Of a stretch of DNA of 64,000 nucleotides, positions 1 through 64,000 are shown in pieces. The position numbers and the translations under genes were made by a program. How positions within the stretch are numbered: position 1 is the first letter of the stretch; every line of letters begins with the position of its first letter. This stretch comes from Desulfobacula sp. (GTDB lineage Bacteria; Desulfobacterota; Desulfobacteria; Desulfobacterales; Desulfobacteraceae). The notes below the pieces were generated by a model. The model was not told where the DNA came from and did no database searches. It saw only the letters and a list, made by a program, of their open reading frames with translations. The stretch spans positions 124,001 through 188,000 of the forward strand of contig JAMPXP010000010.1 of the NCBI GenBank assembly GCA_023701135.1. Reading direction: 5' to 3'.

Positions 1-327
1 TCATGCAACAGTGTTTTATCTCATAATGGGCGGATTCTCATCACAACTACAAATGCATTCAATATTGTAAGATTCCTTAAGTCGTTTCTTTTCCACGAAG
101 CAGTCCATAATGAGCATACAGCATATTATTCCCATAAAACCATTAGCAGATTGATAAGCATGTCTGGATTAAAATGTGATGATTTTGGATATTATAAATG
201 TGAGCCCATAACCGAATTCTCTTTAAATAGGGTCATTAGCAATCTAATTGAAAATTCTCTGTGCATATTTTTCCCACAATTTTCCGAAGGAATTGTTATC
301 GTTGCATATAAAAAAAATAACCTATAA
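1..327 (+). CDS. Class I SAM-dependent methyltransferase, C-terminal part (cut by window edge)
   Basis: An open frame runs from the first base to a TAA at 325-327 and gives 108 residues with no start inside the window. The segment GRILITTTNAFNIVRF followed by HNEHTAYYSHKTISRLISMSG resembles the last strands of Methyltransf_11-type enzymes found in polysaccharide loci, where a 'TTPNA' strand precedes a 'YS..TL..LL...G' helix. The SAM-binding part lies upstream of the window. The substrate cannot be judged. It is the first gene of the exopolysaccharide cluster and reads in the same direction as those that follow. The assignment rests on this C-terminal pattern only. Confidence 0.6.
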   Translation, partial: SCNSVLSHNGRILITTTNAFNIVRFLKSFLFHEAVHNEHTAYYSHKTISRLISMSGLKCDDFGYYKCEPITEFSLNRVISNLIENSLCIFFPQFSEGIVIVAYKKNNL

Positions 328-510
328 CTTAAAATCATAAAGCACATGTTCAAATATCTCTCTAAGAAAAGAATAGATGAGCTTTTTGGAAAACGCAACG
401 TCCCAGAATTGTAGGCTGATATAAAATTCAAAAAAACAGAATTTGATTGAATCGATTCTAAACTATAATACCTCTCTGATTTAGAAGGATGTAATAAGGA
501 TACTTCCAAA

Positions 511-1635
511 TTGAACCTGGATGATGAAGCAAAAAGAATTCTTGATTTAATATTTAATAGTGCTTTTGTAAAAAACAACATTTCTTGCAATTTAAATTTT
601 CGAACCCGATATTTTGTCATTTCAGGTAAAGAAAACCTGCGCTGGATTATACCAACAGAACCCAGATTCGGATTTCCTATACTCTCTCAATGGCGCCCAT
701 ATGATTTATGGTCATACATCAAATGGAAATTTCTAATTTTTCTTTATTCAAATGGTTTACTGAAAACATTGCCTGGAATAAGGATTCTGGAATTTAACAG
801 TGACAAAATAAACGCCCCCTGGAAAGAATCTCGGCAAAAACTGATCCCAATAATTTATGTCGGCACACCGGGATCTCATCAGAAAGCAGTAGCAACAATA
901 GTTGACTCCACATCTGGAAAACCGGTTGGGATTATGAAAGTAGCAATGCAAAAAAGTGCCTGTGAGAAGTTACAAAAGGAATCGAGTATGCTGAAAGAAT
1001 TAGCTCATCTACAAATCTCCAACATTCCAAAACTTATTGAATGTGAGAGTAATGGTTTCAGAACAATTCAAACGGTGATCAACGGCTCACCTACATCCCG
1101 AAAGCTCACTCAGGCACACATCGACTGGCTCCTGAGGCTTCCAAGATCTGGGGAATACACAACATTTGATGAACAGAGAGGATATGTTCAAGAGGTGTTT
1201 GAAAAAAAACTACTAAATTGCTCCCCAAAAAAAAATCCTATTCTTCAAGCTATCTCTGATCTGCATGGCAAGCATTCCATACCCTATCTTCTATGTCATG
1301 GCGATTTTGCTCCCTGGAATCTAAAATGGATATCCAAAACAAAAATTACAGCTATCGATTGGGAAGATTCAACTTTAAATGGCTTACCGTTATGGGACCT
1401 CAGCCATTTTTTCTGTATTCAAGCTCACCTTTTTGGAGGAAAAGATCCTTTTCACAGAATGTCTGCCTGTGCTTTAACAGCCAGGTATCTTAAAGCCATT
1501 GGTTTAAGCAATAAAGATCTTCGCCCTTTGTATATATTATATTTACTAAAAAAATATATCGATATGGGTTCTTCAACCACAGAATCTTACAGTCCTTTTC
1601 TTTTGAAACAGATTTACGAGATTTATCATTCATGA
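511..1635 (+). CDS. APH/choline-kinase-like phosphotransferase of the polysaccharide locus
   Basis: The protein of 374 residues carries the kinase-fold motifs of aminoglycoside-phosphotransferase-like enzymes in its C-terminal half: LLCHGDFAPWNLKW (catalytic HGD...N loop) and AIDWEDS (metal-binding D, the DFG equivalent), followed by GLPLWDLSHFF. The N-terminal part (RWIIPTEPR, then WRPYDLWSYIKWK) is seen in phosphotransferases of O-antigen/EPS clusters; the substrate is unknown. The start is a TTG at 511 with AAGGA at 496-500, ten bases upstream. An ATG exists in the same frame at 346, but TAG, TGA and TAA codons lie between it and 469, so either the gene is N-terminally decayed or the upstream part is not coding. 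Its stop overlaps the next ATG by four bases, indicating translational coupling. Confidence 0.7.
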   Translation: MNLDDEAKRILDLIFNSAFVKNNISCNLNFRTRYFVISGKENLRWIIPTEPRFGFPILSQWRPYDLWSYIKWKFLIFLYSNGLLKTLPGIRILEFNSDKINAPWKESRQKLIPIIYVGTPGSHQKAVATIVDSTSGKPVGIMKVAMQKSACEKLQKESSMLKELAHLQISNIPKLIECESNGFRTIQTVINGSPTSRKLTQAHIDWLLRLPRSGEYTTFDEQRGYVQEVFEKKLLNCSPKKNPILQAISDLHGKHSIPYLLCHGDFAPWNLKWISKTKITAIDWEDSTLNGLPLWDLSHFFCIQAHLFGGKDPFHRMSACALTARYLKAIGLSNKDLRPLYILYLLKKYIDMGSSTTESYSPFLLKQIYEIYHS

Positions 1636-2924
1636 GAATTCTACTTTCTGCATATGCCTGCGAACCCAACAAGGGGTCAGAACCAGGGGTGGGATGGAAT
1701 TGGGCCATTGAGTTGGCAAAACTGAGTCACGATGTATGGGTGCTCACCCGCGCCAACAATCAACATTCCATAGAAAAAGAATTGTCAAAATATCCATCAA
1801 AACCAAATCTTCACTTCATATATTATGATTTGCCAACTTGGGCGATGAGGCTTAAAAAATTACCTGGTGGGATATATTTCTATTATTTAGCTTGGCAGTG
1901 GGGGGTTTTTAGAATAGCTAAACAAGCTCATAAAATAGAAAAGTTTTCAATCGCCCATCATATTACGTTTGGAGTTCTACGGCAGCCGAGTTTCTTAGGA
2001 AAACTCTCTATTCCATTTTTTTTGGGGCCTATAGGCGGTGGCGAAAGAGCACCAATTTCCCTTCGTTCAGGATACCCAAAAAGAGGGAAACTATTTGATT
2101 TAATTAGAGATTGTTTAAATATAATAAGTAGGTTTGATCCACTAATGCGTAACACCTTTGAAGGAGCATCTCTAATTTTTACAAAAACACCGGATACAAA
2201 GGCTGTAATTCCTTCGAAATTCCACAATAAAACAAAAACTGAACTGGAAATTGGCATAAACCAAATCAAAGAGCTGAAACCTTATTATAAAAAAGAAGGC
2301 CCGTTTAAACTATTATTTGTTGGCCGGTTTATTTATTGGAAAGGAATGCACATTGGCTTAAAAGCTTTTTCACGTGTATTAGAACTGTATCCAGATATAA
2401 GACTAACACTTGTAGGAAGAGGACCTGATGAAAAATGTTGGAAAACTTTGTCAAAAGAATTAAAAATTTCTCATGCAGTTTCTTGGATACCATGGGTAAA
2501 TCATGATGAACTTTCACAAATTTATCAAACCCACAATATATTGCTATTTCCAAGCCTTCACGATTCTAGCGGTAATGTTGTTCTTGAAGCACTGTCAGTT
2601 GGATTACCCGTAATTTGCCTCGATTTGGGTGGCCCAGGAGCTATCACAAGTGATTCCTGCGGGATAAAAATACCCATTGATTCAAAATCACAAAAGGAGG
2701 TCATTGAACTCTTAGCCGAAGGCATTAAAAAAACAATCGCTAACTATAACTTATATGAAAAACTAAAGAAGGGATCCATAGAACGGGCGAAGCAACTTAG
2801 CTGGGGGAACACGGTAAAACAAGTATATGATAGTGTTGAGAAAGTTTTGAACAACCAGGGGGGAAAATCAATAACTCCTTATAAAATGCAAATAGCGAGC
2901 AAAAAAGATAAAATAGCTATTTAG
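1632..2924 (+). CDS. Glycosyltransferase family 4
   Basis: This 430-residue GT-B enzyme starts MRILLSAYACEPNKGSEPGVGWNWA, the usual N-terminal nucleotide-sugar transferase strand with a glycine-rich loop. The second Rossmann domain has LLFVGRFIYWKGMHIGLKAF and the donor-binding segment LLFPSLHDSSGNVVLEALSVGLPVIC, with the E(x7)E-type retaining signature of GT4. It should add a sugar to the lipid-linked repeat unit on the cytoplasmic side. Donor and linkage cannot be read from sequence. It overlaps the preceding phosphotransferase (ATGA overlap). Confidence 0.85.
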   Translation: MRILLSAYACEPNKGSEPGVGWNWAIELAKLSHDVWVLTRANNQHSIEKELSKYPSKPNLHFIYYDLPTWAMRLKKLPGGIYFYYLAWQWGVFRIAKQAHKIEKFSIAHHITFGVLRQPSFLGKLSIPFFLGPIGGGERAPISLRSGYPKRGKLFDLIRDCLNIISRFDPLMRNTFEGASLIFTKTPDTKAVIPSKFHNKTKTELEIGINQIKELKPYYKKEGPFKLLFVGRFIYWKGMHIGLKAFSRVLELYPDIRLTLVGRGPDEKCWKTLSKELKISHAVSWIPWVNHDELSQIYQTHNILLFPSLHDSSGNVVLEALSVGLPVICLDLGGPGAITSDSCGIKIPIDSKSQKEVIELLAEGIKKTIANYNLYEKLKKGSIERAKQLSWGNTVKQVYDSVEKVLNNQGGKSITPYKMQIASKKDKIAI

Positions 2925-2966
2925 TTTAATTAATATCATTCCACATTTAGATACGACTAATAATCA

Positions 2967-4310
2967 ATGACATACGCCAATAATACAGTAACTTTATCCA
3001 CCGTTCGCAACAAAGCGCTTTTGTGGTTAATTGCAGGTTACCTCATTTTAAATTATGGGTTTATGCAGCTTCGGTTTCCTCCTAATTCACTCGGAGTCCC
3101 CATTGCAGAGTTATCAATTCTTTTTTTCCTTTTGACCATCCATTATCCTTCAATGGCCCCACGGTTATCGATAGTATTTCCTATAACCCTCTTAGTTTGC
3201 TGGTGGGTTTATATCCTCTTTCGAGTGCTTATGGGATATCCGTCTTTTGGTTTATGGGCATTTCGGGATGCAACAAACGTAATTGAAAGCCTGTTTCTTA
3301 TAGGCGGTTTTATCTATGCTCAACAACCAGAAAATATTAATAAATTTTTTAACTGGCTACCCAAAATTCTATTTATAGGCTGTGTGTATGCATTAACATT
3401 TCCAATAGGGAATATAATACAGTCTATTTCACCCAAAATAGTCAGTGGTTCAGGGCAAATGGTTTCAATCATCGGGACGTATACAAACAGCTCTCTTCTC
3501 TTAATCTGGGCTGCCGTATTGATCCTGATTCTGAGTTCAAAAGAACAAAAAAATATTTTCAAAAAATATTTATTATCCATCTTTCTCATAGGGTTCGCAT
3601 TATTGTTATTTCAAGCCCGAACAATATATTTACAAATTCTCGCGATTTTTTTAATTTTCTTCCTATATCGTCGTGATCTCATAAACAAACTATTTATCGG
3701 TTTAATCCTATGCCTGGTCTTTGTTTCACTTCTACCCATTTTTGATATTGCGTTTTCCGGGAGAATAGGACAAACAGTATCGATAGACTTTCTCCTCAAA
3801 CATTTTTGGGCTATCTTCGGCATTTCCGGTGAAGGGGTGGAACAGGCTGCCGGTGGCGTATCACAGCGGACAGGCTGGTGGAGTTCCATCTACTATAGAT
3901 TAATTGATAATTGGTACAATCTCTTTTTGGGATTAGGCTATGGTTTCCCGTTAATTGATTTTCATATTACAGGGAATGTTCCAGTCCGTGAACCGCATAA
4001 TTCATATCTCTCCTTCATTGCCCGCAGTGGATTAATCGGTTTGGCATTCTTTCTTTGGGTTCATTTCCTGCTGTTGAAAATCTGGCATAAAACATATAAA
4101 ACCTGTCTTAAGCTTAAATGGGAGATTGGCGCAAACAGACTTATCATCCTATTGGCTTATTTTGTTTTGGTCTGGGTATATGCCATTGGAGAGGATGCTT
4201 TTGAAAAACCTTATAATGCAGTGCCTTATTATTTTTTATGGGGCATTGTTCTTCGCTTTTCATATCATTTAAAATCCGGAAAAATAGGACCGGATAAGAC
4301 ACTGGCATGA
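2967..4310 (+). CDS. O-antigen polymerase/ligase-like membrane protein (Wzy type)
   Basis: The 447-residue protein is hydrophobic almost throughout, with about ten to twelve predicted membrane segments. A larger external loop (roughly residues 275-340) contains FLGLGYGFPLIDFHI and REPHNSYLSFIARSGLIGL; the H-N-x-Y/L pattern is typical of the Wzy_C/O-antigen ligase superfamily. In this context it is likely the polymerase that joins repeat units at the periplasmic face. It overlaps the next gene by four bases. A second, longer Wzy_C protein is encoded at 19297-21675, so one may be polymerase and the other ligase; I cannot tell which. Confidence 0.75.
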   Translation: MTYANNTVTLSTVRNKALLWLIAGYLILNYGFMQLRFPPNSLGVPIAELSILFFLLTIHYPSMAPRLSIVFPITLLVCWWVYILFRVLMGYPSFGLWAFRDATNVIESLFLIGGFIYAQQPENINKFFNWLPKILFIGCVYALTFPIGNIIQSISPKIVSGSGQMVSIIGTYTNSSLLLIWAAVLILILSSKEQKNIFKKYLLSIFLIGFALLLFQARTIYLQILAIFLIFFLYRRDLINKLFIGLILCLVFVSLLPIFDIAFSGRIGQTVSIDFLLKHFWAIFGISGEGVEQAAGGVSQRTGWWSSIYYRLIDNWYNLFLGLGYGFPLIDFHITGNVPVREPHNSYLSFIARSGLIGLAFFLWVHFLLLKIWHKTYKTCLKLKWEIGANRLIILLAYFVLVWVYAIGEDAFEKPYNAVPYYFLWGIVLRFSYHLKSGKIGPDKTLA

Positions 4311-6238
4311 AAATATTGTTATTACACAATAGATACCAGAATCAAGGGGGGGAAGATCACGTTCTAAGCCAGGAACAAAATCTGCTACAAAATATAGGCC
4401 ACGATTGCGAGCTTTTTCTTCTTTCGAACCAGTCAATCACAGGAAAAACCAAGGTTCTGAAAACTGCCTTTGATCTGGTATATTCTTTAAAATCAAAAGC
4501 ATTGATAAATACAAAACTGCTCAAATCAACCTTTGGCATTGTCCATGTCCATAATTTTTTCCCGTTGTTGACACCCTCTGTCTATGATGCCTGTATTGAA
4601 TCAGGCGTACCCGTTGTCCAGACTCTTCACAATTATCGAACCATATGTCCGGGTGCTCTTCTGATGAGGGACAGAAAAATATGTGAAACCTGTGTGACGG
4701 CTTCCCCCTATAATGGCGCTCTTCATAAGTGCTACCGGGATTCCTTTTTTGCATCCTTTGCTGTTGCTCGGATGGTGGCATACCATAGAAAAAAACTCAC
4801 CTGGCAATACAAAGTTAATCGTTTTATTGCACTTACTGAATTCGGTAAAAATAAATTTATTGAAGCGGGCTTTCCGGCAAACAAAATAAGTGTCAAACCG
4901 AATTTTGTTGAAGATCCTTTAAAATCAAAAAATTCGATTCATCATAACCGCAATGGGACAGCTCTTTTTGTTGGCAGGTTAAGCTCGGAAAAGGGGGTTG
5001 AGATTCTCATCAAGGCTTGGGGAAATATTCACCACCCGCTTGAAATTGCAGGAACCGGGCCGCTTTTCAGTGAGCTGAAGAAGAATGCGCCGGATAATGT
5101 CACTTTTTGGGGTCAATTGACCAAAGAAGAGGTAACTCATAAGATGATGGAATCCTCATTTCTCATCATGCCATCGATTTGTTATGAAGGTTTCCCTCTG
5201 GTTATAGTCGAAGCATTTGCCTGCGGGCTCCCGGTTGTTGCTTCAAGGTTGGGAAGCATGGAAGAAATCATTCAGGATGGAGTCACCGGTATGCATTTCA
5301 AAGCCGGGGATCCAGACGATCTGGCAGAAAAGGTCAATGCCATGTTTGCCTCTCCGGAGAGGCTGAACCAAATGGGTGTCAATGCCAGAAATGAATATGA
5401 AGCAAAATACACTCCTGAAAAAAATTATGAACTATTGATGGGCATCTACAATAAAGTGATCGAAGAACATAAAGCCGGTGAGCGTGCCAAAAAATGTAAA
5501 TTATTAAATATGCGTGTTGATGTCACTTCGTATCCTCATGCATCCGGTCAAATCATGAAATGGTCTTTGACTGAATCCGGCAAATACATCTGCGTATCAA
5601 ATGTTCACATGTGCATGGAATCCTTTGACAGCCCGGATTTTTGTAGGGTTGTGAATGGAGCCGACCTGGTGGTTCCGGACGGGAAACCCCTGGTATGGGC
5701 TCAAAAACTGTTGGGAGAACGAAAGGCTGCCCAGGTCAGGGGCTCGGATTTACTCTTAAGCGTCTGTAAAGCAGCCGAGAAAGCCCGGATTCCCATTGGC
5801 CTGTATGGGGGAACGGAAAAAAGCCTTTCCGACTTTATCCTTTTTTTAAAAAATGCATATCCTGATCTCAGTATCCCCTTTGCAAGTTCCCCTCCTTTCA
5901 GAGAGTTAACACAAGAAGAAGATGCCGGCTATATCAAAGCCATTAATGCTTCCGGAATCAGAATTCTCTTTGTCGGTATCGGCTGCCCCAAACAGGAAAA
6001 ATGGATGGCAAGCCATAAAGATAAGCTCCGTTGTGTCATGATCGGGGTCGGAGCCGCCTTTGATTTTTTCAGCGGACAAAAAAAACATGCTCCCCGCTGG
6101 ATGCAGCAGGCTGGAATGGAATGGATGTTTCGATTGGCCAGTGACCCGAAAAGACTCTGGAAAAGATATTTGAAACACAACCCAAGGTTTGTGTTTTATT
6201 TTTTAAAACAGTTTCTGTTTAATAAGACCGATCATTAA
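4307..6238 (+). CDS. Fused GT4 glycosyltransferase and WecB/TagA/CpsF (GT26) transferase
   Basis: One frame of 643 residues joins two enzymes. Residues 1 to about 385 form a GT4 enzyme (MKILLLHNRYQNQGGEDHV; ALFVGRLSSEKGVEILIKAW; IMPSICYEGFPLVIVEAFACGLPVV). From about residue 400 (MRVDVTSY) to the end there is a complete WecB/TagA/CpsF domain: NVHMCMESFDSPDF, NGADLVVPDGKPLVWA, RGSDLL, FVGIGCPKQEKWM and GVGAAFDFFSGQKKHAPRW. GT26 enzymes transfer ManNAcA, ManNAc or glucose residues onto undecaprenyl-linked acceptors. The fusion suggests two successive sugar additions by one polypeptide. Its ATG overlaps the preceding stop, and its TAA shares a base with the next ATG. Confidence 0.85.
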   Translation: MKILLLHNRYQNQGGEDHVLSQEQNLLQNIGHDCELFLLSNQSITGKTKVLKTAFDLVYSLKSKALINTKLLKSTFGIVHVHNFFPLLTPSVYDACIESGVPVVQTLHNYRTICPGALLMRDRKICETCVTASPYNGALHKCYRDSFFASFAVARMVAYHRKKLTWQYKVNRFIALTEFGKNKFIEAGFPANKISVKPNFVEDPLKSKNSIHHNRNGTALFVGRLSSEKGVEILIKAWGNIHHPLEIAGTGPLFSELKKNAPDNVTFWGQLTKEEVTHKMMESSFLIMPSICYEGFPLVIVEAFACGLPVVASRLGSMEEIIQDGVTGMHFKAGDPDDLAEKVNAMFASPERLNQMGVNARNEYEAKYTPEKNYELLMGIYNKVIEEHKAGERAKKCKLLNMRVDVTSYPHASGQIMKWSLTESGKYICVSNVHMCMESFDSPDFCRVVNGADLVVPDGKPLVWAQKLLGERKAAQVRGSDLLLSVCKAAEKARIPIGLYGGTEKSLSDFILFLKNAYPDLSIPFASSPPFRELTQEEDAGYIKAINASGIRILFVGIGCPKQEKWMASHKDKLRCVMIGVGAAFDFFSGQKKHAPRWMQQAGMEWMFRLASDPKRLWKRYLKHNPRFVFYFLKQFLFNKTDH

Positions 6239-7422
6239 TGGATACCACTCCCGGCAGTTCATTTTCTAAGGAGATTGAGATTGCGCTTTTATGTTCCGGC
6301 ACAACGGTCAAAAATAAGGATCTTGATCGGATCAAATATTTGTGCACGCAAAACATTGACTGGTCGTTTTTAAAAGACCTGATTGTCCGGAACCGGGTTT
6401 ATGTGATCGTCTATCATAATTTAAAACCCTTTAAAGAAAACCTCCCTGAAAGTTTTTTGTCTGAATTAAAAGAGCTGGTAATATCAACGGGTACTCGAAA
6501 TTTTCTTTTTACCGTCTTTTTGCAAAGGCTTATTGCAGACTTTACCCGGCTGGGCATTTTCATCCTGCCTTTTAAAGGCCCGGTTCTTGCCGAACATATC
6601 TATAAGGATATTATTTTCAGACCCTTTTCAGACCTTGATGTCCTGGTGGACAAATCCGATGCCGTTGCGGCCTTTAACCTGTTAAAAAACAGGGGATTGA
6701 CCCCACAATTTGAATTGAGTACTCCTCAGTTTAGAAAATATATAACCAATGAAGATCATTTTTCCTTTTGTGAGCCTCAAAAAAAAATCACCGTAGAACT
6801 TCACTGGGATATGGCCGGTCTGTATTTATCCAGACCTTTAACCGTATCCGGTCTGAAAGAGCATATCATAAGCGGAACCCTGAACAACGCATCAATTCCC
6901 TGTCTTTCACCTGAAGCGCTTTTGGTTTACCTCTGTGTTCACGGCGCCAAACACGGGTGGGAACATCTGGAGCAGATCTGCTGTATAACGGAAATCCTGA
7001 ACCAAAACCCGTACCTGGCCTGGGAAAAAATAGTACAGTTGTCCTCGGACTGGCAATGCAGGAACATGATTTTTCTGGGCTTACACCTGGCCGGCAAGCT
7101 TTTTAAGGCCCCCCTGCCTGATCCCATTCGCAAGACCATTCATCGGGATGAAGCAATCTTAAGTATTACTGATAAGGTTACAGACCATTTGTTCAACCCT
7201 AGGCAGGATCAGAAAAAAAATATCTCCGACCGGTTTTCATCATTTCACATCAACATCAGGGATTCTTATACCGATAAAATCCGGTATGCGCTCAGGCTGA
7301 TGTTCAGGCCGACGGATAAGGAGTGGTTGTATTTTCCCGTGCCTGCATATCTGTCATTTGTTCATTATTTTTTAAGACCCGGCCGACTGCTGTTTTGTAA
7401 ATTAAGAGGGAAAGATGCTTAA
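6238..7422 (+). CDS. Nucleotidyltransferase family protein (NTP_transf_5 type)
   Basis: The 394-residue protein shows the family core FLQRLIADFTRLGIFILPFKGPVLAEHIY, followed by RPFSDLDVLVDKSDA, where D-x-D supplies the metal ligands of a polymerase-beta-type nucleotidyltransferase fold. A later VELHWDM supplies the third conserved acidic region. Proteins of this family accompany HPr-kinase-related kinases and PqqD-like proteins in peptide-modification or EPS-associated clusters, and exactly these partners lie at 8892-10108. The nucleotide acceptor is unknown. It shares one base with the upstream stop and overlaps the following gene by eight bases. Confidence 0.75.
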   Translation: MDTTPGSSFSKEIEIALLCSGTTVKNKDLDRIKYLCTQNIDWSFLKDLIVRNRVYVIVYHNLKPFKENLPESFLSELKELVISTGTRNFLFTVFLQRLIADFTRLGIFILPFKGPVLAEHIYKDIIFRPFSDLDVLVDKSDAVAAFNLLKNRGLTPQFELSTPQFRKYITNEDHFSFCEPQKKITVELHWDMAGLYLSRPLTVSGLKEHIISGTLNNASIPCLSPEALLVYLCVHGAKHGWEHLEQICCITEILNQNPYLAWEKIVQLSSDWQCRNMIFLGLHLAGKLFKAPLPDPIRKTIHRDEAILSITDKVTDHLFNPRQDQKKNISDRFSSFHINIRDSYTDKIRYALRLMFRPTDKEWLYFPVPAYLSFVHYFLRPGRLLFCKLRGKDA

Positions 7423-8857
7423 AGAAAAGGGGTCCTTAATCCTGGAAATGCAGAAAGTTATTGATATTCTCATTACGGGATTTTCATTTATTGCCGCCTA
7501 TTTTATCAAACGGAATCTTCTGCCCGAGGGGTTGAGCGACCTGTCCAATGATCCCAACTACTATATCGTCCTGCTTTTGATTGTGATTGCCTGGTATATC
7601 TCCTTCAAATGGATGGGCATGTATATGTCCTACCGCCAGCAGGCCTTCTGGCAGTTTTTTGTGGCTATCCTGAAATCCTGTTTCATGGGAATGGCCCTTG
7701 TGGGCATTGCCATGTATCTGACACGTATACAGGGGGTCAGCCGTCTGTTGATGGGGATATTCTTCATGCTGGATATCTGCCTTTTGACCGGGTTTAAATT
7801 TATCATTTTCAAAACTCTTGAAAAAATCCGGACCGACGGGTTCAATACCCGGAATATCCTGATTGTGGGCAGTGAAGACCGGGCCTGCCAGGTGATTGAA
7901 GCGGTTGAAAAATATAAGGCCACGGGCTACCGGGTCCTGGGGTGCTTTGAACTGGAAGAAAAAGATCTGGGAAAACCGGTTTATGGCGATCATAAAGTCA
8001 TCGGCCTGATCCGGGATCTTGAAACCTATCTGAGAAACAATATTGTGGACGAACTCATTTTTGCCATGCCCTTAAAAAAAATAAAAAACGGGGATCGTTA
8101 CATGGTTCTGGCGGAAAGCATGGGCATCAAGGTCAGGATCATCCCGGACTGGGAACTGCATTACCTGATGTATCGGCCGGGCATCGCCACCATCCAGTTT
8201 GAAGAATTTCTGGGCGTATACAACATGGCCCTTCAATCCACCCCCCAGAACGAGGGGAAATTATTGATCAAAAATGCCTTTGATGTTAGTTCAGCCGCCT
8301 TTTTGATCCTCATATTGTCACCGCTTTTCATCGCCATCGGTCTTGCCATAAAAATTTTTTCAAAGGGGCCGGTCGTATACAAACAGGAACGCCTGGGGAT
8401 GAACGGCAGACGCTTCCAGGTCTATAAATTCAGAACCATGGTTAAAAATGCCGATGAACTGTTAAAAGAACTTGCAGAAATGAATGAGGCCGACGGCCCG
8501 GTCTTTAAGATTAAAAATGATCCGCGGATTATTCCCTATGTGGGGTCTTTTTTGAGAAAAACCAGCCTGGATGAGCTGCCCCAATTATTTAACGTCATAA
8601 AAGGGGAAATGAGCCTGGTGGGCCCGCGGCCCCCCATCCCCAAAGAGGTGGATGAATATTCGGTCTGGCACCGGCGCAGATTGTCCATGAAACCCGGCAT
8701 CACATGCCTGTGGCAGATTGCGCCGAGACGGAACGATTTAAGCTTTGAAGACTGGATGAAGCTGGACCTTAAATATATTGACACCTGGTCCCTGTTCAAT
8801 GACTTCAAAATTCTGATGCTGACCGCCCGGGCCGTTTTGACCGGGGCAGGAAGATAG
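7415..8857 (+). CDS. Polyprenyl glycosylphosphotransferase (WbaP/WcaJ type), initiating EPS transferase
   Basis: The 480-residue protein has four N-terminal membrane helices, a soluble CoA-binding-like domain (ILIVGSEDRACQVIEAVEKY) and a fifth hydrophobic helix near residue 290. It ends with the catalytic bacterial sugar-transferase domain: YKQERLGMNGRRFQVYKFRTM, FLRKTSLDELPQLFNVIKGEMSLVGPRPP and KPGITCLWQI. These are the classic motifs of enzymes that transfer sugar-1-phosphate to undecaprenyl phosphate. It should catalyse the first committed step of the polysaccharide made by this locus. The start ATG at 7415 follows a GAGGGAAAG ribosome-binding stretch. Confidence 0.92.
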   Translation: MLKEKGSLILEMQKVIDILITGFSFIAAYFIKRNLLPEGLSDLSNDPNYYIVLLLIVIAWYISFKWMGMYMSYRQQAFWQFFVAILKSCFMGMALVGIAMYLTRIQGVSRLLMGIFFMLDICLLTGFKFIIFKTLEKIRTDGFNTRNILIVGSEDRACQVIEAVEKYKATGYRVLGCFELEEKDLGKPVYGDHKVIGLIRDLETYLRNNIVDELIFAMPLKKIKNGDRYMVLAESMGIKVRIIPDWELHYLMYRPGIATIQFEEFLGVYNMALQSTPQNEGKLLIKNAFDVSSAAFLILILSPLFIAIGLAIKIFSKGPVVYKQERLGMNGRRFQVYKFRTMVKNADELLKELAEMNEADGPVFKIKNDPRIIPYVGSFLRKTSLDELPQLFNVIKGEMSLVGPRPPIPKEVDEYSVWHRRRLSMKPGITCLWQIAPRRNDLSFEDWMKLDLKYIDTWSLFNDFKILMLTARAVLTGAGR

Positions 8858-8891
8858 TGGTTATGGACACCTTTGCACGACCCGGACGCTC

Positions 8892-9800
8892 ATGATGAGC
8901 CACAACCTCAAATATTACAAAGTTGCCGGAATAACACTTCAGCTCATTTCTGATTATTCGATTTCCGAGAATACATTCCATCCAAAATTCAAACTATTTG
9001 AAGTTCCTATGCCGGGTGTCGATATGGTAACCATCCGTCATCACTTTCATTTTCCGGAATTTGATGAAAAAATTAAAAAAAACCAGGTTGAGGTTTATAA
9101 AAAAGTCCCTTTCCATATATTTAAATCAAAAGATTCCTGGACCTATCGATATAGTTCAATTTTTACTGATGATATTGTGAAATCGGCTATCGGGGAAATG
9201 AACAACGACTATTCATCCATCAACATCTATACGGAAGATCTGACTCAAAAGGACTACAGCCAGGCCTCCTTTAACGCATTAACCCTGTTTAATACCGATC
9301 AAATGATTTTTGCAAAATTTCTGTGTGATCGAAATGGGTTAATGATTCATTCAAACGGATTTAATATCAATGGTAATGGAATATTATTGGCGGGAATCTC
9401 AGGATCAGGGAAAAGCACTCTGTCGGGAATGCTGAAAAAACAGAATCACAGAATCCTCTGCGATGATAGAATGTTTATCCGTAAAATGGAGGAGGAATTC
9501 CGGATCTTCGGCAACTGGTGTTATGGGTCTCATCCGGATTTTTCAAATTCCGCCGCGCCTTTAAAAGGATTATTTTTCCTGGAAAAAGGGGCTCAAAACC
9601 AGATCAATGAAATCAAACAGAAAAATGAAATTGTATCCCGTTTGTCTCAGGTTCTTGTAAAACCATTACTGGATTTGGATGGATGGCAAAAATATTTCAT
9701 AACAATCGAAGAGCTGATCAAAAGAGTCAAATTTTTTCGAATTGAATTTGATTTGTCCGGGACTATCTGCCATCAAATAAATAGGCTTTTTGGAGGATAA
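8892..9800 (+). CDS. HPr kinase-related protein (HprK-like kinase)
   Basis: The 302-residue protein contains a Walker A loop GISGSGKST at residues 168-176, followed by LCDDRMFIRK, the aspartate-rich segment seen in HprK C-terminal kinase domains. No HPr protein is encoded nearby. Proteins of this kind (named HprK-related kinase A or B in curated family sets) occur with PqqD-like proteins and nucleotidyltransferases. In some lasso-peptide clusters an HprK homologue phosphorylates the precursor peptide. Here the next genes are a PqqD-like protein, an S26-type peptidase and a 52-residue peptide, so a peptide substrate is a reasonable inference. The start could be 8892 or the adjacent ATG at 8895. 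Its stop lies within the ribosome-binding region of the next gene. Confidence 0.75.
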   Translation: MMSHNLKYYKVAGITLQLISDYSISENTFHPKFKLFEVPMPGVDMVTIRHHFHFPEFDEKIKKNQVEVYKKVPFHIFKSKDSWTYRYSSIFTDDIVKSAIGEMNNDYSSINIYTEDLTQKDYSQASFNALTLFNTDQMIFAKFLCDRNGLMIHSNGFNINGNGILLAGISGSGKSTLSGMLKKQNHRILCDDRMFIRKMEEEFRIFGNWCYGSHPDFSNSAAPLKGLFFLEKGAQNQINEIKQKNEIVSRLSQVLVKPLLDLDGWQKYFITIEELIKRVKFFRIEFDLSGTICHQINRLFGG

Positions 9801-9802
9801 CG

Positions 9803-10108
9803 ATGAATTTTACTGCCGACATCGATGCCCTATATCAACCATCTGAAAATGTCATATCAAAGGATATTGAAGGACAATTTATGATTGTCCCCTTAATATC
9901 CGGAGTCGGAAATCTAAATGAAGAAATTTTCCAATTGAATACCACGGGAAGCGCTTTCTGGAAAAAGCTTGATGGAAAAACAAGCCTTAGAGATATTATG
10001 GTAAGCCTCACTGTGGAATTTGATGCTCCCTATGAAACAATCGAAACAGATATCATTCGTTTAGTCGATCAACTCATAAAAAAGAAATTTATATTTGAGG
10101 TCCGTTAA
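9803..10108 (+). CDS. PqqD-like peptide chaperone / RiPP recognition element protein
   Basis: The 101-residue protein matches the PqqD fold. An N-terminal strand (QFMIVPLISGVGNLNEEIFQLN) is followed by the hallmark NTTGSAFWKKLDGKTSLRDI and a C-terminal helical part (VSLTVEFDAPYETIETDII). Discrete PqqD-like proteins bind leader peptides of ribosomally made, post-translationally modified peptides and present them to the modifying enzymes. GGAGG at about 9791 lies just before the ATG. It overlaps the peptidase frame by 14 bases and follows the kinase by two bases, so the three form one translational unit. Confidence 0.85.
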   Translation: MNFTADIDALYQPSENVISKDIEGQFMIVPLISGVGNLNEEIFQLNTTGSAFWKKLDGKTSLRDIMVSLTVEFDAPYETIETDIIRLVDQLIKKKFIFEVR

Positions 10109-10559
10109 AAAAAATCCTGACTCCCAACGGCTTAAAATTTCCGGACAAGAATTTACTCTGTTAATAAAGGCTGTGGTTGAAAAGAACGTCCCTGTAAAAT
10201 TCAAGGTCACCGGGAAAAGCATGTTTCCCAGTATACTGAGCGGAGATGTCTTAACATTGACCCCTTATGATGTTCGAAAACCTGAAATCGGAGATGTTAT
10301 AGCCTTATCAGACGCGCAGAACAATCAAATTATCGTCCACAGAATAATAAATGAAATGAATGGGGTATTTCTTATAAAAGGGGATAATGTCTTAAAATGT
10401 GATGGATTTTTTCCATGCAATCAAATCATCGGTTATGTCTGTGATATTGAAAGAAATAAAAAAAAAATCCCCATAACACTATCCAAAAATAAGAGATACG
10501 TTTTTTTATCAAAATTGAGAGTTTTTTGTTTGAGCTATTTATTCTTTTTGTTTAAATAA
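10095..10559 (+). CDS. S24/S26-type peptidase (signal-peptidase-like)
   Basis: The 154-residue protein has GKSMFPSILSGD at residues 40-51, where the serine of SMxP is the expected nucleophile of the LexA/signal peptidase fold, then EIGDVIAL, IIVHRII and LIKGDNVLKCDG. A hydrophobic stretch at the C-terminus (VFCLSYLFFLF) may anchor it. Small S24/S26 proteins of this form occur in RiPP and PEP-CTERM settings, where they may process leader peptides; that role is inferred. There is no ATG before the SMFPS motif, so the TTG at 10095, inside the end of the PqqD-like gene, is the best start. Confidence 0.7.
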   Translation: MRSVKKNPDSQRLKISGQEFTLLIKAVVEKNVPVKFKVTGKSMFPSILSGDVLTLTPYDVRKPEIGDVIALSDAQNNQIIVHRIINEMNGVFLIKGDNVLKCDGFFPCNQIIGYVCDIERNKKKIPITLSKNKRYVFLSKLRVFCLSYLFFLFK

Positions 10560-10588
10560 ATCTGATTATTTTTTATAGAATTGGTTTT

Positions 10589-10603
10589 TGGCACTGAATT
10601 TGC
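10589..10603 (+). promoter_or_regulatory. Sigma-54 (-24/-12) promoter
   Basis: TGGCAC at 10589-10594 and TTGC at 10600-10603 are separated by exactly five bases (TGAAT), matching the RpoN consensus TGGCAC-N5-TTGC. It lies 46 bases before the start of the 52-residue peptide gene, in the only real gap of this part of the operon. PEP-CTERM genes of EPS-forming bacteria are known in several lineages to depend on sigma-54 and a PrsR-type activator; no such activator is encoded in the window. Confidence 0.75.
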
Positions 10604-10649
10604 TTTATATTCACATTAAAAGAGAACCATGAAACCAAAGGAGTTCAAA

Positions 10650-10808
10650 ATGAATGCTAATAATAATTTTGACCTAGAAAAAAAAGAAAAATGGGTAACT
10701 CCCGAATTAACTGTGATTTCGGGGCTTGACTCCTGTGTTGAATTTCTTTATGGCAGCGGTGGAAATCCAATTGGTGGTGACGGTCCTCCGCCACCGAATT
10801 TTCCATAA
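10650..10808 (+). CDS. Candidate precursor peptide, 52 residues
   Basis: ATG at 10650 is preceded by AAAGGAG (10637-10643) at ideal spacing and follows the sigma-54 promoter. The peptide has a polar leader (MNANNNFDLEKKEK), then WVTPELTVISGLDSC and a C-terminal core rich in Gly and Pro (GSGGNPIGGDG, then four prolines and NFP). The W-x-x-P-x-L-x-x-x-x-G pattern resembles the leader motif (Y/W-x-x-P-x-L-x-x-x-G) bound by PqqD-like recognition proteins in lasso-type systems. The kinase, PqqD-like protein and peptidase genes lie immediately upstream. There is one cysteine, and no lasso cyclase or transglutaminase-like protease is present, so the product class is unknown. Being precursor-like is an inference from size, motif and neighbours. 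Confidence 0.65.
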   Translation: MNANNNFDLEKKEKWVTPELTVISGLDSCVEFLYGSGGNPIGGDGPPPPNFP

Positions 10809-10836
10809 CTCACCTATAAAACAGGAGTTTATTAAA

Positions 10837-11580
10837 ATGGTCAATAAAAGGAGTCTAATTTATCCAATGAATATAAGATATTTATTAAGCGCAATTTTTA
10901 TTTTATGTTTTGCCTTGCCTTTAAATGCAACCACACTTGATGTGGATAATAGTTATTATGGTGAAAAGGTTTCAATTACTTATGCGGGATGGGAAGATTC
11001 AACTCAAACACGAAGTATAGATGCCGGGGAACTGCAGGTCCGTTTTGGCATTCGTAGCGGAATTTTGCCGGCCTTTTGTGTTGATTTGGATACAGCCCTG
11101 TATTATGGCGAAAATACTGTTAATGGTATTCAGTCCTCAGCAAGCTATACCACTAACGGCATCTATGTGGAATGGCTCGTGAATTATGCTCTTTCTCCAT
11201 CAATGAGATCCTACACGTTTAGTAATGCTTCTGCTGGGGCAGGTCTTCAGTTGGCAATCTGGGAAGTGCTTTATGATTTAGACCTAAATCTTTCAGCAGC
11301 GGGTTATGGCCTAAGCAACACCGGTGGTGTCTTCTCTTATGATGAGTCCAGCACACTGCTTAATTATACCGATAATTGGTATTCCAAATATATCAATAGC
11401 CTATTAGAAGAGATTCCCAATTTCGCATATATCAGTTCCGGAAAATATGCTGTTGTCAAGCTCTCTAATGATAATGGTGATACCCAAGACCTTATTACCG
11501 TCGTTCCCGAACCCGCAACCATGCTCCTTTTCGGTTTTGGCCTGTTGGGATTAGGCGCTCTCGGCAGAAGAAAAGAATAG
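10837..11580 (+). CDS. PEP-CTERM sorting-domain secreted protein
   Basis: The 247-residue protein begins with a signal peptide (MNIRYLLSAIFILCFALPLNA). It ends with the textbook PEP-CTERM tripartite signal: VPEPATM, a hydrophobic stretch LLFGFGLLGLGALG and a basic tail RRKE. Such proteins are exported, then processed and anchored or released by an exosortase (EpsH); no exosortase gene is visible in this window. The mature part (SITYAGWEDSTQTR; GLQLAIWEVLYDL) resembles other PEP-CTERM proteins of unknown function. The start at 10837 is chosen because AGGAG lies at 10823-10827; a longer frame from 10726 would overlap the peptide gene. A strong terminator follows. Confidence 0.9.
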   Translation: MVNKRSLIYPMNIRYLLSAIFILCFALPLNATTLDVDNSYYGEKVSITYAGWEDSTQTRSIDAGELQVRFGIRSGILPAFCVDLDTALYYGENTVNGIQSSASYTTNGIYVEWLVNYALSPSMRSYTFSNASAGAGLQLAIWEVLYDLDLNLSAAGYGLSNTGGVFSYDESSTLLNYTDNWYSKYINSLLEEIPNFAYISSGKYAVVKLSNDNGDTQDLITVVPEPATMLLFGFGLLGLGALGRRKE

Positions 11581-11604
11581 CTCAATTCAATATCCTCAAT
11601 TACG

Positions 11605-11641
11605 AAAGACAGTGCGGGAAAAATCCGCACTGTCTTTTTTT
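11605..11641 (+). terminator. Rho-independent terminator
   Basis: A perfect 13-bp stem (11605-11617 with 11625-11637) with a seven-base loop is followed by a run of T. It ends the transcript that starts at the sigma-54 promoter at 10589 and separates it from the ABC exporter gene. Confidence 0.9.
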
Positions 11642-11666
11642 TTGCTTTTATGTATAATCCGATTTG

Positions 11667-13490
11667 ATGGAGCCTAAGCCCTTACATACCAAACTTAAAA
11701 ATGCCGTCCGTATTGATCGGGCACTGAAGTTTGTTTGGCAGGCATCTCCTTTATATACAGTGCTGTCCGGGTTTGTTGTCCTGGCCCTGGGCTTTCTTCC
11801 CCTGGTTTCTTTGTATCTTATCAAACTGATCATAGATTCGGTCACTGACCTTAACTTCAGCCACAATACCAGTATTCTGGATTCGAGTTTTTCAAAGCCG
11901 CTGTTCTATATCGGCTTGGCCTGCGGGGTCGGGCTGTTAACGGCTTTTTTTAATTTTCTCACCGATTATATAAAAAAGGCCCAGTCCCTTGTGGTAGCGG
12001 ACCATATGTTTTCCGTGCTCCATGAAAAAGCGGTGGAAACGGATCTGGCCTATTATGAATCCCCGGAATACCGGGATACTCTTTTCCGCGCCCAACGGGA
12101 AGGCCCTTACCGGCCCACCAGCATTGTGAACGGGCTGTTCAGCGCAAGCCAGAGCGGGGCCTCCTTTGTGGCCGTATTCGGGCTCCTGTTCCTGTTCAAC
12201 CCGGTCCTTTCCATTGTTATGGTGGCAGCCGCCGTTCCCGGTATTTTTCTGAGATTGAAATATTCCGAAAAAATCTATACCTGGCAGGAGAAACGGACTG
12301 AAGATGAACGGCGGGCTTATTATTTCCACTGGATGCTCACAAGCGATGTCCATGCCAAGGAATTTCGGCTGTTCAACCTGGGCAGGCATTTTATCGACCG
12401 GTTCAAAGCCATCCGAGAACTCTTAAAAAAAGAAAAACTCTATTTTGAGAAACGACGGGCGCTTGGGGATTTCATTGCCCAATCCTGCTCAACCCTGGCC
12501 GTTTTCGGGTCTTTTGCCTTTATTGCATTCCGAACTGCCCAAGGCGTCATTACCATGGGGGATATGGTTATGTATTTTCAGGGCTTTCAGAAAGGGCTGG
12601 GTTTTTTGAAAACCTTTCTGGAAAGCGGGGCCCAGATGTATGAGGACAATCTTTTTCTCACCCATCTCTATGATTTTCTGAAAATCAGGCCTCAAATCCC
12701 TGAACCGGAAATTCCGAGCCAGGTTCCGGAAACAATCAAAACCGGCATTGAATTTAAAAATGTGGAATTTTTTTACCAAAATAATATAAAAAATGTGCTA
12801 AATTGTGTAAATTTTTCCATAATTCCTGGTGAAATAGTCGCCCTGGTCGGAGAGAACGGGTCCGGGAAATCCACCATTGTAAAATTATTAACGCGACTTT
12901 ATGATCCTCAAAAGGGATGTATTTTTCTGGATGGCCGAAATATTAAAAATTTCAAGGCCGATGAGTTCAGAAAAAAAATCAGTGTCGTTTTTCAGGATCA
13001 TATCCGGTATCAATTGTCGGCGAAAGAAAATATCTATCTGGGTGACATTGATAAAAAGGACAATATGGAAAGAATCAAGCAAGCGGCCCAACAAACAGAT
13101 GTAGACAAAAAATTAGAGGGGTTCCCTTTGGGGTATGACACCCTCCTGGGCCGGTGGTTCAAGGGCGGAGAAGAATTGAGTACCGGACAATGGCAGATGA
13201 TGGCCATTTCACGGGCGTTTTTCAGAGATGCCGAGATTGTTGTTCTGGATGAACCCTCCAGTGCCCTTGATCCCAGAACGGAAACAGCCGTTTTTTCCAA
13301 GTTGAAAAAATTGATGAAAGGCCGGTCTGCTTTAATCATCAGCCACAGGTATTCCACTGTCCGGATGGCGGATAAAATTCTTGTGCTCGATAAAGGACAA
13401 ATCATTGAGCAGGGGTCCCATGAAGAATTGATTAAAAAAAATGGGAAATATTCAAACTTATACAAATCCCAAGCAAAAGGGTACATATGA
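11667..13490 (+). CDS. ABC exporter, fused membrane and ATPase domains
   Basis: The protein of about 607 residues has an N-terminal six-helix exporter domain (first helices LSGFVVLALGFLPLVSLYL and IGLACGVGLLTAFFNF) and a C-terminal ATPase. The ATPase shows Walker A GENGSGKST, a Q-loop in SVVFQDH, the signature ELSTGQ (S-T-G-Q instead of the common S-G-G-Q), Walker B IVVLDEPSSALD and the H-loop ISHRYST. Half-transporters of this architecture export peptides, lipids or lipid-linked sugars. Given the precursor-like peptide upstream it may export that product; lipid flipping for the EPS is the alternative. The start is ATG 11667, although TTG 11664 directly precedes it. Confidence 0.85.
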   Translation: MEPKPLHTKLKNAVRIDRALKFVWQASPLYTVLSGFVVLALGFLPLVSLYLIKLIIDSVTDLNFSHNTSILDSSFSKPLFYIGLACGVGLLTAFFNFLTDYIKKAQSLVVADHMFSVLHEKAVETDLAYYESPEYRDTLFRAQREGPYRPTSIVNGLFSASQSGASFVAVFGLLFLFNPVLSIVMVAAAVPGIFLRLKYSEKIYTWQEKRTEDERRAYYFHWMLTSDVHAKEFRLFNLGRHFIDRFKAIRELLKKEKLYFEKRRALGDFIAQSCSTLAVFGSFAFIAFRTAQGVITMGDMVMYFQGFQKGLGFLKTFLESGAQMYEDNLFLTHLYDFLKIRPQIPEPEIPSQVPETIKTGIEFKNVEFFYQNNIKNVLNCVNFSIIPGEIVALVGENGSGKSTIVKLLTRLYDPQKGCIFLDGRNIKNFKADEFRKKISVVFQDHIRYQLSAKENIYLGDIDKKDNMERIKQAAQQTDVDKKLEGFPLGYDTLLGRWFKGGEELSTGQWQMMAISRAFFRDAEIVVLDEPSSALDPRTETAVFSKLKKLMKGRSALIISHRYSTVRMADKILVLDKGQIIEQGSHEELIKKNGKYSNLYKSQAKGYI

Positions 13491-13652
13491 TCCTTGGAAT
13501 GCCGGAATTTGTCACACGCCTGATCCAAATTTGTCAAACACCTCGACAGAGAATCCATTTTTAAGTTGAATAATTCCTTTGTATTTTATATTACTGACAA
13601 GCATTTACGCCATGAATAACACTTCAGCCAAGCACCCAGCGGAGATATTGTC

Positions 13653-14033
13653 GTGAAAAAGCGCAGTTGTAACAGGTTCAGCATCCCGGGCATGGTTCTT
13701 TACTATAAGAACAAGCCTCGTTTTTTTGGAAAAGGAAAATATTCCGATGAGTATTATCCGGTCATTAATATGAGCAAAGGAGGTGCCGGTTTTTTATGCA
13801 ATGAGAGACTTAAGGTCGGGACGTCACTGGTCATAAAAATAAGAATTCCAGGCATTTCAGCGGAGTCAGAGATTATTTCAGAAGTCAAATGGATATCAAA
13901 AAATCCTGAGCAAAGTTATCGTTATCGGACAGGCCTTGCTTTCAACTCCTACGGAGAAGGGAAAAACCAGAACCCAAAAGAGGTTCTCACCTTTTTGGAA
14001 AGCCTGGAAACCAGATATGCAAAAAAAGAGTAG
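13653..14033 (+). CDS. PilZ-domain c-di-GMP-binding protein
   Basis: The 126-residue protein begins with a basic RF-containing stretch (KKRSCNRFSIPG) and has VINMSKGGAGFLCNERLKVGT, the D/N-x-S-x-x-G motif of PilZ domains, then EVKWISKNP and YRTGLAF, as in PilZ C-terminal strands. The classic RxxxR arginine pair is imperfect. It probably couples c-di-GMP level to polysaccharide production or export. The start is GTG with GGAG at 13641-13644. The 160 bases upstream hold only two copies of AATTTGTCA and a poor promoter-like sequence. Confidence 0.75.
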   Translation: MKKRSCNRFSIPGMVLYYKNKPRFFGKGKYSDEYYPVINMSKGGAGFLCNERLKVGTSLVIKIRIPGISAESEIISEVKWISKNPEQSYRYRTGLAFNSYGEGKNQNPKEVLTFLESLETRYAKKE

Positions 14034-14142
14034 GTAAAAATCTTTCCAAAATTATATAATTAACCTTGATTTTCATTACATTTATTACATAATTTTTATA
14101 TTAATTTCTCCAATAGCTCTGAAAAACAGTAATATTTTACCA

Positions 14143-14157
14143 TGGCACACCCCTTGC
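14143..14157 (+). promoter_or_regulatory. Sigma-54 (-24/-12) promoter
   Basis: TGGCAC at 14143-14148 and TTGC at 14154-14157 are separated by five bases (ACCCC), a perfect match to the RpoN core. It lies 46 bases before the ATG of the proline-tailed secreted protein, the same distance as the sigma-54 promoter at 10589 keeps from its gene. Confidence 0.8.
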
Positions 14158-14203
14158 ATCACTCTTTGGCGTAGATGAATCGGCAGATAACAGGAGAATC
14201 ATA

Positions 14204-14752
14204 ATGAAAAATGTAATAATAGCAAGTTTTCTTATAATAGGGCTGATAATGTTTTCATATCCCTGCATGGCGGAAGAAAACGCCTGGGAAAAAGAATTTG
14301 TGCAGGCCCTTCAGAAAGGAAAAATTGTTCCGGCCGGGCAGGCACAGGGATTGGGATACACCCCGGCTGAAGAAACCGTTCTGGAGGGAGCCATCAAAAA
14401 AGCCATGGAATTAAAAGCGCCTCCCTGTGAAGCCATGAAAATAGCCGTAGATCTTAAATACAGCCCATTCTCGGTTCTAACCAATATTTTTGGGTACGGC
14501 GGAGAAGTGGATCTGGATCAGCTCTGTATGTGTGCCACGGAAAGCGGCATTAACAAACAGATCATAGCAAAGGCTGCCACGGATGCTGTAACGCCTCTGG
14601 GTACCCCTGTCTTTCCCCGTGATGAGATTACCCAAGCCCAATGCCTGAGGGAAATAGGATTGGGCTATACGGCAGCAGAAACCATCCCCCCGCCAATTCC
14701 GCCGCCGCCGCCGCCGAAACCGTTTTCCGTATCTAGCCCCAGCGCTTCCTAG
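14204..14752 (+). CDS. Secreted protein of unknown function with proline-rich tail
   Basis: The 182-residue protein has a clear signal peptide (IIASFLIIGLIMFSYPCMA, cleavage before EENAWEKE) and an AGGAG ribosome-binding site. The mature part holds four cysteines (PPCEAMK, LCMC, QCLRE) and two copies of a GLGYT(P/A)AE motif, near residues 50 and 149. It then has a tail of about twenty mostly proline residues and a Ser/Pro end. I do not recognise a family. Expression from its own sigma-54 promoter and the position between the PilZ gene and the outer-membrane barrel point to an EPS-linked envelope role. A terminator follows. Confidence 0.7.
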   Translation: MKNVIIASFLIIGLIMFSYPCMAEENAWEKEFVQALQKGKIVPAGQAQGLGYTPAEETVLEGAIKKAMELKAPPCEAMKIAVDLKYSPFSVLTNIFGYGGEVDLDQLCMCATESGINKQIIAKAATDAVTPLGTPVFPRDEITQAQCLREIGLGYTAAETIPPPIPPPPPPKPFSVSSPSAS

Positions 14753-14800
14753 ATGAGGAAAAATTCAACCCGGCTTCAAACATAGCCCTTCATTGATTAA

Positions 14801-14837
14801 AAACGCCCTGATTTCAGCATAACAGGGCGTTTTTTTA
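14801..14837 (+). terminator. Rho-independent terminator
   Basis: A 10-bp perfect stem AAACGCCCTG/CAGGGCGTTT with a twelve-base loop is followed by a T-run to 14837. It closes the single-gene sigma-54 transcript. Confidence 0.9.
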
Positions 14838-14968
14838 TTGACATTCTGCCTTTGTAAATATTAAGCTGCTCGCAATTCAATATGGATATTATTGGATGGC
14901 ATTCTTTTGATCTTTTTTCATTATGAGTAAATCAGAATAATTTTTTATGCTAAAGGTGAGCAAACAAA

Positions 14969-16303
14969 ATGAGACACCATAAAATTTTCGCCCAGCTCCT
15001 TATAATGGTTTTTTTTGTTATTCTATCCACCCACGGCAGCCATGCCGACGACCCGCCTCCTGTCGGCCAGTCTAAGCCCGCATCCATACCCGAAGGCCAA
15101 TCCAAAGGGAAACCGGTTCCAGCCGACGAGGGCATCAGCTCGGATATTTTCGGAAAGCAGGGCGGGAATTTCCATCCGTTTTTGATCTTTCAGGAAATCT
15201 ATACAGACAATATTTTTGCCACAGACACCAATACAAAAAGCGACTTTATTACCACCATTGCCCCAGGGGTTTGGCTTGCTTTTCCTGCCAACCGGGAAAA
15301 GCTCTTAAACATTGATACGAAAACCACTTCTCCCGGAGGGCTTCAATTGAGCCGCATCAAGCCGGAAGCTACCCGGCGCTATCAATCCTATTTCCTGTAT
15401 TCCCCTGAATTTCTGCTCTATTCAGACCATTCTTCGCTGGATCACGTTAATCACAGGGCAGAGGGACTTTTCCAATACAACCTGAATTCCGGGTTTTCCT
15501 TTGATATCATTGATCTTTTCCATGACCGGGAAGATATCGCGGGCAACGGCATCAGGGATACCCTTTACAGATACCAGGACAACCTCCTGGATCTCATCGC
15601 CACCTATGCAGCGCCCTCGGGAAAGTTCAAATTTGAACTGGATTACTCAAATTACGACATTGATTATGAAGATCTTGCCGCATCCTACCGAAACAGAAAC
15701 GACAATTCTTTCGGTCTCTCCGCCTTTTACAAGCTCTGGCCCAAAACTTCTATATTTGTCGAATATAATTTTTCAGATATTGATTTTGACGGCGGGATAT
15801 CAACGGACAGCACTGAAGATCGTTACTATGCCGGTGCAACCTGGGATATGACGGCGAAAACAAGGGGGACTCTGAAACTGGGCTATATTGAAAAAGACTT
15901 TGACGCCGCAACTCTGGAAGACCAGGACGGCTTTTCCGTTGAACTCCAAACCCAGCATAACCTGACGCCCAAACGAGGGCTCCAGATCAATGGCTTCCGG
16001 AAATTCAACGAATCGGATTTCGGCAGCGCTTCCACCTTTCTTTCCACGGGAATCGACATTGCCCTGTTACAACGCTTTACTGAAAAATGGTCCGGAACCT
16101 TTGATGTCTCATTTGAGAATAATGACTATAAAGGATTTGACCGGACCGACGATTTGTTCGGGCTTGGCCCGGCCTTAAGGTTTGAACCCAGGAAATGGCT
16201 GATTTTTGATCTGGGTTATCATTATTATCTGAACGATTCAAATCTAACAACCTATGATTATGAAGCCAATCAGGTTTATTTTAGAGCCACCCTGTCCTTG
16301 TAA
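14969..16303 (+). CDS. Outer-membrane beta-barrel protein of the EPS locus
   Basis: The 444-residue protein has a signal peptide ending near HGSHA, a short linker with repeated QS(K)P/GQSKGKPVP, and then alternating aromatic strands typical of the BBP2-type putative porin family (FLIFQEIYTDNIFATDTNTKSDFI; final strand QVYFRATLSL ending in leucine). Phrases such as 'YTDNI.......SD.I..I.PG' are common to barrels encoded beside exosortase/EPS genes. It probably sits in the outer membrane and works with the Wza-like protein in export. AAGGTGA precedes the ATG. A TTGACA at 14838 might belong to its promoter, but no good -10 is visible. Confidence 0.8.
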   Translation: MRHHKIFAQLLIMVFFVILSTHGSHADDPPPVGQSKPASIPEGQSKGKPVPADEGISSDIFGKQGGNFHPFLIFQEIYTDNIFATDTNTKSDFITTIAPGVWLAFPANREKLLNIDTKTTSPGGLQLSRIKPEATRRYQSYFLYSPEFLLYSDHSSLDHVNHRAEGLFQYNLNSGFSFDIIDLFHDREDIAGNGIRDTLYRYQDNLLDLIATYAAPSGKFKFELDYSNYDIDYEDLAASYRNRNDNSFGLSAFYKLWPKTSIFVEYNFSDIDFDGGISTDSTEDRYYAGATWDMTAKTRGTLKLGYIEKDFDAATLEDQDGFSVELQTQHNLTPKRGLQINGFRKFNESDFGSASTFLSTGIDIALLQRFTEKWSGTFDVSFENNDYKGFDRTDDLFGLGPALRFEPRKWLIFDLGYHYYLNDSNLTTYDYEANQVYFRATLSL

Positions 16304-16310
16304 AAGAAAA

Positions 16311-17102
16311 ATGGACAAATTTTTTAAATTCATATGGGTTCTGATTTTATTCTCCCTTCCCCTTATTGCCTTTTCCCAGGAATATACCATTGGTGAAGGG
16401 GATATCCTTGATATCAAGGTATATGAAAATGAAGACCTGTCCACCACCGTCCGGGTAAGCGCCAACAGCACCATAAGGGTCCCTCTTATAGGCGAAATCT
16501 CCATAAAAGACCTCACGGTTTCCCAGATTTCATCCAAAATAGAGGCCTTATATGAAGATGGCTATCTTGTAAATCCCCAGGTCGATGTTTTCATTAAAGA
16601 ACACCGAAGTAAAAAAGCCGTTATTCTGGGGCAGATCAAAAACCCGGGACAATATGAACTCAGGGGCAGGGTCACCATCCTGGAATTTATTTCCACGGCT
16701 GGCGGCCTGACTGAAGATGCCGGCGGAACAGCGACGATTAAGCGGTTAAGCGCCTCGGGAGAAAACAAGGACCAGATTGTTCTGGATCTTGAAAAGCTTA
16801 TTAAGAAAGGGGATGTTTCCTTGAATATCCCGGTTCAGGATAATGACAGCATATATATTTCCAAGGCAAAAACCTATTATGTATCCGGCGAAGTCACCAA
16901 GCCCAATCAATATGTTTATGAACAGGAGCTTACCGTTATCAAAGCGATTACCATGGCAGGGGGCTTTTCAAAAATAGCGGCAAAGGATAAGGTTCAGATT
17001 ATCCGGCTGATAAACGGCGAGAAAAAAATTCTTGAAAAGGTGAATATGGACGAACCCGTACTTCCGGATGATGTGATTGTCGTACCTGAAAGTTTTTTCT
17101 AA
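16311..17102 (+). CDS. Polysaccharide export protein, Wza-like (Poly_export/SLBB)
   Basis: The protein of about 263 residues has a signal peptide (FKFIWVLILFSLPLIAFS) followed directly by EYTIGEGDILDIKVYENEDL, the conserved start of the Poly_export domain, and two SLBB-like segments (KAVILGQIKNPGQYELRG; YYVSGEVTKPNQYVYEQ). Members form the periplasmic/outer-membrane export channel. There is no lipobox cysteine at the cleavage site. The start at 16311 is preferred because a longer frame from 16254 would overlap the barrel gene and put an implausible stretch before the signal peptide. Confidence 0.88.
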   Translation: MDKFFKFIWVLILFSLPLIAFSQEYTIGEGDILDIKVYENEDLSTTVRVSANSTIRVPLIGEISIKDLTVSQISSKIEALYEDGYLVNPQVDVFIKEHRSKKAVILGQIKNPGQYELRGRVTILEFISTAGGLTEDAGGTATIKRLSASGENKDQIVLDLEKLIKKGDVSLNIPVQDNDSIYISKAKTYYVSGEVTKPNQYVYEQELTVIKAITMAGGFSKIAAKDKVQIIRLINGEKKILEKVNMDEPVLPDDVIVVPESFF

Positions 17103-17104
17103 TC

Positions 17105-19291
17105 ATGGATGAAAAAGAAATACATTTAAGAGATTATCTTCGAATTGTCATTAAGCGCAAAGGGTCTATTCTTACATTTTTTGTTCTGACGATGCTGATC
17201 GTCATCATTGCGACCTTTACCGCAACTCCTTTATATCTGGCCGGCACCAAGGTCATGATCGAAAGAAACACTGCCGGTTCCTTAACCACCAGCTCGACTT
17301 ACAGTCCCTATGATCCTGAATTTATTGAGACGCAAAATCAATTGATCATGAGTACGGCGGTCATTGAAAAGGCCGTTGAAAATCTGAACCCGGATAAAAT
17401 CTATGATGCCTTTCTTAAAAAAGCCGAAGATCAAAAATCCTATATCCAGGCAATGGGAGGATGGCTAAAAGACCAGTATGTATCAGTAAAAAAAATCCTC
17501 GGAATCGAAACCCTTTTTTCCGGTTCAGATGATGCCGTAAAAAAAACAATCTCCGAAGACATCCCCCCGACCAAGGCTCAGATTCTTGCGGATATGATCA
17601 AAGGGGGCATATCCGTCACACCGGTTGAAAATTCAAGAATCCTGCAGATCGGTTACCTTTCCGACAATCCGGCCCTGTCCATGAAAGTGGCCGATGCCGT
17701 TGCCCAGGCCTTTATTGATGTGCTTGTGGACATGCAGATGGAAGTTTCAGGTTACAGCATCAACTGGATGTCACAAAAAGCCGAGGTCCAGCGCAAAAAA
17801 CTGGAAGAATCGGAACAGGAATTGCAGGAATACAAAAAGCAGCAGGACATTGTCACCATTGAAGACAAGGAAACCGTTCTGCCGGAGCGGCTGGCTGATC
17901 TTTCAAAGAATATGACCGTCTCTGAAACAAAAAGGAAAGAATTGCTTGCCGTTTACAACCAGGTCAAAAACGTCAGGCGAGAGCAACTTGAAACCATCCC
18001 CGCTGTTGTCGCCAATGTATCTCTTGAATCCATCAACCAGAAGATCATTGCTGCAGATCAGAAAGTTTCAGAACTTTCAAAAAAATACGGTCCCAAGCAT
18101 CCCAAAATGATCACAGCTAAAAATGAACTGGAAGGCCTGAAAAATAAAAAATATTCAGAGCTGGAAAAAGTGGTTGAAACCATAAAGAACGAATACCTGC
18201 TGGCGGAAGAAAATGAGCGGAGTTTAAAAGGGCTGGTGGATCAAACCCGGTTTGAGGCGGAAAGATTTGGAGACAAAGCCATTCAACTGGGGATGCTCCA
18301 GCGGAAAGTGGATACCAACAGATTCCTTTATGATGCCCTTGTTAAAAAGATGAAAGAGCGGGATCTCACCGAAAGAAACCAGGCCGTCAATGTATGGATC
18401 ATTGAAAAAGCGGAATTCCCCAAAATCCCTGCCAAACCCAACAAGAAACGGAATATCCTGCTTGGAATCGTCCTGGGGCTCTTTGGCGGCATCGGCCTTG
18501 CTTTCTTTTTTGAATATCTGGACAATACCGTAAAGGCACCTGAAGATGTCGAGGAAAAATACAATATTCCGGTCATCAGCACCATTGATTTGATAAAGGA
18601 CAAAAAGCAGACCGTTGTCCAGACAGTCATGAACGACGCCTCTTCTTTGATTGCGGAAAGTTTCAAGGGGATGAGAACCGCTGTTTTGCTGTCTTCTGCC
18701 GATGACCCGCCCAAGATTCTTCTTGTCAGCAGTTTTACACCGGGAGAAGGGAAATCATCCATCAGCGCCTCCCTGGCCATGTCTCTTGCCCATGCCGGGA
18801 AAAAAGTCCTGTTGATTGATGCGGATATGAGACGCCCCGTGCAGCATAAAAATTTCAATATTGAAAATTCATCCGGATTGAGCTCTTTTCTGGCGGGTGT
18901 TTCAGCCGAAAATCAGATAAGGGTGGAGAATCCCATTGAAAATCTTTATCTCATCACTTCCGGACCCATTCCTCCGAATCCGTCCGAACTCCTGAGTTCC
19001 AAAAAACTAAAGGATCTTTTGTCCAACGTTTCTGTGGACTATGATATGATCATCATTGATACCCCCCCCCTTGCGAGTGTTACAGACCCGGTGATTTTAA
19101 GCACACTCGTTGATGGGGTGATTCTTGTGACCTGGGCCGGAAAAACCACCTATGAAATGCTGGGAAAGGGCTTAAAACAGCTCAGAGAGGTGGATGCCCC
19201 ACTGATTGGTGTGGTTTTAAACCGTTTCAATGCAAAGAAAAGCGGGTATTATTATAATTATGGTGATTATTATTACTCATCCGAATCCTGA
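17105..19291 (+). CDS. Polysaccharide co-polymerase with tyrosine autokinase (Wzc-like)
   Basis: The 728-residue protein has an N-terminal Wzz domain with a first membrane helix (ILTFFVLTMLIVIIATF), long coiled coils, a GNVR-type segment and a second helix (ILLGIVLGLFGGIGLAFFFEYL). The BY-kinase domain has Walker A SFTPGEGKSSISASLA, Walker A' LIDADMRRP and Walker B MIIIDTPPL. It ends with the tyrosine cluster SGYYYNYGDYYYSSES, the usual autophosphorylation tail. It controls chain length and export together with the Wza-like and Wzy-like proteins. It follows the export gene by two bases and precedes the ligase-like gene by five. Confidence 0.93.
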   Translation: MDEKEIHLRDYLRIVIKRKGSILTFFVLTMLIVIIATFTATPLYLAGTKVMIERNTAGSLTTSSTYSPYDPEFIETQNQLIMSTAVIEKAVENLNPDKIYDAFLKKAEDQKSYIQAMGGWLKDQYVSVKKILGIETLFSGSDDAVKKTISEDIPPTKAQILADMIKGGISVTPVENSRILQIGYLSDNPALSMKVADAVAQAFIDVLVDMQMEVSGYSINWMSQKAEVQRKKLEESEQELQEYKKQQDIVTIEDKETVLPERLADLSKNMTVSETKRKELLAVYNQVKNVRREQLETIPAVVANVSLESINQKIIAADQKVSELSKKYGPKHPKMITAKNELEGLKNKKYSELEKVVETIKNEYLLAEENERSLKGLVDQTRFEAERFGDKAIQLGMLQRKVDTNRFLYDALVKKMKERDLTERNQAVNVWIIEKAEFPKIPAKPNKKRNILLGIVLGLFGGIGLAFFFEYLDNTVKAPEDVEEKYNIPVISTIDLIKDKKQTVVQTVMNDASSLIAESFKGMRTAVLLSSADDPPKILLVSSFTPGEGKSSISASLAMSLAHAGKKVLLIDADMRRPVQHKNFNIENSSGLSSFLAGVSAENQIRVENPIENLYLITSGPIPPNPSELLSSKKLKDLLSNVSVDYDMIIIDTPPLASVTDPVILSTLVDGVILVTWAGKTTYEMLGKGLKQLREVDAPLIGVVLNRFNAKKSGYYYNYGDYYYSSES

Positions 19292-19296
19292 TTAAA

Positions 19297-21675
19297 ATGG
19301 CTTTAAGACTTTCGAAAAGCTTATTCTTCTTTTTGTTTATTTTTTCTCCCCTGGCCTTCGGGACAACGGAACCTTGGTCCTATGCCATAATGGGGACCCT
19401 TTGCGGCCTTGCATGCTGCTTTTTCGTTATCCATACGGTTAAAAACAAAGCCCCTTTGTATGCTGTTCCCGGAATTATTCCCTTACTGATTTTCCTTTTC
19501 TATATTCTTTTTCAACTGATTCCCCTTCCTCCGGCCGTTGTCGCATTCCTCTCTCCCGAAGCCTTTGACATCCATCAAACCCATAGACTGATAACGGATA
19601 CGGATTCGTGGATGCCGCTGAGCGTCAATATAAAAGCGGGCTTATCCGAATTCTTCAGATATTCAACCTATGTCATGTTTTATGCGCTAACGGTCCAATT
19701 GCTCAGCAGAAAAGAAAATCTCCAGGCAACGGCCCTCACCATCGTTCTTTTTGGGGGAATACTGGCATTTTCATCCATCCTGCAGTTTTACCTGACCGAT
19801 GACATGGCCCTCTGGTTTCGCCACACCCCGACCAATTCCATTGTTGTAGGCCCCTATGCAAATCATAACCATTATGCCGGATTGATGGAAATGATGTTTC
19901 CCATTGTGCTGGGACTTTTCTTATTTTACCGGCCCAGAATACGAAATACCTCCCTGATTAAAGGCATTGCTGAAATACTGTCCCAGGAAAAAGCCAATAT
20001 TCATATCCTGATCGGCACATCCGCATTGCTCATCATTCTTTCCATATTCGTCAGCCTCTCCAGAGGCGCCATGGTCAGCACCTGCCTGTCTCTATTGCTC
20101 TTTTCCTTTTTTCTCATGAACCGGAAGATCAGCAAAGGCAATACGGTATTGCTCATCGGTGTCATCCTGATAACAGCCCTTTCCATAGGATGGTTCGGCT
20201 GGGATCAGATCTTTGAACGCTTTGCCAAATTAAAGAACACCCAGGGCATTATTTATGAATCCAGGCTGGATTTCTGGAAGGACAGCCTGGATATTATCAG
20301 GCATTTTACCCTTACCGGTGCAGGTATCGGAGCATTTTCCCATATCTATCCTTTACACCGGTCCATCGTCAGTGAAAGATTTCTGACCCATGCCCATAAT
20401 GATTATCTTGAACTGCTTGCCGAAGGCGGAGTCATCGGTTTTATGATTGCCTCTTGTTTTTTGACCGTCCTTTTTTATAAAACCTACAAAACTTTTTCAG
20501 CCCGGCGGGATGCGATTTCAATTTATCTTTATATGGGAAGCGTCACGGCGCTTGTCGCAATTTTACTGCACAGCTTTACGGACTTTAACCTGCACATCGG
20601 GGCCAATGGCCTCTGGTTCTTTTTCGTAGCCGGCATCGCAGTGGCCTCCGCCAATACCGGCATAAGAAAACAAAGCCAGGCCACAAGACTTGCGCCCGTC
20701 AATTCCGGTATTACCAAGGCCGGGACCGGCCTGGCCATCTGTACCGTCGCTGTCTTTTCCATGGCGTATCATTTTTCAAATTTAATGGGCCTTTTTTATT
20801 ATTCCCATATCAAAAATTACACCGTCACCGCCGGCACGCCTTTACCCACCGTCCAACAAATCAAAAAAACGGCTGAATTTGCATCTCGCTTTGATCCGTT
20901 CCAGGGTGAATATCTGTTCATGGCAGCCAATATGGCTTGGTTCCTGAATGATATACAACCGTCTCAGGATTTGTTTCATTCCTCGCTTTATCTTGACCCT
21001 TTGAATTCAAGATATCTGAACCGGTATGCAACTTTTCTGGCCCGTCAAAATGAATCGGAACGAGCTGAAATTGCATTCAAAAAAAGCATGCAATACGATC
21101 AAAGCCGTCCGGAACATACATTTCAGTATGCTGCCTGGCTTCTTTCGAAAAAGGATAATGAGCAGGGGCTTTTCTATTTGAAAAAAACACTGGAAATGGA
21201 TGGTAAATTCATGGAACGCGCCTTGACGGCAATGATTCTTGCCGGGATTGAGTCTGACATCATAGACGCAGCCATCCCTGAATCGCCCGGCCCTTCCATC
21301 GAATTTGCCCGGTTTTTATTTGAAACGGGAAAAATTGAAGCCGCCATTGACCAATATATCAAATCCCTTGATTTAATTGAGGATATGAAATTTCCTGCTT
21401 CCAAGACCCAGGCGGAACAGGACAGGATCAAAAAATTGCATTATTTTACGGTGTTCCGATTTTTCAAAACCCACAATGACCTGAGAAACGCCATGGAGAC
21501 CATGGAACGGGCGGAAAAAATCCTGCCCATGGACCCGGATGTCAAAATAGCCCTGGGAGATCTCTATTTTCAGCAGGGGATTTTATTTAAGGCCCTGGAT
21601 AAATACGACCATGCCCTGCTTCTCAATCCCGGCAACCCCCATGCGTTAAAAATGGTGAAGAAAATTAATCCGTAA
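19297..21675 (+). CDS. O-antigen ligase/polymerase-like membrane protein with TPR domain
   Basis: The 792-residue protein has about twelve membrane helices with the Wzy_C core: GPYANHNHYAGLMEMMFP, then LTHAHNDYLELLAEGGVIGF, the H-N-D-Y-L motif of Wzy_C/O-antigen ligases. From about residue 520 a soluble part carries tetratricopeptide repeats (YLNRYATFLARQNESERAEIAFKK; ALGDLYFQQGILFKALDKYD). This C-terminal extension is common in deltaproteobacterial EPS loci and may bind partner proteins. It is the last plus-strand gene of the export block and overlaps the opposite-strand gene at 21665 by 11 bases. Confidence 0.85.
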   Translation: MALRLSKSLFFFLFIFSPLAFGTTEPWSYAIMGTLCGLACCFFVIHTVKNKAPLYAVPGIIPLLIFLFYILFQLIPLPPAVVAFLSPEAFDIHQTHRLITDTDSWMPLSVNIKAGLSEFFRYSTYVMFYALTVQLLSRKENLQATALTIVLFGGILAFSSILQFYLTDDMALWFRHTPTNSIVVGPYANHNHYAGLMEMMFPIVLGLFLFYRPRIRNTSLIKGIAEILSQEKANIHILIGTSALLIILSIFVSLSRGAMVSTCLSLLLFSFFLMNRKISKGNTVLLIGVILITALSIGWFGWDQIFERFAKLKNTQGIIYESRLDFWKDSLDIIRHFTLTGAGIGAFSHIYPLHRSIVSERFLTHAHNDYLELLAEGGVIGFMIASCFLTVLFYKTYKTFSARRDAISIYLYMGSVTALVAILLHSFTDFNLHIGANGLWFFFVAGIAVASANTGIRKQSQATRLAPVNSGITKAGTGLAICTVAVFSMAYHFSNLMGLFYYSHIKNYTVTAGTPLPTVQQIKKTAEFASRFDPFQGEYLFMAANMAWFLNDIQPSQDLFHSSLYLDPLNSRYLNRYATFLARQNESERAEIAFKKSMQYDQSRPEHTFQYAAWLLSKKDNEQGLFYLKKTLEMDGKFMERALTAMILAGIESDIIDAAIPESPGPSIEFARFLFETGKIEAAIDQYIKSLDLIEDMKFPASKTQAEQDRIKKLHYFTVFRFFKTHNDLRNAMETMERAEKILPMDPDVKIALGDLYFQQGILFKALDKYDHALLLNPGNPHALKMVKKINP

Positions 21676-22201
21676 TATGCTGTTCGGCATATTGGGCCAT
21701 GACTTCGTGAATTCTCTGGGGCGGGGAGATGGGAAAATAATTCTCAGCAACCACATGCCCGATTTCATGGGCCACAACCCTTAGAGATGAATTATCCGCT
21801 GAATAGAATACCGTATTTCTGGATGGTGAATAAAAGGCGATATAATCCACCTCGACCTTATATATCTCGTTAAAATCTCTTTGAACGGTTTTTTCATCCG
21901 GATGAATCACGATGAAGAATTTTAATTGGGGAAGAAACATATCCAGGGTCATCATCACCTTTTCGACAATAAAATCGATTTTTGAGATCACCTCATCTTC
22001 TATGGTTTCTCCGGAGTTTCTTCTCATCTGGGAACCCAGGCGGCCCATATAGAGTTCATTATTAAACCGCCTTAATGCATCCTGATCCTCAAAACTAATA
22101 ACGGCATATCTTGACTCAAGATCCACTGCCTCTGATTCGCACGGCAAACAGGCCAGCGCGCCAATGAATAGAATAATATATAGGGTCCTGGGATGGCTCA
22201 T
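21665..22201 (-). CDS. Secreted zinc-metalloprotease-like protein
   Basis: The 178-residue protein has a signal peptide (TLYIILFIGALACLPCESEA) and a VVAHEIGHVVAEN segment, i.e. an H-E-x-x-H zinc motif, followed by RIHEVMAQYAEQ, in which the glutamate could be the third ligand (peptidase MA-like arrangement). It probably acts in the periplasm on an unknown substrate. It is the last gene of a minus-strand group that converges on the EPS export operon, with an 11-base 3' overlap. Confidence 0.65.
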   Translation of the reverse strand: MSHPRTLYIILFIGALACLPCESEAVDLESRYAVISFEDQDALRRFNNELYMGRLGSQMRRNSGETIEDEVISKIDFIVEKVMMTLDMFLPQLKFFIVIHPDEKTVQRDFNEIYKVEVDYIAFYSPSRNTVFYSADNSSLRVVAHEIGHVVAENYFPISPPQRIHEVMAQYAEQHITD

Positions 22202-22213
22202 CGACCATCTTTC

Positions 22214-22831
22214 CTAAAGTTTTTCTCTAGGAAATGTATAGTCATTGATCATGGTCTGGATATTTTTCTGGCTGTCCAGTATTTCGTTCAAAAGCGGGGT
22301 AAAATTTTCAACCCCCAGGCCTGAGTCATCCAAGGCTTTTTTTAAATGCAGGGACGAAACTGCTATCTTGGCATTGAAATTTTCCATGATCAAAAGTTTG
22401 TCTCCCAGCATGTCATTAAATGCATTCATTTTCTGGGCAAGGTCCTTGCCTTCATCTTTTTTCCGCAATATGATTTTTTTTGAAATATCGCCATTGAGCA
22501 TTTCATCCAGGGTTTTTTCGAACCTGTAAAACGGGCCGGCCACCCGGTGCGTCATAACCAGGGTGACCAGAACCACCATGCCTCCGCCAATTACGATAAA
22601 AAGCCACTGGGTGCTTAAAATTTTTTTAAACAGGATTTCCGGTGTAACCCCTATTTGCAGGTGATAATTGTCATAGACAATGGAAAGGGTATTGGAAGAA
22701 AAAAAACTGAACACGCCTATGAACAGAATGCTTCCGATTGCTGCAAGAAGAAAATAATTAAAAATATACCGGCCCTGAAATTCTTTGTTAATAAAATAAT
22801 TCCGGCGCTTATAATGAGGGTAGGCGTTCAT
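22214..22831 (-). CDS. Membrane protein with HAMP domain
   Basis: The 205-residue protein has two membrane helices (FNYFLLAAIGSILFIGVFSFF and TQWLFIVIGGGMVVLVTLVMT). A HAMP segment follows (HRVAGPFYRFEKTLDEMLNGDISKKIILRKKDE) and then a coiled-coil tail without a kinase, methyl-accepting or cyclase domain. The start INKEFQGRYIFNYFLLAAIGS is seen in small deltaproteobacterial HAMP proteins. It may transmit an envelope signal. It overlaps the SurA-like gene by four bases. Confidence 0.7.
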   Translation of the reverse strand: MNAYPHYKRRNYFINKEFQGRYIFNYFLLAAIGSILFIGVFSFFSSNTLSIVYDNYHLQIGVTPEILFKKILSTQWLFIVIGGGMVVLVTLVMTHRVAGPFYRFEKTLDEMLNGDISKKIILRKKDEGKDLAQKMNAFNDMLGDKLLIMENFNAKIAVSSLHLKKALDDSGLGVENFTPLLNEILDSQKNIQTMINDYTFPREKL

Positions 22832-23568
22832 TCTTTCCTCCAGATTTCTGCTGATTCACGGATTGCATCCGTCCATTCATCAAGAAGCTGCTCCTTTTTT
22901 TTATCCTGAATAAGCAAGGAGACCTTTTTAACATCGAATTCTTCACTTTTTCCGGCTTCAGTCTTTTCTATTTCTTGGATATCATTGAGCCGGTAGATGA
23001 TAATCCCTTCCATGCCCTTTTTCTTGGGCCTGGATGATTCGCCTTTTTCAAGGGAAAGCAGGGTAAACTTCAGATCATCCGATAGATTTATAAAAGCGCT
23101 TTCAATGTCCTGAATGCTTTCATTGGTTTTTTCCTGCATATCCTTCAGCGTTGGATAGTTCAATTTGGTTAAAAAAATTTTACTTTGGGTCAATTCCTCG
23201 TATTTTGCCATTTCCGCATCAGTGACGTCCACCACCAGGGAATCCAGTTTTCGATCCACGAGTATTTTGATCAGGGATTGTTCATAAAAACTTTCAACGG
23301 CACTTCTAAAATTTTCCTCCTTATTGATCTCCATTCTAACGGCTTCCTGAATCAAAAGCTGTTTGTCGATTAAAGATTCGGCAAACTGTTCCCGGCTCAT
23401 ATAGGAAGGCTTTCTTTTTAACGCCGATTCAAACTCAGCTTCAGAAATGATTCTGTCATTGACGGATAGAAACGGTTTCGAGATTTCAACACGGGTGTCA
23501 AAGAGCCCATAGGCTGCCAGTCCGGAAAAAACGATCATGATCACAAGGATATAGTAAATATACTTCAT
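22828..23568 (-). CDS. SurA-N-like periplasmic chaperone protein
   Basis: The 246-residue protein has an N-terminal membrane anchor (YIYYILVIMIVFSGLAAYGLF) and a SurA-N-like part: FLSVNDRIISEAEFESALKR, REQFAESLIDKQLLIQEAVRM, and charged helices. The expected PPIase (parvulin) domain is missing or degenerate, and the C-terminal region (GMEGIIIYRLNDIQE) only hints at it. Proteins of the EpsD/SurA kind are known in exosortase-linked EPS loci. It likely helps fold envelope proteins of this cluster. Confidence 0.65.
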   Translation of the reverse strand: MKYIYYILVIMIVFSGLAAYGLFDTRVEISKPFLSVNDRIISEAEFESALKRKPSYMSREQFAESLIDKQLLIQEAVRMEINKEENFRSAVESFYEQSLIKILVDRKLDSLVVDVTDAEMAKYEELTQSKIFLTKLNYPTLKDMQEKTNESIQDIESAFINLSDDLKFTLLSLEKGESSRPKKKGMEGIIIYRLNDIQEIEKTEAGKSEEFDVKKVSLLIQDKKKEQLLDEWTDAIRESAEIWRKE

Positions 23569-23588
23569 CGTGCACTGTCCTTTTCACA

Positions 23589-24023
23589 TTATTTGTCGTC
23601 ACCAATAAGGCGGCCCGTATTTCTTTCCACCTGAATGCAACGGTCATCATACAGCCGTTGCATATTATAGTCTTTCACATTGGTTATTTCAAGCTCGGGC
23701 AGATGATTGTCCTTCAGCCATTTCCGGATGATGGGGATCTGTTCCGGGTCCTCGGCCCTGGCTGTGAATATCTTGACCCTGATGCCGTTATTGAGCATTT
23801 TTCGGACCAGGGCCATCATGGCCGGCACCGGCTCTCCCACGTCATCGTAGGAGGCATTCCTGTCCAGGTATGCCAGAGTTCCATCCAGGTCCACCCCGGT
23901 CCAGATTTTCGGCAGGATCTTTTTCTCGGAATCGATGACAACCATTTCCTGGGGACCGACGTCATATTCCTTTGCAATCTCTTCTTTTGCCTTATTAAGA
24001 TATTTTTTTATTGATTTGAGCAT
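23589..24023 (-). CDS. HAD-like hydrolase domain protein
   Basis: The 144-residue protein contains TGVDLDGTLAYLDR, matching the HAD motif I D-x-D-G-T, then IRVKIFTARAED (motif II, T) and a final NMQRLYDDRCIQVERNTG, a plausible acidic motif. No cap domain is visible. Small HAD proteins with this 'W.GVDLDGTLA' opening are often annotated as hypothetical phosphatases. The substrate is unknown. It is the first gene of the minus-strand group and is divergent from the TPR-SPOR gene. Confidence 0.7.
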   Translation of the reverse strand: MLKSIKKYLNKAKEEIAKEYDVGPQEMVVIDSEKKILPKIWTGVDLDGTLAYLDRNASYDDVGEPVPAMMALVRKMLNNGIRVKIFTARAEDPEQIPIIRKWLKDNHLPELEITNVKDYNMQRLYDDRCIQVERNTGRLIGDDK

Positions 24024-24077
24024 ACTAGGTTATATAATATAAATCCAATCGAAAACCAATAAAAAGGGAGATCCTGT

Positions 24078-24998
24078 TTGAAAAAAATCATTTTTTTGAT
24101 TTTATTGTCCGTATTCTGTCACACCTTGTGTTTTGCTGAAACGGAAAAGGAATTCTTTGATGCCGGCGTCCTTCTTTTCAAGCAGGGCCAGTATCAGGAA
24201 GCAGTTGAAAAATTCACGCGCCTCATTGAAATCGCTCCCGGCAATGCCGATGCCTATAAAAACCGCGGCGTCTGCTATATGAAACAGGAAAAATATGACC
24301 TCGCCATCGGGGATTTTGAACGGGCAAAGGAATTGTTCCCTGAATTGAAAGGCCTTTACAGCAATCTGGGAGTTGCCTGGTATTATAAAAAAGAATATGA
24401 AAAAGCCATTCAAAATTATGATGTTGAACTGGAGATGGCCCCGGACAATTATATTGCCCATTTCAACCGGGCCCTCTGTCTTGCCGAGCTTCACCGCGAT
24501 CCGGAGGCACTTGATGCTTTAGCACGGACTCTGGAGCTGAACCCTGGTTTTTACTGGGCCCTCTGCTATAAAGGAGATCTTCTGGCCCGGGCCGGAGAAA
24601 CGGCAAAGGCAGTCGAATCCTATGAAACTGCCGTCCAGAAAGACCCGGACAATTCCTATGCCAAAGAAAAACTGGCCTTCCTCAAAGAAAAAAAGCTTGA
24701 AATGATCGGGTCCGAGGCAAAAACCGCGCCCCATCAAGTCCATACCAACCCCGAGGCAAGCCTTTCACTCCAGACAGGGGCCTTTCTCAACCGGCCCAAT
24801 GCCGACAAGGTAAAAACAAAACTCCTGGAAAACGGATTTGACGCCGATATCCTTATTCTGAAAGATTCAAAGGGCCGGGACTGGTTTCTTGTGCGGTCAG
24901 GACGATATGCTTCTTCAAAAGAAGCAAAAAAAGCTGCCTTGGACATCAAGGAAAAACTGGGCATGGACTCGGCCATTCGGCCTGCCGGCGACTGGTAA
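24078..24998 (+). CDS. TPR and SPOR domain secreted protein
   Basis: The 306-residue protein has a signal peptide (KKIIFLILLSVFCHTLCFA), about five tetratricopeptide repeats (GQYQEAVEKFTRLIEIAPGN; YEKAIQNYDVELEMAPDNYI; and others) and a C-terminal SPOR-like domain (LQTGAFLNRPNADKVKTKL, then DWFLVRSGRYASSKEAKKAA). SPOR domains bind denuded peptidoglycan, so a periplasmic or septal role is likely. The start is TTG at 24078 with GGGAG seven bases upstream. Confidence 0.8.
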   Translation: MKKIIFLILLSVFCHTLCFAETEKEFFDAGVLLFKQGQYQEAVEKFTRLIEIAPGNADAYKNRGVCYMKQEKYDLAIGDFERAKELFPELKGLYSNLGVAWYYKKEYEKAIQNYDVELEMAPDNYIAHFNRALCLAELHRDPEALDALARTLELNPGFYWALCYKGDLLARAGETAKAVESYETAVQKDPDNSYAKEKLAFLKEKKLEMIGSEAKTAPHQVHTNPEASLSLQTGAFLNRPNADKVKTKLLENGFDADILILKDSKGRDWFLVRSGRYASSKEAKKAALDIKEKLGMDSAIRPAGDW

Positions 24999-25023
24999 AC
25001 GCAAATATGTCCCGGTTTTATCA

Positions 25024-26094
25024 TCAAACGGAAAACCGGATATTCAGAATATCCCCGTCTTCCACCACATAGTCTTTGCCTTCAACATAAATTTTGCCGA
25101 GTTTTTTCAGCTCTGCTTCACTGCCTTTTTCCATGAGTTCGTCATATTTGAACACCTCGGCCCGGATAAAGCCCCGTTCAAGATCGGAATGGATCACGCC
25201 TGCCGCTTTTGGTGCCTTGGAACCCTTCCGGAGAAGCCATTGGCGGACCTCATCCTTTCCCACCGTAAAAAATGAAATCAGATTCAAGGATTTCAGGCAG
25301 AGCTTGGTCAGGCTTTCAAGGGCGGTTTCCTGTATGCCGAGATCCTTTAGGAATTCTTCTTTTTCCTCTTTTGTGTCCAGGAGCGCAATCTCGGCTTCCA
25401 CCTTGGCCGAAACCAGCATGACCTCCATCATCAGGCCTTCACACCGTTCCCGAAAGGCGGATAGAATACCGTCATTGGCGAGGTCCTGTTCCGACACATT
25501 CACGGCAATGACCAGTTTTTTCCGGGTAATAAAGGGATAGCTTCTGATCATCTTTTCTTCATCTTCGCTCAGATCGATCATCCTCAAAGGCTTTTCAGAC
25601 TCGAGAAAATCCTTTAATCTGGTCATCAGAACCAGTTCTTTCTGCTGATCTTCATCCTTTATCTTTTTCACCATGGCGGAAAGCCGCTCGATGCGTTTTT
25701 CGGCGAATATCTGGTCGTGGAGGATCAGTTCGGAATTGACCATGTCAAAATCCCGCAACGCATCCACAGAGCCCCCGGCATGGTAGATGGCTTCATCTTC
25801 AAAGGCCCGGACCACGTGGCAGACGGCATCCATATCGGCGATATCCTTGAAAATGTCTCCCTTTGAGATGGTTTCCGCCTCCATCCGGGGCAGGAGCACC
25901 AGATCGATCCTGGCCCTGACATTTTTTTTGGGCTCATAGAGGTCCACCAGCGCATCAAACCTTGAATCAATGATATCTGCTGCACCGGGCAAGGGCTTGG
26001 ATGATTTGGAGGCATCTTTGACCTCATTTCCCGTCAGGATCTGAAACAACATTTTTTTGCCTGTCTGGGGCAGACCGATAATTCCTACCTTCAT
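25024..26094 (-). CDS. YchF/Obg-like GTPase family protein with altered P-loop
   Basis: The 356-residue protein has the YchF layout: an N-terminal G domain, a coiled-coil insertion and a C-terminal TGS-like domain (YVEGKDYVVEDGDILNIRFSV). The nucleotide-specificity motif is VAVNVSE (NxxE, typical for the ATP-preferring YchF group). The P-loop reads GLPQTGKKMLF, so the Ser/Thr that normally follows GK and binds magnesium is replaced by Lys. This suggests a divergent paralogue with changed or lost hydrolysis. The length matches YchF (about 363 residues). Confidence 0.8.
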   Translation of the reverse strand: MKVGIIGLPQTGKKMLFQILTGNEVKDASKSSKPLPGAADIIDSRFDALVDLYEPKKNVRARIDLVLLPRMEAETISKGDIFKDIADMDAVCHVVRAFEDEAIYHAGGSVDALRDFDMVNSELILHDQIFAEKRIERLSAMVKKIKDEDQQKELVLMTRLKDFLESEKPLRMIDLSEDEEKMIRSYPFITRKKLVIAVNVSEQDLANDGILSAFRERCEGLMMEVMLVSAKVEAEIALLDTKEEKEEFLKDLGIQETALESLTKLCLKSLNLISFFTVGKDEVRQWLLRKGSKAPKAAGVIHSDLERGFIRAEVFKYDELMEKGSEAELKKLGKIYVEGKDYVVEDGDILNIRFSV

Positions 26095-26192
26095 ATTTCC
26101 GTCATATCCTTTTGTTTAATAAAATTTTACATCCCAAGGAAAATCATATATCAGATTCAGGATGAATTAAACAGCAGAAATAAGGAGCCCAT

Positions 26193-27167
26193 GTGCCTGA
26201 AAACCTCTATGCCCCGCCTTTTCTTTTTGGAAGCGGCCATGTCCAGACCATATTTCCCGTGCTTTTCCGGAAAGTGGAAGGCATCCTGTATGAAAGAGAA
26301 AGGATCGACACCATTGATAATGATTTTCTGGATCTTGACTGGTCCGTCAAGGGCCATGACTGCCTGGCCGTCATATCCCACGGCCTTGAAGGCGATAGTT
26401 GCAGAGCCTATGTCAAGGGCATGGTCAAAGCCGTCAATGACGGCGGCTGGGATGCCCTGGCGTGGAATTACCGCTCCTGCAGCGGGGAGCCCAACCGCCT
26501 GCTGAGATCCTATCACAACGGGGTCACCGATGATCTTTCCTTTGTCATTGATTATGCAAGCCACAAACGCCCATATAAAGAAATTGCCTTGATCGGGTTC
26601 AGCCTCGGCGGCAACCTGACCCTTCTTTATCTTGGACGGGAGACGCCAAACCCTCTGGTTAAAAAAACAGTGGTATTTTCCGTGCCCTGTGATTTAGCAG
26701 AAAGTGCAAAGGTTCTGGCAAAGCCTGTGAACAAGCTTTATATGAAACGGTTTCTGATCCTGCTCCATGAAAAGATCAAGGCCAAGATGAAACTCATGCC
26801 CGGCCTCATGGACGACAACGGCTATGGCGACATCAAGGACTTCAAGGCCTTTGACGACCGGTATACAGCCCCCATCCACGGGTTTAAAAGCGCGGAAGAC
26901 TATTGGGAAAAATGTTCCAGCAAACCCTATCTTCCCCATATCCGAATCCCCACCCTCATCGTCAACGCCATCAATGACCCGTTTTTGCCGGAAGCCTGCT
27001 TTCCTGTTCAAGAGGCCCGGGCCAATCAACATATCACCCTTCTCATGCCCAGATCCGGGGGTCATGTGGGGTTTGTCGCTTTTAACCGGCAAAACCTCTA
27101 CTGGTCGGAAAATCAGGCTGTGGATTTTCTCAACGATTTTCTCAACAGGGACGGCGCGGAAAGATGA
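26193..27167 (+). CDS. Alpha/beta-fold hydrolase, YheT type
   Basis: The 324-residue protein shows a YheT-like start (SGHVQTIFPVLFRKV), the nucleophile elbow ALIGFSLGGNL, an acid region in TLIVNAINDPFLPEAC and the catalytic histidine in SGGHVGFVAF. YheT enzymes are putative esterases acting on hydrophobic esters; the physiological substrate is not known. The start is GTG 26193 with AAGGAG at 26182-26187; the ATG two bases earlier is in another frame. Confidence 0.85.
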   Translation: MPENLYAPPFLFGSGHVQTIFPVLFRKVEGILYERERIDTIDNDFLDLDWSVKGHDCLAVISHGLEGDSCRAYVKGMVKAVNDGGWDALAWNYRSCSGEPNRLLRSYHNGVTDDLSFVIDYASHKRPYKEIALIGFSLGGNLTLLYLGRETPNPLVKKTVVFSVPCDLAESAKVLAKPVNKLYMKRFLILLHEKIKAKMKLMPGLMDDNGYGDIKDFKAFDDRYTAPIHGFKSAEDYWEKCSSKPYLPHIRIPTLIVNAINDPFLPEACFPVQEARANQHITLLMPRSGGHVGFVAFNRQNLYWSENQAVDFLNDFLNRDGAER

Positions 27168-27171
27168 AGGG

Positions 27172-27216
27172 TTCAGGAACCAGGGAGAATGGATCGACCC
27201 TTCCCTGGTTCCTGAA
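27172..27216. terminator. Bidirectional hairpin between convergent genes
   Basis: A 15-bp perfect inverted repeat (27172-27186 with 27202-27216) fills the 53-base gap between the YheT gene and the converging xsc gene. No long T-run is present, but the position and stem strength suggest a shared terminator. Confidence 0.7.
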
Positions 27217-27220
27217 AGGG

Positions 27221-28948
27221 TCATGCGTTCAGGTGGCTGTATTTTTCAAGATACCGAACCGGCATTTTCAAGGCATCCCGCCGGAAAGGTTCGGCCAGGA
27301 CTTCTTCCCCGCCCTGGATAATGGCGTTGATCACACAGGGACGGCCCGAAGCCACGGCGTCCCTGACCACGTCCCCGACTTCCCGGTAATCTTCGACCCG
27401 GTAGCCTTTGGCGCCCATATCTTCGGCAAGCTTTGCATAATCCGGGTTTGAAAGCAGGTTGGCCCCCACAAACCGGTTGTTGTAATAATCGATCTGGTTT
27501 TTCTTTTCAGCTCCCCATTCAAAATTATTGGCCACAATGGCAATGATGGGGATATTTTCCCGGACCGCCGTCATGACCTCGGCAATTCCGCTGATGCCGT
27601 AAGCCCCGTCCCCCTGGAAGGCGAATACCGGCTTGTCCGGACAGCCTATTTTGGCTCCCAGGGCCGCCCCATAGGCAAAGCCGCAATTGCCCCAGGAAAG
27701 GGCCGAGATATGCTGCCGGATATTGGTGAATTTCAGATAGGCATTGCACATGGAGGAATTGTTGCCGATATCGGTGGCCACAATGGAGCCCTTGGGCATG
27801 GCCTTTGTCAGCTCCTGCAAAAACCGCCTCGGATGCATGAGCGAATTTGTTGAGCTGGACCAAGAATCCAGTTCCTTGTTCCAGATGCCTTTTTCTTTTT
27901 CGATATCGGCCAGCCGGACGGCGTCCGCCTTCATCCCCGGCTTCAGGGTCTGGATGATTTTCAAAAGCTCGTCTGCATATTCCTTGGCATCGGCAATACT
28001 GGCCACATCCACCCGCTTTGACAAGCCCAGGACCTTGGCATTGGCATCCACCTGGATGATCTTTGCGGTTTTGGGCCAGTATTCCATATCATACTGGGGC
28101 AGGGTCCCGAAGGGCCCGAGCCGGGAACCCAGGGCCAGGACCACATCGGCCTTGGCAATGGTTCTCATGGCGGCCTTGGACCCGCAATACCCGATGGGGC
28201 CGCAGGAGAGCGGATGATCACCGGGAAAGGTATCATTATGCAGATAGGAATTGACCACGGGTGCGGTCAGGTATTCGGCCAGGGCCGTGACTTCCTTTAA
28301 GGCGTCGGCCTGGGATACCCCGCCGCCGGACAGGATCACCGCGTATTTGGCGTCCACCAGAAGCTTTGCGGCGGCTTCAAGGGCCTGACGTGATCCGATG
28401 CCTCTGGACAGGACCATGGTGGGATAGATCTCATCCTCGCAGACACCGTAAAAATAATCCCTGGGAATATTTAAATGGGTGGGTCCGTTTTCCAGTTTGG
28501 CCCGGTAAAAACACTGCCGGCTCAGTTCAGCCATTCTTTCGGGCCGGTTGACCCGGACCTGGTAAACGGTCTGTTTTTCAAACATGGCCATCTGGTCTAT
28601 TTCCTGGAACCCGCCGGTGCCGATGCCCATGGACCCGGTTTCAGGGGCGATGGCCACCACCGGGGAATGGGCCCAATAGGCCGCCGTCATGGCGGATACG
28701 AAATTGGCGGCCCCGGGCCCGTTCTGGGCAATGCAGACCTGGGGTTTGCCCGTCACCCGGGCAAGGCCGTCCGCCGCATGGCAGGCCGCCTGTTCATGGG
28801 CCACGGGAATAAACCGGATGCCGGCCGCCGGAAAAAGATCCAGGGCGTCCATATAGGCCGAGCCGACGATCCCGAATACATTTTGAACCCCTTCCGCCAC
28901 CAGGGTTTCCACCAGGGCTTCACTGGGTGTCATTTTCTGTTTTGTCAT
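27221..28948 (-). CDS. xsc: Sulfoacetaldehyde acetyltransferase (Xsc family, ThDP-dependent)
   Basis: The 575-residue ThDP enzyme resembles Xsc along its whole length: VFGIVGSAYMDALDLFP near the N-terminus, SRLGPFGTLPQYDMEYWP in the middle, ATDIGNNSSMCNAY, the ThDP motif GDGAYGISGIAEV, NNFEWGAEKKN and the family-specific end EPFRRDALKMPVRYL. Xsc converts sulfoacetaldehyde and phosphate into acetyl phosphate and sulfite, the desulfonation step of taurine and isethionate use. In a sulfite-respiring bacterium the released sulfite would be an electron acceptor. It is the last gene of a minus-strand cluster with two SDRs, a transporter and a second ThDP enzyme. Acetolactate-synthase-like activity is the alternative. 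Confidence 0.78.
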   Translation of the reverse strand: MTKQKMTPSEALVETLVAEGVQNVFGIVGSAYMDALDLFPAAGIRFIPVAHEQAACHAADGLARVTGKPQVCIAQNGPGAANFVSAMTAAYWAHSPVVAIAPETGSMGIGTGGFQEIDQMAMFEKQTVYQVRVNRPERMAELSRQCFYRAKLENGPTHLNIPRDYFYGVCEDEIYPTMVLSRGIGSRQALEAAAKLLVDAKYAVILSGGGVSQADALKEVTALAEYLTAPVVNSYLHNDTFPGDHPLSCGPIGYCGSKAAMRTIAKADVVLALGSRLGPFGTLPQYDMEYWPKTAKIIQVDANAKVLGLSKRVDVASIADAKEYADELLKIIQTLKPGMKADAVRLADIEKEKGIWNKELDSWSSSTNSLMHPRRFLQELTKAMPKGSIVATDIGNNSSMCNAYLKFTNIRQHISALSWGNCGFAYGAALGAKIGCPDKPVFAFQGDGAYGISGIAEVMTAVRENIPIIAIVANNFEWGAEKKNQIDYYNNRFVGANLLSNPDYAKLAEDMGAKGYRVEDYREVGDVVRDAVASGRPCVINAIIQGGEEVLAEPFRRDALKMPVRYLEKYSHLNA

Positions 28949-28960
28949 ATCGTACTCCTC

Positions 28961-29773
28961 TTATGCGTCTAATTCTTTTTTAAACTGACGGGTCATCAAC
29001 CGCTCATAGAGATCCGGAAACAGCCTTGAAACAAGGTATCCCAGTTTCCCCATGAAGGTGAGGACCAGCATGGTTTTCTTCTTTTCAATCCCTTCTAAAA
29101 TCTGTCGGGCCGCATTCTCGGGGGTGTCTTCCCTGCCCACCGTTGTCTGTTCATGGGTGGCAATTCCTCCGTCACAGCCCAGGGCCCGGGTCTGAAGGTT
29201 GGTCCGGATGAACCCGGGGCAGACGATCATGACATGGACCCCCTTGTGGCGCAGCTCACACCGAAGCGAGGTAAACATCCCGTGAAGGGCGTGCTTGCTG
29301 GCGCTGTACCCGGTCCGGCCCAGCAGGGGGGCCACCCCGGCAATGGATTCATTCACAATGATCATGCCCTTGGACCGGATCAGGGCCGGTAGGGCGGCCT
29401 TGGTGCAATACAGTGCCCCGAAAAAATTGACATCCATCACCTTCCTGAACACCCGGATCTCTGTTTTCTCAAACAATCCCCTCTGGGTGGTCCCGGCATT
29501 ATTGAACAAAATATCCATCCGGCCGAACTGGTTTAGCACTTCATTCATGGCCGCCCGGCAGGATTCCTCCTGGGTAATGTCGCAGGGAAGGGCAAGGATC
29601 TGAACCCCCTTTGCCGAAAACTCCTTCGCGACTTTCCCGAGGGCCTCCCGGTCCATATCCAGAATGGCGATCCCGGCGCCGCGGGCCGCCAATTCCCGGC
29701 ACACGGCCAGGCCGATGCCCGAGGCCCCGCCGGTCACCACCGCCACCCTGTCTTTTAATCCATGGGGCTTCAT
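28961..29773 (-). CDS. Short-chain dehydrogenase/reductase
   Basis: The 270-residue classical SDR has TGGASGIG (cofactor loop), NNAG, VNESIAG (catalytic Ser) and YSASKHA (Tyr-x-x-x-Lys). An acidic residue after the second strand (ILDMDRE) favours NAD over NADP. The C-terminal MGKLGYLVSRLFPDLYERLM looks membrane-associated. It lies 12 bases from xsc, so it may oxidise a hydroxylated substrate feeding Xsc, such as isethionate; that is only inferred from position. Confidence 0.85.
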   Translation of the reverse strand: MKPHGLKDRVAVVTGGASGIGLAVCRELAARGAGIAILDMDREALGKVAKEFSAKGVQILALPCDITQEESCRAAMNEVLNQFGRMDILFNNAGTTQRGLFEKTEIRVFRKVMDVNFFGALYCTKAALPALIRSKGMIIVNESIAGVAPLLGRTGYSASKHALHGMFTSLRCELRHKGVHVMIVCPGFIRTNLQTRALGCDGGIATHEQTTVGREDTPENAARQILEGIEKKKTMLVLTFMGKLGYLVSRLFPDLYERLMTRQFKKELDA

Positions 29774-29775
29774 TT

Positions 29776-30705
29776 TCAGGATACCCTTTCCATCCGGCTC
29801 GTGGGCAGCTTTTTCAGATTAAAAATGCCTGCCGCCGCAAGTCCGGCGATAATATGCCAGACTCCCCACCAGGCCACCACAATGGCCATGCCGCCCAACC
29901 CGTTGAAAAAGCTGAAGACCAGCACCAGGCCCAGGGCTGAATTCTGGATGCCCACCTCAATGCAGACGGCCCGGCAGTCCCTTTCATCCAGCCTTGCCAA
30001 TTTGCCGGACCAGTATCCGATATTCAAGGCCAGGGCATTGTGGATAAAAACCGCCAGCATCACAATGCCCACGTATTTGATAAAATACTGGAAATTGGCT
30101 GCCAGGGCCCCGCAGACAATGATAATAAAAAACACAAGGGAAAATATCTTAAAGGACTTTTTTACCTTCCCGACAAAATCGGGGCGGTAATGGCCAACGG
30201 TCATCCCGATCATGAGGGGAATCCCCAGGATCAGAAATACCGTGACGAACACATCCACAGGACTCAGGCGGACCTGATTTAAAATGGCTGCCGTGTCCGG
30301 ATTCAGGCTTCCCCAGAGGGACAGGTTAAAAGGCGTCATGAAAATGGCTATCACCGTTGAGACCGCCGTCATGCTGATGGACAGGGCAGAGTTGCCGTTG
30401 GACAGATAGGTCAGCAGATTGGACAGGTTTCCGCCCGGACAGGCCGCCACCAGCATCATCCCCAAGGCAATGGAAGGATGGGGCTTGATGATCAGCACCA
30501 GGAGAAAGGTAAAGGCCGGCAACAGGATAAACTGGGCCATCAGCCCGATGAGGGGAGCCTTGGGACTTCTGACGATTCTCATGAAATCATCTATTTTCAA
30601 TTCCAGGGCAACCCCCAGCATCATCAATCCAATGGCGGCATTAATAATGGTAATTCCCGTGGCATTAAAATTCAGCCGGATCTGATCTATCATTAGCGGT
30701 TCCAT
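29776..30705 (-). CDS. Bile acid:sodium symporter family (BASS) transporter
   Basis: The 309-residue protein has nine to ten membrane helices with the family's GVALELKIDDFMRIV opening, the VAACPGGNLSNLLTYL motif (P-G-G-x-x-S-N) and the EVGIQNSALGLVL motif that forms the sodium site. BASS transporters carry organic anions with sodium. In this cluster it might import the sulfonate or carboxylate substrate of the ThDP enzymes. GGAGG lies just before the ATG. It is separated by two bases from the following SDR. Confidence 0.85.
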   Translation of the reverse strand: MEPLMIDQIRLNFNATGITIINAAIGLMMLGVALELKIDDFMRIVRSPKAPLIGLMAQFILLPAFTFLLVLIIKPHPSIALGMMLVAACPGGNLSNLLTYLSNGNSALSISMTAVSTVIAIFMTPFNLSLWGSLNPDTAAILNQVRLSPVDVFVTVFLILGIPLMIGMTVGHYRPDFVGKVKKSFKIFSLVFFIIIVCGALAANFQYFIKYVGIVMLAVFIHNALALNIGYWSGKLARLDERDCRAVCIEVGIQNSALGLVLVFSFFNGLGGMAIVVAWWGVWHIIAGLAAAGIFNLKKLPTSRMERVS

Positions 30706-30729
30706 CCTTCCTCCTTTCCCGTTAAAAGA

Positions 30730-32424
30730 TTAAGCCTTATAGGCGCCGACATTGGCCAGCATCATACTGGCCGGACTCACCGTGGTCGGGTCCGTCATGA
30801 CATTGATACAGCATACTTTTTTGGATGCAAAAGCCGCTTCCAGGGCCGGCCGGATATCTTCCGGTTTTTCAACAAAGAAACCCTTGCCGCCGATGGCTTC
30901 CACCATTTTATGATAGTCCACCTTTCCGATAAAGGTCCCGTTTTCAATGGCATGGCCGATGCGAAGCTCCTGGCTGTGGCGGATCATGCCCCAGCCCAGG
31001 TCATTGGAAATGACCACCACGATGGGAAGATTTTTCCGGATGGCGGTTTCAAATTCCATGAAATTAAATCCCACGGAGCCGTCGCCGGTCACCAGACAGA
31101 CCCGGCTGCCGGGATTCAGAAGCTGGGCCGCATTGGCATAGGGAAGCCCCACGGCCAGGGACCCGAAAATCCCGTAATCCAGGAAATGGCCCGGACAGGT
31201 CATGGTCCTTGTCATCCCCATCCAGGTGGTGGTATCTCCGCCGTCGGCAATGACCAGATCCGTGTCCCGGTTCATGAATTCATTGACTTCCTTTGCCAGG
31301 CGCAGGGGATGGATGGGCGTATGATCCGACTGCCAGTCCTTTTGGGAGGCATCCTTGCTCTGTTTGTGGGCCTGTGTCAGCTTTTCAACCCAGGGTGAAA
31401 ATTTTGCTTTGAGTTCGGCTTCAAGTTCAGGGGTCATGGATTGATTCAAGACCTCAAGAAAGGCTTTTACATCGCTGACCACCGGAAGGTCGATGCTTTT
31501 ATTCCGGCCGATTTCCTCGGGCTCGATATCCACCTGAACCATTTTGGCGGCCGGGTTGAAAATATCGCCGAACAGATAATACAGACAAATTCTGGAGCCC
31601 AGGATAACGATCAGATCCGTCTCAAAATAGGCGTTAAACGCGCATCCCGGACGAACGGCCACGGCGCCCTCAAAGCAGAGGGGATGGTCGTCGGATACCA
31701 CTCCGCGGCCGGACAGGGACGTCAAAATAGGCATGCCGGTTTTTTCAATAAAGGTTTTCAGCTCCGCTTCGGCGCCGGACTGCCAGGCCCCGGTTCCGGC
31801 GATGACCACGGGCTGCCGGGCCGCCTTCATCAAATTGATCAAGTCCTTGGCCTTGGCCGTATCCACCGGTTTTGAAACCACCTCGGTGCGGGGATATTTG
31901 ACCAGGCTTTGTTGAACCGGGGTATTCAGGACATCAATGGGAAATTCAAGATAAACCGGGCCGGGCCGTCCGCTCTGGGCAGTCCTGAAAGCCATGTCCA
32001 CATATTCGGGAATCCGTTCCGCCTTCCGGCAGACCAGGGCCTTTTTGACCATGGGTTCGATGACGGACTCCTGGGGCATGTCCTGGAGATCCAGTTTTTC
32101 CTTGTGGTCCAGTCCCACGCAACCGGCGATGAGGACCAGGGGAGTGTTTGAAAAATGGGCGCTGGCAATGCCGGTCAAGGCATTGGTAAACCCGGGACCT
32201 GCCGTCACCATGGCCACCCCGGCCTTCCGGGTCAGCTTTCCAAAAGCCTCGGCCATGAACACGGCCGACTGCTCATGCCGGGTATCGAAAATTTTGACGC
32301 TGGACCCTTCAAGATGTTGATAAATCGGCGTAATATGGCCGCCGCTCAATGAAAATATATGTTCGATCTTCCTGTCTATCAGTGCACGGGCTACAAGCTG
32401 CGCCCCTGTAATGGTTTCCGTCAT
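30730..32424 (-). CDS. ThDP-dependent enzyme, acetolactate synthase / hydroxyacyl-CoA lyase-like
   Basis: The 564-residue enzyme has the three ThDP-enzyme domains: IEHIFSLSGGHITPIYQHL and RHEQSAVFMAEAFG (catalytic Glu of the Pyr domain), a central Rossmann domain (VVIAGTGAWQSGAEAELK) and a PP domain with GDGSVGFNFMEFETA...SNDLGWG. It is clearly distinct from the Xsc protein two genes away. Possible activities are 2-hydroxyacyl-CoA lyase, sulfopyruvate decarboxylase-like or acetolactate synthase. The start at 32424 follows AAAAGGAGTC; a longer frame exists upstream, but its residues do not fit the family. Confidence 0.8.
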   Translation of the reverse strand: MTETITGAQLVARALIDRKIEHIFSLSGGHITPIYQHLEGSSVKIFDTRHEQSAVFMAEAFGKLTRKAGVAMVTAGPGFTNALTGIASAHFSNTPLVLIAGCVGLDHKEKLDLQDMPQESVIEPMVKKALVCRKAERIPEYVDMAFRTAQSGRPGPVYLEFPIDVLNTPVQQSLVKYPRTEVVSKPVDTAKAKDLINLMKAARQPVVIAGTGAWQSGAEAELKTFIEKTGMPILTSLSGRGVVSDDHPLCFEGAVAVRPGCAFNAYFETDLIVILGSRICLYYLFGDIFNPAAKMVQVDIEPEEIGRNKSIDLPVVSDVKAFLEVLNQSMTPELEAELKAKFSPWVEKLTQAHKQSKDASQKDWQSDHTPIHPLRLAKEVNEFMNRDTDLVIADGGDTTTWMGMTRTMTCPGHFLDYGIFGSLAVGLPYANAAQLLNPGSRVCLVTGDGSVGFNFMEFETAIRKNLPIVVVISNDLGWGMIRHSQELRIGHAIENGTFIGKVDYHKMVEAIGGKGFFVEKPEDIRPALEAAFASKKVCCINVMTDPTTVSPASMMLANVGAYKA

Positions 32425-32483
32425 GATCCGACTCCTTTTCAATATATATGATTTGTTGATACCGGAGGGTTCCCCAGCCGGTG

Positions 32484-33314
32484 TTATAGTTCCATCAACT
32501 GTCCCCCGCAGATATTCAATGCCTGGCCCGTAACATAGGAAGAGGCATCCGAGGCAAGAAACAGCGCCATGTCGGCTACCTCTTCCGGAGATCCGATGCG
32601 GCCCATGGGAATGGTTTCGCACATTTTCCGTTCCTGTTCCTCCACCGTTGTTCCCAGAAACTGGGCTTCCAGCCCGAACCGCCATCGTTCAAGATCCGTC
32701 ATGATCTGGCCGGGACAGATGGCGTTGACCCGGATCTTGAGCCCTGCCAATTCCTTGGCCATGACCTTGGTCAGCATGATCACCCCGGCCTTGGACACGG
32801 AATAGGCCCCGTTAAAAAGGGCCGGGACCTTGCCGGCCCGGGAGGCGGTATTGATAACGGCCCCGCCCTTTGTCATCATCAGGGGGACAATGGCCTTGGA
32901 TACCCTGAACACGCCGTGCAGATTGACGTCAATGGTTTTCATCCAGGCGGCCTCGTCATAGGTATGAACCCCGCTGGGCACGCCGAATGTGGCCCCGGCG
33001 TTGTTGCAGAGGATATCCACGCTTTCGAATGTCTCCCGGACAAGGGACACCATGTCCGAGATGGTCTGAGTCAGGGTCACATCCACATTCACCACCAGGG
33101 TTTCCACCTGATAGGCCTTCTTGAGTTCCTCCCCGATGACCATCATTTCATTCATGGACCCGGTCTTGACATCTGAATTCAGGCCCTTGTCACTGCCGTA
33201 ATCCGCAATAATGATATTACACCCCTCAGACGCAAATTTTTTGGCGATGGCATACCCGATTCCGGTTTTTTTGCCGGACCCGGTCACCAGTGCTGTCTTT
33301 CCTTTGAGTTTCAT
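32484..33314 (-). CDS. Short-chain dehydrogenase/reductase
   Basis: The 276-residue SDR begins LKGKTALVTGSGKKTGIGYAIA, a variant cofactor loop with extra residues between TGS and GIG. It has NNAGATFG, NTASRAGK (Ser position) and YSVSKAG (Tyr-x-x-x-Lys), and ends YVTGQALNICGGQLMEL, typical for FabG-like dehydrogenases. It is the first metabolic gene after the TetR regulator. The substrate is unknown; it may provide or remove the hydroxy group of the compound handled by the cluster. Confidence 0.85.
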   Translation of the reverse strand: MKLKGKTALVTGSGKKTGIGYAIAKKFASEGCNIIIADYGSDKGLNSDVKTGSMNEMMVIGEELKKAYQVETLVVNVDVTLTQTISDMVSLVRETFESVDILCNNAGATFGVPSGVHTYDEAAWMKTIDVNLHGVFRVSKAIVPLMMTKGGAVINTASRAGKVPALFNGAYSVSKAGVIMLTKVMAKELAGLKIRVNAICPGQIMTDLERWRFGLEAQFLGTTVEEQERKMCETIPMGRIGSPEEVADMALFLASDASSYVTGQALNICGGQLMEL

Positions 33315-33334
33315 GTTGTTCTCCTTTTTTTACG

Positions 33335-33958
33335 TCATGAACGCCTGATGGCGTCAATGAGTTTATTCACGCTATACCTGTAGAGATCCCTGTGATTTTC
33401 ATTCTCAAGAACCGTATGTTCCAGCTTTTTAAAATGCAGCAGCCCGTGGAGGGTCCCCCAGAACATGATGGAGAACCTTCCGGGCTGGGCTTCCTTAAAA
33501 ACACCGGTCTCAATGCCGGCGGTGATGGTATTTCGGATGATTTTCAGGATCTTATGGCCCGACATATCGATCTGGTGCTTTAATCCGGGTTCGAAAAACA
33601 CCGTCGGAGAGGACAGAAAATAATTGATGATGTCAAAATAATCTTTATTTTCTTCGCTGAATTGATAATAGGCTTCGGCGATGCCGGCCAGTTGTTTTTC
33701 AGGGGAAGGCTCTTTTTCCATCAATTGCCGGATATTGGCATACAAAAGGGCCAGGCCTTCTTCCTGGAGGGCGGCGAAGATTTCTTCCTTGTTCTTAAAA
33801 TAAAAATAGATGGTCCCGACCCCGAGCTCAGCCTTGCCGGAAATCCCGCTGATGGAAACGCTGTCAATGCCGGATGAAAACAGCAGCATCCTGGCCGCAT
33901 CCAGAATCTGGCTCCGGCGAAGCTGCTTTTCCAATGCTTTTCTTTCCTGTGTTCCCAT
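33335..33958 (-). CDS. TetR/AcrR family transcriptional regulator
   Basis: The protein of about 207 residues has the TetR HTH (LRRSQILDAARMLLFSSGIDSVSISGISGKAELGVGTIYFYFKNKEEIFAAL) followed by a helical ligand-binding domain. The start at 33958 is chosen because AGGGAG precedes it; the longer frame from 34003 has no ribosome-binding site. It lies 20 bases before the SDR and probably controls the minus-strand cluster down to xsc as well as itself, through the palindrome at 34020. Confidence 0.88.
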   Translation of the reverse strand: MGTQERKALEKQLRRSQILDAARMLLFSSGIDSVSISGISGKAELGVGTIYFYFKNKEEIFAALQEEGLALLYANIRQLMEKEPSPEKQLAGIAEAYYQFSEENKDYFDIINYFLSSPTVFFEPGLKHQIDMSGHKILKIIRNTITAGIETGVFKEAQPGRFSIMFWGTLHGLLHFKKLEHTVLENENHRDLYRYSVNKLIDAIRRS

Positions 33959-34019
33959 GGCCCGTCTCCCTTGCTTGCGGGTTGCCCCGGAGAATGCCGA
34001 CATATCTAATTCATTTTTC

Positions 34020-34030
34020 GAACGTCGTTC
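34020..34030. promoter_or_regulatory. Palindromic operator candidate for the TetR regulator
   Basis: GAACGTCGTTC is a perfect 5-1-5 palindrome in the AT-rich leader of the TetR gene, 62 bases before its ATG. Short palindromes of this kind upstream of tetR genes are usual operator half-site pairs. Confidence 0.5.
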
Positions 34031-34106
34031 TATAAATCATATAAATCCTATTTTTAAGGTTTGTCAATGGCTGCTGAAAATATAATTCAGGGAGACGAAT
34101 CCAAGG

Positions 34107-34991
34107 TCAAATGGAATTCAGCGAGCAAAGATCCTTGATGAGATCCCGCGGGGCATATTTATGGGAAGCTTTGTCGTAACTGAGTTTTGAAGCGGCATAG
34201 TCAGGGTCATGGGGATAAAAGACCCAGGCGTCTTCATCCAGGACCCGTTGGAAAAAACGGATTTTTTCATCGATGAGGCCTTCGGGGAACCGGTCATAGC
34301 CCATGGTGATGGGCAGATGGACCCAGGGATGGGCCGGGGCCACATCTCCTGCAAAAAAGAGGGCCTGTTCCGGTGTCTGAATATGGGAAAGCATCATGCC
34401 GGGGGTGTGTCCCCGGCTTTCAACGAATTCAATGCGGACCTCGTCCAGGTCAAGGACCTCCCTGTCATGGATCAGGGTCAGGCGGCCGGTGTCTTCAAGG
34501 AGACGGGTCAGTCCGGGAATAAAGGAGGCCTTGTCCCGCAGATGGGGCCGGTCCGACCGCTCAAAATTGTCTTTCCCCACATAAAATTCCGCATTGGGGA
34601 ATAACAGCTCCGCTGCCCTGCCCTCTTCCCACTCGCTCAGGAGCCCGCCGGCATGGTCAAAATGAAGATGGGACAGGATCACATGGGTGATGTCTTCATG
34701 GGACAGCCCCGCATGGGCCAGGGAATCCAGGAGGACATGGCGGGTCTCGGCCATCCGGAACCGGTCTTTCATGTCCGGGGAAAGATAGGCCCCGGCCCCG
34801 GTTTCAAACAGAACGGCATGACGCCCGGTTTCAATCAGAAGGGCCCTTGACCCGATGGGAATCATATTGCGGTCGTCCGAGGGCATCCACCGGCTCCACA
34901 GGGCCTTGGCCGCATTGCCGAACATGGCGCCGCCGTCCAGCTTCATGCGGTTGCCTTCCAGGGCGGTGAACCGGGGCGGAGAGGAGTTCAT
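34107..34991 (-). CDS. MBL-fold metallo-hydrolase
   Basis: The protein of about 294 residues has the metallo-beta-lactamase signature VILSHLHFDHAGG (HxHxDH), an upstream acidic strand (LLIETGRHAVLFETGAGAYL), ESRGHTPGMMLSHI (third histidine) and LFFAGDVAPAHPW (bridging Asp). It belongs to the lactonase/glyoxalase-like MBL group; the substrate is unknown. The start at 34991 avoids overlap with yhbY; its ribosome-binding site is weak, so the start is uncertain. Confidence 0.8.
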   Translation of the reverse strand: MNSSPPRFTALEGNRMKLDGGAMFGNAAKALWSRWMPSDDRNMIPIGSRALLIETGRHAVLFETGAGAYLSPDMKDRFRMAETRHVLLDSLAHAGLSHEDITHVILSHLHFDHAGGLLSEWEEGRAAELLFPNAEFYVGKDNFERSDRPHLRDKASFIPGLTRLLEDTGRLTLIHDREVLDLDEVRIEFVESRGHTPGMMLSHIQTPEQALFFAGDVAPAHPWVHLPITMGYDRFPEGLIDEKIRFFQRVLDEDAWVFYPHDPDYAASKLSYDKASHKYAPRDLIKDLCSLNSI

Positions 34992-35010
34992 GGGAATGCT
35001 GCCGTCACCA

Positions 35011-35316
35011 TCAGGGTAATGTGATGACCTGTTTTTCCGGATCTTTGTTCCGGCGGTAAAATATGGCCACATGACCTATCATTCCGGCCACATGGGAAGC
35101 CGTGGCAAGGGCAATCCGTTCAATCAATTCTTTTTTCTGCTCTTTTTCCTTGAATTCATTGAATTTCACCTTGACCAGTTCCGAGGCTTCAAGGGCCTGG
35201 TCAATCTCCGCCGTCAGGGTATCCGTCAGCCCCTTGTGGCCCACGAAGGCCGCCGGATTCAAACCGTGGGCAAGCCCCCTTAAATATTTTTTCTGTGATC
35301 CTTTTAATTCTTCCAA
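35011..35316 (-). CDS. yhbY: CRS1/YhbY RNA-binding protein
   Basis: The 101-residue protein matches YhbY: LKGSQKKYLRGLAHGLNPAAFVGHKGLT (with the GxxG-like loop), VKVKFNE and IGHVAIFYRRNKD at the end. YhbY binds the large ribosomal subunit precursor. The length agrees with the family. It is a housekeeping gene preceding the MBL hydrolase. Confidence 0.92.
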   Translation of the reverse strand: MEELKGSQKKYLRGLAHGLNPAAFVGHKGLTDTLTAEIDQALEASELVKVKFNEFKEKEQKKELIERIALATASHVAGMIGHVAIFYRRNKDPEKQVITLP

Positions 35317-35450
35317 ACCGGTTTCCTTTTGTTTAAATTAATAAGATTGGTTTATAACATAAAAAAATTAAAGTTTACAGTCACGGTGCGATATAGTTGG
35401 CAAGGTTCCGGGGAAATTCACCTCTGCCCCTATCCATTTTCAATGATTTG

Positions 35451-35478
35451 TTGACGAGTCGGTATTGATTATTATTAT
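35451..35478 (+). promoter_or_regulatory. Sigma-70-type promoter candidate for the metal chaperone
   Basis: TTGACG at 35451-35456 and TATTAT at 35473-35478 are 16 bases apart, about 60 bases before the ATG of the HMA-domain gene. The -35 element is the same as the one in front of the arsR-hgcAB operon. Confidence 0.45.
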
Positions 35479-35538
35479 TCCCATAGAGTATGGCATCATC
35501 ATCAAGATTTATAAAAACTCAAAAAAAGGACGGTTATC

Positions 35539-35754
35539 ATGGCAGCACAAAAAATCACCTTGAATGTGGACGGCATGAGTTGCGGGCACTGCTCCGGCAT
35601 GGTTCAGCGGACCCTTGAAGGGATTAAAGGCATATCCAATGTGGTTGTGGATTTGAATGGGAAAAAGGCGGATTTTGAAGTTACAGAAGCGGCTCTCGTC
35701 GAAAAGGCCATAAAAGAAGTCACAGAAGCCGGGTACAAGGCCTCGAAACCCTAA
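35539..35754 (+). CDS. Heavy-metal-associated (HMA) domain chaperone, CopZ-like
   Basis: The 71-residue protein consists of one HMA domain: LNVDGMSCGHCSGMVQRTLEGIKG, with the metal-binding M-S-C-G-H-C loop (the usual x before the second cysteine is His), VVVDLNGKKADFEV and EVTEAGYKAS. Such proteins carry Cu(I) or similar soft metals to ATPases. No P-type ATPase lies nearby. About 1.7 kb separate it from the mercury-methylation operon; a functional link is possible but unproven. Confidence 0.88.
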   Translation: MAAQKITLNVDGMSCGHCSGMVQRTLEGIKGISNVVVDLNGKKADFEVTEAALVEKAIKEVTEAGYKASKP

Positions 35755-35812
35755 ACCCATTTTTGCGGGCCTGAAAAACTTTTGGTTTCCAATCTCTTTT
35801 CAGGCCTGTTTC

Positions 35813-37039
35813 CTATAATAATCCACTAAGCTCAAAACTTTCAGACTTGTTGATGGTAATGATAAACCGCCTGAGAAGGCTCTTGTCAAAACAATGGGAC
35901 ATCCCCTGGTCCCTGAGTTTCACCCGGGCTTCGACCCGTTTTAAAGCCTCTTCTTCCACCATTTCTCTCTCTCTTAACCGCCGGAGCTTAATATCATAAT
36001 CATCCCTGACGATGGCCGTTACAGGGGTTTTGATATTCTCGGCCGCTTCCTGTTCAAATTTTTTCAGCGTATCAAGGTAGGGATTCTCCCCGGTCATGAT
36101 CTTCAGAGCCTCAAACGGGGTCTTGGGTTCCTTGTAAGGGCGCCGGGACGTCAGAGCGTCAAAGACATCGGCAATATGGCAGATTTTTGCAATGAGCGGG
36201 ATATGTTCACGGTTCAACCCGGTGGGGTATCCGCTGCCGTCTTCATTTTCATGATGGTATAAAATCGCCTGCATGGCATGCTTTGAGATTTCCGTATCAA
36301 AGAGAAGGCTTGCCGAATAAGCCGTATGGGACTGAATAATAATATATTCAAGATTATCGAGCTTTCCGTTTTTGTTCAGGATATTCGGCGGGATCTTAAT
36401 TTTCCCGATATCGTGAAGCAGGCCTGCAACGGCGGCCTGGATCAGGAAGGGCCTCAGTTCAAGGGCCTTGTCAAAATTAAACAATTCCTGATTGGCATGG
36501 ATAAAGGTCGCCATGAGCCAGCCCACCTTGATGGAATGGGTATGGGTGTCATAGTCATGGCCGATGAGCTTTGCAATCTCATTCAATGATTTGATATCGG
36601 AAATAAATTCAACGGCCTGGGAAATCAGCCGTTGGGCATTCTCCAGCGTTTGCCGTACAGACCAGGGAAAAGAAAAATTACATTCAAAGGATTCTTTTAC
36701 AACATCTCTGGATAAGCTGATCAGGGTATCCGTCTTTTTGACCATATCGATTTCATCATGCTTGAGGATATAGGCAAGGTTATCCTTTAAATATTGATGA
36801 TATTTTTTGACCTGATCAGTATGGATATACACCTTTCCCCAGGACTTCAACAGCTTCATCAGACGGTCTTTTGGGATGGATGAGGATTCCACCAGAAGGC
36901 AACGGAATCGATATCGGCTATCCTTACAGGGCTGCCTTTCATAAATGGCAAACTCCATAAGGCTATCTGCATTTATAAATAAGGGGTCAATTTCATGAAA
37001 CTCAGCGCCGTCGTTAAAATACTCAATCTGCTGATCCAA
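35813..37039 (-). CDS. HD-GYP domain c-di-GMP phosphodiesterase
   Basis: The 408-residue protein has an N-terminal DUF3391-like part and a complete HD-GYP domain: GHDYDTHTHSIKVG, LLHDIGKIKIPP (HD), IIQSHTAYS, YHHENEDGSGYPTGL (HHE...GYP) and ICHIADVFDALTSRRPYKEP. It should cleave c-di-GMP to pGpG or GMP. With the PilZ protein of the EPS locus it suggests c-di-GMP control of the surface polysaccharide. It is a monocistronic gene divergent from arsR. Confidence 0.9.
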   Translation of the reverse strand: MDQQIEYFNDGAEFHEIDPLFINADSLMEFAIYERQPCKDSRYRFRCLLVESSSIPKDRLMKLLKSWGKVYIHTDQVKKYHQYLKDNLAYILKHDEIDMVKKTDTLISLSRDVVKESFECNFSFPWSVRQTLENAQRLISQAVEFISDIKSLNEIAKLIGHDYDTHTHSIKVGWLMATFIHANQELFNFDKALELRPFLIQAAVAGLLHDIGKIKIPPNILNKNGKLDNLEYIIIQSHTAYSASLLFDTEISKHAMQAILYHHENEDGSGYPTGLNREHIPLIAKICHIADVFDALTSRRPYKEPKTPFEALKIMTGENPYLDTLKKFEQEAAENIKTPVTAIVRDDYDIKLRRLREREMVEEEALKRVEARVKLRDQGMSHCFDKSLLRRFIITINKSESFELSGLL

Positions 37040-37151
37040 TTTTGTTTGCTCCCGGCAATGGCCGCCTAAAATAATATTTATTAAAAATGCGATAAATTAT
37101 ATCAAGACCCCCGCTAATAGTAAAGGAGACTTTTATTGTGAAAAATTTTTA

Positions 37152-37199
37152 TTGACGGACGCTGGATATTAGTTTATCGTTCATAGGCGATGAACGATA
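37152..37199 (+). promoter_or_regulatory. Promoter and palindromic operator of the arsR-hgcAB operon
   Basis: TTGACG (37152-37157) and TATCGT (37175-37180), 17 bases apart, form a sigma-70-type promoter. The -10 lies inside a perfect inverted repeat, TATCGTTCAT (37175-37184) and ATGAACGATA (37190-37199), with a five-base centre. An ArsR-type dimer bound there would block transcription of itself and of hgcAB. Confidence 0.7.
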
Positions 37200-37229
37200 T
37201 TATAAAAAGGACGGTTCAATAAAACCCCC

Positions 37230-37502
37230 ATGCAGATGACAACCGAACAGCTTGCAAAAATTTTCAAGGCCCTGGGGCATCCGACACGGGTAAAAATTGT
37301 GGAACATCTGATCCATATCAATACCTGTGTCTGCGGGGAAATCGTCAATATTTTTCCCTTTTCCCAGTCCACCATCAGCCAGCATTTAAAAATCCTGAAA
37401 GAATCGGGGATTGTCTGCGGCGAGGTTGAAGGCCCGAAAACCTATTTCTGCGTGGACAAGGCTGTTTTGGAAGAATTCCGGGAATACATCAAAAATCTTT
37501 AA
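37230..37502 (+). CDS. ArsR-family transcriptional regulator
   Basis: The 90-residue winged-helix protein fits ArsR/SmtB: LAKIFKALGHPTRVKIVEHL, then NTCVCGEIVNIFPFSQSTISQHLKILKESGIV and KTYFCVDKAVLEEF. Cysteines in the C-V-C-G pair, in VCGEV and in YFCVD could bind arsenite, mercury or another thiophilic metal. Its gene is 11 bases before hgcA and sits behind a palindromic operator. ArsR-like genes next to hgcAB have been noted in other methylators, so it likely regulates the operon. The inducer cannot be told from sequence. Confidence 0.85.
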   Translation: MQMTTEQLAKIFKALGHPTRVKIVEHLIHINTCVCGEIVNIFPFSQSTISQHLKILKESGIVCGEVEGPKTYFCVDKAVLEEFREYIKNL

Positions 37503-37513
37503 GGATAATACCA

Positions 37514-38704
37514 ATGAAACAATCGCAAGGTTGCGGATGCAACGAAACCGCTTCTCAAAACAGACACAAACTATCCACCTCCGGGGTGGGCATCCTGGGC
37601 TCCATGGATGACCTCCCCTCCTGTGCCCCGGAACCGGACCGCCCCGGAGCTGCCTATGAAAAACCGGGCTACAGGCTCTGCTCCTATGTGGACCGGTTCA
37701 TCCCGACGGATGCCGGCCCTGTTCCCCTCATCACGCCAAGGCTTACAAAGGACGACCTGGTATCCACTTTTTTAGTCCGATGCGGCATTGGGCGGCATTC
37801 CTATACCGTCTCACCCGGACTTTACGCCATCGGAAACCCGGATAAAAATTCCGAAGTTCTGGTCACGGCCAATTTCAAACTGACCTTTGACCATTTAAGA
37901 AAGGAACTGGCCGGCATCCATGCCTGGGTCCTGGTTCTGGATACCAGGGGCGTCAATGTCTGGTGTGCGGCGGGAAAAGGCACCTTTTCCACCCGGGAGC
38001 TGGTGAAACGGATAAAAATGACCTCCCTTGAAAAGGTTGTGGACCATAAACGGGTTATTCTTCCCCAGCTCGGGGCAACAGGGGTGTCGGCAAGGGATGT
38101 GAAAAAACAGTCCGGGTTCCGGGTCATTTACGGGCCGGTGCGGGCCAAGGATATCCCGGCCTTTTTAAATCATGATAAAACCGCGGACAAAACCATGCGC
38201 CAGGTCACCTTCTCCCTTTACGAGCGGTTTATCCTGACCCCCGTTGAAATCCGGATGGCATTAAAGCCGGCCCTGATGTTCGCCCTTGCCGTGTTCATTC
38301 TTTCCGGTTTCGGGCCCGGCTTTTTTTCCTTTGCCGGGGTTTGGGATAGAGGGTGGCCGGCTTTTTTTGCCCTGGTCATCGGCATCCTTTCCGGGGCCTT
38401 GGCCACCCCGGTGCTGCTCCCCCATATCCCCTTCCGGCAGTTTGCCGTCAAAGGCATCCTGTCCGGAGCCGTCTTTGCCCTGATCTTTCTTTTGCTCTCG
38501 GCGCCGGCCGGTCATGGAATTTCAGGATTGACCGCCCTCTTTCTCTTCAGTGTGACCGTCAGTTCCTACCTGGCCATGAATTTCACCGGGGCCACCCCCT
38601 TTACCTCTCCCTCGGGGGTTGAAAAGGAAATGAAACGGTTTATTCCGGTCCAACTGGCAGGTCTTGCCCTTTCTTCGGGGCTATGGATATATTCGGCATT
38701 TTAA
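37514..38704 (+). CDS. hgcA: HgcA, corrinoid protein of mercury methylation
   Basis: The 396-residue protein contains the diagnostic cap-helix motif NVWCAAGKGTFST at residues 148-160; Cys151 is the predicted lower-axial thiolate ligand of cobalt. The corrinoid-binding domain extends from about residue 50 to 235. Five hydrophobic membrane segments follow (PALMFALAVFILSGF, FFALVIGILSGALATPVL, GAVFALIFLLLSAPA and others). HgcA transfers a methyl group to Hg(II) to give methylmercury and is anchored in the cytoplasmic membrane. It is preceded by arsR and followed 24 bases later by hgcB. The extra Cys-rich start (CGC) is unusual. Confidence 0.95.
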   Translation: MKQSQGCGCNETASQNRHKLSTSGVGILGSMDDLPSCAPEPDRPGAAYEKPGYRLCSYVDRFIPTDAGPVPLITPRLTKDDLVSTFLVRCGIGRHSYTVSPGLYAIGNPDKNSEVLVTANFKLTFDHLRKELAGIHAWVLVLDTRGVNVWCAAGKGTFSTRELVKRIKMTSLEKVVDHKRVILPQLGATGVSARDVKKQSGFRVIYGPVRAKDIPAFLNHDKTADKTMRQVTFSLYERFILTPVEIRMALKPALMFALAVFILSGFGPGFFSFAGVWDRGWPAFFALVIGILSGALATPVLLPHIPFRQFAVKGILSGAVFALIFLLLSAPAGHGISGLTALFLFSVTVSSYLAMNFTGATPFTSPSGVEKEMKRFIPVQLAGLALSSGLWIYSAF

Positions 38705-38728
38705 TGTGAAAAACAAAAAGGATACGCC

Positions 38729-39019
38729 ATGAAAGAATTAAGATATCTGGACGATGTGTCCACCCTGGTCCTGGACCCGGACAAATGTGTGGGATGCGGG
38801 CTCTGCACCGAAGTCTGCCCCCAGGCGGTGTTTGAAATGCACCGGAACAAGGCCCATATTGTGGATTTCAATGCCTGCATGGAATGCGGCGCCTGCGTAA
38901 ACAACTGCCCTTCCGAGGCCATCTCCGTCGGTCCGGGGGTGGGGTGAGCCGCCTATATTATCCAGGTCTGGATAAAGGGAAAAGAAAAGGCCTCCTGCGG
39001 CGGGGGCGGATGCTGCTGA
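38729..39019 (+). CDS. hgcB: HgcB, two-[4Fe-4S] ferredoxin of mercury methylation; probable selenoprotein (TGA at codon 73)
   Basis: Residues 1-72 are a typical HgcB: CVGCGLCTEVCP and the diagnostic CMECGACVNNCP, two 4Fe-4S cluster motifs. The frame then meets TGA at 38945-38947, but continues without frameshift for 23 codons to a TGA at 39017-39019. These codons give AAYIIQVWIKG and an end with C-G4-C-C, i.e. the HgcB tail with its terminal cysteine pair. The TGA stands at residue 73, after GVG and before AAYII, exactly where HgcB has its conserved cysteine, which has been shown to matter for methylation in Pseudodesulfovibrio mercurii ND132. Read as selenocysteine the protein has 96 residues, as expected (about 95). 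A hairpin fitting a bacterial SECIS follows the TGA. Ordinary gene finders would report a truncated 72-residue protein. A nonsense mutation is the alternative. Confidence 0.85.
38945..38975 (+). other. Bacterial SECIS-like element: UGA plus downstream hairpin
   Basis: Starting ten bases after the TGA, TTATCCA (38958-38964) pairs perfectly with TGGATAA (38969-38975) around a GGTC loop. The loop begins 17 bases after the TGA. The E. coli fdhF element has the same CAGGUCUG apex with the GGUC loop 18 bases after its UGA, and SelB recognises the loop G and U. The element also codes for residues IIQVWI of HgcB. Confidence 0.75.
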
Positions 39020-39226
39020 CGGCCTGCCGGGCACGATTCCATTCAGGCTGAAAACGAGCGTTCAATAACAGGGAAATTCCGGGGGTAGCTCTTTGATAAA
39101 AATTTGAACCGGTATGTCGGTAGTCCTCTCTCAAATAATATTTTAGGCTTGTTAAAAAACTTCGAAAACCAAAATTTGAAGATGAATTTCATGGCTAAAA
39201 GAAAAATCACAGGACGCTATATCAAC

Positions 39227-42200
39227 CTACCAGCCATGAAGACGTTTATCCACCCTGCTTTGCTCATTCCACCACTCGGCATTTCTGGCATAGCCATCGG
39301 CAATATTATTTAGCATTCTTGCCACGAAGGGAGTTTTATTCATTACCTTTTTTGCCATTGTTCTATATTTTTCTTCCCTTTCTATTTCTCTTGTCGAATC
39401 TTTTTTTCTAAACTCCGCGCCGTGAGAATTTTGTAGGCCAATTTCCATACCAATTGAAATTTCGGAAGATTCTATTTCTTCAAAAACGATACGAATTTCT
39501 TCTTTAGGCCAGATGCCATCCATACCTTCAGGAGAAGTCGAAAAAAGCTTTCCTATCTGTTGATCGGTGATATCCCTTCTTCCATATTTAGCCGACAGCT
39601 TCCTAACTTGCAAAACCCAATCGCGCAATTGGTCAACTTCTATAGAACCATCCTTTTTTGTTCCAGGGATAACATTAATACTCTGCAATACATGATAAGC
39701 TTTAGTGGCTAAATTCTTTTTTGCTGTTTTGTCTTGGGGGATATTCCATTCCTCAGGATCATTCGCACCGCTCCTACTTTTAAAACAATGGGCTACTAAT
39801 TGGTAAAAAAGTAGTGGCGTTTCAGAAATTTCTTTGGAAAGATTAGGTATCCCATATTTGGAATTAAAATATAACATATCGCTATAAAGATATTCTAACT
39901 TGATTAGCTCTAAACGATCATAATCATCTCTTTCATTTAAAATCTTCAATGACTCTTCAATATGATATTGAGAGGGTTTGTAGTTCTTATCGTAGTCAGC
40001 CTCTTTATAGGCAATCTCATTTAATAAAAGCACCAGGTGTTTACTTAAAATTAAATTTGGCTTTAAATGAGCAAGAAAAAAAGCCGCAAAAGGTCGCTTA
40101 GTTTCTACCAATTTCTCAACAGCATAGTTTAAATCTTCCGATGACAAATCTCTCCAACCGGGCTCAATATGACGCCAATATTTATCAATTATATCTTTCT
40201 CTTGATTATTCAGATGCTCCCATGTGTCTCTGCAAAATGGTGATAGTGTAAATAATTTTACGATCATGTCACTTCGATTTTTCTTAAGACATATTTCAGC
40301 TATCATATCTGAAATGAAATTTTTCCGTTCTTTTCCTTTCATCTGATAAAGGATGCCAGATATGCAATTATTGATTTCAGACCTAAAGGACTTGTCAATG
40401 GACAAACATTTGGAAATAACGTCATAAAGTTCATGTTTTTCTAATATACCGCCATGCAAGAGTGATCCAATATGGAATCCAGAACCACATTTTTCAAGCA
40501 GAACAATTACACCTCGAATCCCTTTTTTAGTAACGATTTTATTTAGGGCTTTTTTTCTTTGTTCAGTTAATTTTATTTCACGATCATCATAATCAAGATT
40601 ATCGTTTTCAAGCTCTTCAGGAGTAAATTCAACCCAACTATTAGCGAATAACCATTGATGCTTTTTAACCAAATCCTGAGGCTCCAGGATTTCGTATAAC
40701 TCTTTGCCGCTAACATAGCTTGGATTTGATTTGTTCCTATCATTTTTTAAAGCTCTGGTGGTCATTGTTCGAGTTCTAACATGCTCCCTCAGTTCGAGAA
40801 CCTCGTCTTCGTCAGGTGAATTGTCAACCCATAATTTCACCTGCTCAATTACCTTCTGCCTATCATCATTCTCCAATGAAGGTAAGCAATCTATCAAACC
40901 CTTAAGCGTCTCTAAAGTATGAGAGGGCCAGGACAATACTAATTTTAGACATTTCAATACAAAAATTCTCGCTTCACCGTTATTTATTGTGCTGCCGGAA
41001 CCACTTGCATAATTGCGCCAATTAGGTCTTTGTGTGCCTGAAGTGAAACTGTTTTCTGAATTTAATGTTTGAATACACAGCTTCCAACCAATTTTAGGAT
41101 AAGAATTACAAAGAAGCTCAAGAACATCGCATCTCTGTTCTACTGTGGCTGCGGTATGCGGTTTCCAAAAAAGTAATATATCCTTTAATGAGTTGATTGG
41201 TTTATTTACCCAATTGTCATCAAGATCGTAGGTGGATAATTTCCCAAGAATCTTTATAACTCTTGCTAAAAAAAATGAGTTCCAAGCTAAAATTTCCAAG
41301 GCCCACAACATTCCTGTCCGATCACACCGTGTAAATAATCCTCCTTTCACCGGTTCAAACAGAATATTAAACGCTGGAATATCCTTTCTAAGCTCTTCTT
41401 CCACAATAGAAAGAAACATCTCTGGGGCAGCTTCGGCATATAGCAGCAACTCATTTTGCTGCGATTGCCATACTCTGCTATTTTTGTTTTTGAGAAGTGT
41501 TTTAATTAAAATTGAAACCCTACCTTCAAGATCCATCCCAATCCTTTTACCAAACAGCCCATTTCCATGAACTGACAGTATAATCAAATTTTGGCATATG
41601 CTTTTTCGGATTGCTGAAGAGTGGTCTCGGACTTTATTATATATGTTCGCCGCCCATTGATCTTCCTTCTTTAAATCTAATGCTGGGTCATCTTCAGATA
41701 ATACGTACTCAGCTATTTCGAAAAAATTGTTCATATCCTCAGCAGTTATTTGATCGGATACACTATAGAGACATTCTAATTTTGAGATCACTCCTCTGTA
41801 TTGTCCTTCTCTCCAAATCGGAGAATCATCCATACCTAATATTTCCGCTAAGTCTTTTTCTATTTGTGAATAGTCCTTATTGGCAAGGCACATTAGAATT
41901 TCTTTATCCCCATTTCTATTTGCTTCCCATGAACCGGCAAAAATAAACGGGATTATAGCTTTAAAGATTTTATTGGATTTTGCCCATTTAGGTTTCTTAA
42001 GGCCGGGTGCTTTTGCTAATAGCCTTCTTAAAATTGTGGGCGAATGCCCTGATTGGTTTGAAATTACATCTATTTGAGCATCATCAAACCCCATATCATC
42101 AAGAGCGGCTTTGAAACTTTCATAGTTTGGAAGGTCTATTATAATGTCGGCTTCCATACCATTGATATTTCTTTCAGAGATAATTATCGAATGTTTATCT

Positions 42201-43324
42201 TTGAAAGATGTAATAAGTCCTTTCTGGGCCTCATCGTTATCGATAATAGGAATATAATTTTGAGAAATTCCGGAGAGTTTAGTTACAAGATTTGAGGACG
42301 AAACGAATAGAGCAATATCAAAAAGTGGTTTTAATGCATTAACCTCATTTGCGATGCAGCACAAAAAAGCTTTTGCTTCATCTTTAGATGCGCCAGTAAT
42401 AATAAGTGGTTCACATTGATTACTTCGATACCAGCTCTTAATCTTTTTACTATGATCCAAAATGGCACTATTAAATATTTTAGAACTAATAGGAGGGGTC
42501 GCTGTTTCCGACCAATATTGCCAATACGAAGCCAAGGATTGGCAATCACTTGTTGGGAGGCCTAATTGCTCAGCCATCCAAATTTGAGCTGAAGCTGATA
42601 ATTCTAACCACTGTTCAATATCATTAGCGTCAAAAGCTCTAAGATCCTTCCATTCCCCGGTTGCTTTATTTAGTTTTATCCATTCATCTTTTTTGGGCCA
42701 ACACCTTGGAGTTACGAAAACAAAAGTAGTCTTTTTTTGGATATCTTTTGGAATGGTCTCAGTCCGTGTTTTAAAATCACTGTCCGCCTTCTTTTTTGGA
42801 TTTTTATTACAACCAAACTCCCAACCTGATAAACCTGATGATATCCAAGCAGTTGCACTGTTTGATTCTACTGTACCATCCCAGCCAGGGGTCTGCGATT
42901 TGTCATAAGCTGGAAAGTCTGACTCAATAATGTCTGCGCTTGTGGTATTTACTAAACGTCTTAAAAGAACAGGTAATAACGATCGGGCTTCAATTTTATC
43001 TGCCCATGCTTCAATCTGCGTAGAAGTTATATTTAAAAATGAAGGAGTGTAGCTCTTTACTGCAATCCTTTTTGCTTCTTCGTGATTTATGAATGAATCA
43101 TATTTCTGTTGGATATTTAATAAAAAATCTTTATCAACGCCAAAAGTTTTTTCTAACCTTATTGCCATGTTCGAAGAGAGATTAGATCTACAATTTAAAA
43201 AATTTGATAGTGCTGGGCGACCAATCCCCATCATTTCGGAAGCTTTTTTGATTGTCAATTCGTTTGGGATTAGATTTTTTTTGACATATGCACCAGGGTG
43301 GATGGGAGGCTTTTCTTTCGACAT
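39227..43324 (-). CDS. Giant protein with HigA-like HTH head and degenerate NTPase-like region; candidate defence protein
   Basis: The protein has 1365 residues. Residues 1-75 are a HigA/XRE-type antitoxin HTH (PPIHPGAYVKKNLIPNE, then GIGRPALSNFLNCRSNLS). Residues 100-255 carry a conserved block found in other large uncharacterised bacterial proteins: TPGWDG, GLSGWEFG, KKKADSDF, TFVFVTPRCW and DANDIEQWL; the D...E...K pattern could be nuclease-like, but this is not proven. Residues 306-320 (LIITGASKDEAKAF) look like an eroded P-loop. The rest is helical and repeat-like without a recognised domain. No HigB toxin gene is next to it. AT-rich codon use and its isolated position between hgcAB and core genes suggest transfer. 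A perfect palindrome precedes it, so it likely regulates itself. Confidence 0.6.
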   Translation of the reverse strand: MSKEKPPIHPGAYVKKNLIPNELTIKKASEMMGIGRPALSNFLNCRSNLSSNMAIRLEKTFGVDKDFLLNIQQKYDSFINHEEAKRIAVKSYTPSFLNITSTQIEAWADKIEARSLLPVLLRRLVNTTSADIIESDFPAYDKSQTPGWDGTVESNSATAWISSGLSGWEFGCNKNPKKKADSDFKTRTETIPKDIQKKTTFVFVTPRCWPKKDEWIKLNKATGEWKDLRAFDANDIEQWLELSASAQIWMAEQLGLPTSDCQSLASYWQYWSETATPPISSKIFNSAILDHSKKIKSWYRSNQCEPLIITGASKDEAKAFLCCIANEVNALKPLFDIALFVSSSNLVTKLSGISQNYIPIIDNDEAQKGLITSFKDKHSIIISERNINGMEADIIIDLPNYESFKAALDDMGFDDAQIDVISNQSGHSPTILRRLLAKAPGLKKPKWAKSNKIFKAIIPFIFAGSWEANRNGDKEILMCLANKDYSQIEKDLAEILGMDDSPIWREGQYRGVISKLECLYSVSDQITAEDMNNFFEIAEYVLSEDDPALDLKKEDQWAANIYNKVRDHSSAIRKSICQNLIILSVHGNGLFGKRIGMDLEGRVSILIKTLLKNKNSRVWQSQQNELLLYAEAAPEMFLSIVEEELRKDIPAFNILFEPVKGGLFTRCDRTGMLWALEILAWNSFFLARVIKILGKLSTYDLDDNWVNKPINSLKDILLFWKPHTAATVEQRCDVLELLCNSYPKIGWKLCIQTLNSENSFTSGTQRPNWRNYASGSGSTINNGEARIFVLKCLKLVLSWPSHTLETLKGLIDCLPSLENDDRQKVIEQVKLWVDNSPDEDEVLELREHVRTRTMTTRALKNDRNKSNPSYVSGKELYEILEPQDLVKKHQWLFANSWVEFTPEELENDNLDYDDREIKLTEQRKKALNKIVTKKGIRGVIVLLEKCGSGFHIGSLLHGGILEKHELYDVISKCLSIDKSFRSEINNCISGILYQMKGKERKNFISDMIAEICLKKNRSDMIVKLFTLSPFCRDTWEHLNNQEKDIIDKYWRHIEPGWRDLSSEDLNYAVEKLVETKRPFAAFFLAHLKPNLILSKHLVLLLNEIAYKEADYDKNYKPSQYHIEESLKILNERDDYDRLELIKLEYLYSDMLYFNSKYGIPNLSKEISETPLLFYQLVAHCFKSRSGANDPEEWNIPQDKTAKKNLATKAYHVLQSINVIPGTKKDGSIEVDQLRDWVLQVRKLSAKYGRRDITDQQIGKLFSTSPEGMDGIWPKEEIRIVFEEIESSEISIGMEIGLQNSHGAEFRKKDSTREIEREEKYRTMAKKVMNKTPFVARMLNNIADGYARNAEWWNEQSRVDKRLHGW

Positions 43325-43343
43325 AAATCACTATTCTATTTTG

Positions 43344-43381
43344 GTTTAGTGTATTGTGTAGCGCTACACAATACACTAAAC
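43344..43381. promoter_or_regulatory. Perfect 38-bp palindrome, operator of the giant HTH protein
   Basis: The two 19-base arms (43344-43362 and 43363-43381) are exact reverse complements without a spacer, centred on GTGTAGCGCTACAC. It lies 20 bases before the start codon of the minus-strand giant gene. Palindromes with a TGTAGCGCTACA-like centre are typical of HigA autoregulation, so the N-terminal HTH is the likely ligand. Confidence 0.75.
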
Positions 43382-43600
43382 TGATAGACTGTTTATGTCA
43401 ACCCATAATATTATCGCCTTACACCTCTAAGATTAGACTTTGAATCATTTTAATTTGAACCCGTACCGCTTCCTTTTTGCTGCAGACTACGTCAAACAAC
43501 ATAATTTCCCAATTCCGGAATTAGGGGAGTGGACTATTATTAAAATACCTCTTCCCTGAAAAATTTTCAGCGTAAAAAAACGCAGTCTTAAAAAAATATT

Positions 43601-43627
43601 TGACATATGTGTATATTAGCTATACTC
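43601..43627 (+). promoter_or_regulatory. Promoter/operator candidate of the MarR gene
   Basis: TTGACA at 43601-43606 and TATACT at 43622-43627 could be a promoter with a short 15-base spacer. GTATA (43612-43616) and TATAC (43622-43626) form an inverted repeat over the -10 and could bind the MarR product. The remaining gap from 43382 shows no gene. Confidence 0.4.
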
Positions 43628-43628
43628 T

Positions 43629-44096
43629 ATGCCCATGAAAAAAGAATTGCTTGCCATCCACGGCAAATTTCAATCCATTATGCGGTTGACCCGGGAGCTG
43701 GACAAAACGCCCAGGCCTTTCGGAACGGATGAACCGCTGTCCCATTCCGAAATCCATCTCATTGAGATCATCGGGGACAACCGGGATTTAAGCGTCACCG
43801 ATATCGGCCGGCACCTTGGAATCACCAAGGGCGCTGTCTCGCAAAATCTAAAACGGCTTGAAAACAAGGGCTTGTCCACCAAAGAAACCGATCCGAATAA
43901 CCTGTCCCGGACCCTTGTCACGCTGACATCCAAAGGTTATACCGCCTATTACGCCCACAAGCACTGGCATGAAACCATGGATGGCGGTTTTGCAAAATAT
44001 TTGGAGGATATGGACGAAAAAGAGGTGCAGGTCATTGTCCGGTTCATCGAAAAGCTTGAGGATTTCCTGAAACGCAGAATCGATTCTAAAATCTGA
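43629..44096 (+). CDS. MarR-family transcriptional regulator
   Basis: The 155-residue protein has the MarR winged helix: LSHSEIHLIEIIGDNRDLSVTDIGRHLGITKGAVSQNLKRLENKGL, the wing DPNNLSRTLVTLTSKGYTAY and a C-terminal dimerisation helix. It probably regulates itself and the methyltransferase 52 bases downstream. ATG at 43629 and ATG at 43635 are both possible; neither has a clear ribosome-binding site. Confidence 0.88.
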   Translation: MPMKKELLAIHGKFQSIMRLTRELDKTPRPFGTDEPLSHSEIHLIEIIGDNRDLSVTDIGRHLGITKGAVSQNLKRLENKGLSTKETDPNNLSRTLVTLTSKGYTAYYAHKHWHETMDGGFAKYLEDMDEKEVQVIVRFIEKLEDFLKRRIDSKI

Positions 44097-44148
44097 TTTT
44101 TTTTATTTAAAGTGTATACATCATAAACACATAAGGAGACACAGCATC

Positions 44149-44718
44149 ATGTACAACAAGGAATACAGGGGCGACGTATGCAGCCACACCCATTCATTTA
44201 TTCTGGACAATATGTTCAGACGGCTTCTCCAGAACCCGGTCAAAATCGTGGGTGAATACCTGAAGGAGGGAGACCTGGCCATTGATCTGGGGTGCGGCCC
44301 GGGATATTTTTCCATTGATATGGCAAAACTGGTGGGCGGGTCCGGCAAGGTCTTTGCCGTGGATCTTCAAAAAGAAATGCTTGAAAAAGCACGAAAAAAG
44401 GCAAGAGGCTTTAGGCTTGAAGACCGTATGGTCTTTCACCATTGCCCCCAGGATAGAATCGGTCTTTCACCGGATATCAAAGCGGATTTTATCCTTGCTT
44501 TCTATATGGTCCACGAGACCCCGGACCCTGAAAAATTTCTCTCGGAGGTCAGAACCCTGCTGAAACCCCAAGGGAAATTTCTTCTGGTGGAACCCACATT
44601 CCATGTGAGCAAAAAACAGTTTCTGGAGATGGCCCGTAATGTTGAACAGCTCGGGTTTAAATCCCTGGGCAGCCCTTCCAAAAAAGGGGGCCGCAGCCTG
44701 TTGCTGACGGCCGCCTGA
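44149..44718 (+). CDS. Class I SAM-dependent methyltransferase
   Basis: The 189-residue protein has the SAM-binding motif DLAIDLGCGPGYFSIDMAK, then VFAVDLQKEMLEKARKKA (motif II acidic), and FILAFYMVHETPDPEKFLSEVRTLLKPQGKFLLVEP (motif IV/post). It is a Methyltransf_11/25 type enzyme; the substrate is unknown. AAGGAGA lies before the ATG. Co-transcription with the MarR gene suggests a response to a small molecule, possibly a thiol or metalloid. Confidence 0.85.
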   Translation: MYNKEYRGDVCSHTHSFILDNMFRRLLQNPVKIVGEYLKEGDLAIDLGCGPGYFSIDMAKLVGGSGKVFAVDLQKEMLEKARKKARGFRLEDRMVFHHCPQDRIGLSPDIKADFILAFYMVHETPDPEKFLSEVRTLLKPQGKFLLVEPTFHVSKKQFLEMARNVEQLGFKSLGSPSKKGGRSLLLTAA

Positions 44719-44739
44719 AGCCTGAGCGTTAATCCAGGA

Positions 44740-45963
44740 TCAGCCTTTTGCGGCGGGCTTCTCCTGGTTTGGCTGTTTTTCCTGGGTCTCCGGTTTCGGG
44801 GCCTTTTCGATAAGGACTTCAATCCTCGGGGGAAGGATATTGACAATATCAATCCGGTCATTGGGAAGGGTGAGATTGGCCTTTGTGATGGTATGAAAGG
44901 ATTTCCCCCGTTTTGCAGACCCCAGATCCAGGGAGGACATCATATTATCCTTGCTCAACAGGCTGATATCTTTTCTCAATCCCCTGCACGTGACGGATAT
45001 ATTGGCCGGGGCCGGGGAAGACACCACAAGGCCTTCGGGCACATTCCGGTAGTTCAGCGGCAGGTCGATGCGCTTTTCGAAATTCTGCTGACCGGCAAAA
45101 GCCAGCCAGAGAACAAACACCAGGCCGAAAACAGCCGCTTTGATTTTATACCGTCGGGTGAACCAGGAAAAGAGGATCTGGCGCAGATTTTTCTCAGGTT
45201 CTTTTTCCACCAGCACCTGGGTTTCAAGAAGAAAAGACAGCTCCTGTTCATCTTTAACCTTTTTAACCTGATTATCAAAGGCAAAGGACACCTCCCCCCT
45301 TTCTTCGGAAATGACCAGTATCCATGCATTGCATTGCTCGGCGAGCCCCAGGGCTGCCCTGTGCCGTGTCCCCCATTCCTGGGGCAGGTCCTCCCGGGTG
45401 GATAAGGGTAAATAGCAGGACACCTTTATGACTTTATTATTGGCAATCAGGATTGCACCATCATGCAATGGAGATTCCTTATAAAAAATGGAATTTAGTA
45501 TCTCAGGCTGGGGATCACATTCCATGGGAATGCCCCGGGTGACAAGACCGGAAACAGGATCGGTTTTTTCAAAAATAACAACCGCACCGATTCTTTTTTT
45601 GGCTGCATCAAAGGCCCAGCTCGAAAATCCTGGAATCCAGGTGTTCGATAATTTGTCATGTTTCAGGCCAATGCTTTTTAAGGGATTGAACCGTTCCAGC
45701 ATCTGCCGGATTTCCTTTTGAAAAAGGATAATAAGAAGGATGACAAAGACCTGCCAGAGGATCTGAAACACCCAGGTGGTCAGAAAAAGGCCCCAGGCTT
45801 TGGCCAGGACGAAAACCCCGCTGAGCACAACAATGCCGATGAGGGCTTTGAATGCCTTGGTTCCCCAGAACCAGATAAACAATTGATAGGAAACAATGGA
45901 AATTAAAAGGATATCCAGAATATCCGGATATCCGATATTTGATAATATGGCCAAAAGATTCAT
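44740..45963 (-). CDS. cdaA: Diadenylate cyclase CdaA fused to a YbbR-like domain
   Basis: The 407-residue protein has three N-terminal membrane helices, as in CdaA (ILLISIVSYQLFIWFW and following). The DAC domain has SPLHDGAILIANNKVI (DGA) and EWGTRHRAALGLAEQ (RHR), the two catalytic motifs that make c-di-AMP from two ATP. After a fourth hydrophobic segment (AAVFGLVFVLWLAFAG) comes a YbbR-like region (LPLNYRNVPEGLVVSSPAPANISVTCRG). In Bacillota CdaA and YbbR/CdaR are separate proteins; here regulator and enzyme share one chain. It ends in a Lys/Pro/Gln-rich tail. Confidence 0.88.
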   Translation of the reverse strand: MNLLAILSNIGYPDILDILLISIVSYQLFIWFWGTKAFKALIGIVVLSGVFVLAKAWGLFLTTWVFQILWQVFVILLIILFQKEIRQMLERFNPLKSIGLKHDKLSNTWIPGFSSWAFDAAKKRIGAVVIFEKTDPVSGLVTRGIPMECDPQPEILNSIFYKESPLHDGAILIANNKVIKVSCYLPLSTREDLPQEWGTRHRAALGLAEQCNAWILVISEERGEVSFAFDNQVKKVKDEQELSFLLETQVLVEKEPEKNLRQILFSWFTRRYKIKAAVFGLVFVLWLAFAGQQNFEKRIDLPLNYRNVPEGLVVSSPAPANISVTCRGLRKDISLLSKDNMMSSLDLGSAKRGKSFHTITKANLTLPNDRIDIVNILPPRIEVLIEKAPKPETQEKQPNQEKPAAKG

Positions 45964-46074
45964 GAGATATGGGTCTCCAGTTTGATGTGACCCTACTATG
46001 ACATAATTTTAAAAAATTGAAAAGATTTCCGGTATTCTTCAGGGATTCTGCTAAGGAGCCCCGCACAAAAGAAT

Positions 46075-46108
46075 CAAGGGAGCCGGCCTTTTCAGGCAGG
46101 CTCCCTTG
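46075..46108. terminator. Hairpin terminator
   Basis: A perfect 10-bp stem CAAGGGAGCC/GGCTCCCTTG lies just after the Hsp20 pair, read on the minus strand, and is followed there by a T-rich stretch. It likely ends the Hsp20 transcript before cdaA. Confidence 0.65.
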
Positions 46109-46153
46109 TATTTTATCTGCCGGTCCCCTTCAAGGAAAGACCCTGAGCCGGCA

Positions 46154-46540
46154 TTATGCCGCATTGATCTGTATCAATCTCGGCTTGGCTGCTTCAGACT
46201 TGGGAAGATGAAGTTTTAAAACCCCGTCTTTGAGTTCGGCATAGACTTTTTCCACGTTTATGGTCTGGGGAACTGAAAAATTTCTCCGGTATTCAACATC
46301 TCCGAATTCCTCCCACCTTGCAGCGCCCCGGGGTTGTAACTTTCTGACGCCGGAAAGAGAAAGGGTTCCGTTATCAATATTGACTCTCAAATCCTCTTTT
46401 AACACTCCGGGCATATCCGCAAAAAGAAGAATTTCTTCTTCGCTTTCAAAGATATCCACAGACGGCAGAACAGTCTCGAGGGTTCTGGTTTTCTCAATAT
46501 TTTTTTCACCGGCTTTCACGATATCGGTTTTATGATTCAT
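46154..46540 (-). CDS. Hsp20/alpha-crystallin small heat-shock protein
   Basis: The protein of about 128 residues is an alpha-crystallin domain (DIFESEEEILLFADMPGVLKEDLRVNIDNG, GTLSLSGVRK, FSVPQTINVEKVYAELKDGVLKLHLPKSEAAKPRLIQI). It holds unfolding proteins for refolding. The start at 46540 is preferred since AAAGGAGGTG lies just upstream. It forms a pair with the Hsp20 gene at 46580, from which it is separated by 39 bases. Confidence 0.92.
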   Translation of the reverse strand: MNHKTDIVKAGEKNIEKTRTLETVLPSVDIFESEEEILLFADMPGVLKEDLRVNIDNGTLSLSGVRKLQPRGAARWEEFGDVEYRRNFSVPQTINVEKVYAELKDGVLKLHLPKSEAAKPRLIQINAA

Positions 46541-46579
46541 TGCACACCTCCTTTTGTTATTCAATCCGGTTATGGGTCC

Positions 46580-47026
46580 TTAAGCAATGGTGATCTGTTT
46601 GGGTTTTGCAGCCTCGGATTTCGGGAGCGTCAGGGTGAGAATGCCGTTTTCCAGCGTGGCTTTCACCTTTTCCGAATCCACATCCGCAGGAAGGGTAAAA
46701 CTCCGGGTAAAGGACGTAATATCTCTTTCGGTCCGGTGAATGGAATATTTTTCCGGGGTGCCGGATTTTTTTGCTCCGCTGATTTCAAGATAATTCCCCT
46801 GGATTTTGACATTCAGATCTTCTTTGGCTATGCCGGGCAGCTCAGCCCTGATTTCAAAGAGGTCCCCATCCTCATAAAGATTGGTTTTCGGGAACCGGTC
46901 TTCCACGGACCATTTCAATCCTGCCGGGTATGCCCAGTCGGCATCACTGTATAAACTGTCCAGTCTGTTCCTGAAAAAATCCATGGCGTTAAACAATCTG
47001 TTGATGTCACTTAATCTTGTAAGCAT
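46580..47026 (-). CDS. Hsp20/alpha-crystallin small heat-shock protein
   Basis: The protein of about 148 residues has an N-terminal arm (LTRLSDINRLFNAMDFFRNRL) and the alpha-crystallin domain (DLFEIRAELPGIAKEDLNVKIQGN, YLEISGAKKS, FTLPADVDSEKVKATLENGILTLTLPKSEAAKPKQI). The start at 47026 follows AAAGGAGG. A minus-strand TTGACA (about 47117-47122 on the plus strand) with a TAAATT element could be its promoter; no CIRCE repeat is visible. The two Hsp20 proteins share their C-terminal sequence, so they may form mixed oligomers. Confidence 0.92.
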   Translation of the reverse strand: MLTRLSDINRLFNAMDFFRNRLDSLYSDADWAYPAGLKWSVEDRFPKTNLYEDGDLFEIRAELPGIAKEDLNVKIQGNYLEISGAKKSGTPEKYSIHRTERDITSFTRSFTLPADVDSEKVKATLENGILTLTLPKSEAAKPKQITIA

Positions 47027-47225
47027 ATCGATTCCTCCTTTCTCTAGGGTTCTTGCCTGTGTCAATCTCAGGCCTTTTCCATTTCCTGGACAGAATTTAG
47101 GTATAAAATAGTTCGTGTCAATATTTATTCCATTATTTTTTTAAAAATAATTTTTTAGTAATACGACATGAATGATAGATATGCCGATAAAGAGGATGGG
47201 CAAAGACGGGAGAACCGCTAAACGT

Positions 47226-48329
47226 TTACATGGCTTCCCTTCCCAGGTTGATGCCGATGGATTCGGCGCAGCGTATCAGTTGAGAATCCAGGGGCACGGT
47301 TCTGACCTTCCCGGCAAGGTCCCTGAGGTCCACCAGAACGATATCCGGAATTTTGAGGGCCGCCATGGTTCCGAATTTTCCCTGCACCGCCGCATCAACG
47401 GCAAAACTGCCGAGACGGGTGCCCAGCACCCGGTCAAAGGAATTGGGTGATCCCCCCCGCTGGATATGGCCCAGAACCGTGGTCCGGACTTCAAGGTCGA
47501 TCTGTTTTTCAATCTGCCTGGCCAGGTGGAAACCGATTCCTCCCAGCTTTTCAACCCCCTGGAGCCTGCCCTGGGCCTCCTCGGCCTTGACCGTGGTCCC
47601 GCCTCTTTCCTTTGCACCTTCCGCGATCATGATGATGCTGAAAGGGCTGCCGCCTTTTTTGCGAAGCATGATTTTCCGGATCACATTTTGAATATCATAT
47701 TCGATTTCGGGGATCAGGATGATATGGGCGCCGCCTGCGATCCCGGCCTCAAGGGCAATCCATCCGGCATTCCGGCCCATGACTTCCAGGATCATGACCC
47801 GGTCATGGCTGCGGCCCGTGGTCTGGAGCCTGTCCAGGGCGTCACAGGCTACCTGGACGGCGGTCTGGAACCCAAAGGTATAATCCGTTCCTTCAAGGTC
47901 GTTATCAATGGTCTTGGGAATGCCGATGACGGGAATACCTTTTTTAAAAAATTGATACCCGATTTCAAGGGTTCCCTCCCCTCCCACCACAAAAAGGCAA
48001 TCCAGATTCAGACGGTTAAAGGTTTCAACGGCCTTACCGGAATAATCCGTGGTTTTGACGGCGCCGTCTTCCATGCGCTCCCGGTATTGAAAGGGGTTGC
48101 CCTTATTGGTGGTGCCGAGAATCGTGCCGCCCAGGGTCAGGATATCCTTGGTGGATTTGACGGTCAACTCCTGGGTCTGCCCGGAAATGAGCCCTTCAAA
48201 CCCGCCTTCAATACCGATGACCTGGGCGCCGTACTGGATGGCGGCAGCCCGGGTGACCGCCCGGATGACGGCATTCAGGCCTGAACAATCCCCACCCCCG
48301 GTTAAAATACCCACTCTTTTGATGGTCAT
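47226..48329 (-). CDS. pfkA: 6-phosphofructokinase
   Basis: The protein of about 367 residues shows GILTGGGDCSGLNAVIRA, LFVVGGEGTLE, IPKTIDNDLEGTDYTFGF (catalytic PKTIDND), VMILEVMGRNAGWIALEAG and LGHIQRGGSPNSFDRVLGTRLG. Glycine in GGEGT rather than Asp in GGDDS favours ATP over pyrophosphate as phosphoryl donor. It phosphorylates fructose-6-phosphate in glycolysis. The start is ATG 48329 because AAGGAG lies at proper distance; a GTG directly before it is too close. Confidence 0.9.
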   Translation of the reverse strand: MTIKRVGILTGGGDCSGLNAVIRAVTRAAAIQYGAQVIGIEGGFEGLISGQTQELTVKSTKDILTLGGTILGTTNKGNPFQYRERMEDGAVKTTDYSGKAVETFNRLNLDCLFVVGGEGTLEIGYQFFKKGIPVIGIPKTIDNDLEGTDYTFGFQTAVQVACDALDRLQTTGRSHDRVMILEVMGRNAGWIALEAGIAGGAHIILIPEIEYDIQNVIRKIMLRKKGGSPFSIIMIAEGAKERGGTTVKAEEAQGRLQGVEKLGGIGFHLARQIEKQIDLEVRTTVLGHIQRGGSPNSFDRVLGTRLGSFAVDAAVQGKFGTMAALKIPDIVLVDLRDLAGKVRTVPLDSQLIRCAESIGINLGREAM

Positions 48330-48556
48330 CACTGCTCCTTTATAAAAATCCGATTTAATGTTTTTTGAAATGGTTTGTCCGTCAGTACCGGCCCCATTAT
48401 TTTTAAAATAAAAAACCGGTTTTGTATAGCGGAAAACTTACCTTCTTTATCTATCATTCCGGTCCATCCTGTGATAAACAGGGAAGGGATTTCATCCCGG
48501 AAAAGATAATATCAGCGGTTATTAAAACCGCTGACCATTTAAAGATAGGTTTGAAT

Positions 48557-50326
48557 ATGATATTCGGCTGGACCGGACGCATCCTTCATATTGACATGAC
48601 AACACAAAAAATCGAGGTGGAGACCCCGGACCTTGAGGCCTATACCCGCTATATCGGCGGCAAAGGCATGGGCGGCAGATATCTGAGGCCCATGGCCCAC
48701 CTGCCCTGGGATCATCCGGACATGGTGGTTTCCATCTTCTCCGGCCCCCTTTGCGGAACCATCTCCCCCACCTCCGGCCGGGCCCATCTGGTTTCAAAAT
48801 CACCCCTCACCGGCCTGACGGGGGATTCCTCCGTGGGCGGAAAATTCGCCACCCGGCTGAAACAGGCCGGATGGGACGGGATGGTCATCAAAGGCCGATG
48901 CTCCCATCCCGTGGGCATTGAAATCAGAGACTCCCGTATTGAATTCCGTGATGCAACCGATTTATGGGGAATGGACACCGGCGAGGTTCACCGCCGCCTC
49001 TCTCCGGGCCGGGCCTCCCTGGCCGCCGTGGGGCCTGCGGCGGAAAACGGGGTCAAATACGGGTCCATGGTGGTTGACCGGCATTTTGTGGCCGGGCGAA
49101 GCGGCCTTGGGACCTGCCTTGCAAACAAAAATATCAAATATCTTCGGGTGGACGGCACCGGCCGCTGCACCGTCAAAACCCCTGAAAAACTAAAACGGGC
49201 CAGGGAAAATATTTTAAGGCTCACGGCCGCTTCCCCGGTCCTCATGGGCCGGTTTGGATTCACCTGTCTGGGCACCGGGGCCGTCTTTGACCTCATGGAC
49301 AACCGGAGAATGATGCCCACGGACAATTTCCGCCGGACCCGGTTTGAGCCTGCATCCCAATTGAATGCCGCCGGTTATGCAAAACAATACGCCCCGAAAA
49401 AACACGGGTGCCTGGGTTGCCACATCCTCTGCAAAAAAATCGGGCAACAAAACGGCCGGGCCGTGACCCTGCCGGAATTTGAGACCATGTCCCATTTTAC
49501 GGCCCTCATCGGGTGCATGGACACGGACCTGGTCATCAAGGCCAATGAAATCTGCAACCGTTACGGCATGGACACGATTTCCGCCGCCTCCACCCTGGCC
49601 TGCCGGCGGGAAATCCTGGGAATGGATTATACTTCCAAAGCGGTTCTCTCCCTCTTGGAGGATATTGCCCTGCAAAGGGGGGAAGGAAAAGACCTGGGCC
49701 TGGGGGCCGCCGCCTATGCCCGGAAAATGGGCAGACCCGAAACCGCCATGGCGGTCAAGGGCATGGAACTTCCGGCCTATGATCCCCGGGGGGCCTATGG
49801 CATGGCCCTGGGCTACGCCCTCTCTACCCGGGGCGGCTGCCATCTCAGGGCCTATCCCATCAGCCATGAAATCTTTCGAAAACCCGTGGCCACGGACCGG
49901 TTCAGTTTCAGCGGCAAGGCCCGCATCATCAAGATTGCCGAAGATTTAAATACCATGGTGGACTGTCTTACGGCCTGTAAATTCATTTTTTTCGCCGCCG
50001 GTCTGGAAGAATATGCCCAGGCCTTTGAGGCGGTTACCGGCATTGAAACCTCGGCCCAGGATCTTTTGAAAAAAGGGGAAGCCATCTATTATAATGAGCG
50101 GATCATCAATGCTCTGAACGGGTTTGATGCAAGTGACGATGATCTTCCGGCCCGGTTTTTCACGGAACCCGGATCAGGTGGGCATAAGATCATGATTCCC
50201 CCCATCAACAGGGAGGAATTTTTATCCGCCAGGAAAAAATATTACACCATCCGGGGCCTGGACAGCAACGGCCTGCCCCTGGAAGAAAAGGCAAAGGCCC
50301 TGGGACTGGTATGGAAAAAACCCTGA
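48557..50326 (+). CDS. Tungsten-dependent aldehyde:ferredoxin oxidoreductase family protein
   Basis: The protein of about 589 residues begins GWTGRILHIDMTTQKIEVETPD, the usual AOR start. It has YIGGKGMGGRYL, SGPLCGTISPTSGRAHLVSKSPLTG (tungstopterin site) and cluster ligands in CLGCHILCKK with a last cysteine near the C-terminus (TACKF). AOR enzymes oxidise aldehydes or reduce acids with ferredoxin. A longer frame from 48422 is open, but residues before MIFGWTG do not fit the family. The next gene, a class II aldolase-like protein, overlaps it by 16 bases, so the two probably act together. Confidence 0.88.
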   Translation: MIFGWTGRILHIDMTTQKIEVETPDLEAYTRYIGGKGMGGRYLRPMAHLPWDHPDMVVSIFSGPLCGTISPTSGRAHLVSKSPLTGLTGDSSVGGKFATRLKQAGWDGMVIKGRCSHPVGIEIRDSRIEFRDATDLWGMDTGEVHRRLSPGRASLAAVGPAAENGVKYGSMVVDRHFVAGRSGLGTCLANKNIKYLRVDGTGRCTVKTPEKLKRARENILRLTAASPVLMGRFGFTCLGTGAVFDLMDNRRMMPTDNFRRTRFEPASQLNAAGYAKQYAPKKHGCLGCHILCKKIGQQNGRAVTLPEFETMSHFTALIGCMDTDLVIKANEICNRYGMDTISAASTLACRREILGMDYTSKAVLSLLEDIALQRGEGKDLGLGAAAYARKMGRPETAMAVKGMELPAYDPRGAYGMALGYALSTRGGCHLRAYPISHEIFRKPVATDRFSFSGKARIIKIAEDLNTMVDCLTACKFIFFAAGLEEYAQAFEAVTGIETSAQDLLKKGEAIYYNERIINALNGFDASDDDLPARFFTEPGSGGHKIMIPPINREEFLSARKKYYTIRGLDSNGLPLEEKAKALGLVWKKP

Positions 50327-51537
50327 AAAAATTTGCCGGAAAACTCATCAAAGCGAAGCTGGGAAGCCGGTCCGGCCCCGGCCGCCCCCTCATGGGCGGG
50401 CTGGACGACAAGATTGTCTGGAACCGGAAAGCCGAAGAAACAAAGATTCTTGAACCGGTATTCCAGGGGCTCCATATCAATTCCCTGGCCTTTTTAAGAC
50501 CCGGGGAACCCTATCAAAGCCTGATTTCCTTTTTAGCGGAAAAGGCCTTGAAAACAGGCAGGGCCATCACTCCCAAAGATTGCGAAACCAGGACCTTTCT
50601 CCACGAGCTGCCGGTCATTGATGAACTGAGCCCCGACAAGATCATCGGGATTCTGAAGAACCGGAAAACCGTGATCGTGGCCTCAAACAACAGGGACCCG
50701 GGAGATCTGGGCCCCGCCGTCATCGCCCACGGCGCAGTGAGCCCGGAACAGGGCTTTGTCACCATCAGCTCCGTCTGTTTTGCCTGCTTTATCAAATTTT
50801 TCACCGACTATCTGGAGGCCCTTCAAAAAGGAACGGCCACGGACGAGGAACATGCTCTTTTCGACATGGCCGCACCCGGTCTTACGCCTGGCCGGAAAAA
50901 AATGCCCGGTCTTATGAAAGGACCCTTTCAAACCGAAGAAGAGGTGTATTCGGCCGTGGCCGAGGCAGGGTTGAAGACCGTTGAATACGGGCTGGTGGAT
51001 TCCTATTTCGGCAATGTTTCCTATTTGTGGAACCATACCCTTTATATCAGCCAGACCGGCAGTTCCCTGGATGAACTGTCCGGATGCATTGACCCGGTTC
51101 CCCTGGACGGCTCCACCAGCGCCGGGATCACCGCTTCCAGCGAATTGTCCGCCCATATGGAAACCATCCTGAAAACAGACTGCCGGGCCATTCTCCACGG
51201 CCACCCGAAATTTTCCGTGATTTTATCCATGGATTGTGATCCCATTGAAAAAGAGGCCTGCCGGTTTTCAGACCAATGCCATATCAAATGCCCGAAAAAC
51301 AGATGGGTGTGCGGCATTCCCATTGTTCCGGGAGAGGTGGGGACCGGTCCCCTGGGCCTTTGCAACACCCTGCCCCGGGCCCTTGAGGGAAGCAGCAGCG
51401 CCATTGTTTACGGCCACGGGTTGTTTACCCTGGGGAGAAATGATTTTTCCCAAGCCTTTGCCGATCTCCTGAAGGTGGAAAACGCCTGCAAACGCCTTTA
51501 TTTTGAAAAAGTCGGCCGGCTCAGAAACCCTCTTTAA
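50311..51537 (+). CDS. Class II aldolase/adducin family protein
   Basis: The 408-residue protein has an unusual N-terminal half of about 200 residues, then a class II aldolase domain: LVDSYFGNVSYLWNHTLYISQTGSSLDEL, ILHGHPKFSV (zinc histidines), VCGIPIVPGEVGTGPLG and VYGHGLFTLG. Such enzymes cleave or epimerise phosphorylated sugars or hydroxy acids with zinc. Overlap with the AOR gene suggests that an aldehyde released by the aldolase is oxidised by AOR. Its stop codon overlaps the stop of the converging acyl-CoA ligase gene. Confidence 0.8.
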   Translation: MEKTLKKFAGKLIKAKLGSRSGPGRPLMGGLDDKIVWNRKAEETKILEPVFQGLHINSLAFLRPGEPYQSLISFLAEKALKTGRAITPKDCETRTFLHELPVIDELSPDKIIGILKNRKTVIVASNNRDPGDLGPAVIAHGAVSPEQGFVTISSVCFACFIKFFTDYLEALQKGTATDEEHALFDMAAPGLTPGRKKMPGLMKGPFQTEEEVYSAVAEAGLKTVEYGLVDSYFGNVSYLWNHTLYISQTGSSLDELSGCIDPVPLDGSTSAGITASSELSAHMETILKTDCRAILHGHPKFSVILSMDCDPIEKEACRFSDQCHIKCPKNRWVCGIPIVPGEVGTGPLGLCNTLPRALEGSSSAIVYGHGLFTLGRNDFSQAFADLLKVENACKRLYFEKVGRLRNPL

Positions 51538-53338
51538 TACATGGCTTCAATCAGATCGCTGTAAGCTTCATGGACTTTTTTCCGCTTGATTTTCATGGTG
51601 GGCGTGACCTCGCCGTCCTCTTCGTAGAGCCGTTTGGGGATGAGGGTGAATTTTCTGATATTTTCCACCCGGGAAAGGCTTTCATTGACCTTCTGGACTT
51701 CGCCGCCGATGAGGGCGATGATCTGTTCGTCCCCGGTCAGATCCTTATAGGTGGAGAACTGGATTTTATGGTCCTGGGCAAATTTCACCACATTGTCTTC
51801 ATCGATCATGATGAGGCAGGTCAGGTATTTCCGGCGGTCCCCGATGACGACGGCATCATTGATATAGATGCTGGCCTTGAGTTTGTTTTCAATATACTGG
51901 GGCGTGATATTCTTTCCCCCGGCCGTGACGATGATATCTTTTTTGCGGTCCGTGATTTTTAAAAACCCGTCCGCATCCATCTCACCCACGTCCCCGGTGC
52001 AGAGCCAGCCTTCGGTCATACCGGCGGCAGTGGCGGCCTCGCTCTTATAATACCCCTTGAACACGCCCGGAGACTGGATCAGGATTTCCCCGTCCTCGGC
52101 TATTTTAACCTTGACCCCGTTCAGGGCTCTGCCCACGGTGCCGGGCCTTGCCCCGTTTTCCGGGGAAAGGGTGGTCACCCCTGTGCCCTCGGTCTGACCA
52201 TATCCTTCGATCAGGTTCATGCCGATGGACTGGAAGAAATGCAGGACCTCTTTGGATATGGGGGCTGCCCCGGAAATGGCCACCCGGATATTTTCAAACC
52301 CCAGCCTTTCCTTGAGTTTCCTGAACACCAGAAACCAGGCCAGAAAATAGGCTGCGTTCTGAAAGAGGCCCACCGGCTTTTCCTGCATGATCAGATGGGC
52401 CCGGTTTTTACCGGCCTTCATGGCCAGACCGAAGGCAAGGCGTTTGAGCCATGTGGCATCGGCCATTTTGATCATGATGCTGGAATAATATTTTTCCCAG
52501 ATCCTGGGCACGGCATACCCGATGGTGGGAGACACCTCCTTCATGTTCTGCATGACGGTATCGGGTTTTTCCACAAAGTTCACAATATAGGCAAATTTTA
52601 TATGGATAAAGACCGTAAACAGCCGCTCGAAAATATGACACAGGGGCAGAAAGGACAGGACATTGTCATGTTTTTGAATCTTTACGGTTCCTTCCACGGC
52701 CCCGGCCATCCAGGTCACATTCTTATGGGTGAGCATGGCTCCCTTGGGCGGACCCGTGGTGCCCGAGGTATAGATCAGCACCGCCAGGTCATCGGGAGTG
52801 ACGTTCTGCTTTCTCCCGTCAAAGGCCGAAGGGTGTTCCTGCTCTGCTGCTGCTCCTTTTTCAAGCAATTCGTCAAAGGTCATGACCATGGGATCTTTAA
52901 AGGACCGAAGCCCCTTGGGATCAAACACAATAACCTTTTTCAGCAAAGGGGCCTTGTCTTTGAACATAAGCCATTTATCAAGCTGTTCTTCGTTTTCCAC
53001 AAACAGGAACCGGGCATCGCAGTGGTTAATCACATATTCCACCTGGGGCCAGGCATTGGTGGCATAAACTCCGACGGACACCCCGCCCACACATTGTATC
53101 CCCAGATCGGCCATGACCCATTCGACACAATTGTCCCCGATGATGCAGGCGCATTCCCCCTTTTCAAAGCCAAAGGACAACAGGGCGCAGCCCACTTTTT
53201 TGGCCCTGTCATGGTATTGGGCCCAGGTGATGTCATGCCAGATGCCCAGGGCCTTTGTGCGCAGGGCCACCCGTGAATAATTTTCAGCCACTGTTCTTTC
53301 GAACACCTCGGGGACGGTTTCATATGCCCCGGATTTTT

Positions 53339-53366
<28 letters not shown>
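51534..53366 (-). CDS. Long-chain acyl-CoA synthetase (AMP-forming)
   Basis: The 610-residue adenylating enzyme has LIYTSGTTGPPKGAMLTHKN (P-loop-like motif), ISGAAPISKEVLHFF, EGYGQTEGTGVTTLSPE, WLCTGDVGEMDADGFLKITDRKKDIIVTAGGKNITP and a final KIKRKKVHEAYSDLIEAMY. These place it with FadD15-type long-chain acyl-CoA ligases. It is the last gene of the Liv-transporter operon, so it may activate the carboxylic acid imported by it. It overlaps livF by 28 bases; ATG 53348 is an alternative start. Confidence 0.88.
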
Positions 53367-54115
<749 letters not shown>

Positions 54116-54117
54116 CG

Positions 54118-54897
54118 CTAATCTCCCTCCCCGATATAGGCTTTCAGAACCTGTTCATCGGCCTGGACCTCTTCCGGGGTGCCGATGGTGATGGGCTTCC
54201 CGAAATTGATGGCCATGACCCGGTCCGAAATATCCATGACCATTTTCATGTCATGCTCGATGAGAAGGATGGAAATCCCCAGCTCATCCTGGATATCCTT
54301 GATCCAGAAGATCATATCCTGTTTTTCTTCGGAATTCATCCCGGCGCAGGGCTCGTCCAGAAGCAGGAGATCCGGTTCCAAGGCCAGGGCCCGGCCCAGC
54401 TCAATGAGCTTCTGGGTCCCGTAGGGAAGGGCGCCCACAAAGGTATCCCTCACATTCTGGAGCTCGAGGAAATCAATAATATGCTCCACCCGTTCCCGGT
54501 GAAGAATTTCCTCCCTGCCGGCGGAGGAGGCTTTCCCCCACATGAACATGCCTTTGAAAAGCCCGGTCTTCATATGGATATGACGGCCCAACATGATATT
54601 TTCCATGGTGTTCATATGGGAAAACAGCTCAATGTTCTGGAAGGTCCGGGCAATACCCAGCCGGGCGATAACATCGGGTTTTTTACGGGTGATGGAACAG
54701 CCCTTGAACACAATGTCTCCCCGGCCTGGTTGATACAGCCCGGATATGCAGTTGAAGAGGGTGGTCTTTCCCGCCCCGTTGGGACCGATGACGGAAAAGA
54801 TCTCACCCTTGTTCATGGTAAAACCGATATCTTCCAGGGCCCTGATGCCGCCAAAGGAAATGGACAGGTCATCCACCCGGAAAAAAGCCTGGTCCAT
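54118..54897 (-). CDS. livG: Branched-chain amino acid-type ABC transporter ATPase (LivG)
   Basis: The 259-residue ATPase has Walker A GPNGAGKTTLFNCISGLYQP, the LivG-type GIARTFQNIELFSHMNTMENIMLGRH, a signature-region variant ALPYGTQKLIELGRAL (LPYGTQ instead of LSYGxQ), Walker B LLLLDEPCAGMNSEE and LIEHDMKMVMDISD. It pairs with LivF as the energy unit of the importer. Confidence 0.92.
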   Translation of the reverse strand: MDQAFFRVDDLSISFGGIRALEDIGFTMNKGEIFSVIGPNGAGKTTLFNCISGLYQPGRGDIVFKGCSITRKKPDVIARLGIARTFQNIELFSHMNTMENIMLGRHIHMKTGLFKGMFMWGKASSAGREEILHRERVEHIIDFLELQNVRDTFVGALPYGTQKLIELGRALALEPDLLLLDEPCAGMNSEEKQDMIFWIKDIQDELGISILLIEHDMKMVMDISDRVMAINFGKPITIGTPEEVQADEQVLKAYIGEGD

Positions 54898-54898
54898 A

Positions 54899-56089
54899 TT
54901 ATTTAATATCCATCCATTCCGTCAGTTTTTTTGCTTTTCCCTCGGCCAGACACTGGACGAGAAAGGTCTGGGAGGCTCCCTGGCGGGAATACATGTCATT
55001 TTTGTCAAAGGGCTTGAAATTGACCTCGGCGCCGAGTCCCTTGAATCCCTTGATCTTTTCCATTTCCGTAATAAATTTTTCCCGGGTCAGGTCCGGACCC
55101 ACATTTTTCAAGGCCTCAATCATGGGTTCCACAAACAAGATACCGGCATAATAAAAGAGTCCCCAGCGCTCTTCCTTGGCAGCATATTTATCAAACACCT
55201 CTTTTTTATATTTAACGATGGCAGGATAATCCGAGTCGGGTAATTCACCGAAGGTGGCGCAGATCACCCCTTCCCAGGCGCCTTTGGTGATGGACATCAT
55301 CAGCGGGAAATCAGAACAGGTACTGGTGCTCATGAACTGGGGCTCGAATTTCATGGCTTTGCTGATTCCCACCACCTTTGCCGCATGGGTGACCGTTGTC
55401 CAGAGCAGCACCATGTCCGCATCGGATTGTTTGAGTTTCATGACATGGGGGTTCAGGTCGGAATCGGCCGCTTCAAAGGACACCTCGGCAACGGTTTTCA
55501 GGCCGTGGGCCTTCAGTTCTTCCTGGGCGCCGCGAAGGCCGTTCTTCCCGTATTCATCATTCAGATAGGCCACGGCCACTTTTTTCTTGCCCATTTTCTC
55601 GATGGCATACCGGACCAGGGCCTTTGCCTCACCGTCATAGAGCGGATAAACGGCGAACAGGTTCCTCTGGGGAGGATTGACCCAGTTGAGAGACCCGGCG
55701 GCAGGCCCCACCCAGGGGACATTGTTCTGGGCCAGATAATCTTTCACGGCCATGCCGGGAGAGGTTCCGACCCCGCTGGCCCAGGCAAAGATGCCCGTGC
55801 CTTCCTGGAGTTCTTTAACACCGGCAACGGTCTTGGCCGGGTTATACCCGTCGTCAAACATGTGATAGACGATTTTCCGGCCATGGATTCCGCCGTTATC
55901 GTTGATCCACTGGAAATAGGCGCCGGTCCCCCTTGCCACGGACCCCCAGGCGGCGGCCGGGCCCGTCTGGGGACCCCACTGGCCGATATGGATTTCCGTA
56001 TCCGTGACCCCGACTTCTGCGAACAGGTTTGGAGCAAGGCTCAATACAAAAGCCAGAGAAACAACCAAAAGCATTAAACTTTTTTTCAT
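54899..56089 (-). CDS. ABC transporter substrate-binding protein (LivK-like)
   Basis: The 396-residue periplasmic protein has a signal peptide (MLLVVSLAFVLSLAPNLFA) and a type I binding fold: IHIGQWGPQTGPAAAWGSVARGTGAYFQWINDNGGIHGRKI, VPWVGPAAGS, VAVAYLNDEYGKNGLRG. The subgroup with 'TEIHIGQWGPQTGPAA' is common beside acyl-CoA ligases in deltaproteobacteria and may bind organic acids or aromatic compounds rather than amino acids. The ligand is not predictable here. Confidence 0.88.
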   Translation of the reverse strand: MKKSLMLLVVSLAFVLSLAPNLFAEVGVTDTEIHIGQWGPQTGPAAAWGSVARGTGAYFQWINDNGGIHGRKIVYHMFDDGYNPAKTVAGVKELQEGTGIFAWASGVGTSPGMAVKDYLAQNNVPWVGPAAGSLNWVNPPQRNLFAVYPLYDGEAKALVRYAIEKMGKKKVAVAYLNDEYGKNGLRGAQEELKAHGLKTVAEVSFEAADSDLNPHVMKLKQSDADMVLLWTTVTHAAKVVGISKAMKFEPQFMSTSTCSDFPLMMSITKGAWEGVICATFGELPDSDYPAIVKYKKEVFDKYAAKEERWGLFYYAGILFVEPMIEALKNVGPDLTREKFITEMEKIKGFKGLGAEVNFKPFDKNDMYSRQGASQTFLVQCLAEGKAKKLTEWMDIK

Positions 56090-56139
56090 CTTTCCCTCCT
56101 TTTATTATTTTTATTTCTCACCCGCGGGCTTGTTCCGGA

Positions 56140-57015
56140 TTATACCTTTTTTACGTAATGCCGGGCAAAAAGACCGCTGGGTTTGAAACACAATACTGCC
56201 ACGATAATCACAAAAGCCACCACCGTCTTGAACTCAATGGAAATATAACCGCCGAACAGATTCTCAATAATCCCCAGCATATAGGCTGCCACCACGGCGC
56301 CGGGCAAAGAGGTCATGCCGCCCATGACCGCTGCGGCAAAGCCTTTGAGCATGGGGTCCCACATCATATAGGGATGCATGATGGTGGGAGAAATCAAAAG
56401 ACCGGCCACGGCTCCCACCAGGGACGAAATCCCCCAGGTCACCATCAGAATCCGGTTGGTTCGGACCCCGACGATCCGGGCAGCCACGCTATTCTGCTGG
56501 GTGGCTTTCATGGCAAGGCCCAGTTTTGAAAATCTGAAAAATACGAAGAGCACCACCATGAGCACCAGGGCTGAGACCAGGGTCAGGATATCCAGTTTTT
56601 TCAGGAAAATATCGCCGATAAAGAGGCTGTCATAGGGGTCTATGGGAAAGGGCATGGTTTTCTGTTCTGCCCCGAATTTCCAGGAGACAAATCCCAGGAT
56701 CACCATTTCAATGCCGATGGTGATCACGATCATCCCCAGTACATTGGGCTCCTTTGCACGCCGCAGCACGGCGAATTCCAGGAAACACCCCAGAACGGCG
56801 GCAAACAGGAAGGCGAGGGAAAAGGCAAGATAGACGTTCAGGTTAAAAGATGTCAGGAGCATCATGGCAAAAAAGGACGAGATCAGGGCCATCTCCCCCT
56901 GGGCAAAATTCGGCACCTCTGAGGTCTTATAAATAATAACCATGGCAAGTCCCATGAGGGCATAGGAACTTCCCGTTGCAATGCCGCTGACAATCATCTG
57001 GATTAAATCCGTCAT
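56140..57015 (-). CDS. ABC transporter permease (LivH-like)
   Basis: The 291-residue protein has about eight membrane helices and the LivH opening IQMIVSGIATGSSYALMGLAMVIIYKTSEVPNFAQGEMAL (N-F-A-Q/H-G-E motif). Further motifs are GMIVITIGIEM and AAVMGGMTSLPGAVVAAYMLG, the EAA-like loop that contacts the ATPases. It forms the channel together with the LivM-like protein. Confidence 0.9.
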   Translation of the reverse strand: MTDLIQMIVSGIATGSSYALMGLAMVIIYKTSEVPNFAQGEMALISSFFAMMLLTSFNLNVYLAFSLAFLFAAVLGCFLEFAVLRRAKEPNVLGMIVITIGIEMVILGFVSWKFGAEQKTMPFPIDPYDSLFIGDIFLKKLDILTLVSALVLMVVLFVFFRFSKLGLAMKATQQNSVAARIVGVRTNRILMVTWGISSLVGAVAGLLISPTIMHPYMMWDPMLKGFAAAVMGGMTSLPGAVVAAYMLGIIENLFGGYISIEFKTVVAFVIIVAVLCFKPSGLFARHYVKKV

Positions 57016-57029
57016 GCAAATCTCCGAAA

Positions 57030-58079
57030 CTAAAAAGGCCAGGTGCGCCAGTATTTTTTCGTCCTGATCCAGACCCCGAACAATCCCAGGGGTTCAAACA
57101 GCATGATCAGGATCATGATGGTGCCGAATACGATAAATTGAATATTGGACACCCCGGTGATGGAAAACCAGTTTTTGGACAAATGCTCCAGCCAGTCTCC
57201 GATATAGGGGATGCTCAGGATATTTCTGAGTTTTAAATCCAGCCAGCACAGCAGGGTAGCCCCTGCAATGGAGCCCATCATGGAGCCGAGACCCCCCACC
57301 ACCACCATGGCAAGAAACATGATGGACATCATCAGGGTGAAAATCTCGGGTTCAATGAATTTTAGCACAAAGGCATAGAGCCCCCCGCCGATCCCGGCAT
57401 AAAATGCACTCACGGCAAAGGCCAGGGTTTTATAATACAGGATGTTCACGCCCATGGTGCTGGCGGCAATGTCGGCATCCCGGATGGCGATAAAGGCCCG
57501 GCCCACCCGGGTCCGGATCAGGTTCCGCATGAACAGCAGAAGAAATATGGTCAGGGTGATGAGCAGGATATAAAATTCTTTGTCCGTATCAATGATCCAG
57601 GACCCGATGGTGATATCCGGCGCATGAAGCCCTTCCCTGCCGCCGAAGAGTTGCACCCGGCCGATGACCTGGGTGATGGTGAGACCAAACCCCAGGGTGG
57701 CGATGGCCAGATAGGGCCCTTCCAGCCTGAGGGAGGGCAGGCCCAGGAAAAATCCGAATCCGGCCGCAATCAGGGCCGCACCGGGCAGGGCCAACAGAAA
57801 GGGCAGGCCCGCCTTGGCCATGAGGATGATGGTGCCATAGGCGCCGATGGCAAAAAAACCGGCATGACCCAGGGAAATCTGGCCCGTATACCCGACCAGA
57901 AGATTCAGGCCCGTGGCGACAATAATATTAATGGCAATATAATTGGCCACATACACATAATAATTTTCCGCAAACAGGGGAAAAAGGTAGAGTGCCCCCA
58001 GGAGAACCACGAACCAGAAGACGACTGCCGGAGAAGAGAAAAGCCTGACATCCTCATAATAATCCCTTTTCATATCCAT
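57030..58079 (-). CDS. ABC transporter permease (LivM-like)
   Basis: The 349-residue protein has nine to ten membrane helices and LivM motifs: TGLNLLVGYTGQISLGHAGFFAIGAY, GPYLAIATLGFGLTITQVI, FIAIRDADIAASTMGVN and AMVVVGGLGSMMGSIAGA. It is the first gene of the six-gene operon permease M, permease H, binding protein, ATPase G, ATPase F, acyl-CoA ligase. The 207-base gap to the tRNA upstream shows no gene. Confidence 0.9.
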   Translation of the reverse strand: MDMKRDYYEDVRLFSSPAVVFWFVVLLGALYLFPLFAENYYVYVANYIAINIIVATGLNLLVGYTGQISLGHAGFFAIGAYGTIILMAKAGLPFLLALPGAALIAAGFGFFLGLPSLRLEGPYLAIATLGFGLTITQVIGRVQLFGGREGLHAPDITIGSWIIDTDKEFYILLITLTIFLLLFMRNLIRTRVGRAFIAIRDADIAASTMGVNILYYKTLAFAVSAFYAGIGGGLYAFVLKFIEPEIFTLMMSIMFLAMVVVGGLGSMMGSIAGATLLCWLDLKLRNILSIPYIGDWLEHLSKNWFSITGVSNIQFIVFGTIMILIMLFEPLGLFGVWIRTKKYWRTWPF

Positions 58080-58287
58080 ACGAAATTATCCTTTTTGCTC
58101 AATGGCCTGACAAGATGATCTTTGTCTCTTCTTATTTTTAATGCTTACCTGTTGTCAAGCAAAAAGAAAGAAGGTTCAAAGAATAAACGCTGTTCAAATG
58201 GAAATTTCTCCCGGCTTTGTAATTATTTAGACTTTCCGGCAAACAGGGGCTTGAATATTCCGCCATTATTTAGTATTTTATGCCCAC

Positions 58288-58363
58288 GCCAATGTAGCTC
58301 AGGTGGTAGAGCAGCTCACTCGTAATGAGCAGGCCTGCGGTTCGAGTCCGCACATTGGCTCCA
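58288..58363 (+). tRNA. tRNA-Thr (anticodon CGT)
   Basis: The 76 bases fold into a full cloverleaf: acceptor GCCAATG/CATTGGC, D-arm GCTCAGGTGGTAGAGC, anticodon stem GCTCA/TGAGC with loop CTCGTAA (anticodon CGT, reading ACG), T-arm TGCGG-TTCGAGT-CCGCA, encoded CCA. It marks the boundary of an integrated element and is its probable attachment site. Confidence 0.95.
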
Positions 58364-58371
58364 GTAATATC

Positions 58372-58407
58372 AAGGCTCTTGGAGTTTTTCCTCAAGAGCT
58401 TTTTTTA
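58372..58407 (+). terminator. Rho-independent terminator after the tRNA
   Basis: The stem AAGGCTCTTG/CAAGAGCTTT (with one G-U pair) lies a few bases behind the tRNA CCA and is followed by a T-run to 58407. It may terminate the tRNA transcript and, in the opposite direction, weakly the integrase transcript. Confidence 0.75.
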
Positions 58408-58411
58408 TTTG

Positions 58412-58453
58412 TGTGAGACTCTGTGTGAGACTTTTAACAATTGATGTGAGACT
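58412..58453. repeat. Three direct TGTGAGACT repeats between tRNA and integrase
   Basis: TGTGAGACT occurs at 58412-58420, 58424-58432 and 58445-58453, and its core in inverse orientation (GTCTCAC) at 58525-58531, over the integrase stop codon. Spaced short repeats beside an att site are typical arm-type binding sites for tyrosine integrases. Confidence 0.55.
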
Positions 58454-58527
58454 CATTTTCGAAATGAACTCAGTGCCAGCATTTTTTTGATAGCTGGATT
58501 GAACTGGGTTAATATCAATGATGTGTC

Positions 58528-59619
58528 TCACGCCACTACCGTACTTGCAACTTTCTTTTCTGTTTTTTCAAATTTCGCGTCCAAGATATCCATTGCAGCC
58601 TGTTGACTATTTCCGATGGAATGCAAATAGATTTCCGTTGTCTTTCTGTTTTCATGGCCAAGAATTCTTTGAATATCCCCGATGGGGACGTTCTGATGAT
58701 CAAGCAATGATGCACCAAAGTGCCTTAAAGGATGATAACGGAAATATTTAACACCCGCTTGCTGACATAGATTTTTCATTAACTGTTTTCGATCAGTATA
58801 TGGCCCCTCTGTAAGCTCACCCAATTTACAGCTCCAATACTTATGCCAGAACACCCAAGGTTTGTCCTTGTTTCGTTCAGCATATCGTTTTGACAATATC
58901 CCGTGAAGCTTGTTATTCATTGCAATACGCCTTGGAGTTAGGCTTCCACCCCTTTTTTTCCGGGTATAAAGGTACAGATATCGTTCCTTTAAATGAACAT
59001 CTTCCCAAGTGAGATGGTTTATTTCAGACATCCTGCCCATTGTGCAAGCAATTACCCACAGATAATCCTGTGATTCAGGATCAGCAGAATTAATAACCTT
59101 TAAAACATCCTCTATACTCGGCACATATTTAACCTTTTTTTCAACAGGGAAAAATGCTAAACCTATCGTGGGATTATTTGATATCCAGTTTCTTGGACTG
59201 ACCATTCCAAAATTAAACATAGCCCTCAACATGGTTAACTGCATATTGGCGGAAATCGCTGAAACTGATTTTTTTTGTTTATAAACAAAAGCTTGGATCA
59301 TGTCTGAAGTAATTTCACTGCAAATCATTTTGCCCCAAAGTCTGCACCAGCGTTTTGCAGCATAAATGTGATTTGTGTAATAACGAACACTGTTATACTC
59401 CTTGACGTAATCCAATCTCCTATTCACCAATTCCAAGAATTCCATGTCGGTTTGGATTGGGCCTGTTATCAGCGAGGCCGGGTTCAACACCTCCTTTCTT
59501 TTTTCTGCCTCTGCTGACTGTGCTTCTTTCTTTGTCGTGAACCATGCTTCCGTGTGCCTGGTTCCTTTCAGGGTGAAGTCGTACCTCCACCCTTTCCCTT
59601 TTACCGAATAAATACTCAT
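58528..59619 (-). CDS. Tyrosine recombinase/integrase of the tRNA-Thr element
   Basis: The 363-residue protein has an N-terminal Arm/SAM-like part and a catalytic domain with Arg in CTMGRMSEINHLTWEDV, Lys in YTRKKRGG, H-x-x-R in YHPLRHFGASLL, His in ILGHENRKTTEIYLH and the Tyr nucleophile in EIYLH. It should integrate the element at the adjacent tRNA. The start at 59619 is supported by AAAGGAGG; a longer frame to 59670 has none. Its first 200 bases overlap the preceding AlpA-like frame. Confidence 0.9.
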   Translation of the reverse strand: MSIYSVKGKGWRYDFTLKGTRHTEAWFTTKKEAQSAEAEKRKEVLNPASLITGPIQTDMEFLELVNRRLDYVKEYNSVRYYTNHIYAAKRWCRLWGKMICSEITSDMIQAFVYKQKKSVSAISANMQLTMLRAMFNFGMVSPRNWISNNPTIGLAFFPVEKKVKYVPSIEDVLKVINSADPESQDYLWVIACTMGRMSEINHLTWEDVHLKERYLYLYTRKKRGGSLTPRRIAMNNKLHGILSKRYAERNKDKPWVFWHKYWSCKLGELTEGPYTDRKQLMKNLCQQAGVKYFRYHPLRHFGASLLDHQNVPIGDIQRILGHENRKTTEIYLHSIGNSQQAAMDILDAKFEKTEKKVASTVVA

Positions 59620-59764
59620 AAAGGTCCTCCTTTGCTGGAAAAAATAGAGAACCTCCGAGTTTCCGTCCACCCAGGATCTTCCAGTTTTTGTACACCCAGG
59701 ATGTACTTTTCTGAAGATATTGAGCGGTCTCCTCGATGGTTATTATATTTTTTTCATCAGCCAT
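59420..59764 (-). CDS. AlpA/excisionase-like small HTH protein
   Basis: The 114-residue frame starts with a MerR/AlpA-type HTH (NIITIEETAQYLQKSTSWVYKNW, then GGRKLGGSLFFPAKEDLYEYLFGKRE), as in excisionases and helix-turn-helix plasmid or phage proteins. Residues from about 53 on lie inside the integrase gene in another frame and look basic and unstructured, so the real protein may be just the HTH with a tail of chance. The integrase ribosome-binding site is within its codons for AKEDLYEY, which couples both genes. Confidence 0.7.
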   Translation of the reverse strand: MADEKNIITIEETAQYLQKSTSWVYKNWKILGGRKLGGSLFFPAKEDLYEYLFGKRERVEVRLHPERNQAHGSMVHDKERSTVSRGRKKKGGVEPGLADNRPNPNRHGILGIGE

Positions 59765-59875
59765 TGTAAAATTATTTTCTCCTTGAATCAGGGTTAGAAA
59801 GTTATCTGATTCAAAAGGGAGAATTTATGTGTCGTTTTAGGACTTTTTGTGTCGAGGCTGATTTTTATTGATTAT

Positions 59876-59914
59876 TTAAAAAAAATACCCCCTTGCCAGG
59901 ATGACAAGAGGGTA
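59876..59914 (-). terminator. Rho-independent terminator of the 642-residue gene
   Basis: Read on the minus strand, TACCCTCTTG pairs with CAAGGGGGTA (one mismatch) and is followed by a run of T. It lies 33 bases after the stop of the gene at 59947-61875. Confidence 0.75.
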
Positions 59915-59946
59915 GGTAATCGGGATGGAATGGATCGGGAGAATTA

Positions 59947-61875
59947 TCAGTATAAATGCCATTCAATATTAGGGTCAGACTTGTACATTACAGAACCTTC
60001 TGCAGACAACTTTCTTAACCCGGCATTTCTATAAAATTTATTTGATAAGCCATGAATTGATTGGGCCAAATGTAAATACAGCTCTGGGTTATGGCTTTCA
60101 ATTTTTTTAATTGCCCTTGAAATGCTTTTTTCAATCCTATCATATCTTTTTTTGGCTTCCATAACGGGAAATTCTTTTTTCGTTTTTCTAAATGAAATAT
60201 AATATTCTTGAAGATACGTTATGAATTCGTCAAGCTTCTGTTCTGCTATTTGAATCCTTGGTATATCATTATTTTGCTTTGCCTCTGAAAGAGCTTGCTC
60301 CAGTTTCATTTTTTCTTTTTTAAATGATCTATACCCTTCATCATCCATCATATCATGAACGCCAATTGTCTTTTTTGGCTTTTTATCATTATTATTATTT
60401 CCACCCCCTTGACTGCTGAGTTTATGTTGCCCTTTACGAGAACATTGAGAAGGATCAATCCCACCAGCTATATCCAAATCAGAATAGCTGAAATATTCAT
60501 TTGGATTGCTTAAAAGAAAATAGACATACTGCAGTCCGCTATCTCTCAACCCTGGAATAAAATTGTTATTAAATCTAATAGTCCAGCCTGGGCCTGCATA
60601 ATGAAATGAAAAAGGCTTTTCTAAACCTAACCCTTGATTCGTAACTTCATGTAATCGATCCAGATAGCTCTCTTTAAGCTCCCAAACGGCGGCATATGAA
60701 AATGTATTAGATTGGAGTAGGCCTTCATATTTTTCCAAAAAATCAATGAGGTTGTCTTTTAAAAATTCCTGAACATATTGCTTGTGAAAATTCTCTTGAA
60801 TGAGGTCCACCATTTTTTTGTGATTATTTCTTATAGCAGTTGAAAATCCGGTATCTTCATCAGGGTGATTTTCGAATGAAAAATTTTCCGGAATCCCTTT
60901 ACCATAATACGGGTCACCCTTAACCCAAAAATAATCACAATTTTTCAGTGGCTCTCTAACGAAGGGGTTCAATTCGATTGGATCTGAAATCAAAATACCA
61001 AAAAATTTCCCTGCTTTTTCAAAATCAATTTCAATCTGTTTCTTTCGTTTTTCTATGTCTTCTTTCTTGAGATAATGGAATTCATAGTTTTTTAAATCCT
61101 TCTTCATAGATTCTTCTGTATCAATTAATACCTGACCAATTTGCATCCCATTGTAATAATTGTATTTTGAGAGTGAATCAATTTTCTCCATCAGATCATG
61201 AAAATAATGATAACGGGGGAATACCTTTTTCTTTTTTTCATTTTCGTAGTTCGTTATTTCGGCTATGCTCTTTTTATTAAACCAATAAATGCCTGTATAG
61301 GTCCCTGCTGGTTCAATGCTATCTGAAATGTCATAAGAGCAAAATGAACCTTGTAAATCCTTTCCTTCTCCTGAAATCGTCATCATGAAATCATCAAAAA
61401 ATTCAAGAGTGTCTATTGGTTTATCGTAAGCATACTCATGAATACAAAAATCTTTAATTTCAGCACTGCTCTCTCCAAAAGGGGAATAATACCTCAAATT
61501 CACTGGAATCAATTCTGACATCCAACTTGATGATTGGTTTTTATTATCCGGATTATTTTTGTTGAGCATTGACCATGAGTTTAGAAATTTTTTAAAATTC
61601 TTAATTTCCCGGGCCTTCATTTTATAAAAGTCTGTTTTAAGGCATTTAGGACATGTTATCCCTGTATATCCATCGATTTTTTCATCCATTATCAGTTTTT
61701 CTTTTTCGGAAGGCCCAAACAATGGATCAGCATATTCATATCGTTTTTCTTCATGAAGAAAAATCACCCCGTATAACCAAACAGATAATTTTATTGAATC
61801 CTCACAATATACCTGGTTACAATTTTCATTCCGGCATTTATCAATTCCGAATTTTTCGAACGCGATTGATTCCAT
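59947..61875 (-). CDS. Unknown 642-residue cargo protein with N-terminal zinc-binding cysteines
   Basis: I do not recognise a family. Cysteines CRNENCNQVYC (residues 14-24) and CPKC near residue 75 could form a zinc site. The middle part is rich in aromatic and charged residues, and a Ser/Gly/Asn-rich stretch occurs near residue 490. The C-terminal 130 residues are predicted coiled coil (KMKLEQALSEAKQNNDIPRIQIAEQKLDEF). The gene is AT-rich, single, with its own terminator, and lies inside the integrated element between two recombinase genes. A defence or regulatory role is possible; nothing proves it. Confidence 0.55.
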   Translation of the reverse strand: MESIAFEKFGIDKCRNENCNQVYCEDSIKLSVWLYGVIFLHEEKRYEYADPLFGPSEKEKLIMDEKIDGYTGITCPKCLKTDFYKMKAREIKNFKKFLNSWSMLNKNNPDNKNQSSSWMSELIPVNLRYYSPFGESSAEIKDFCIHEYAYDKPIDTLEFFDDFMMTISGEGKDLQGSFCSYDISDSIEPAGTYTGIYWFNKKSIAEITNYENEKKKKVFPRYHYFHDLMEKIDSLSKYNYYNGMQIGQVLIDTEESMKKDLKNYEFHYLKKEDIEKRKKQIEIDFEKAGKFFGILISDPIELNPFVREPLKNCDYFWVKGDPYYGKGIPENFSFENHPDEDTGFSTAIRNNHKKMVDLIQENFHKQYVQEFLKDNLIDFLEKYEGLLQSNTFSYAAVWELKESYLDRLHEVTNQGLGLEKPFSFHYAGPGWTIRFNNNFIPGLRDSGLQYVYFLLSNPNEYFSYSDLDIAGGIDPSQCSRKGQHKLSSQGGGNNNNDKKPKKTIGVHDMMDDEGYRSFKKEKMKLEQALSEAKQNNDIPRIQIAEQKLDEFITYLQEYYISFRKTKKEFPVMEAKKRYDRIEKSISRAIKKIESHNPELYLHLAQSIHGLSNKFYRNAGLRKLSAEGSVMYKSDPNIEWHLY

Positions 61876-62094
61876 GACCTCTCCAGAATTTGAATGATTG
61901 AATATTTTTGATCTTAAATAAAATTAATGGCGTAAACAAGAAATTTTAATGATTTCATCGTCCATCGTCCAGATATATCCAGCGTCGGCCTGGAGAAGCC
62001 TTGTGGGATTTGCTTTGGACGCTGAAGGCAGTTTGGACGATGATTTTGATAAAAGTTTTTTCAGGCGGGGGAATTGGTTTTTAACCGACCTCGT

Positions 62095-62670
62095 TCATGA
62101 GAAGTTCGCAAACCTCCTTTCTTCAATGCCGATATACCTCATCGTGATGGCCGGGGAAGAATGATTATACCGCTTACACAAGATTTCAAAGCCCGCCCCG
62201 AACGTGACCCGCTGGTGATACCCAAAAGTTTTGCGCAAAGTGTGAGCCCCGTACTGCCCCTTCAAATTGATTGCTTCGGCCCAGGACCTGATCATCCTGC
62301 CGACACTCTGGCTGGAAATATGCCCCTTGCCTTTCCTGGAAGCAAAAAGATAATCCCCTGGAACCGGTTTGACCTCCTGGATGTATATCTGAAGGGCTTT
62401 AAAAACTGAATTGTTGATGACCAGGACATTTTCTTTTCCAGTCTTGCTCTCGGTGATTTTGATAACGGCTCCCGGCTTTAGTCCTTCCACCTGGCTGTAT
62501 TTCAACCTGACCAGGTCATTTGCCCTCAATCCGTTATTGATCCCAAGGGTCCAGAGAAGAAAATCCCGTGGCTTGGATTTCAATAGCCGGGAAATGGCCT
62601 TGATATCTTTCTGCTTCCGGATTGGTTCTGATGTGATCTTGGACCCTTTTTTCAAACCTGTTCTTTTCAT
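62095..62670 (-). CDS. Short tyrosine recombinase (catalytic domain only)
   Basis: The 191-residue protein has only the catalytic domain: NNGLRANDLVRLKY (Arg I), ITESKTGKEN (Lys), YGAHTLRKTFGYH (H-x-x-R), CKRYNHSSPAITMRYIGI (His and Tyr). The N-terminal SAM-like domain is missing. Such short forms occur with mobile islands of several phyla, often as resolvase-like accessory enzymes. It differs strongly from the integrase at 58528, so the island has two recombinases. Confidence 0.8.
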   Translation of the reverse strand: MKRTGLKKGSKITSEPIRKQKDIKAISRLLKSKPRDFLLWTLGINNGLRANDLVRLKYSQVEGLKPGAVIKITESKTGKENVLVINNSVFKALQIYIQEVKPVPGDYLFASRKGKGHISSQSVGRMIRSWAEAINLKGQYGAHTLRKTFGYHQRVTFGAGFEILCKRYNHSSPAITMRYIGIEERRFANFS

Positions 62671-63111
62671 GATGGTGCCTCCTTCAATGTTTAGATTAAT
62701 GGTGAATATGATGGAAACTGGACATTTAAAAGTGACCAGTTTTATTGAAATGCTGGAAAGGCTCTAATGATATGGCTTTAGGCGTATTTGGGATGATCAG
62801 TTTTATGTAAAAGTAAGCATTGGGGAATCAGAGGATGGGTAATGACGAGTCATTTTCAAGCATTGAGCGACTATTTCTTCCACCAGCCCAGGCTTTTTAA
62901 AAAATACAAACCAATATATTTGTTATTTTAATTTCACTGTCCTCCTAAATCAGAAAACCATTTCATCAATGAAGTTTTCTTATTGAGTCAATAAAAACTT
63001 GAAAAAACTCTTAATCGAATGATAAGATAATTAAGAATCTTAAAACTTAATTAGATCATTGGTTATTGTTTTGGGTTAAATTATTCAGCCTTATTTCTGG
63101 GAGATCATCTT
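62671..63111. other. Intergenic region without recognisable gene
   Basis: These 441 bases lie between divergent genes. They are AT-rich, in particular from 62880 on, and contain stops in all frames at short distance. I see no RNA gene, strong hairpin or repeat. GGGAG at 63099-63103 is the ribosome-binding site of the following gene. Confidence 0.6.
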
Positions 63112-63891
63112 TTGGCTTTTAAAGCATATCGTGGAAATCCATTTAAACATACGCATGAAAATTTAGCATTTAACGAATTATATGACATTCTCGAAACAAA
63201 CTGTTCAGATAGTTCAGACCCAATTTATCTTTTAGGTAATTTTTGCGCTAATAATGTGGAATTTGATGCATTAATCATTAAGCGTAATGCAATCATTATA
63301 ATTGATTTTAAAGACTATGGTGGGAAATTAGAATTTTTCGAGAATGGAGATTGGAAGATTGAAGGTATTATAGTAAAGGGTGGCAATAGTAAAAATCCTT
63401 ACCAACAGTTAAGAAATAATAGAATAAGACTAATTGAGTATTTTAAAAATGGTCATGTAACGCTGAAATCAGATCCAAACATAGGACACATCTCCGCATT
63501 GGTGATATTCCAGAAAGAGATTGAATTTGACTCAAAAATTTTACCTATTGCTATAAGTCGCTGGTTCCATATCAATGACATGAAAAATGTTTTTCGTATA
63601 ATAGATGCAATTGCCAGTGACAAAATAGATTTCGGAGACGATGACTTAGCATCTATAATAAAAGCCTTCAACATTAAGGAATATTTTCCTGATGGGAAGC
63701 CTCAAACTGATAAAATTTTAAAGAATGATGATCATTCTGCTGAATTGAAATTTGCTGATAGCAAAATCAAACTTCGCTCGCGGAAATATTCAGGCTCAAG
63801 TCTTGGTTTAAAAGGAAATCTGCTTTCAGAAGAAGACTCGATAAATCTTTCTGAAAATATTCATAAATTAAGGGAAAAAAATCAAAAATAA
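63112..63891 (+). CDS. NERD-like nuclease-related domain protein
   Basis: The 259-residue protein begins with a NERD-type domain: HENLAFNELYDILE, EFDALIIKRNAIIIIDFKDYGG (acidic residue, then D-x-K, as in PD-(D/E)xK nucleases), W-containing strand ENGDWKI, and NPYQQLRNNRIRLIEYF, the conserved Q-x-x-R-x-x-x-L helix of NERD. The C-terminal part is charged and without known fold. NERD proteins often accompany UvrD-like helicases or kinases in defence islands; what follows is outside the window. The start is TTG 63112 with GGGAG eight bases upstream. Confidence 0.75.
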   Translation: MAFKAYRGNPFKHTHENLAFNELYDILETNCSDSSDPIYLLGNFCANNVEFDALIIKRNAIIIIDFKDYGGKLEFFENGDWKIEGIIVKGGNSKNPYQQLRNNRIRLIEYFKNGHVTLKSDPNIGHISALVIFQKEIEFDSKILPIAISRWFHINDMKNVFRIIDAIASDKIDFGDDDLASIIKAFNIKEYFPDGKPQTDKILKNDDHSAELKFADSKIKLRSRKYSGSSLGLKGNLLSEEDSINLSENIHKLREKNQK

Positions 63892-64000
63892 CAAAGTAAC
63901 CCGAGTCCCATCAATGATATATAGGCCGGAAAGCCTCGATGAGACAGAGTCAATCTGGTAATCGCTTTAGCTGCACTGTGGGATGATGATATTTTTATTC

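What the first reader, a model, noticed from the sequence alone, without database searches (positions are those of the whole stretch)
38729..39019. HgcB appears to be a selenoprotein: in-frame TGA replaces the conserved Cys73
Seen: after 72 residues of a clear HgcB ferredoxin, the frame has TGA, then 23 more codons in the same frame that spell the HgcB C-terminus (AAYII...W, ending in C-C). Counting from the ATG the TGA is codon 73. Known: HgcB of ND132 has a conserved Cys73 and a terminal cysteine pair, and these residues matter for mercury methylation. Inference: selenocysteine sits at position 73, which would give a selenolate for Hg(II) binding or transfer; selenium binds mercury far more tightly than sulfur. 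I know of no description of a Sec-HgcB, and automated annotation would truncate the protein at 72 residues.
Basis: partly seen in the sequence, partly recalled or inferred. Interest (0 to 1): 0.97.

Follow-up and report, generated by a model that had tools for sequence, protein, structure and literature searches.

The report
Selenocysteine form of mercury-methylation protein HgcB
In this bacterium the mercury-methylating partner protein HgcB very probably carries selenocysteine where most relatives carry an essential cysteine; such forms were already predicted in print, and here the feature looks like the rule for a whole bacterial family.

Summary
hgcB (38729-39019, +) follows hgcA and has an in-frame TGA at codon 73 (38945-38947), then 23 codons spelling the HgcB C-terminus with its terminal Cys-Cys. 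Decoding of the UGA as selenocysteine (Sec) is strongly supported. The genome has tRNA-Sec, SelA, SelB and a SelD with its own TGA. A hairpin fitting the published bacterial SECIS model lies 17 nt after the UGA. All 53 HgcB-bearing genomes sampled from the window's family have TGA73, as do 8 of the other 116 in the class sample. The hairpin codons are almost frozen at synonymous sites in TGA rows, not in Cys rows. A tree needs two label changes: one Desulfobacteraceae-type Sec clade and one Clostridiales row. The novelty claim fails: Sec-HgcB was predicted by Haft & Gwadz (2023), as cited in papers seen in passages; that paper itself was not held. Family-wide fixation and the codon-level constraint were not seen in the passages I read. 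What Sec does (probably a Hg or methyl-Hg ligand) is inference. No protein-level evidence was available.

The parts
38729..39019 (+). hgcB, read as 72 residues, Sec73, 23 residues, stop
   Evidence: NF040864 121.3 bits over positions 1-93 of 93 with 1 TGA inside; translation
38945..38947 (+). in-frame TGA, proposed Sec codon 73 in GVG-Sec-A
   Evidence: only TGC, TGT or TGA at this codon in 80 relatives plus the window
38958..38975 (+). SECIS-like hairpin: stem TTATCCA/TGGATAA (7 bp), loop GGTC at 38965-38968, 17 nt after the TGA
   Evidence: fold; synonymous constraint; loop AGGTCT in 51 of 64 distinct TGA rows
39008..39019 (+). end of hgcB: terminal Cys-Cys codons and the stop TGA
   Evidence: 59 of 64 distinct TGA rows end in Cys-Cys
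37514..38704 (+). hgcA, corrinoid protein, Cys in NVWCAAGK, no internal stop
   Evidence: NF040863 429.6 bits, cut-off 275; ORF
37230..37502 (+). ArsR/SmtB-type regulator directly upstream of hgcA
   Evidence: NF033788 72.8 bits, cut-off 55

Best explanation
hgcB here encodes a selenoprotein. UGA at codon 73 is decoded as selenocysteine by SelB and tRNA-Sec, directed by the hairpin 17 nt downstream, and translation goes on to the Cys-Cys tail. Shown here: the sequence, the machinery genes, the conserved hairpin, the Cys/TGA alternation. Inferred: that Sec is really inserted, and that the selenolate takes over the proposed role of Cys73 (a ligand that receives Hg(II) or methyl-Hg from the tail cysteines), which would make methylmercury formation in this family depend on selenium supply.
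For: tRNA-Sec over the cut-off (76.8 bits; anticodon TCA), SelA, SelB (G000 row, 2.7e-105), SelD with its own TGA, four further TGA-bearing matches to the formate dehydrogenase alpha family in the own genome. The bSECIS model in the Fig. 2 legend of PMC13188914 asks for loop 3-9 nt, upper stem 4-16 bp, G in the first two loop positions, spacing 16-37 nt, MFE <= -7.5; here 4 nt, 7 bp, GG, 17 nt and -9.0 kcal/mol for 38948-38982. Codon 73 is Cys or TGA only (27 TGA, 54 Cys of 81 rows). TGA73 in 53 of 53 HgcB-bearing genomes of the family, 61 of 169 in the class sample. In 64 distinct TGA rows the Ile codons 77, 78 and 82 sit on ATT (63 of 64), ATC (63 of 64) and ATA (63 of 63); 0 of 100000 random position sets are as constrained, against 10282 of 100000 for 28 Cys rows. 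The sequence after the TGA still spells an HgcB C-terminus.
Against: No protein or translation data. The single hairpin is not unusual energetically (z -0.53, -0.90 and -1.29); without its outer 3 bp it folds at only -6.3 kcal/mol, above the -7.5 limit; 13035 of 200000 random synonymous recodings have an equal stem. The Rfam scan gave no SECIS-like match. SelB at E <= 1e-60 is found in 55 of 61 TGA genomes but also in 327 of all 389, so co-occurrence says little; of the 6 misses, 4 have tRNA-Sec over the cut-off, while G302 and G377 showed neither tRNA-Sec nor SelB over its cut-off. Three rows lack the usual loop (AGGGCT in 2, AAGTTT in 1).
Confidence: 0.92

Rival explanations
1. The TGA is a true stop: the family makes a 72-residue HgcB without the helix and Cys tail, or hgcB is decaying.
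For: Table 11 ends the ORF there; no protein data. One relative (L065/L142) has a second in-frame TGA further on.
Against: The region after the TGA keeps frame, peptide sequence and, in 59 of 64 distinct rows, the Cys-Cys end; synonymous sites are more constrained there than upstream; no codon other than Cys or TGA at 73 in 81 rows.
Confidence: 0.05
2. The TGA is read through by another tRNA (for example as Trp or Cys by near-cognate decoding), with the hairpin only promoting readthrough.
For: Hairpins after stops can promote readthrough in other systems (recalled).
Against: The genome has a complete Sec system; the codon alternates with Cys only; the loop GGTC and its distance resemble those of formate dehydrogenase-like TGA genes of the same genome (L130, L132).
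Confidence: 0.025
3. Sequencing or assembly error.
For: One base separates TGA from a Cys codon.
Against: 61 genomes of the class sample and 64 distinct sequences overall carry it, among them contigs of several Mb (L144, L148).
Confidence: 0.005

Closest known systems
Sec-containing HgcB predicted by Haft & Gwadz 2023 (NCBIfam NF040864, motif GVGU, example WP_250697400.1 in a table row of PMC13188914)
   Same: Same protein family and same motif GVG-Sec, hence the same residue.
   Different: The 2023 paper was not held, so which clades it lists is unknown to me.
Cys73 HgcB of D. desulfuricans ND132 (PMC7305189, passages)
   Same: Dicluster ferredoxin, residue 73 at the start of the C-terminal helix, Cys-Cys tail, hgcA partner.
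   Different: Cys in place of TGA at 73.
HgcA listed as a predicted selenoprotein (NF040863, motif CU; PMC13188914 table row)
   Same: Same pathway and gene pair.
   Different: HgcA of this window has no internal TGA, nor does any match in the printed, capped table of the class scan.
Formate dehydrogenase alpha selenoproteins of the own genome (L129-L132)
   Same: In-frame TGA; in L130 and L132 a GGTC-containing loop at 18 nt, against 17 nt in hgcB.
   Different: Unrelated protein family; Cys/Sec position in a molybdopterin enzyme.

Membership tests
HgcB (NF040864) | Profile score over the curated cut-off | tested here: met
   102.9 bits for the first 72 residues alone, 121.3 bits read through; cut-off 99
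HgcB (NF040864) | Two CxxCxxCxxxCP motifs, hgcA next door | tested here: met
   Translation; HgcA NF040863 429.6 bits at 37514-38704
HgcB (NF040864) | Cys at residue 73 | tested here: not met
   TGA in its place; met in the Sec sense only if UGA is decoded as Sec
Bacterial selenoprotein gene | In-frame UGA aligned with Cys of homologues | tested here: met
   TGC 41, TGT 13, TGA 27 of 81 rows
Bacterial selenoprotein gene | bSECIS element downstream of the UGA | tested here: met
   All four criteria quoted met with -9.0 kcal/mol for 38948-38982; the bare stem-loop gives -6.3, above the limit; synonymous constraint
Bacterial selenoprotein gene | selA, selB, selC, selD in the genome | tested here: met
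   (G000 row)
Bacterial selenoprotein gene | Selenium in the protein | not testable with these tools
   Needs mass spectrometry or 75Se labelling

The most novel reading that the evidence does not exclude
Sec73 was fixed once at the base of Desulfobacteraceae-type HgcB and makes mercury methylation in that family selenium-dependent, with the selenolate as the Hg or methyl-Hg ligand. Sec may also have been recruited to other Cys positions of HgcB elsewhere: a tail Cys in L211, and a cluster ligand in L200 that could equally be an error.
Probability: 0.3. Interest if true: 0.75.

Novelty: already known. Interest (0 to 1): 0.45.

Why it matters
If UGA73 is read as Sec, hgcB of a family of probable mercury methylators is cut short by gene callers without Sec models, surveys that need full-length HgcB may misjudge it, and methylmercury formation there would be tied to selenium supply, a testable environmental link. 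The residue concerned is one whose change to Ala abolished methylation in ND132 (passage of PMC7305189).

Tried and rejected
The Rfam scan of the region gave four matches, all below their gathering scores, none SECIS-like. Energetics of the single hairpin are weak, so the case rests on conservation between species. Covariation was not run because the stem hardly varies. SelB co-occurrence was kept as consistency only, because 327 of 389 genomes have SelB.

Rows listed as '1 TGA' are not all Sec73 rows: G146 (L018) has Cys73 and a terminal TGA; so does G091 (L197); so do four of the five TGA rows of the phylum scan that lie outside the class (L207-L210). The first script for searches had a faulty pattern and found nothing; corrected. 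In one search, 179 of 185 rows were located; the other six (L086, L192, L200, L203, L205, L206) were read and have Cys at the place of codon 73. For the tree, 11 of 110 rows were dropped because HgcA was not found upstream. Second HgcB matches in G079, G085, G138 and G387 were beyond or apart from the rows read one by one; one G138 copy was read (Cys). Class-scan rows listed with 'none' or with a TAA only (G321, G374) and no locus were not read one by one.

Full report
Observation. The window has hgcA (37514-38704; NF040863, 429.6 bits) and, after 24 bases, hgcB (38729-39019). hgcB has an in-frame TGA at 38945-38947, codon 73, followed by 23 codons ending in Cys-Cys and a second TGA. An ArsR/SmtB-type regulator precedes hgcA (37230-37502). 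The first 72 residues alone pass the HgcB cut-off (102.9 against 99 bits); the gene read through scores 121.3 bits over the whole profile.

Machinery. The genome that holds the window (42 contigs, 98.87% complete) has tRNA-Sec (76.8 bits; anticodon TCA), SelA, SelB (G000 row) and SelD. SelD contains one TGA, seen as GUASK near its start. A full-length formate dehydrogenase alpha match and three partial matches to that family each contain one TGA. After these TGAs two genes (L130, L132) have a GGTC and one (L131) a GGGC at 18 nt, against 17 nt in hgcB.

Relatives. In 80 loci of the named genome collection plus the window, codon 73 is TGC in 41, TGT in 13, TGA in 27; 80 was the cap, 528 candidates encoded a relative. 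In the class sample, 169 of 389 genomes have HgcB at E <= 1e-20 (every relative printed there is of the window's order). All printed matches with a TGA were read, from loci held or fetched, and the 21 genomes whose places were not printed were searched again. Result: 53 of 53 HgcB-bearing genomes of the window's own family have TGA73; 8 genomes outside it have it too (G341, G366 with two copies, G135, G044, G218, G283, G133, G061). That is 61 of 169. In the phylum sample 116 of 395 genomes have HgcB at E <= 1e-22, four of them in the class sample (G000, G004, G005, G008); five of the other 112 list a TGA, and none of these five is at codon 73. In the class scan of HgcA (174 of 389 genomes) no match in the printed, capped table has an internal stop, so the TGA is a feature of hgcB.

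Hairpin. 38958-38975 folds as a 7-bp stem with loop GGTC, 17 nt after the UGA; 38948-38982 gives -9.0 kcal/mol, which meets the four bSECIS criteria printed in PMC13188914 (Fig. 2 legend). The stem-loop without its outer pairs gives -6.3, above the -7.5 limit. Taken alone it is weak evidence: z -0.53, -0.90 and -1.29; 13035 of 200000 random synonymous recodings reach the same stem length, 970 of 20000 the same energy. Across 64 distinct TGA rows it is strong. Codons 77, 78 and 82, all Ile, sit on three different codons: ATT (63 of 64), ATC (63 of 64), ATA (63 of 63); codon 79 is CAG in 62 of 63. Mean normalised synonymous entropy of codons 75-82 is 0.242, against 0.74 for codons 1-72, and 0 of 100000 random position sets are as low. 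In the 28 distinct Cys rows with the same peptide context it is 0.754, with 10282 of 100000 sets as low. The loop hexamer is AGGTCT in 51 of 64, AGGTTT in 6, AGGTGT in 2, AGGGCT in 2, AGGTAT in 1, AAGTTT in 1; the remaining row is the Clostridiales one, whose hairpin is different.

History. On a tree of 99 HgcA+HgcB rows built without codon 73 (quick method, SH-aLRT only) the label Sec needs 2 changes (24.6 on average for shuffled labels, 0 of 500 as low). One lies at a clade of 27 rows (support 98) that holds the window next to L046, a Desulfobacula MAG; the other is L102, a Clostridiales MAG. TGA genomes placed outside the family may reflect transfer or binning; only some are in the tree, and I do not decide.

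SelB. A match at E <= 1e-60 is found in 55 of the 61 TGA73 genomes, but also in 327 of all 389. The 6 misses are G252, G302, G350, G366, G376, G377: 4 have tRNA-Sec over the cut-off, and pieces of SelB turn up in some; G302 and G377 have neither over its cut-off. This is consistent with Sec but hardly discriminating.

What Sec73 does. PMC7305189 (passages) reports that Cys73 to Ala abolishes methylation in vivo, that loss of both tail Cys removes 95% of activity, and proposes that the tail hands methyl-Hg to Cys73. A selenolate there would bind Hg more tightly (general chemistry, recalled); its effect on turnover is not known.

Known or new. PMC11588087 (passages) says that recent analyses suggested that some hgcA and hgcB homologues may be selenoproteins, citing Haft & Gwadz 2023. 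PMC13188914 (table row) lists HgcB, NF040864, motif GVGU, with that citation. The 2023 paper was not held and I saw none of its text. Library searches: HgcB with selenocysteine, 1 paper; hgcA, hgcB and selenoprotein, 3; mercury methylation with selenocysteine and selenoprotein, 4; citations of the 2023 title, 9 held, 6 listed; hgcB with Cys73, 3; hgcB with Desulfobacula, 4, one of which was seen in passages (PMC8163782). The core claim is therefore already known as a prediction. Fixation across the family and the codon-level constraint were not seen in the passages read, but the key paper could not be checked.

Noticed in passing
L211 (G644, same phylum, outside the class): HgcB with Cys73 but an in-frame TGA in the tail, at the place where a same-genus relative (G446, L212) has a Cys, followed by codons that end in Cys-Cys and TAA; a possible second Sec site or an error. 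SelB of that genome was not searched.
   Followed up: partly
L200 (G068): HgcB with Cys73 but TGA at a ligand Cys of the first cluster motif (CSG-TGA-GEC); a same-genus copy (G138, L216) has Cys there; single MAG, possibly an error.
   Followed up: partly
   Followed up: no
L102:2501-2760: A Clostridiales MAG with TGA73 and a hairpin of different sequence, on a separate branch of the tree.
   Followed up: partly
L135, L158, L185: TGA73 rows whose hairpin loop departs from GGTN: AGGGCT in L135 and L158, AAGTTT in L185. L131, a formate dehydrogenase-like gene of the own genome, also has GGGC.
   Followed up: no
window 35539-35754 (+): Small heavy-metal-associated (HMA) domain protein, 71 aa, about 1.8 kb upstream of hgcA.
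   Followed up: no
window 39227-43324 (-): 1365-aa ORF downstream of hgcB on the other strand; Pfam recognises only an N-terminal HTH_3.
   Followed up: no
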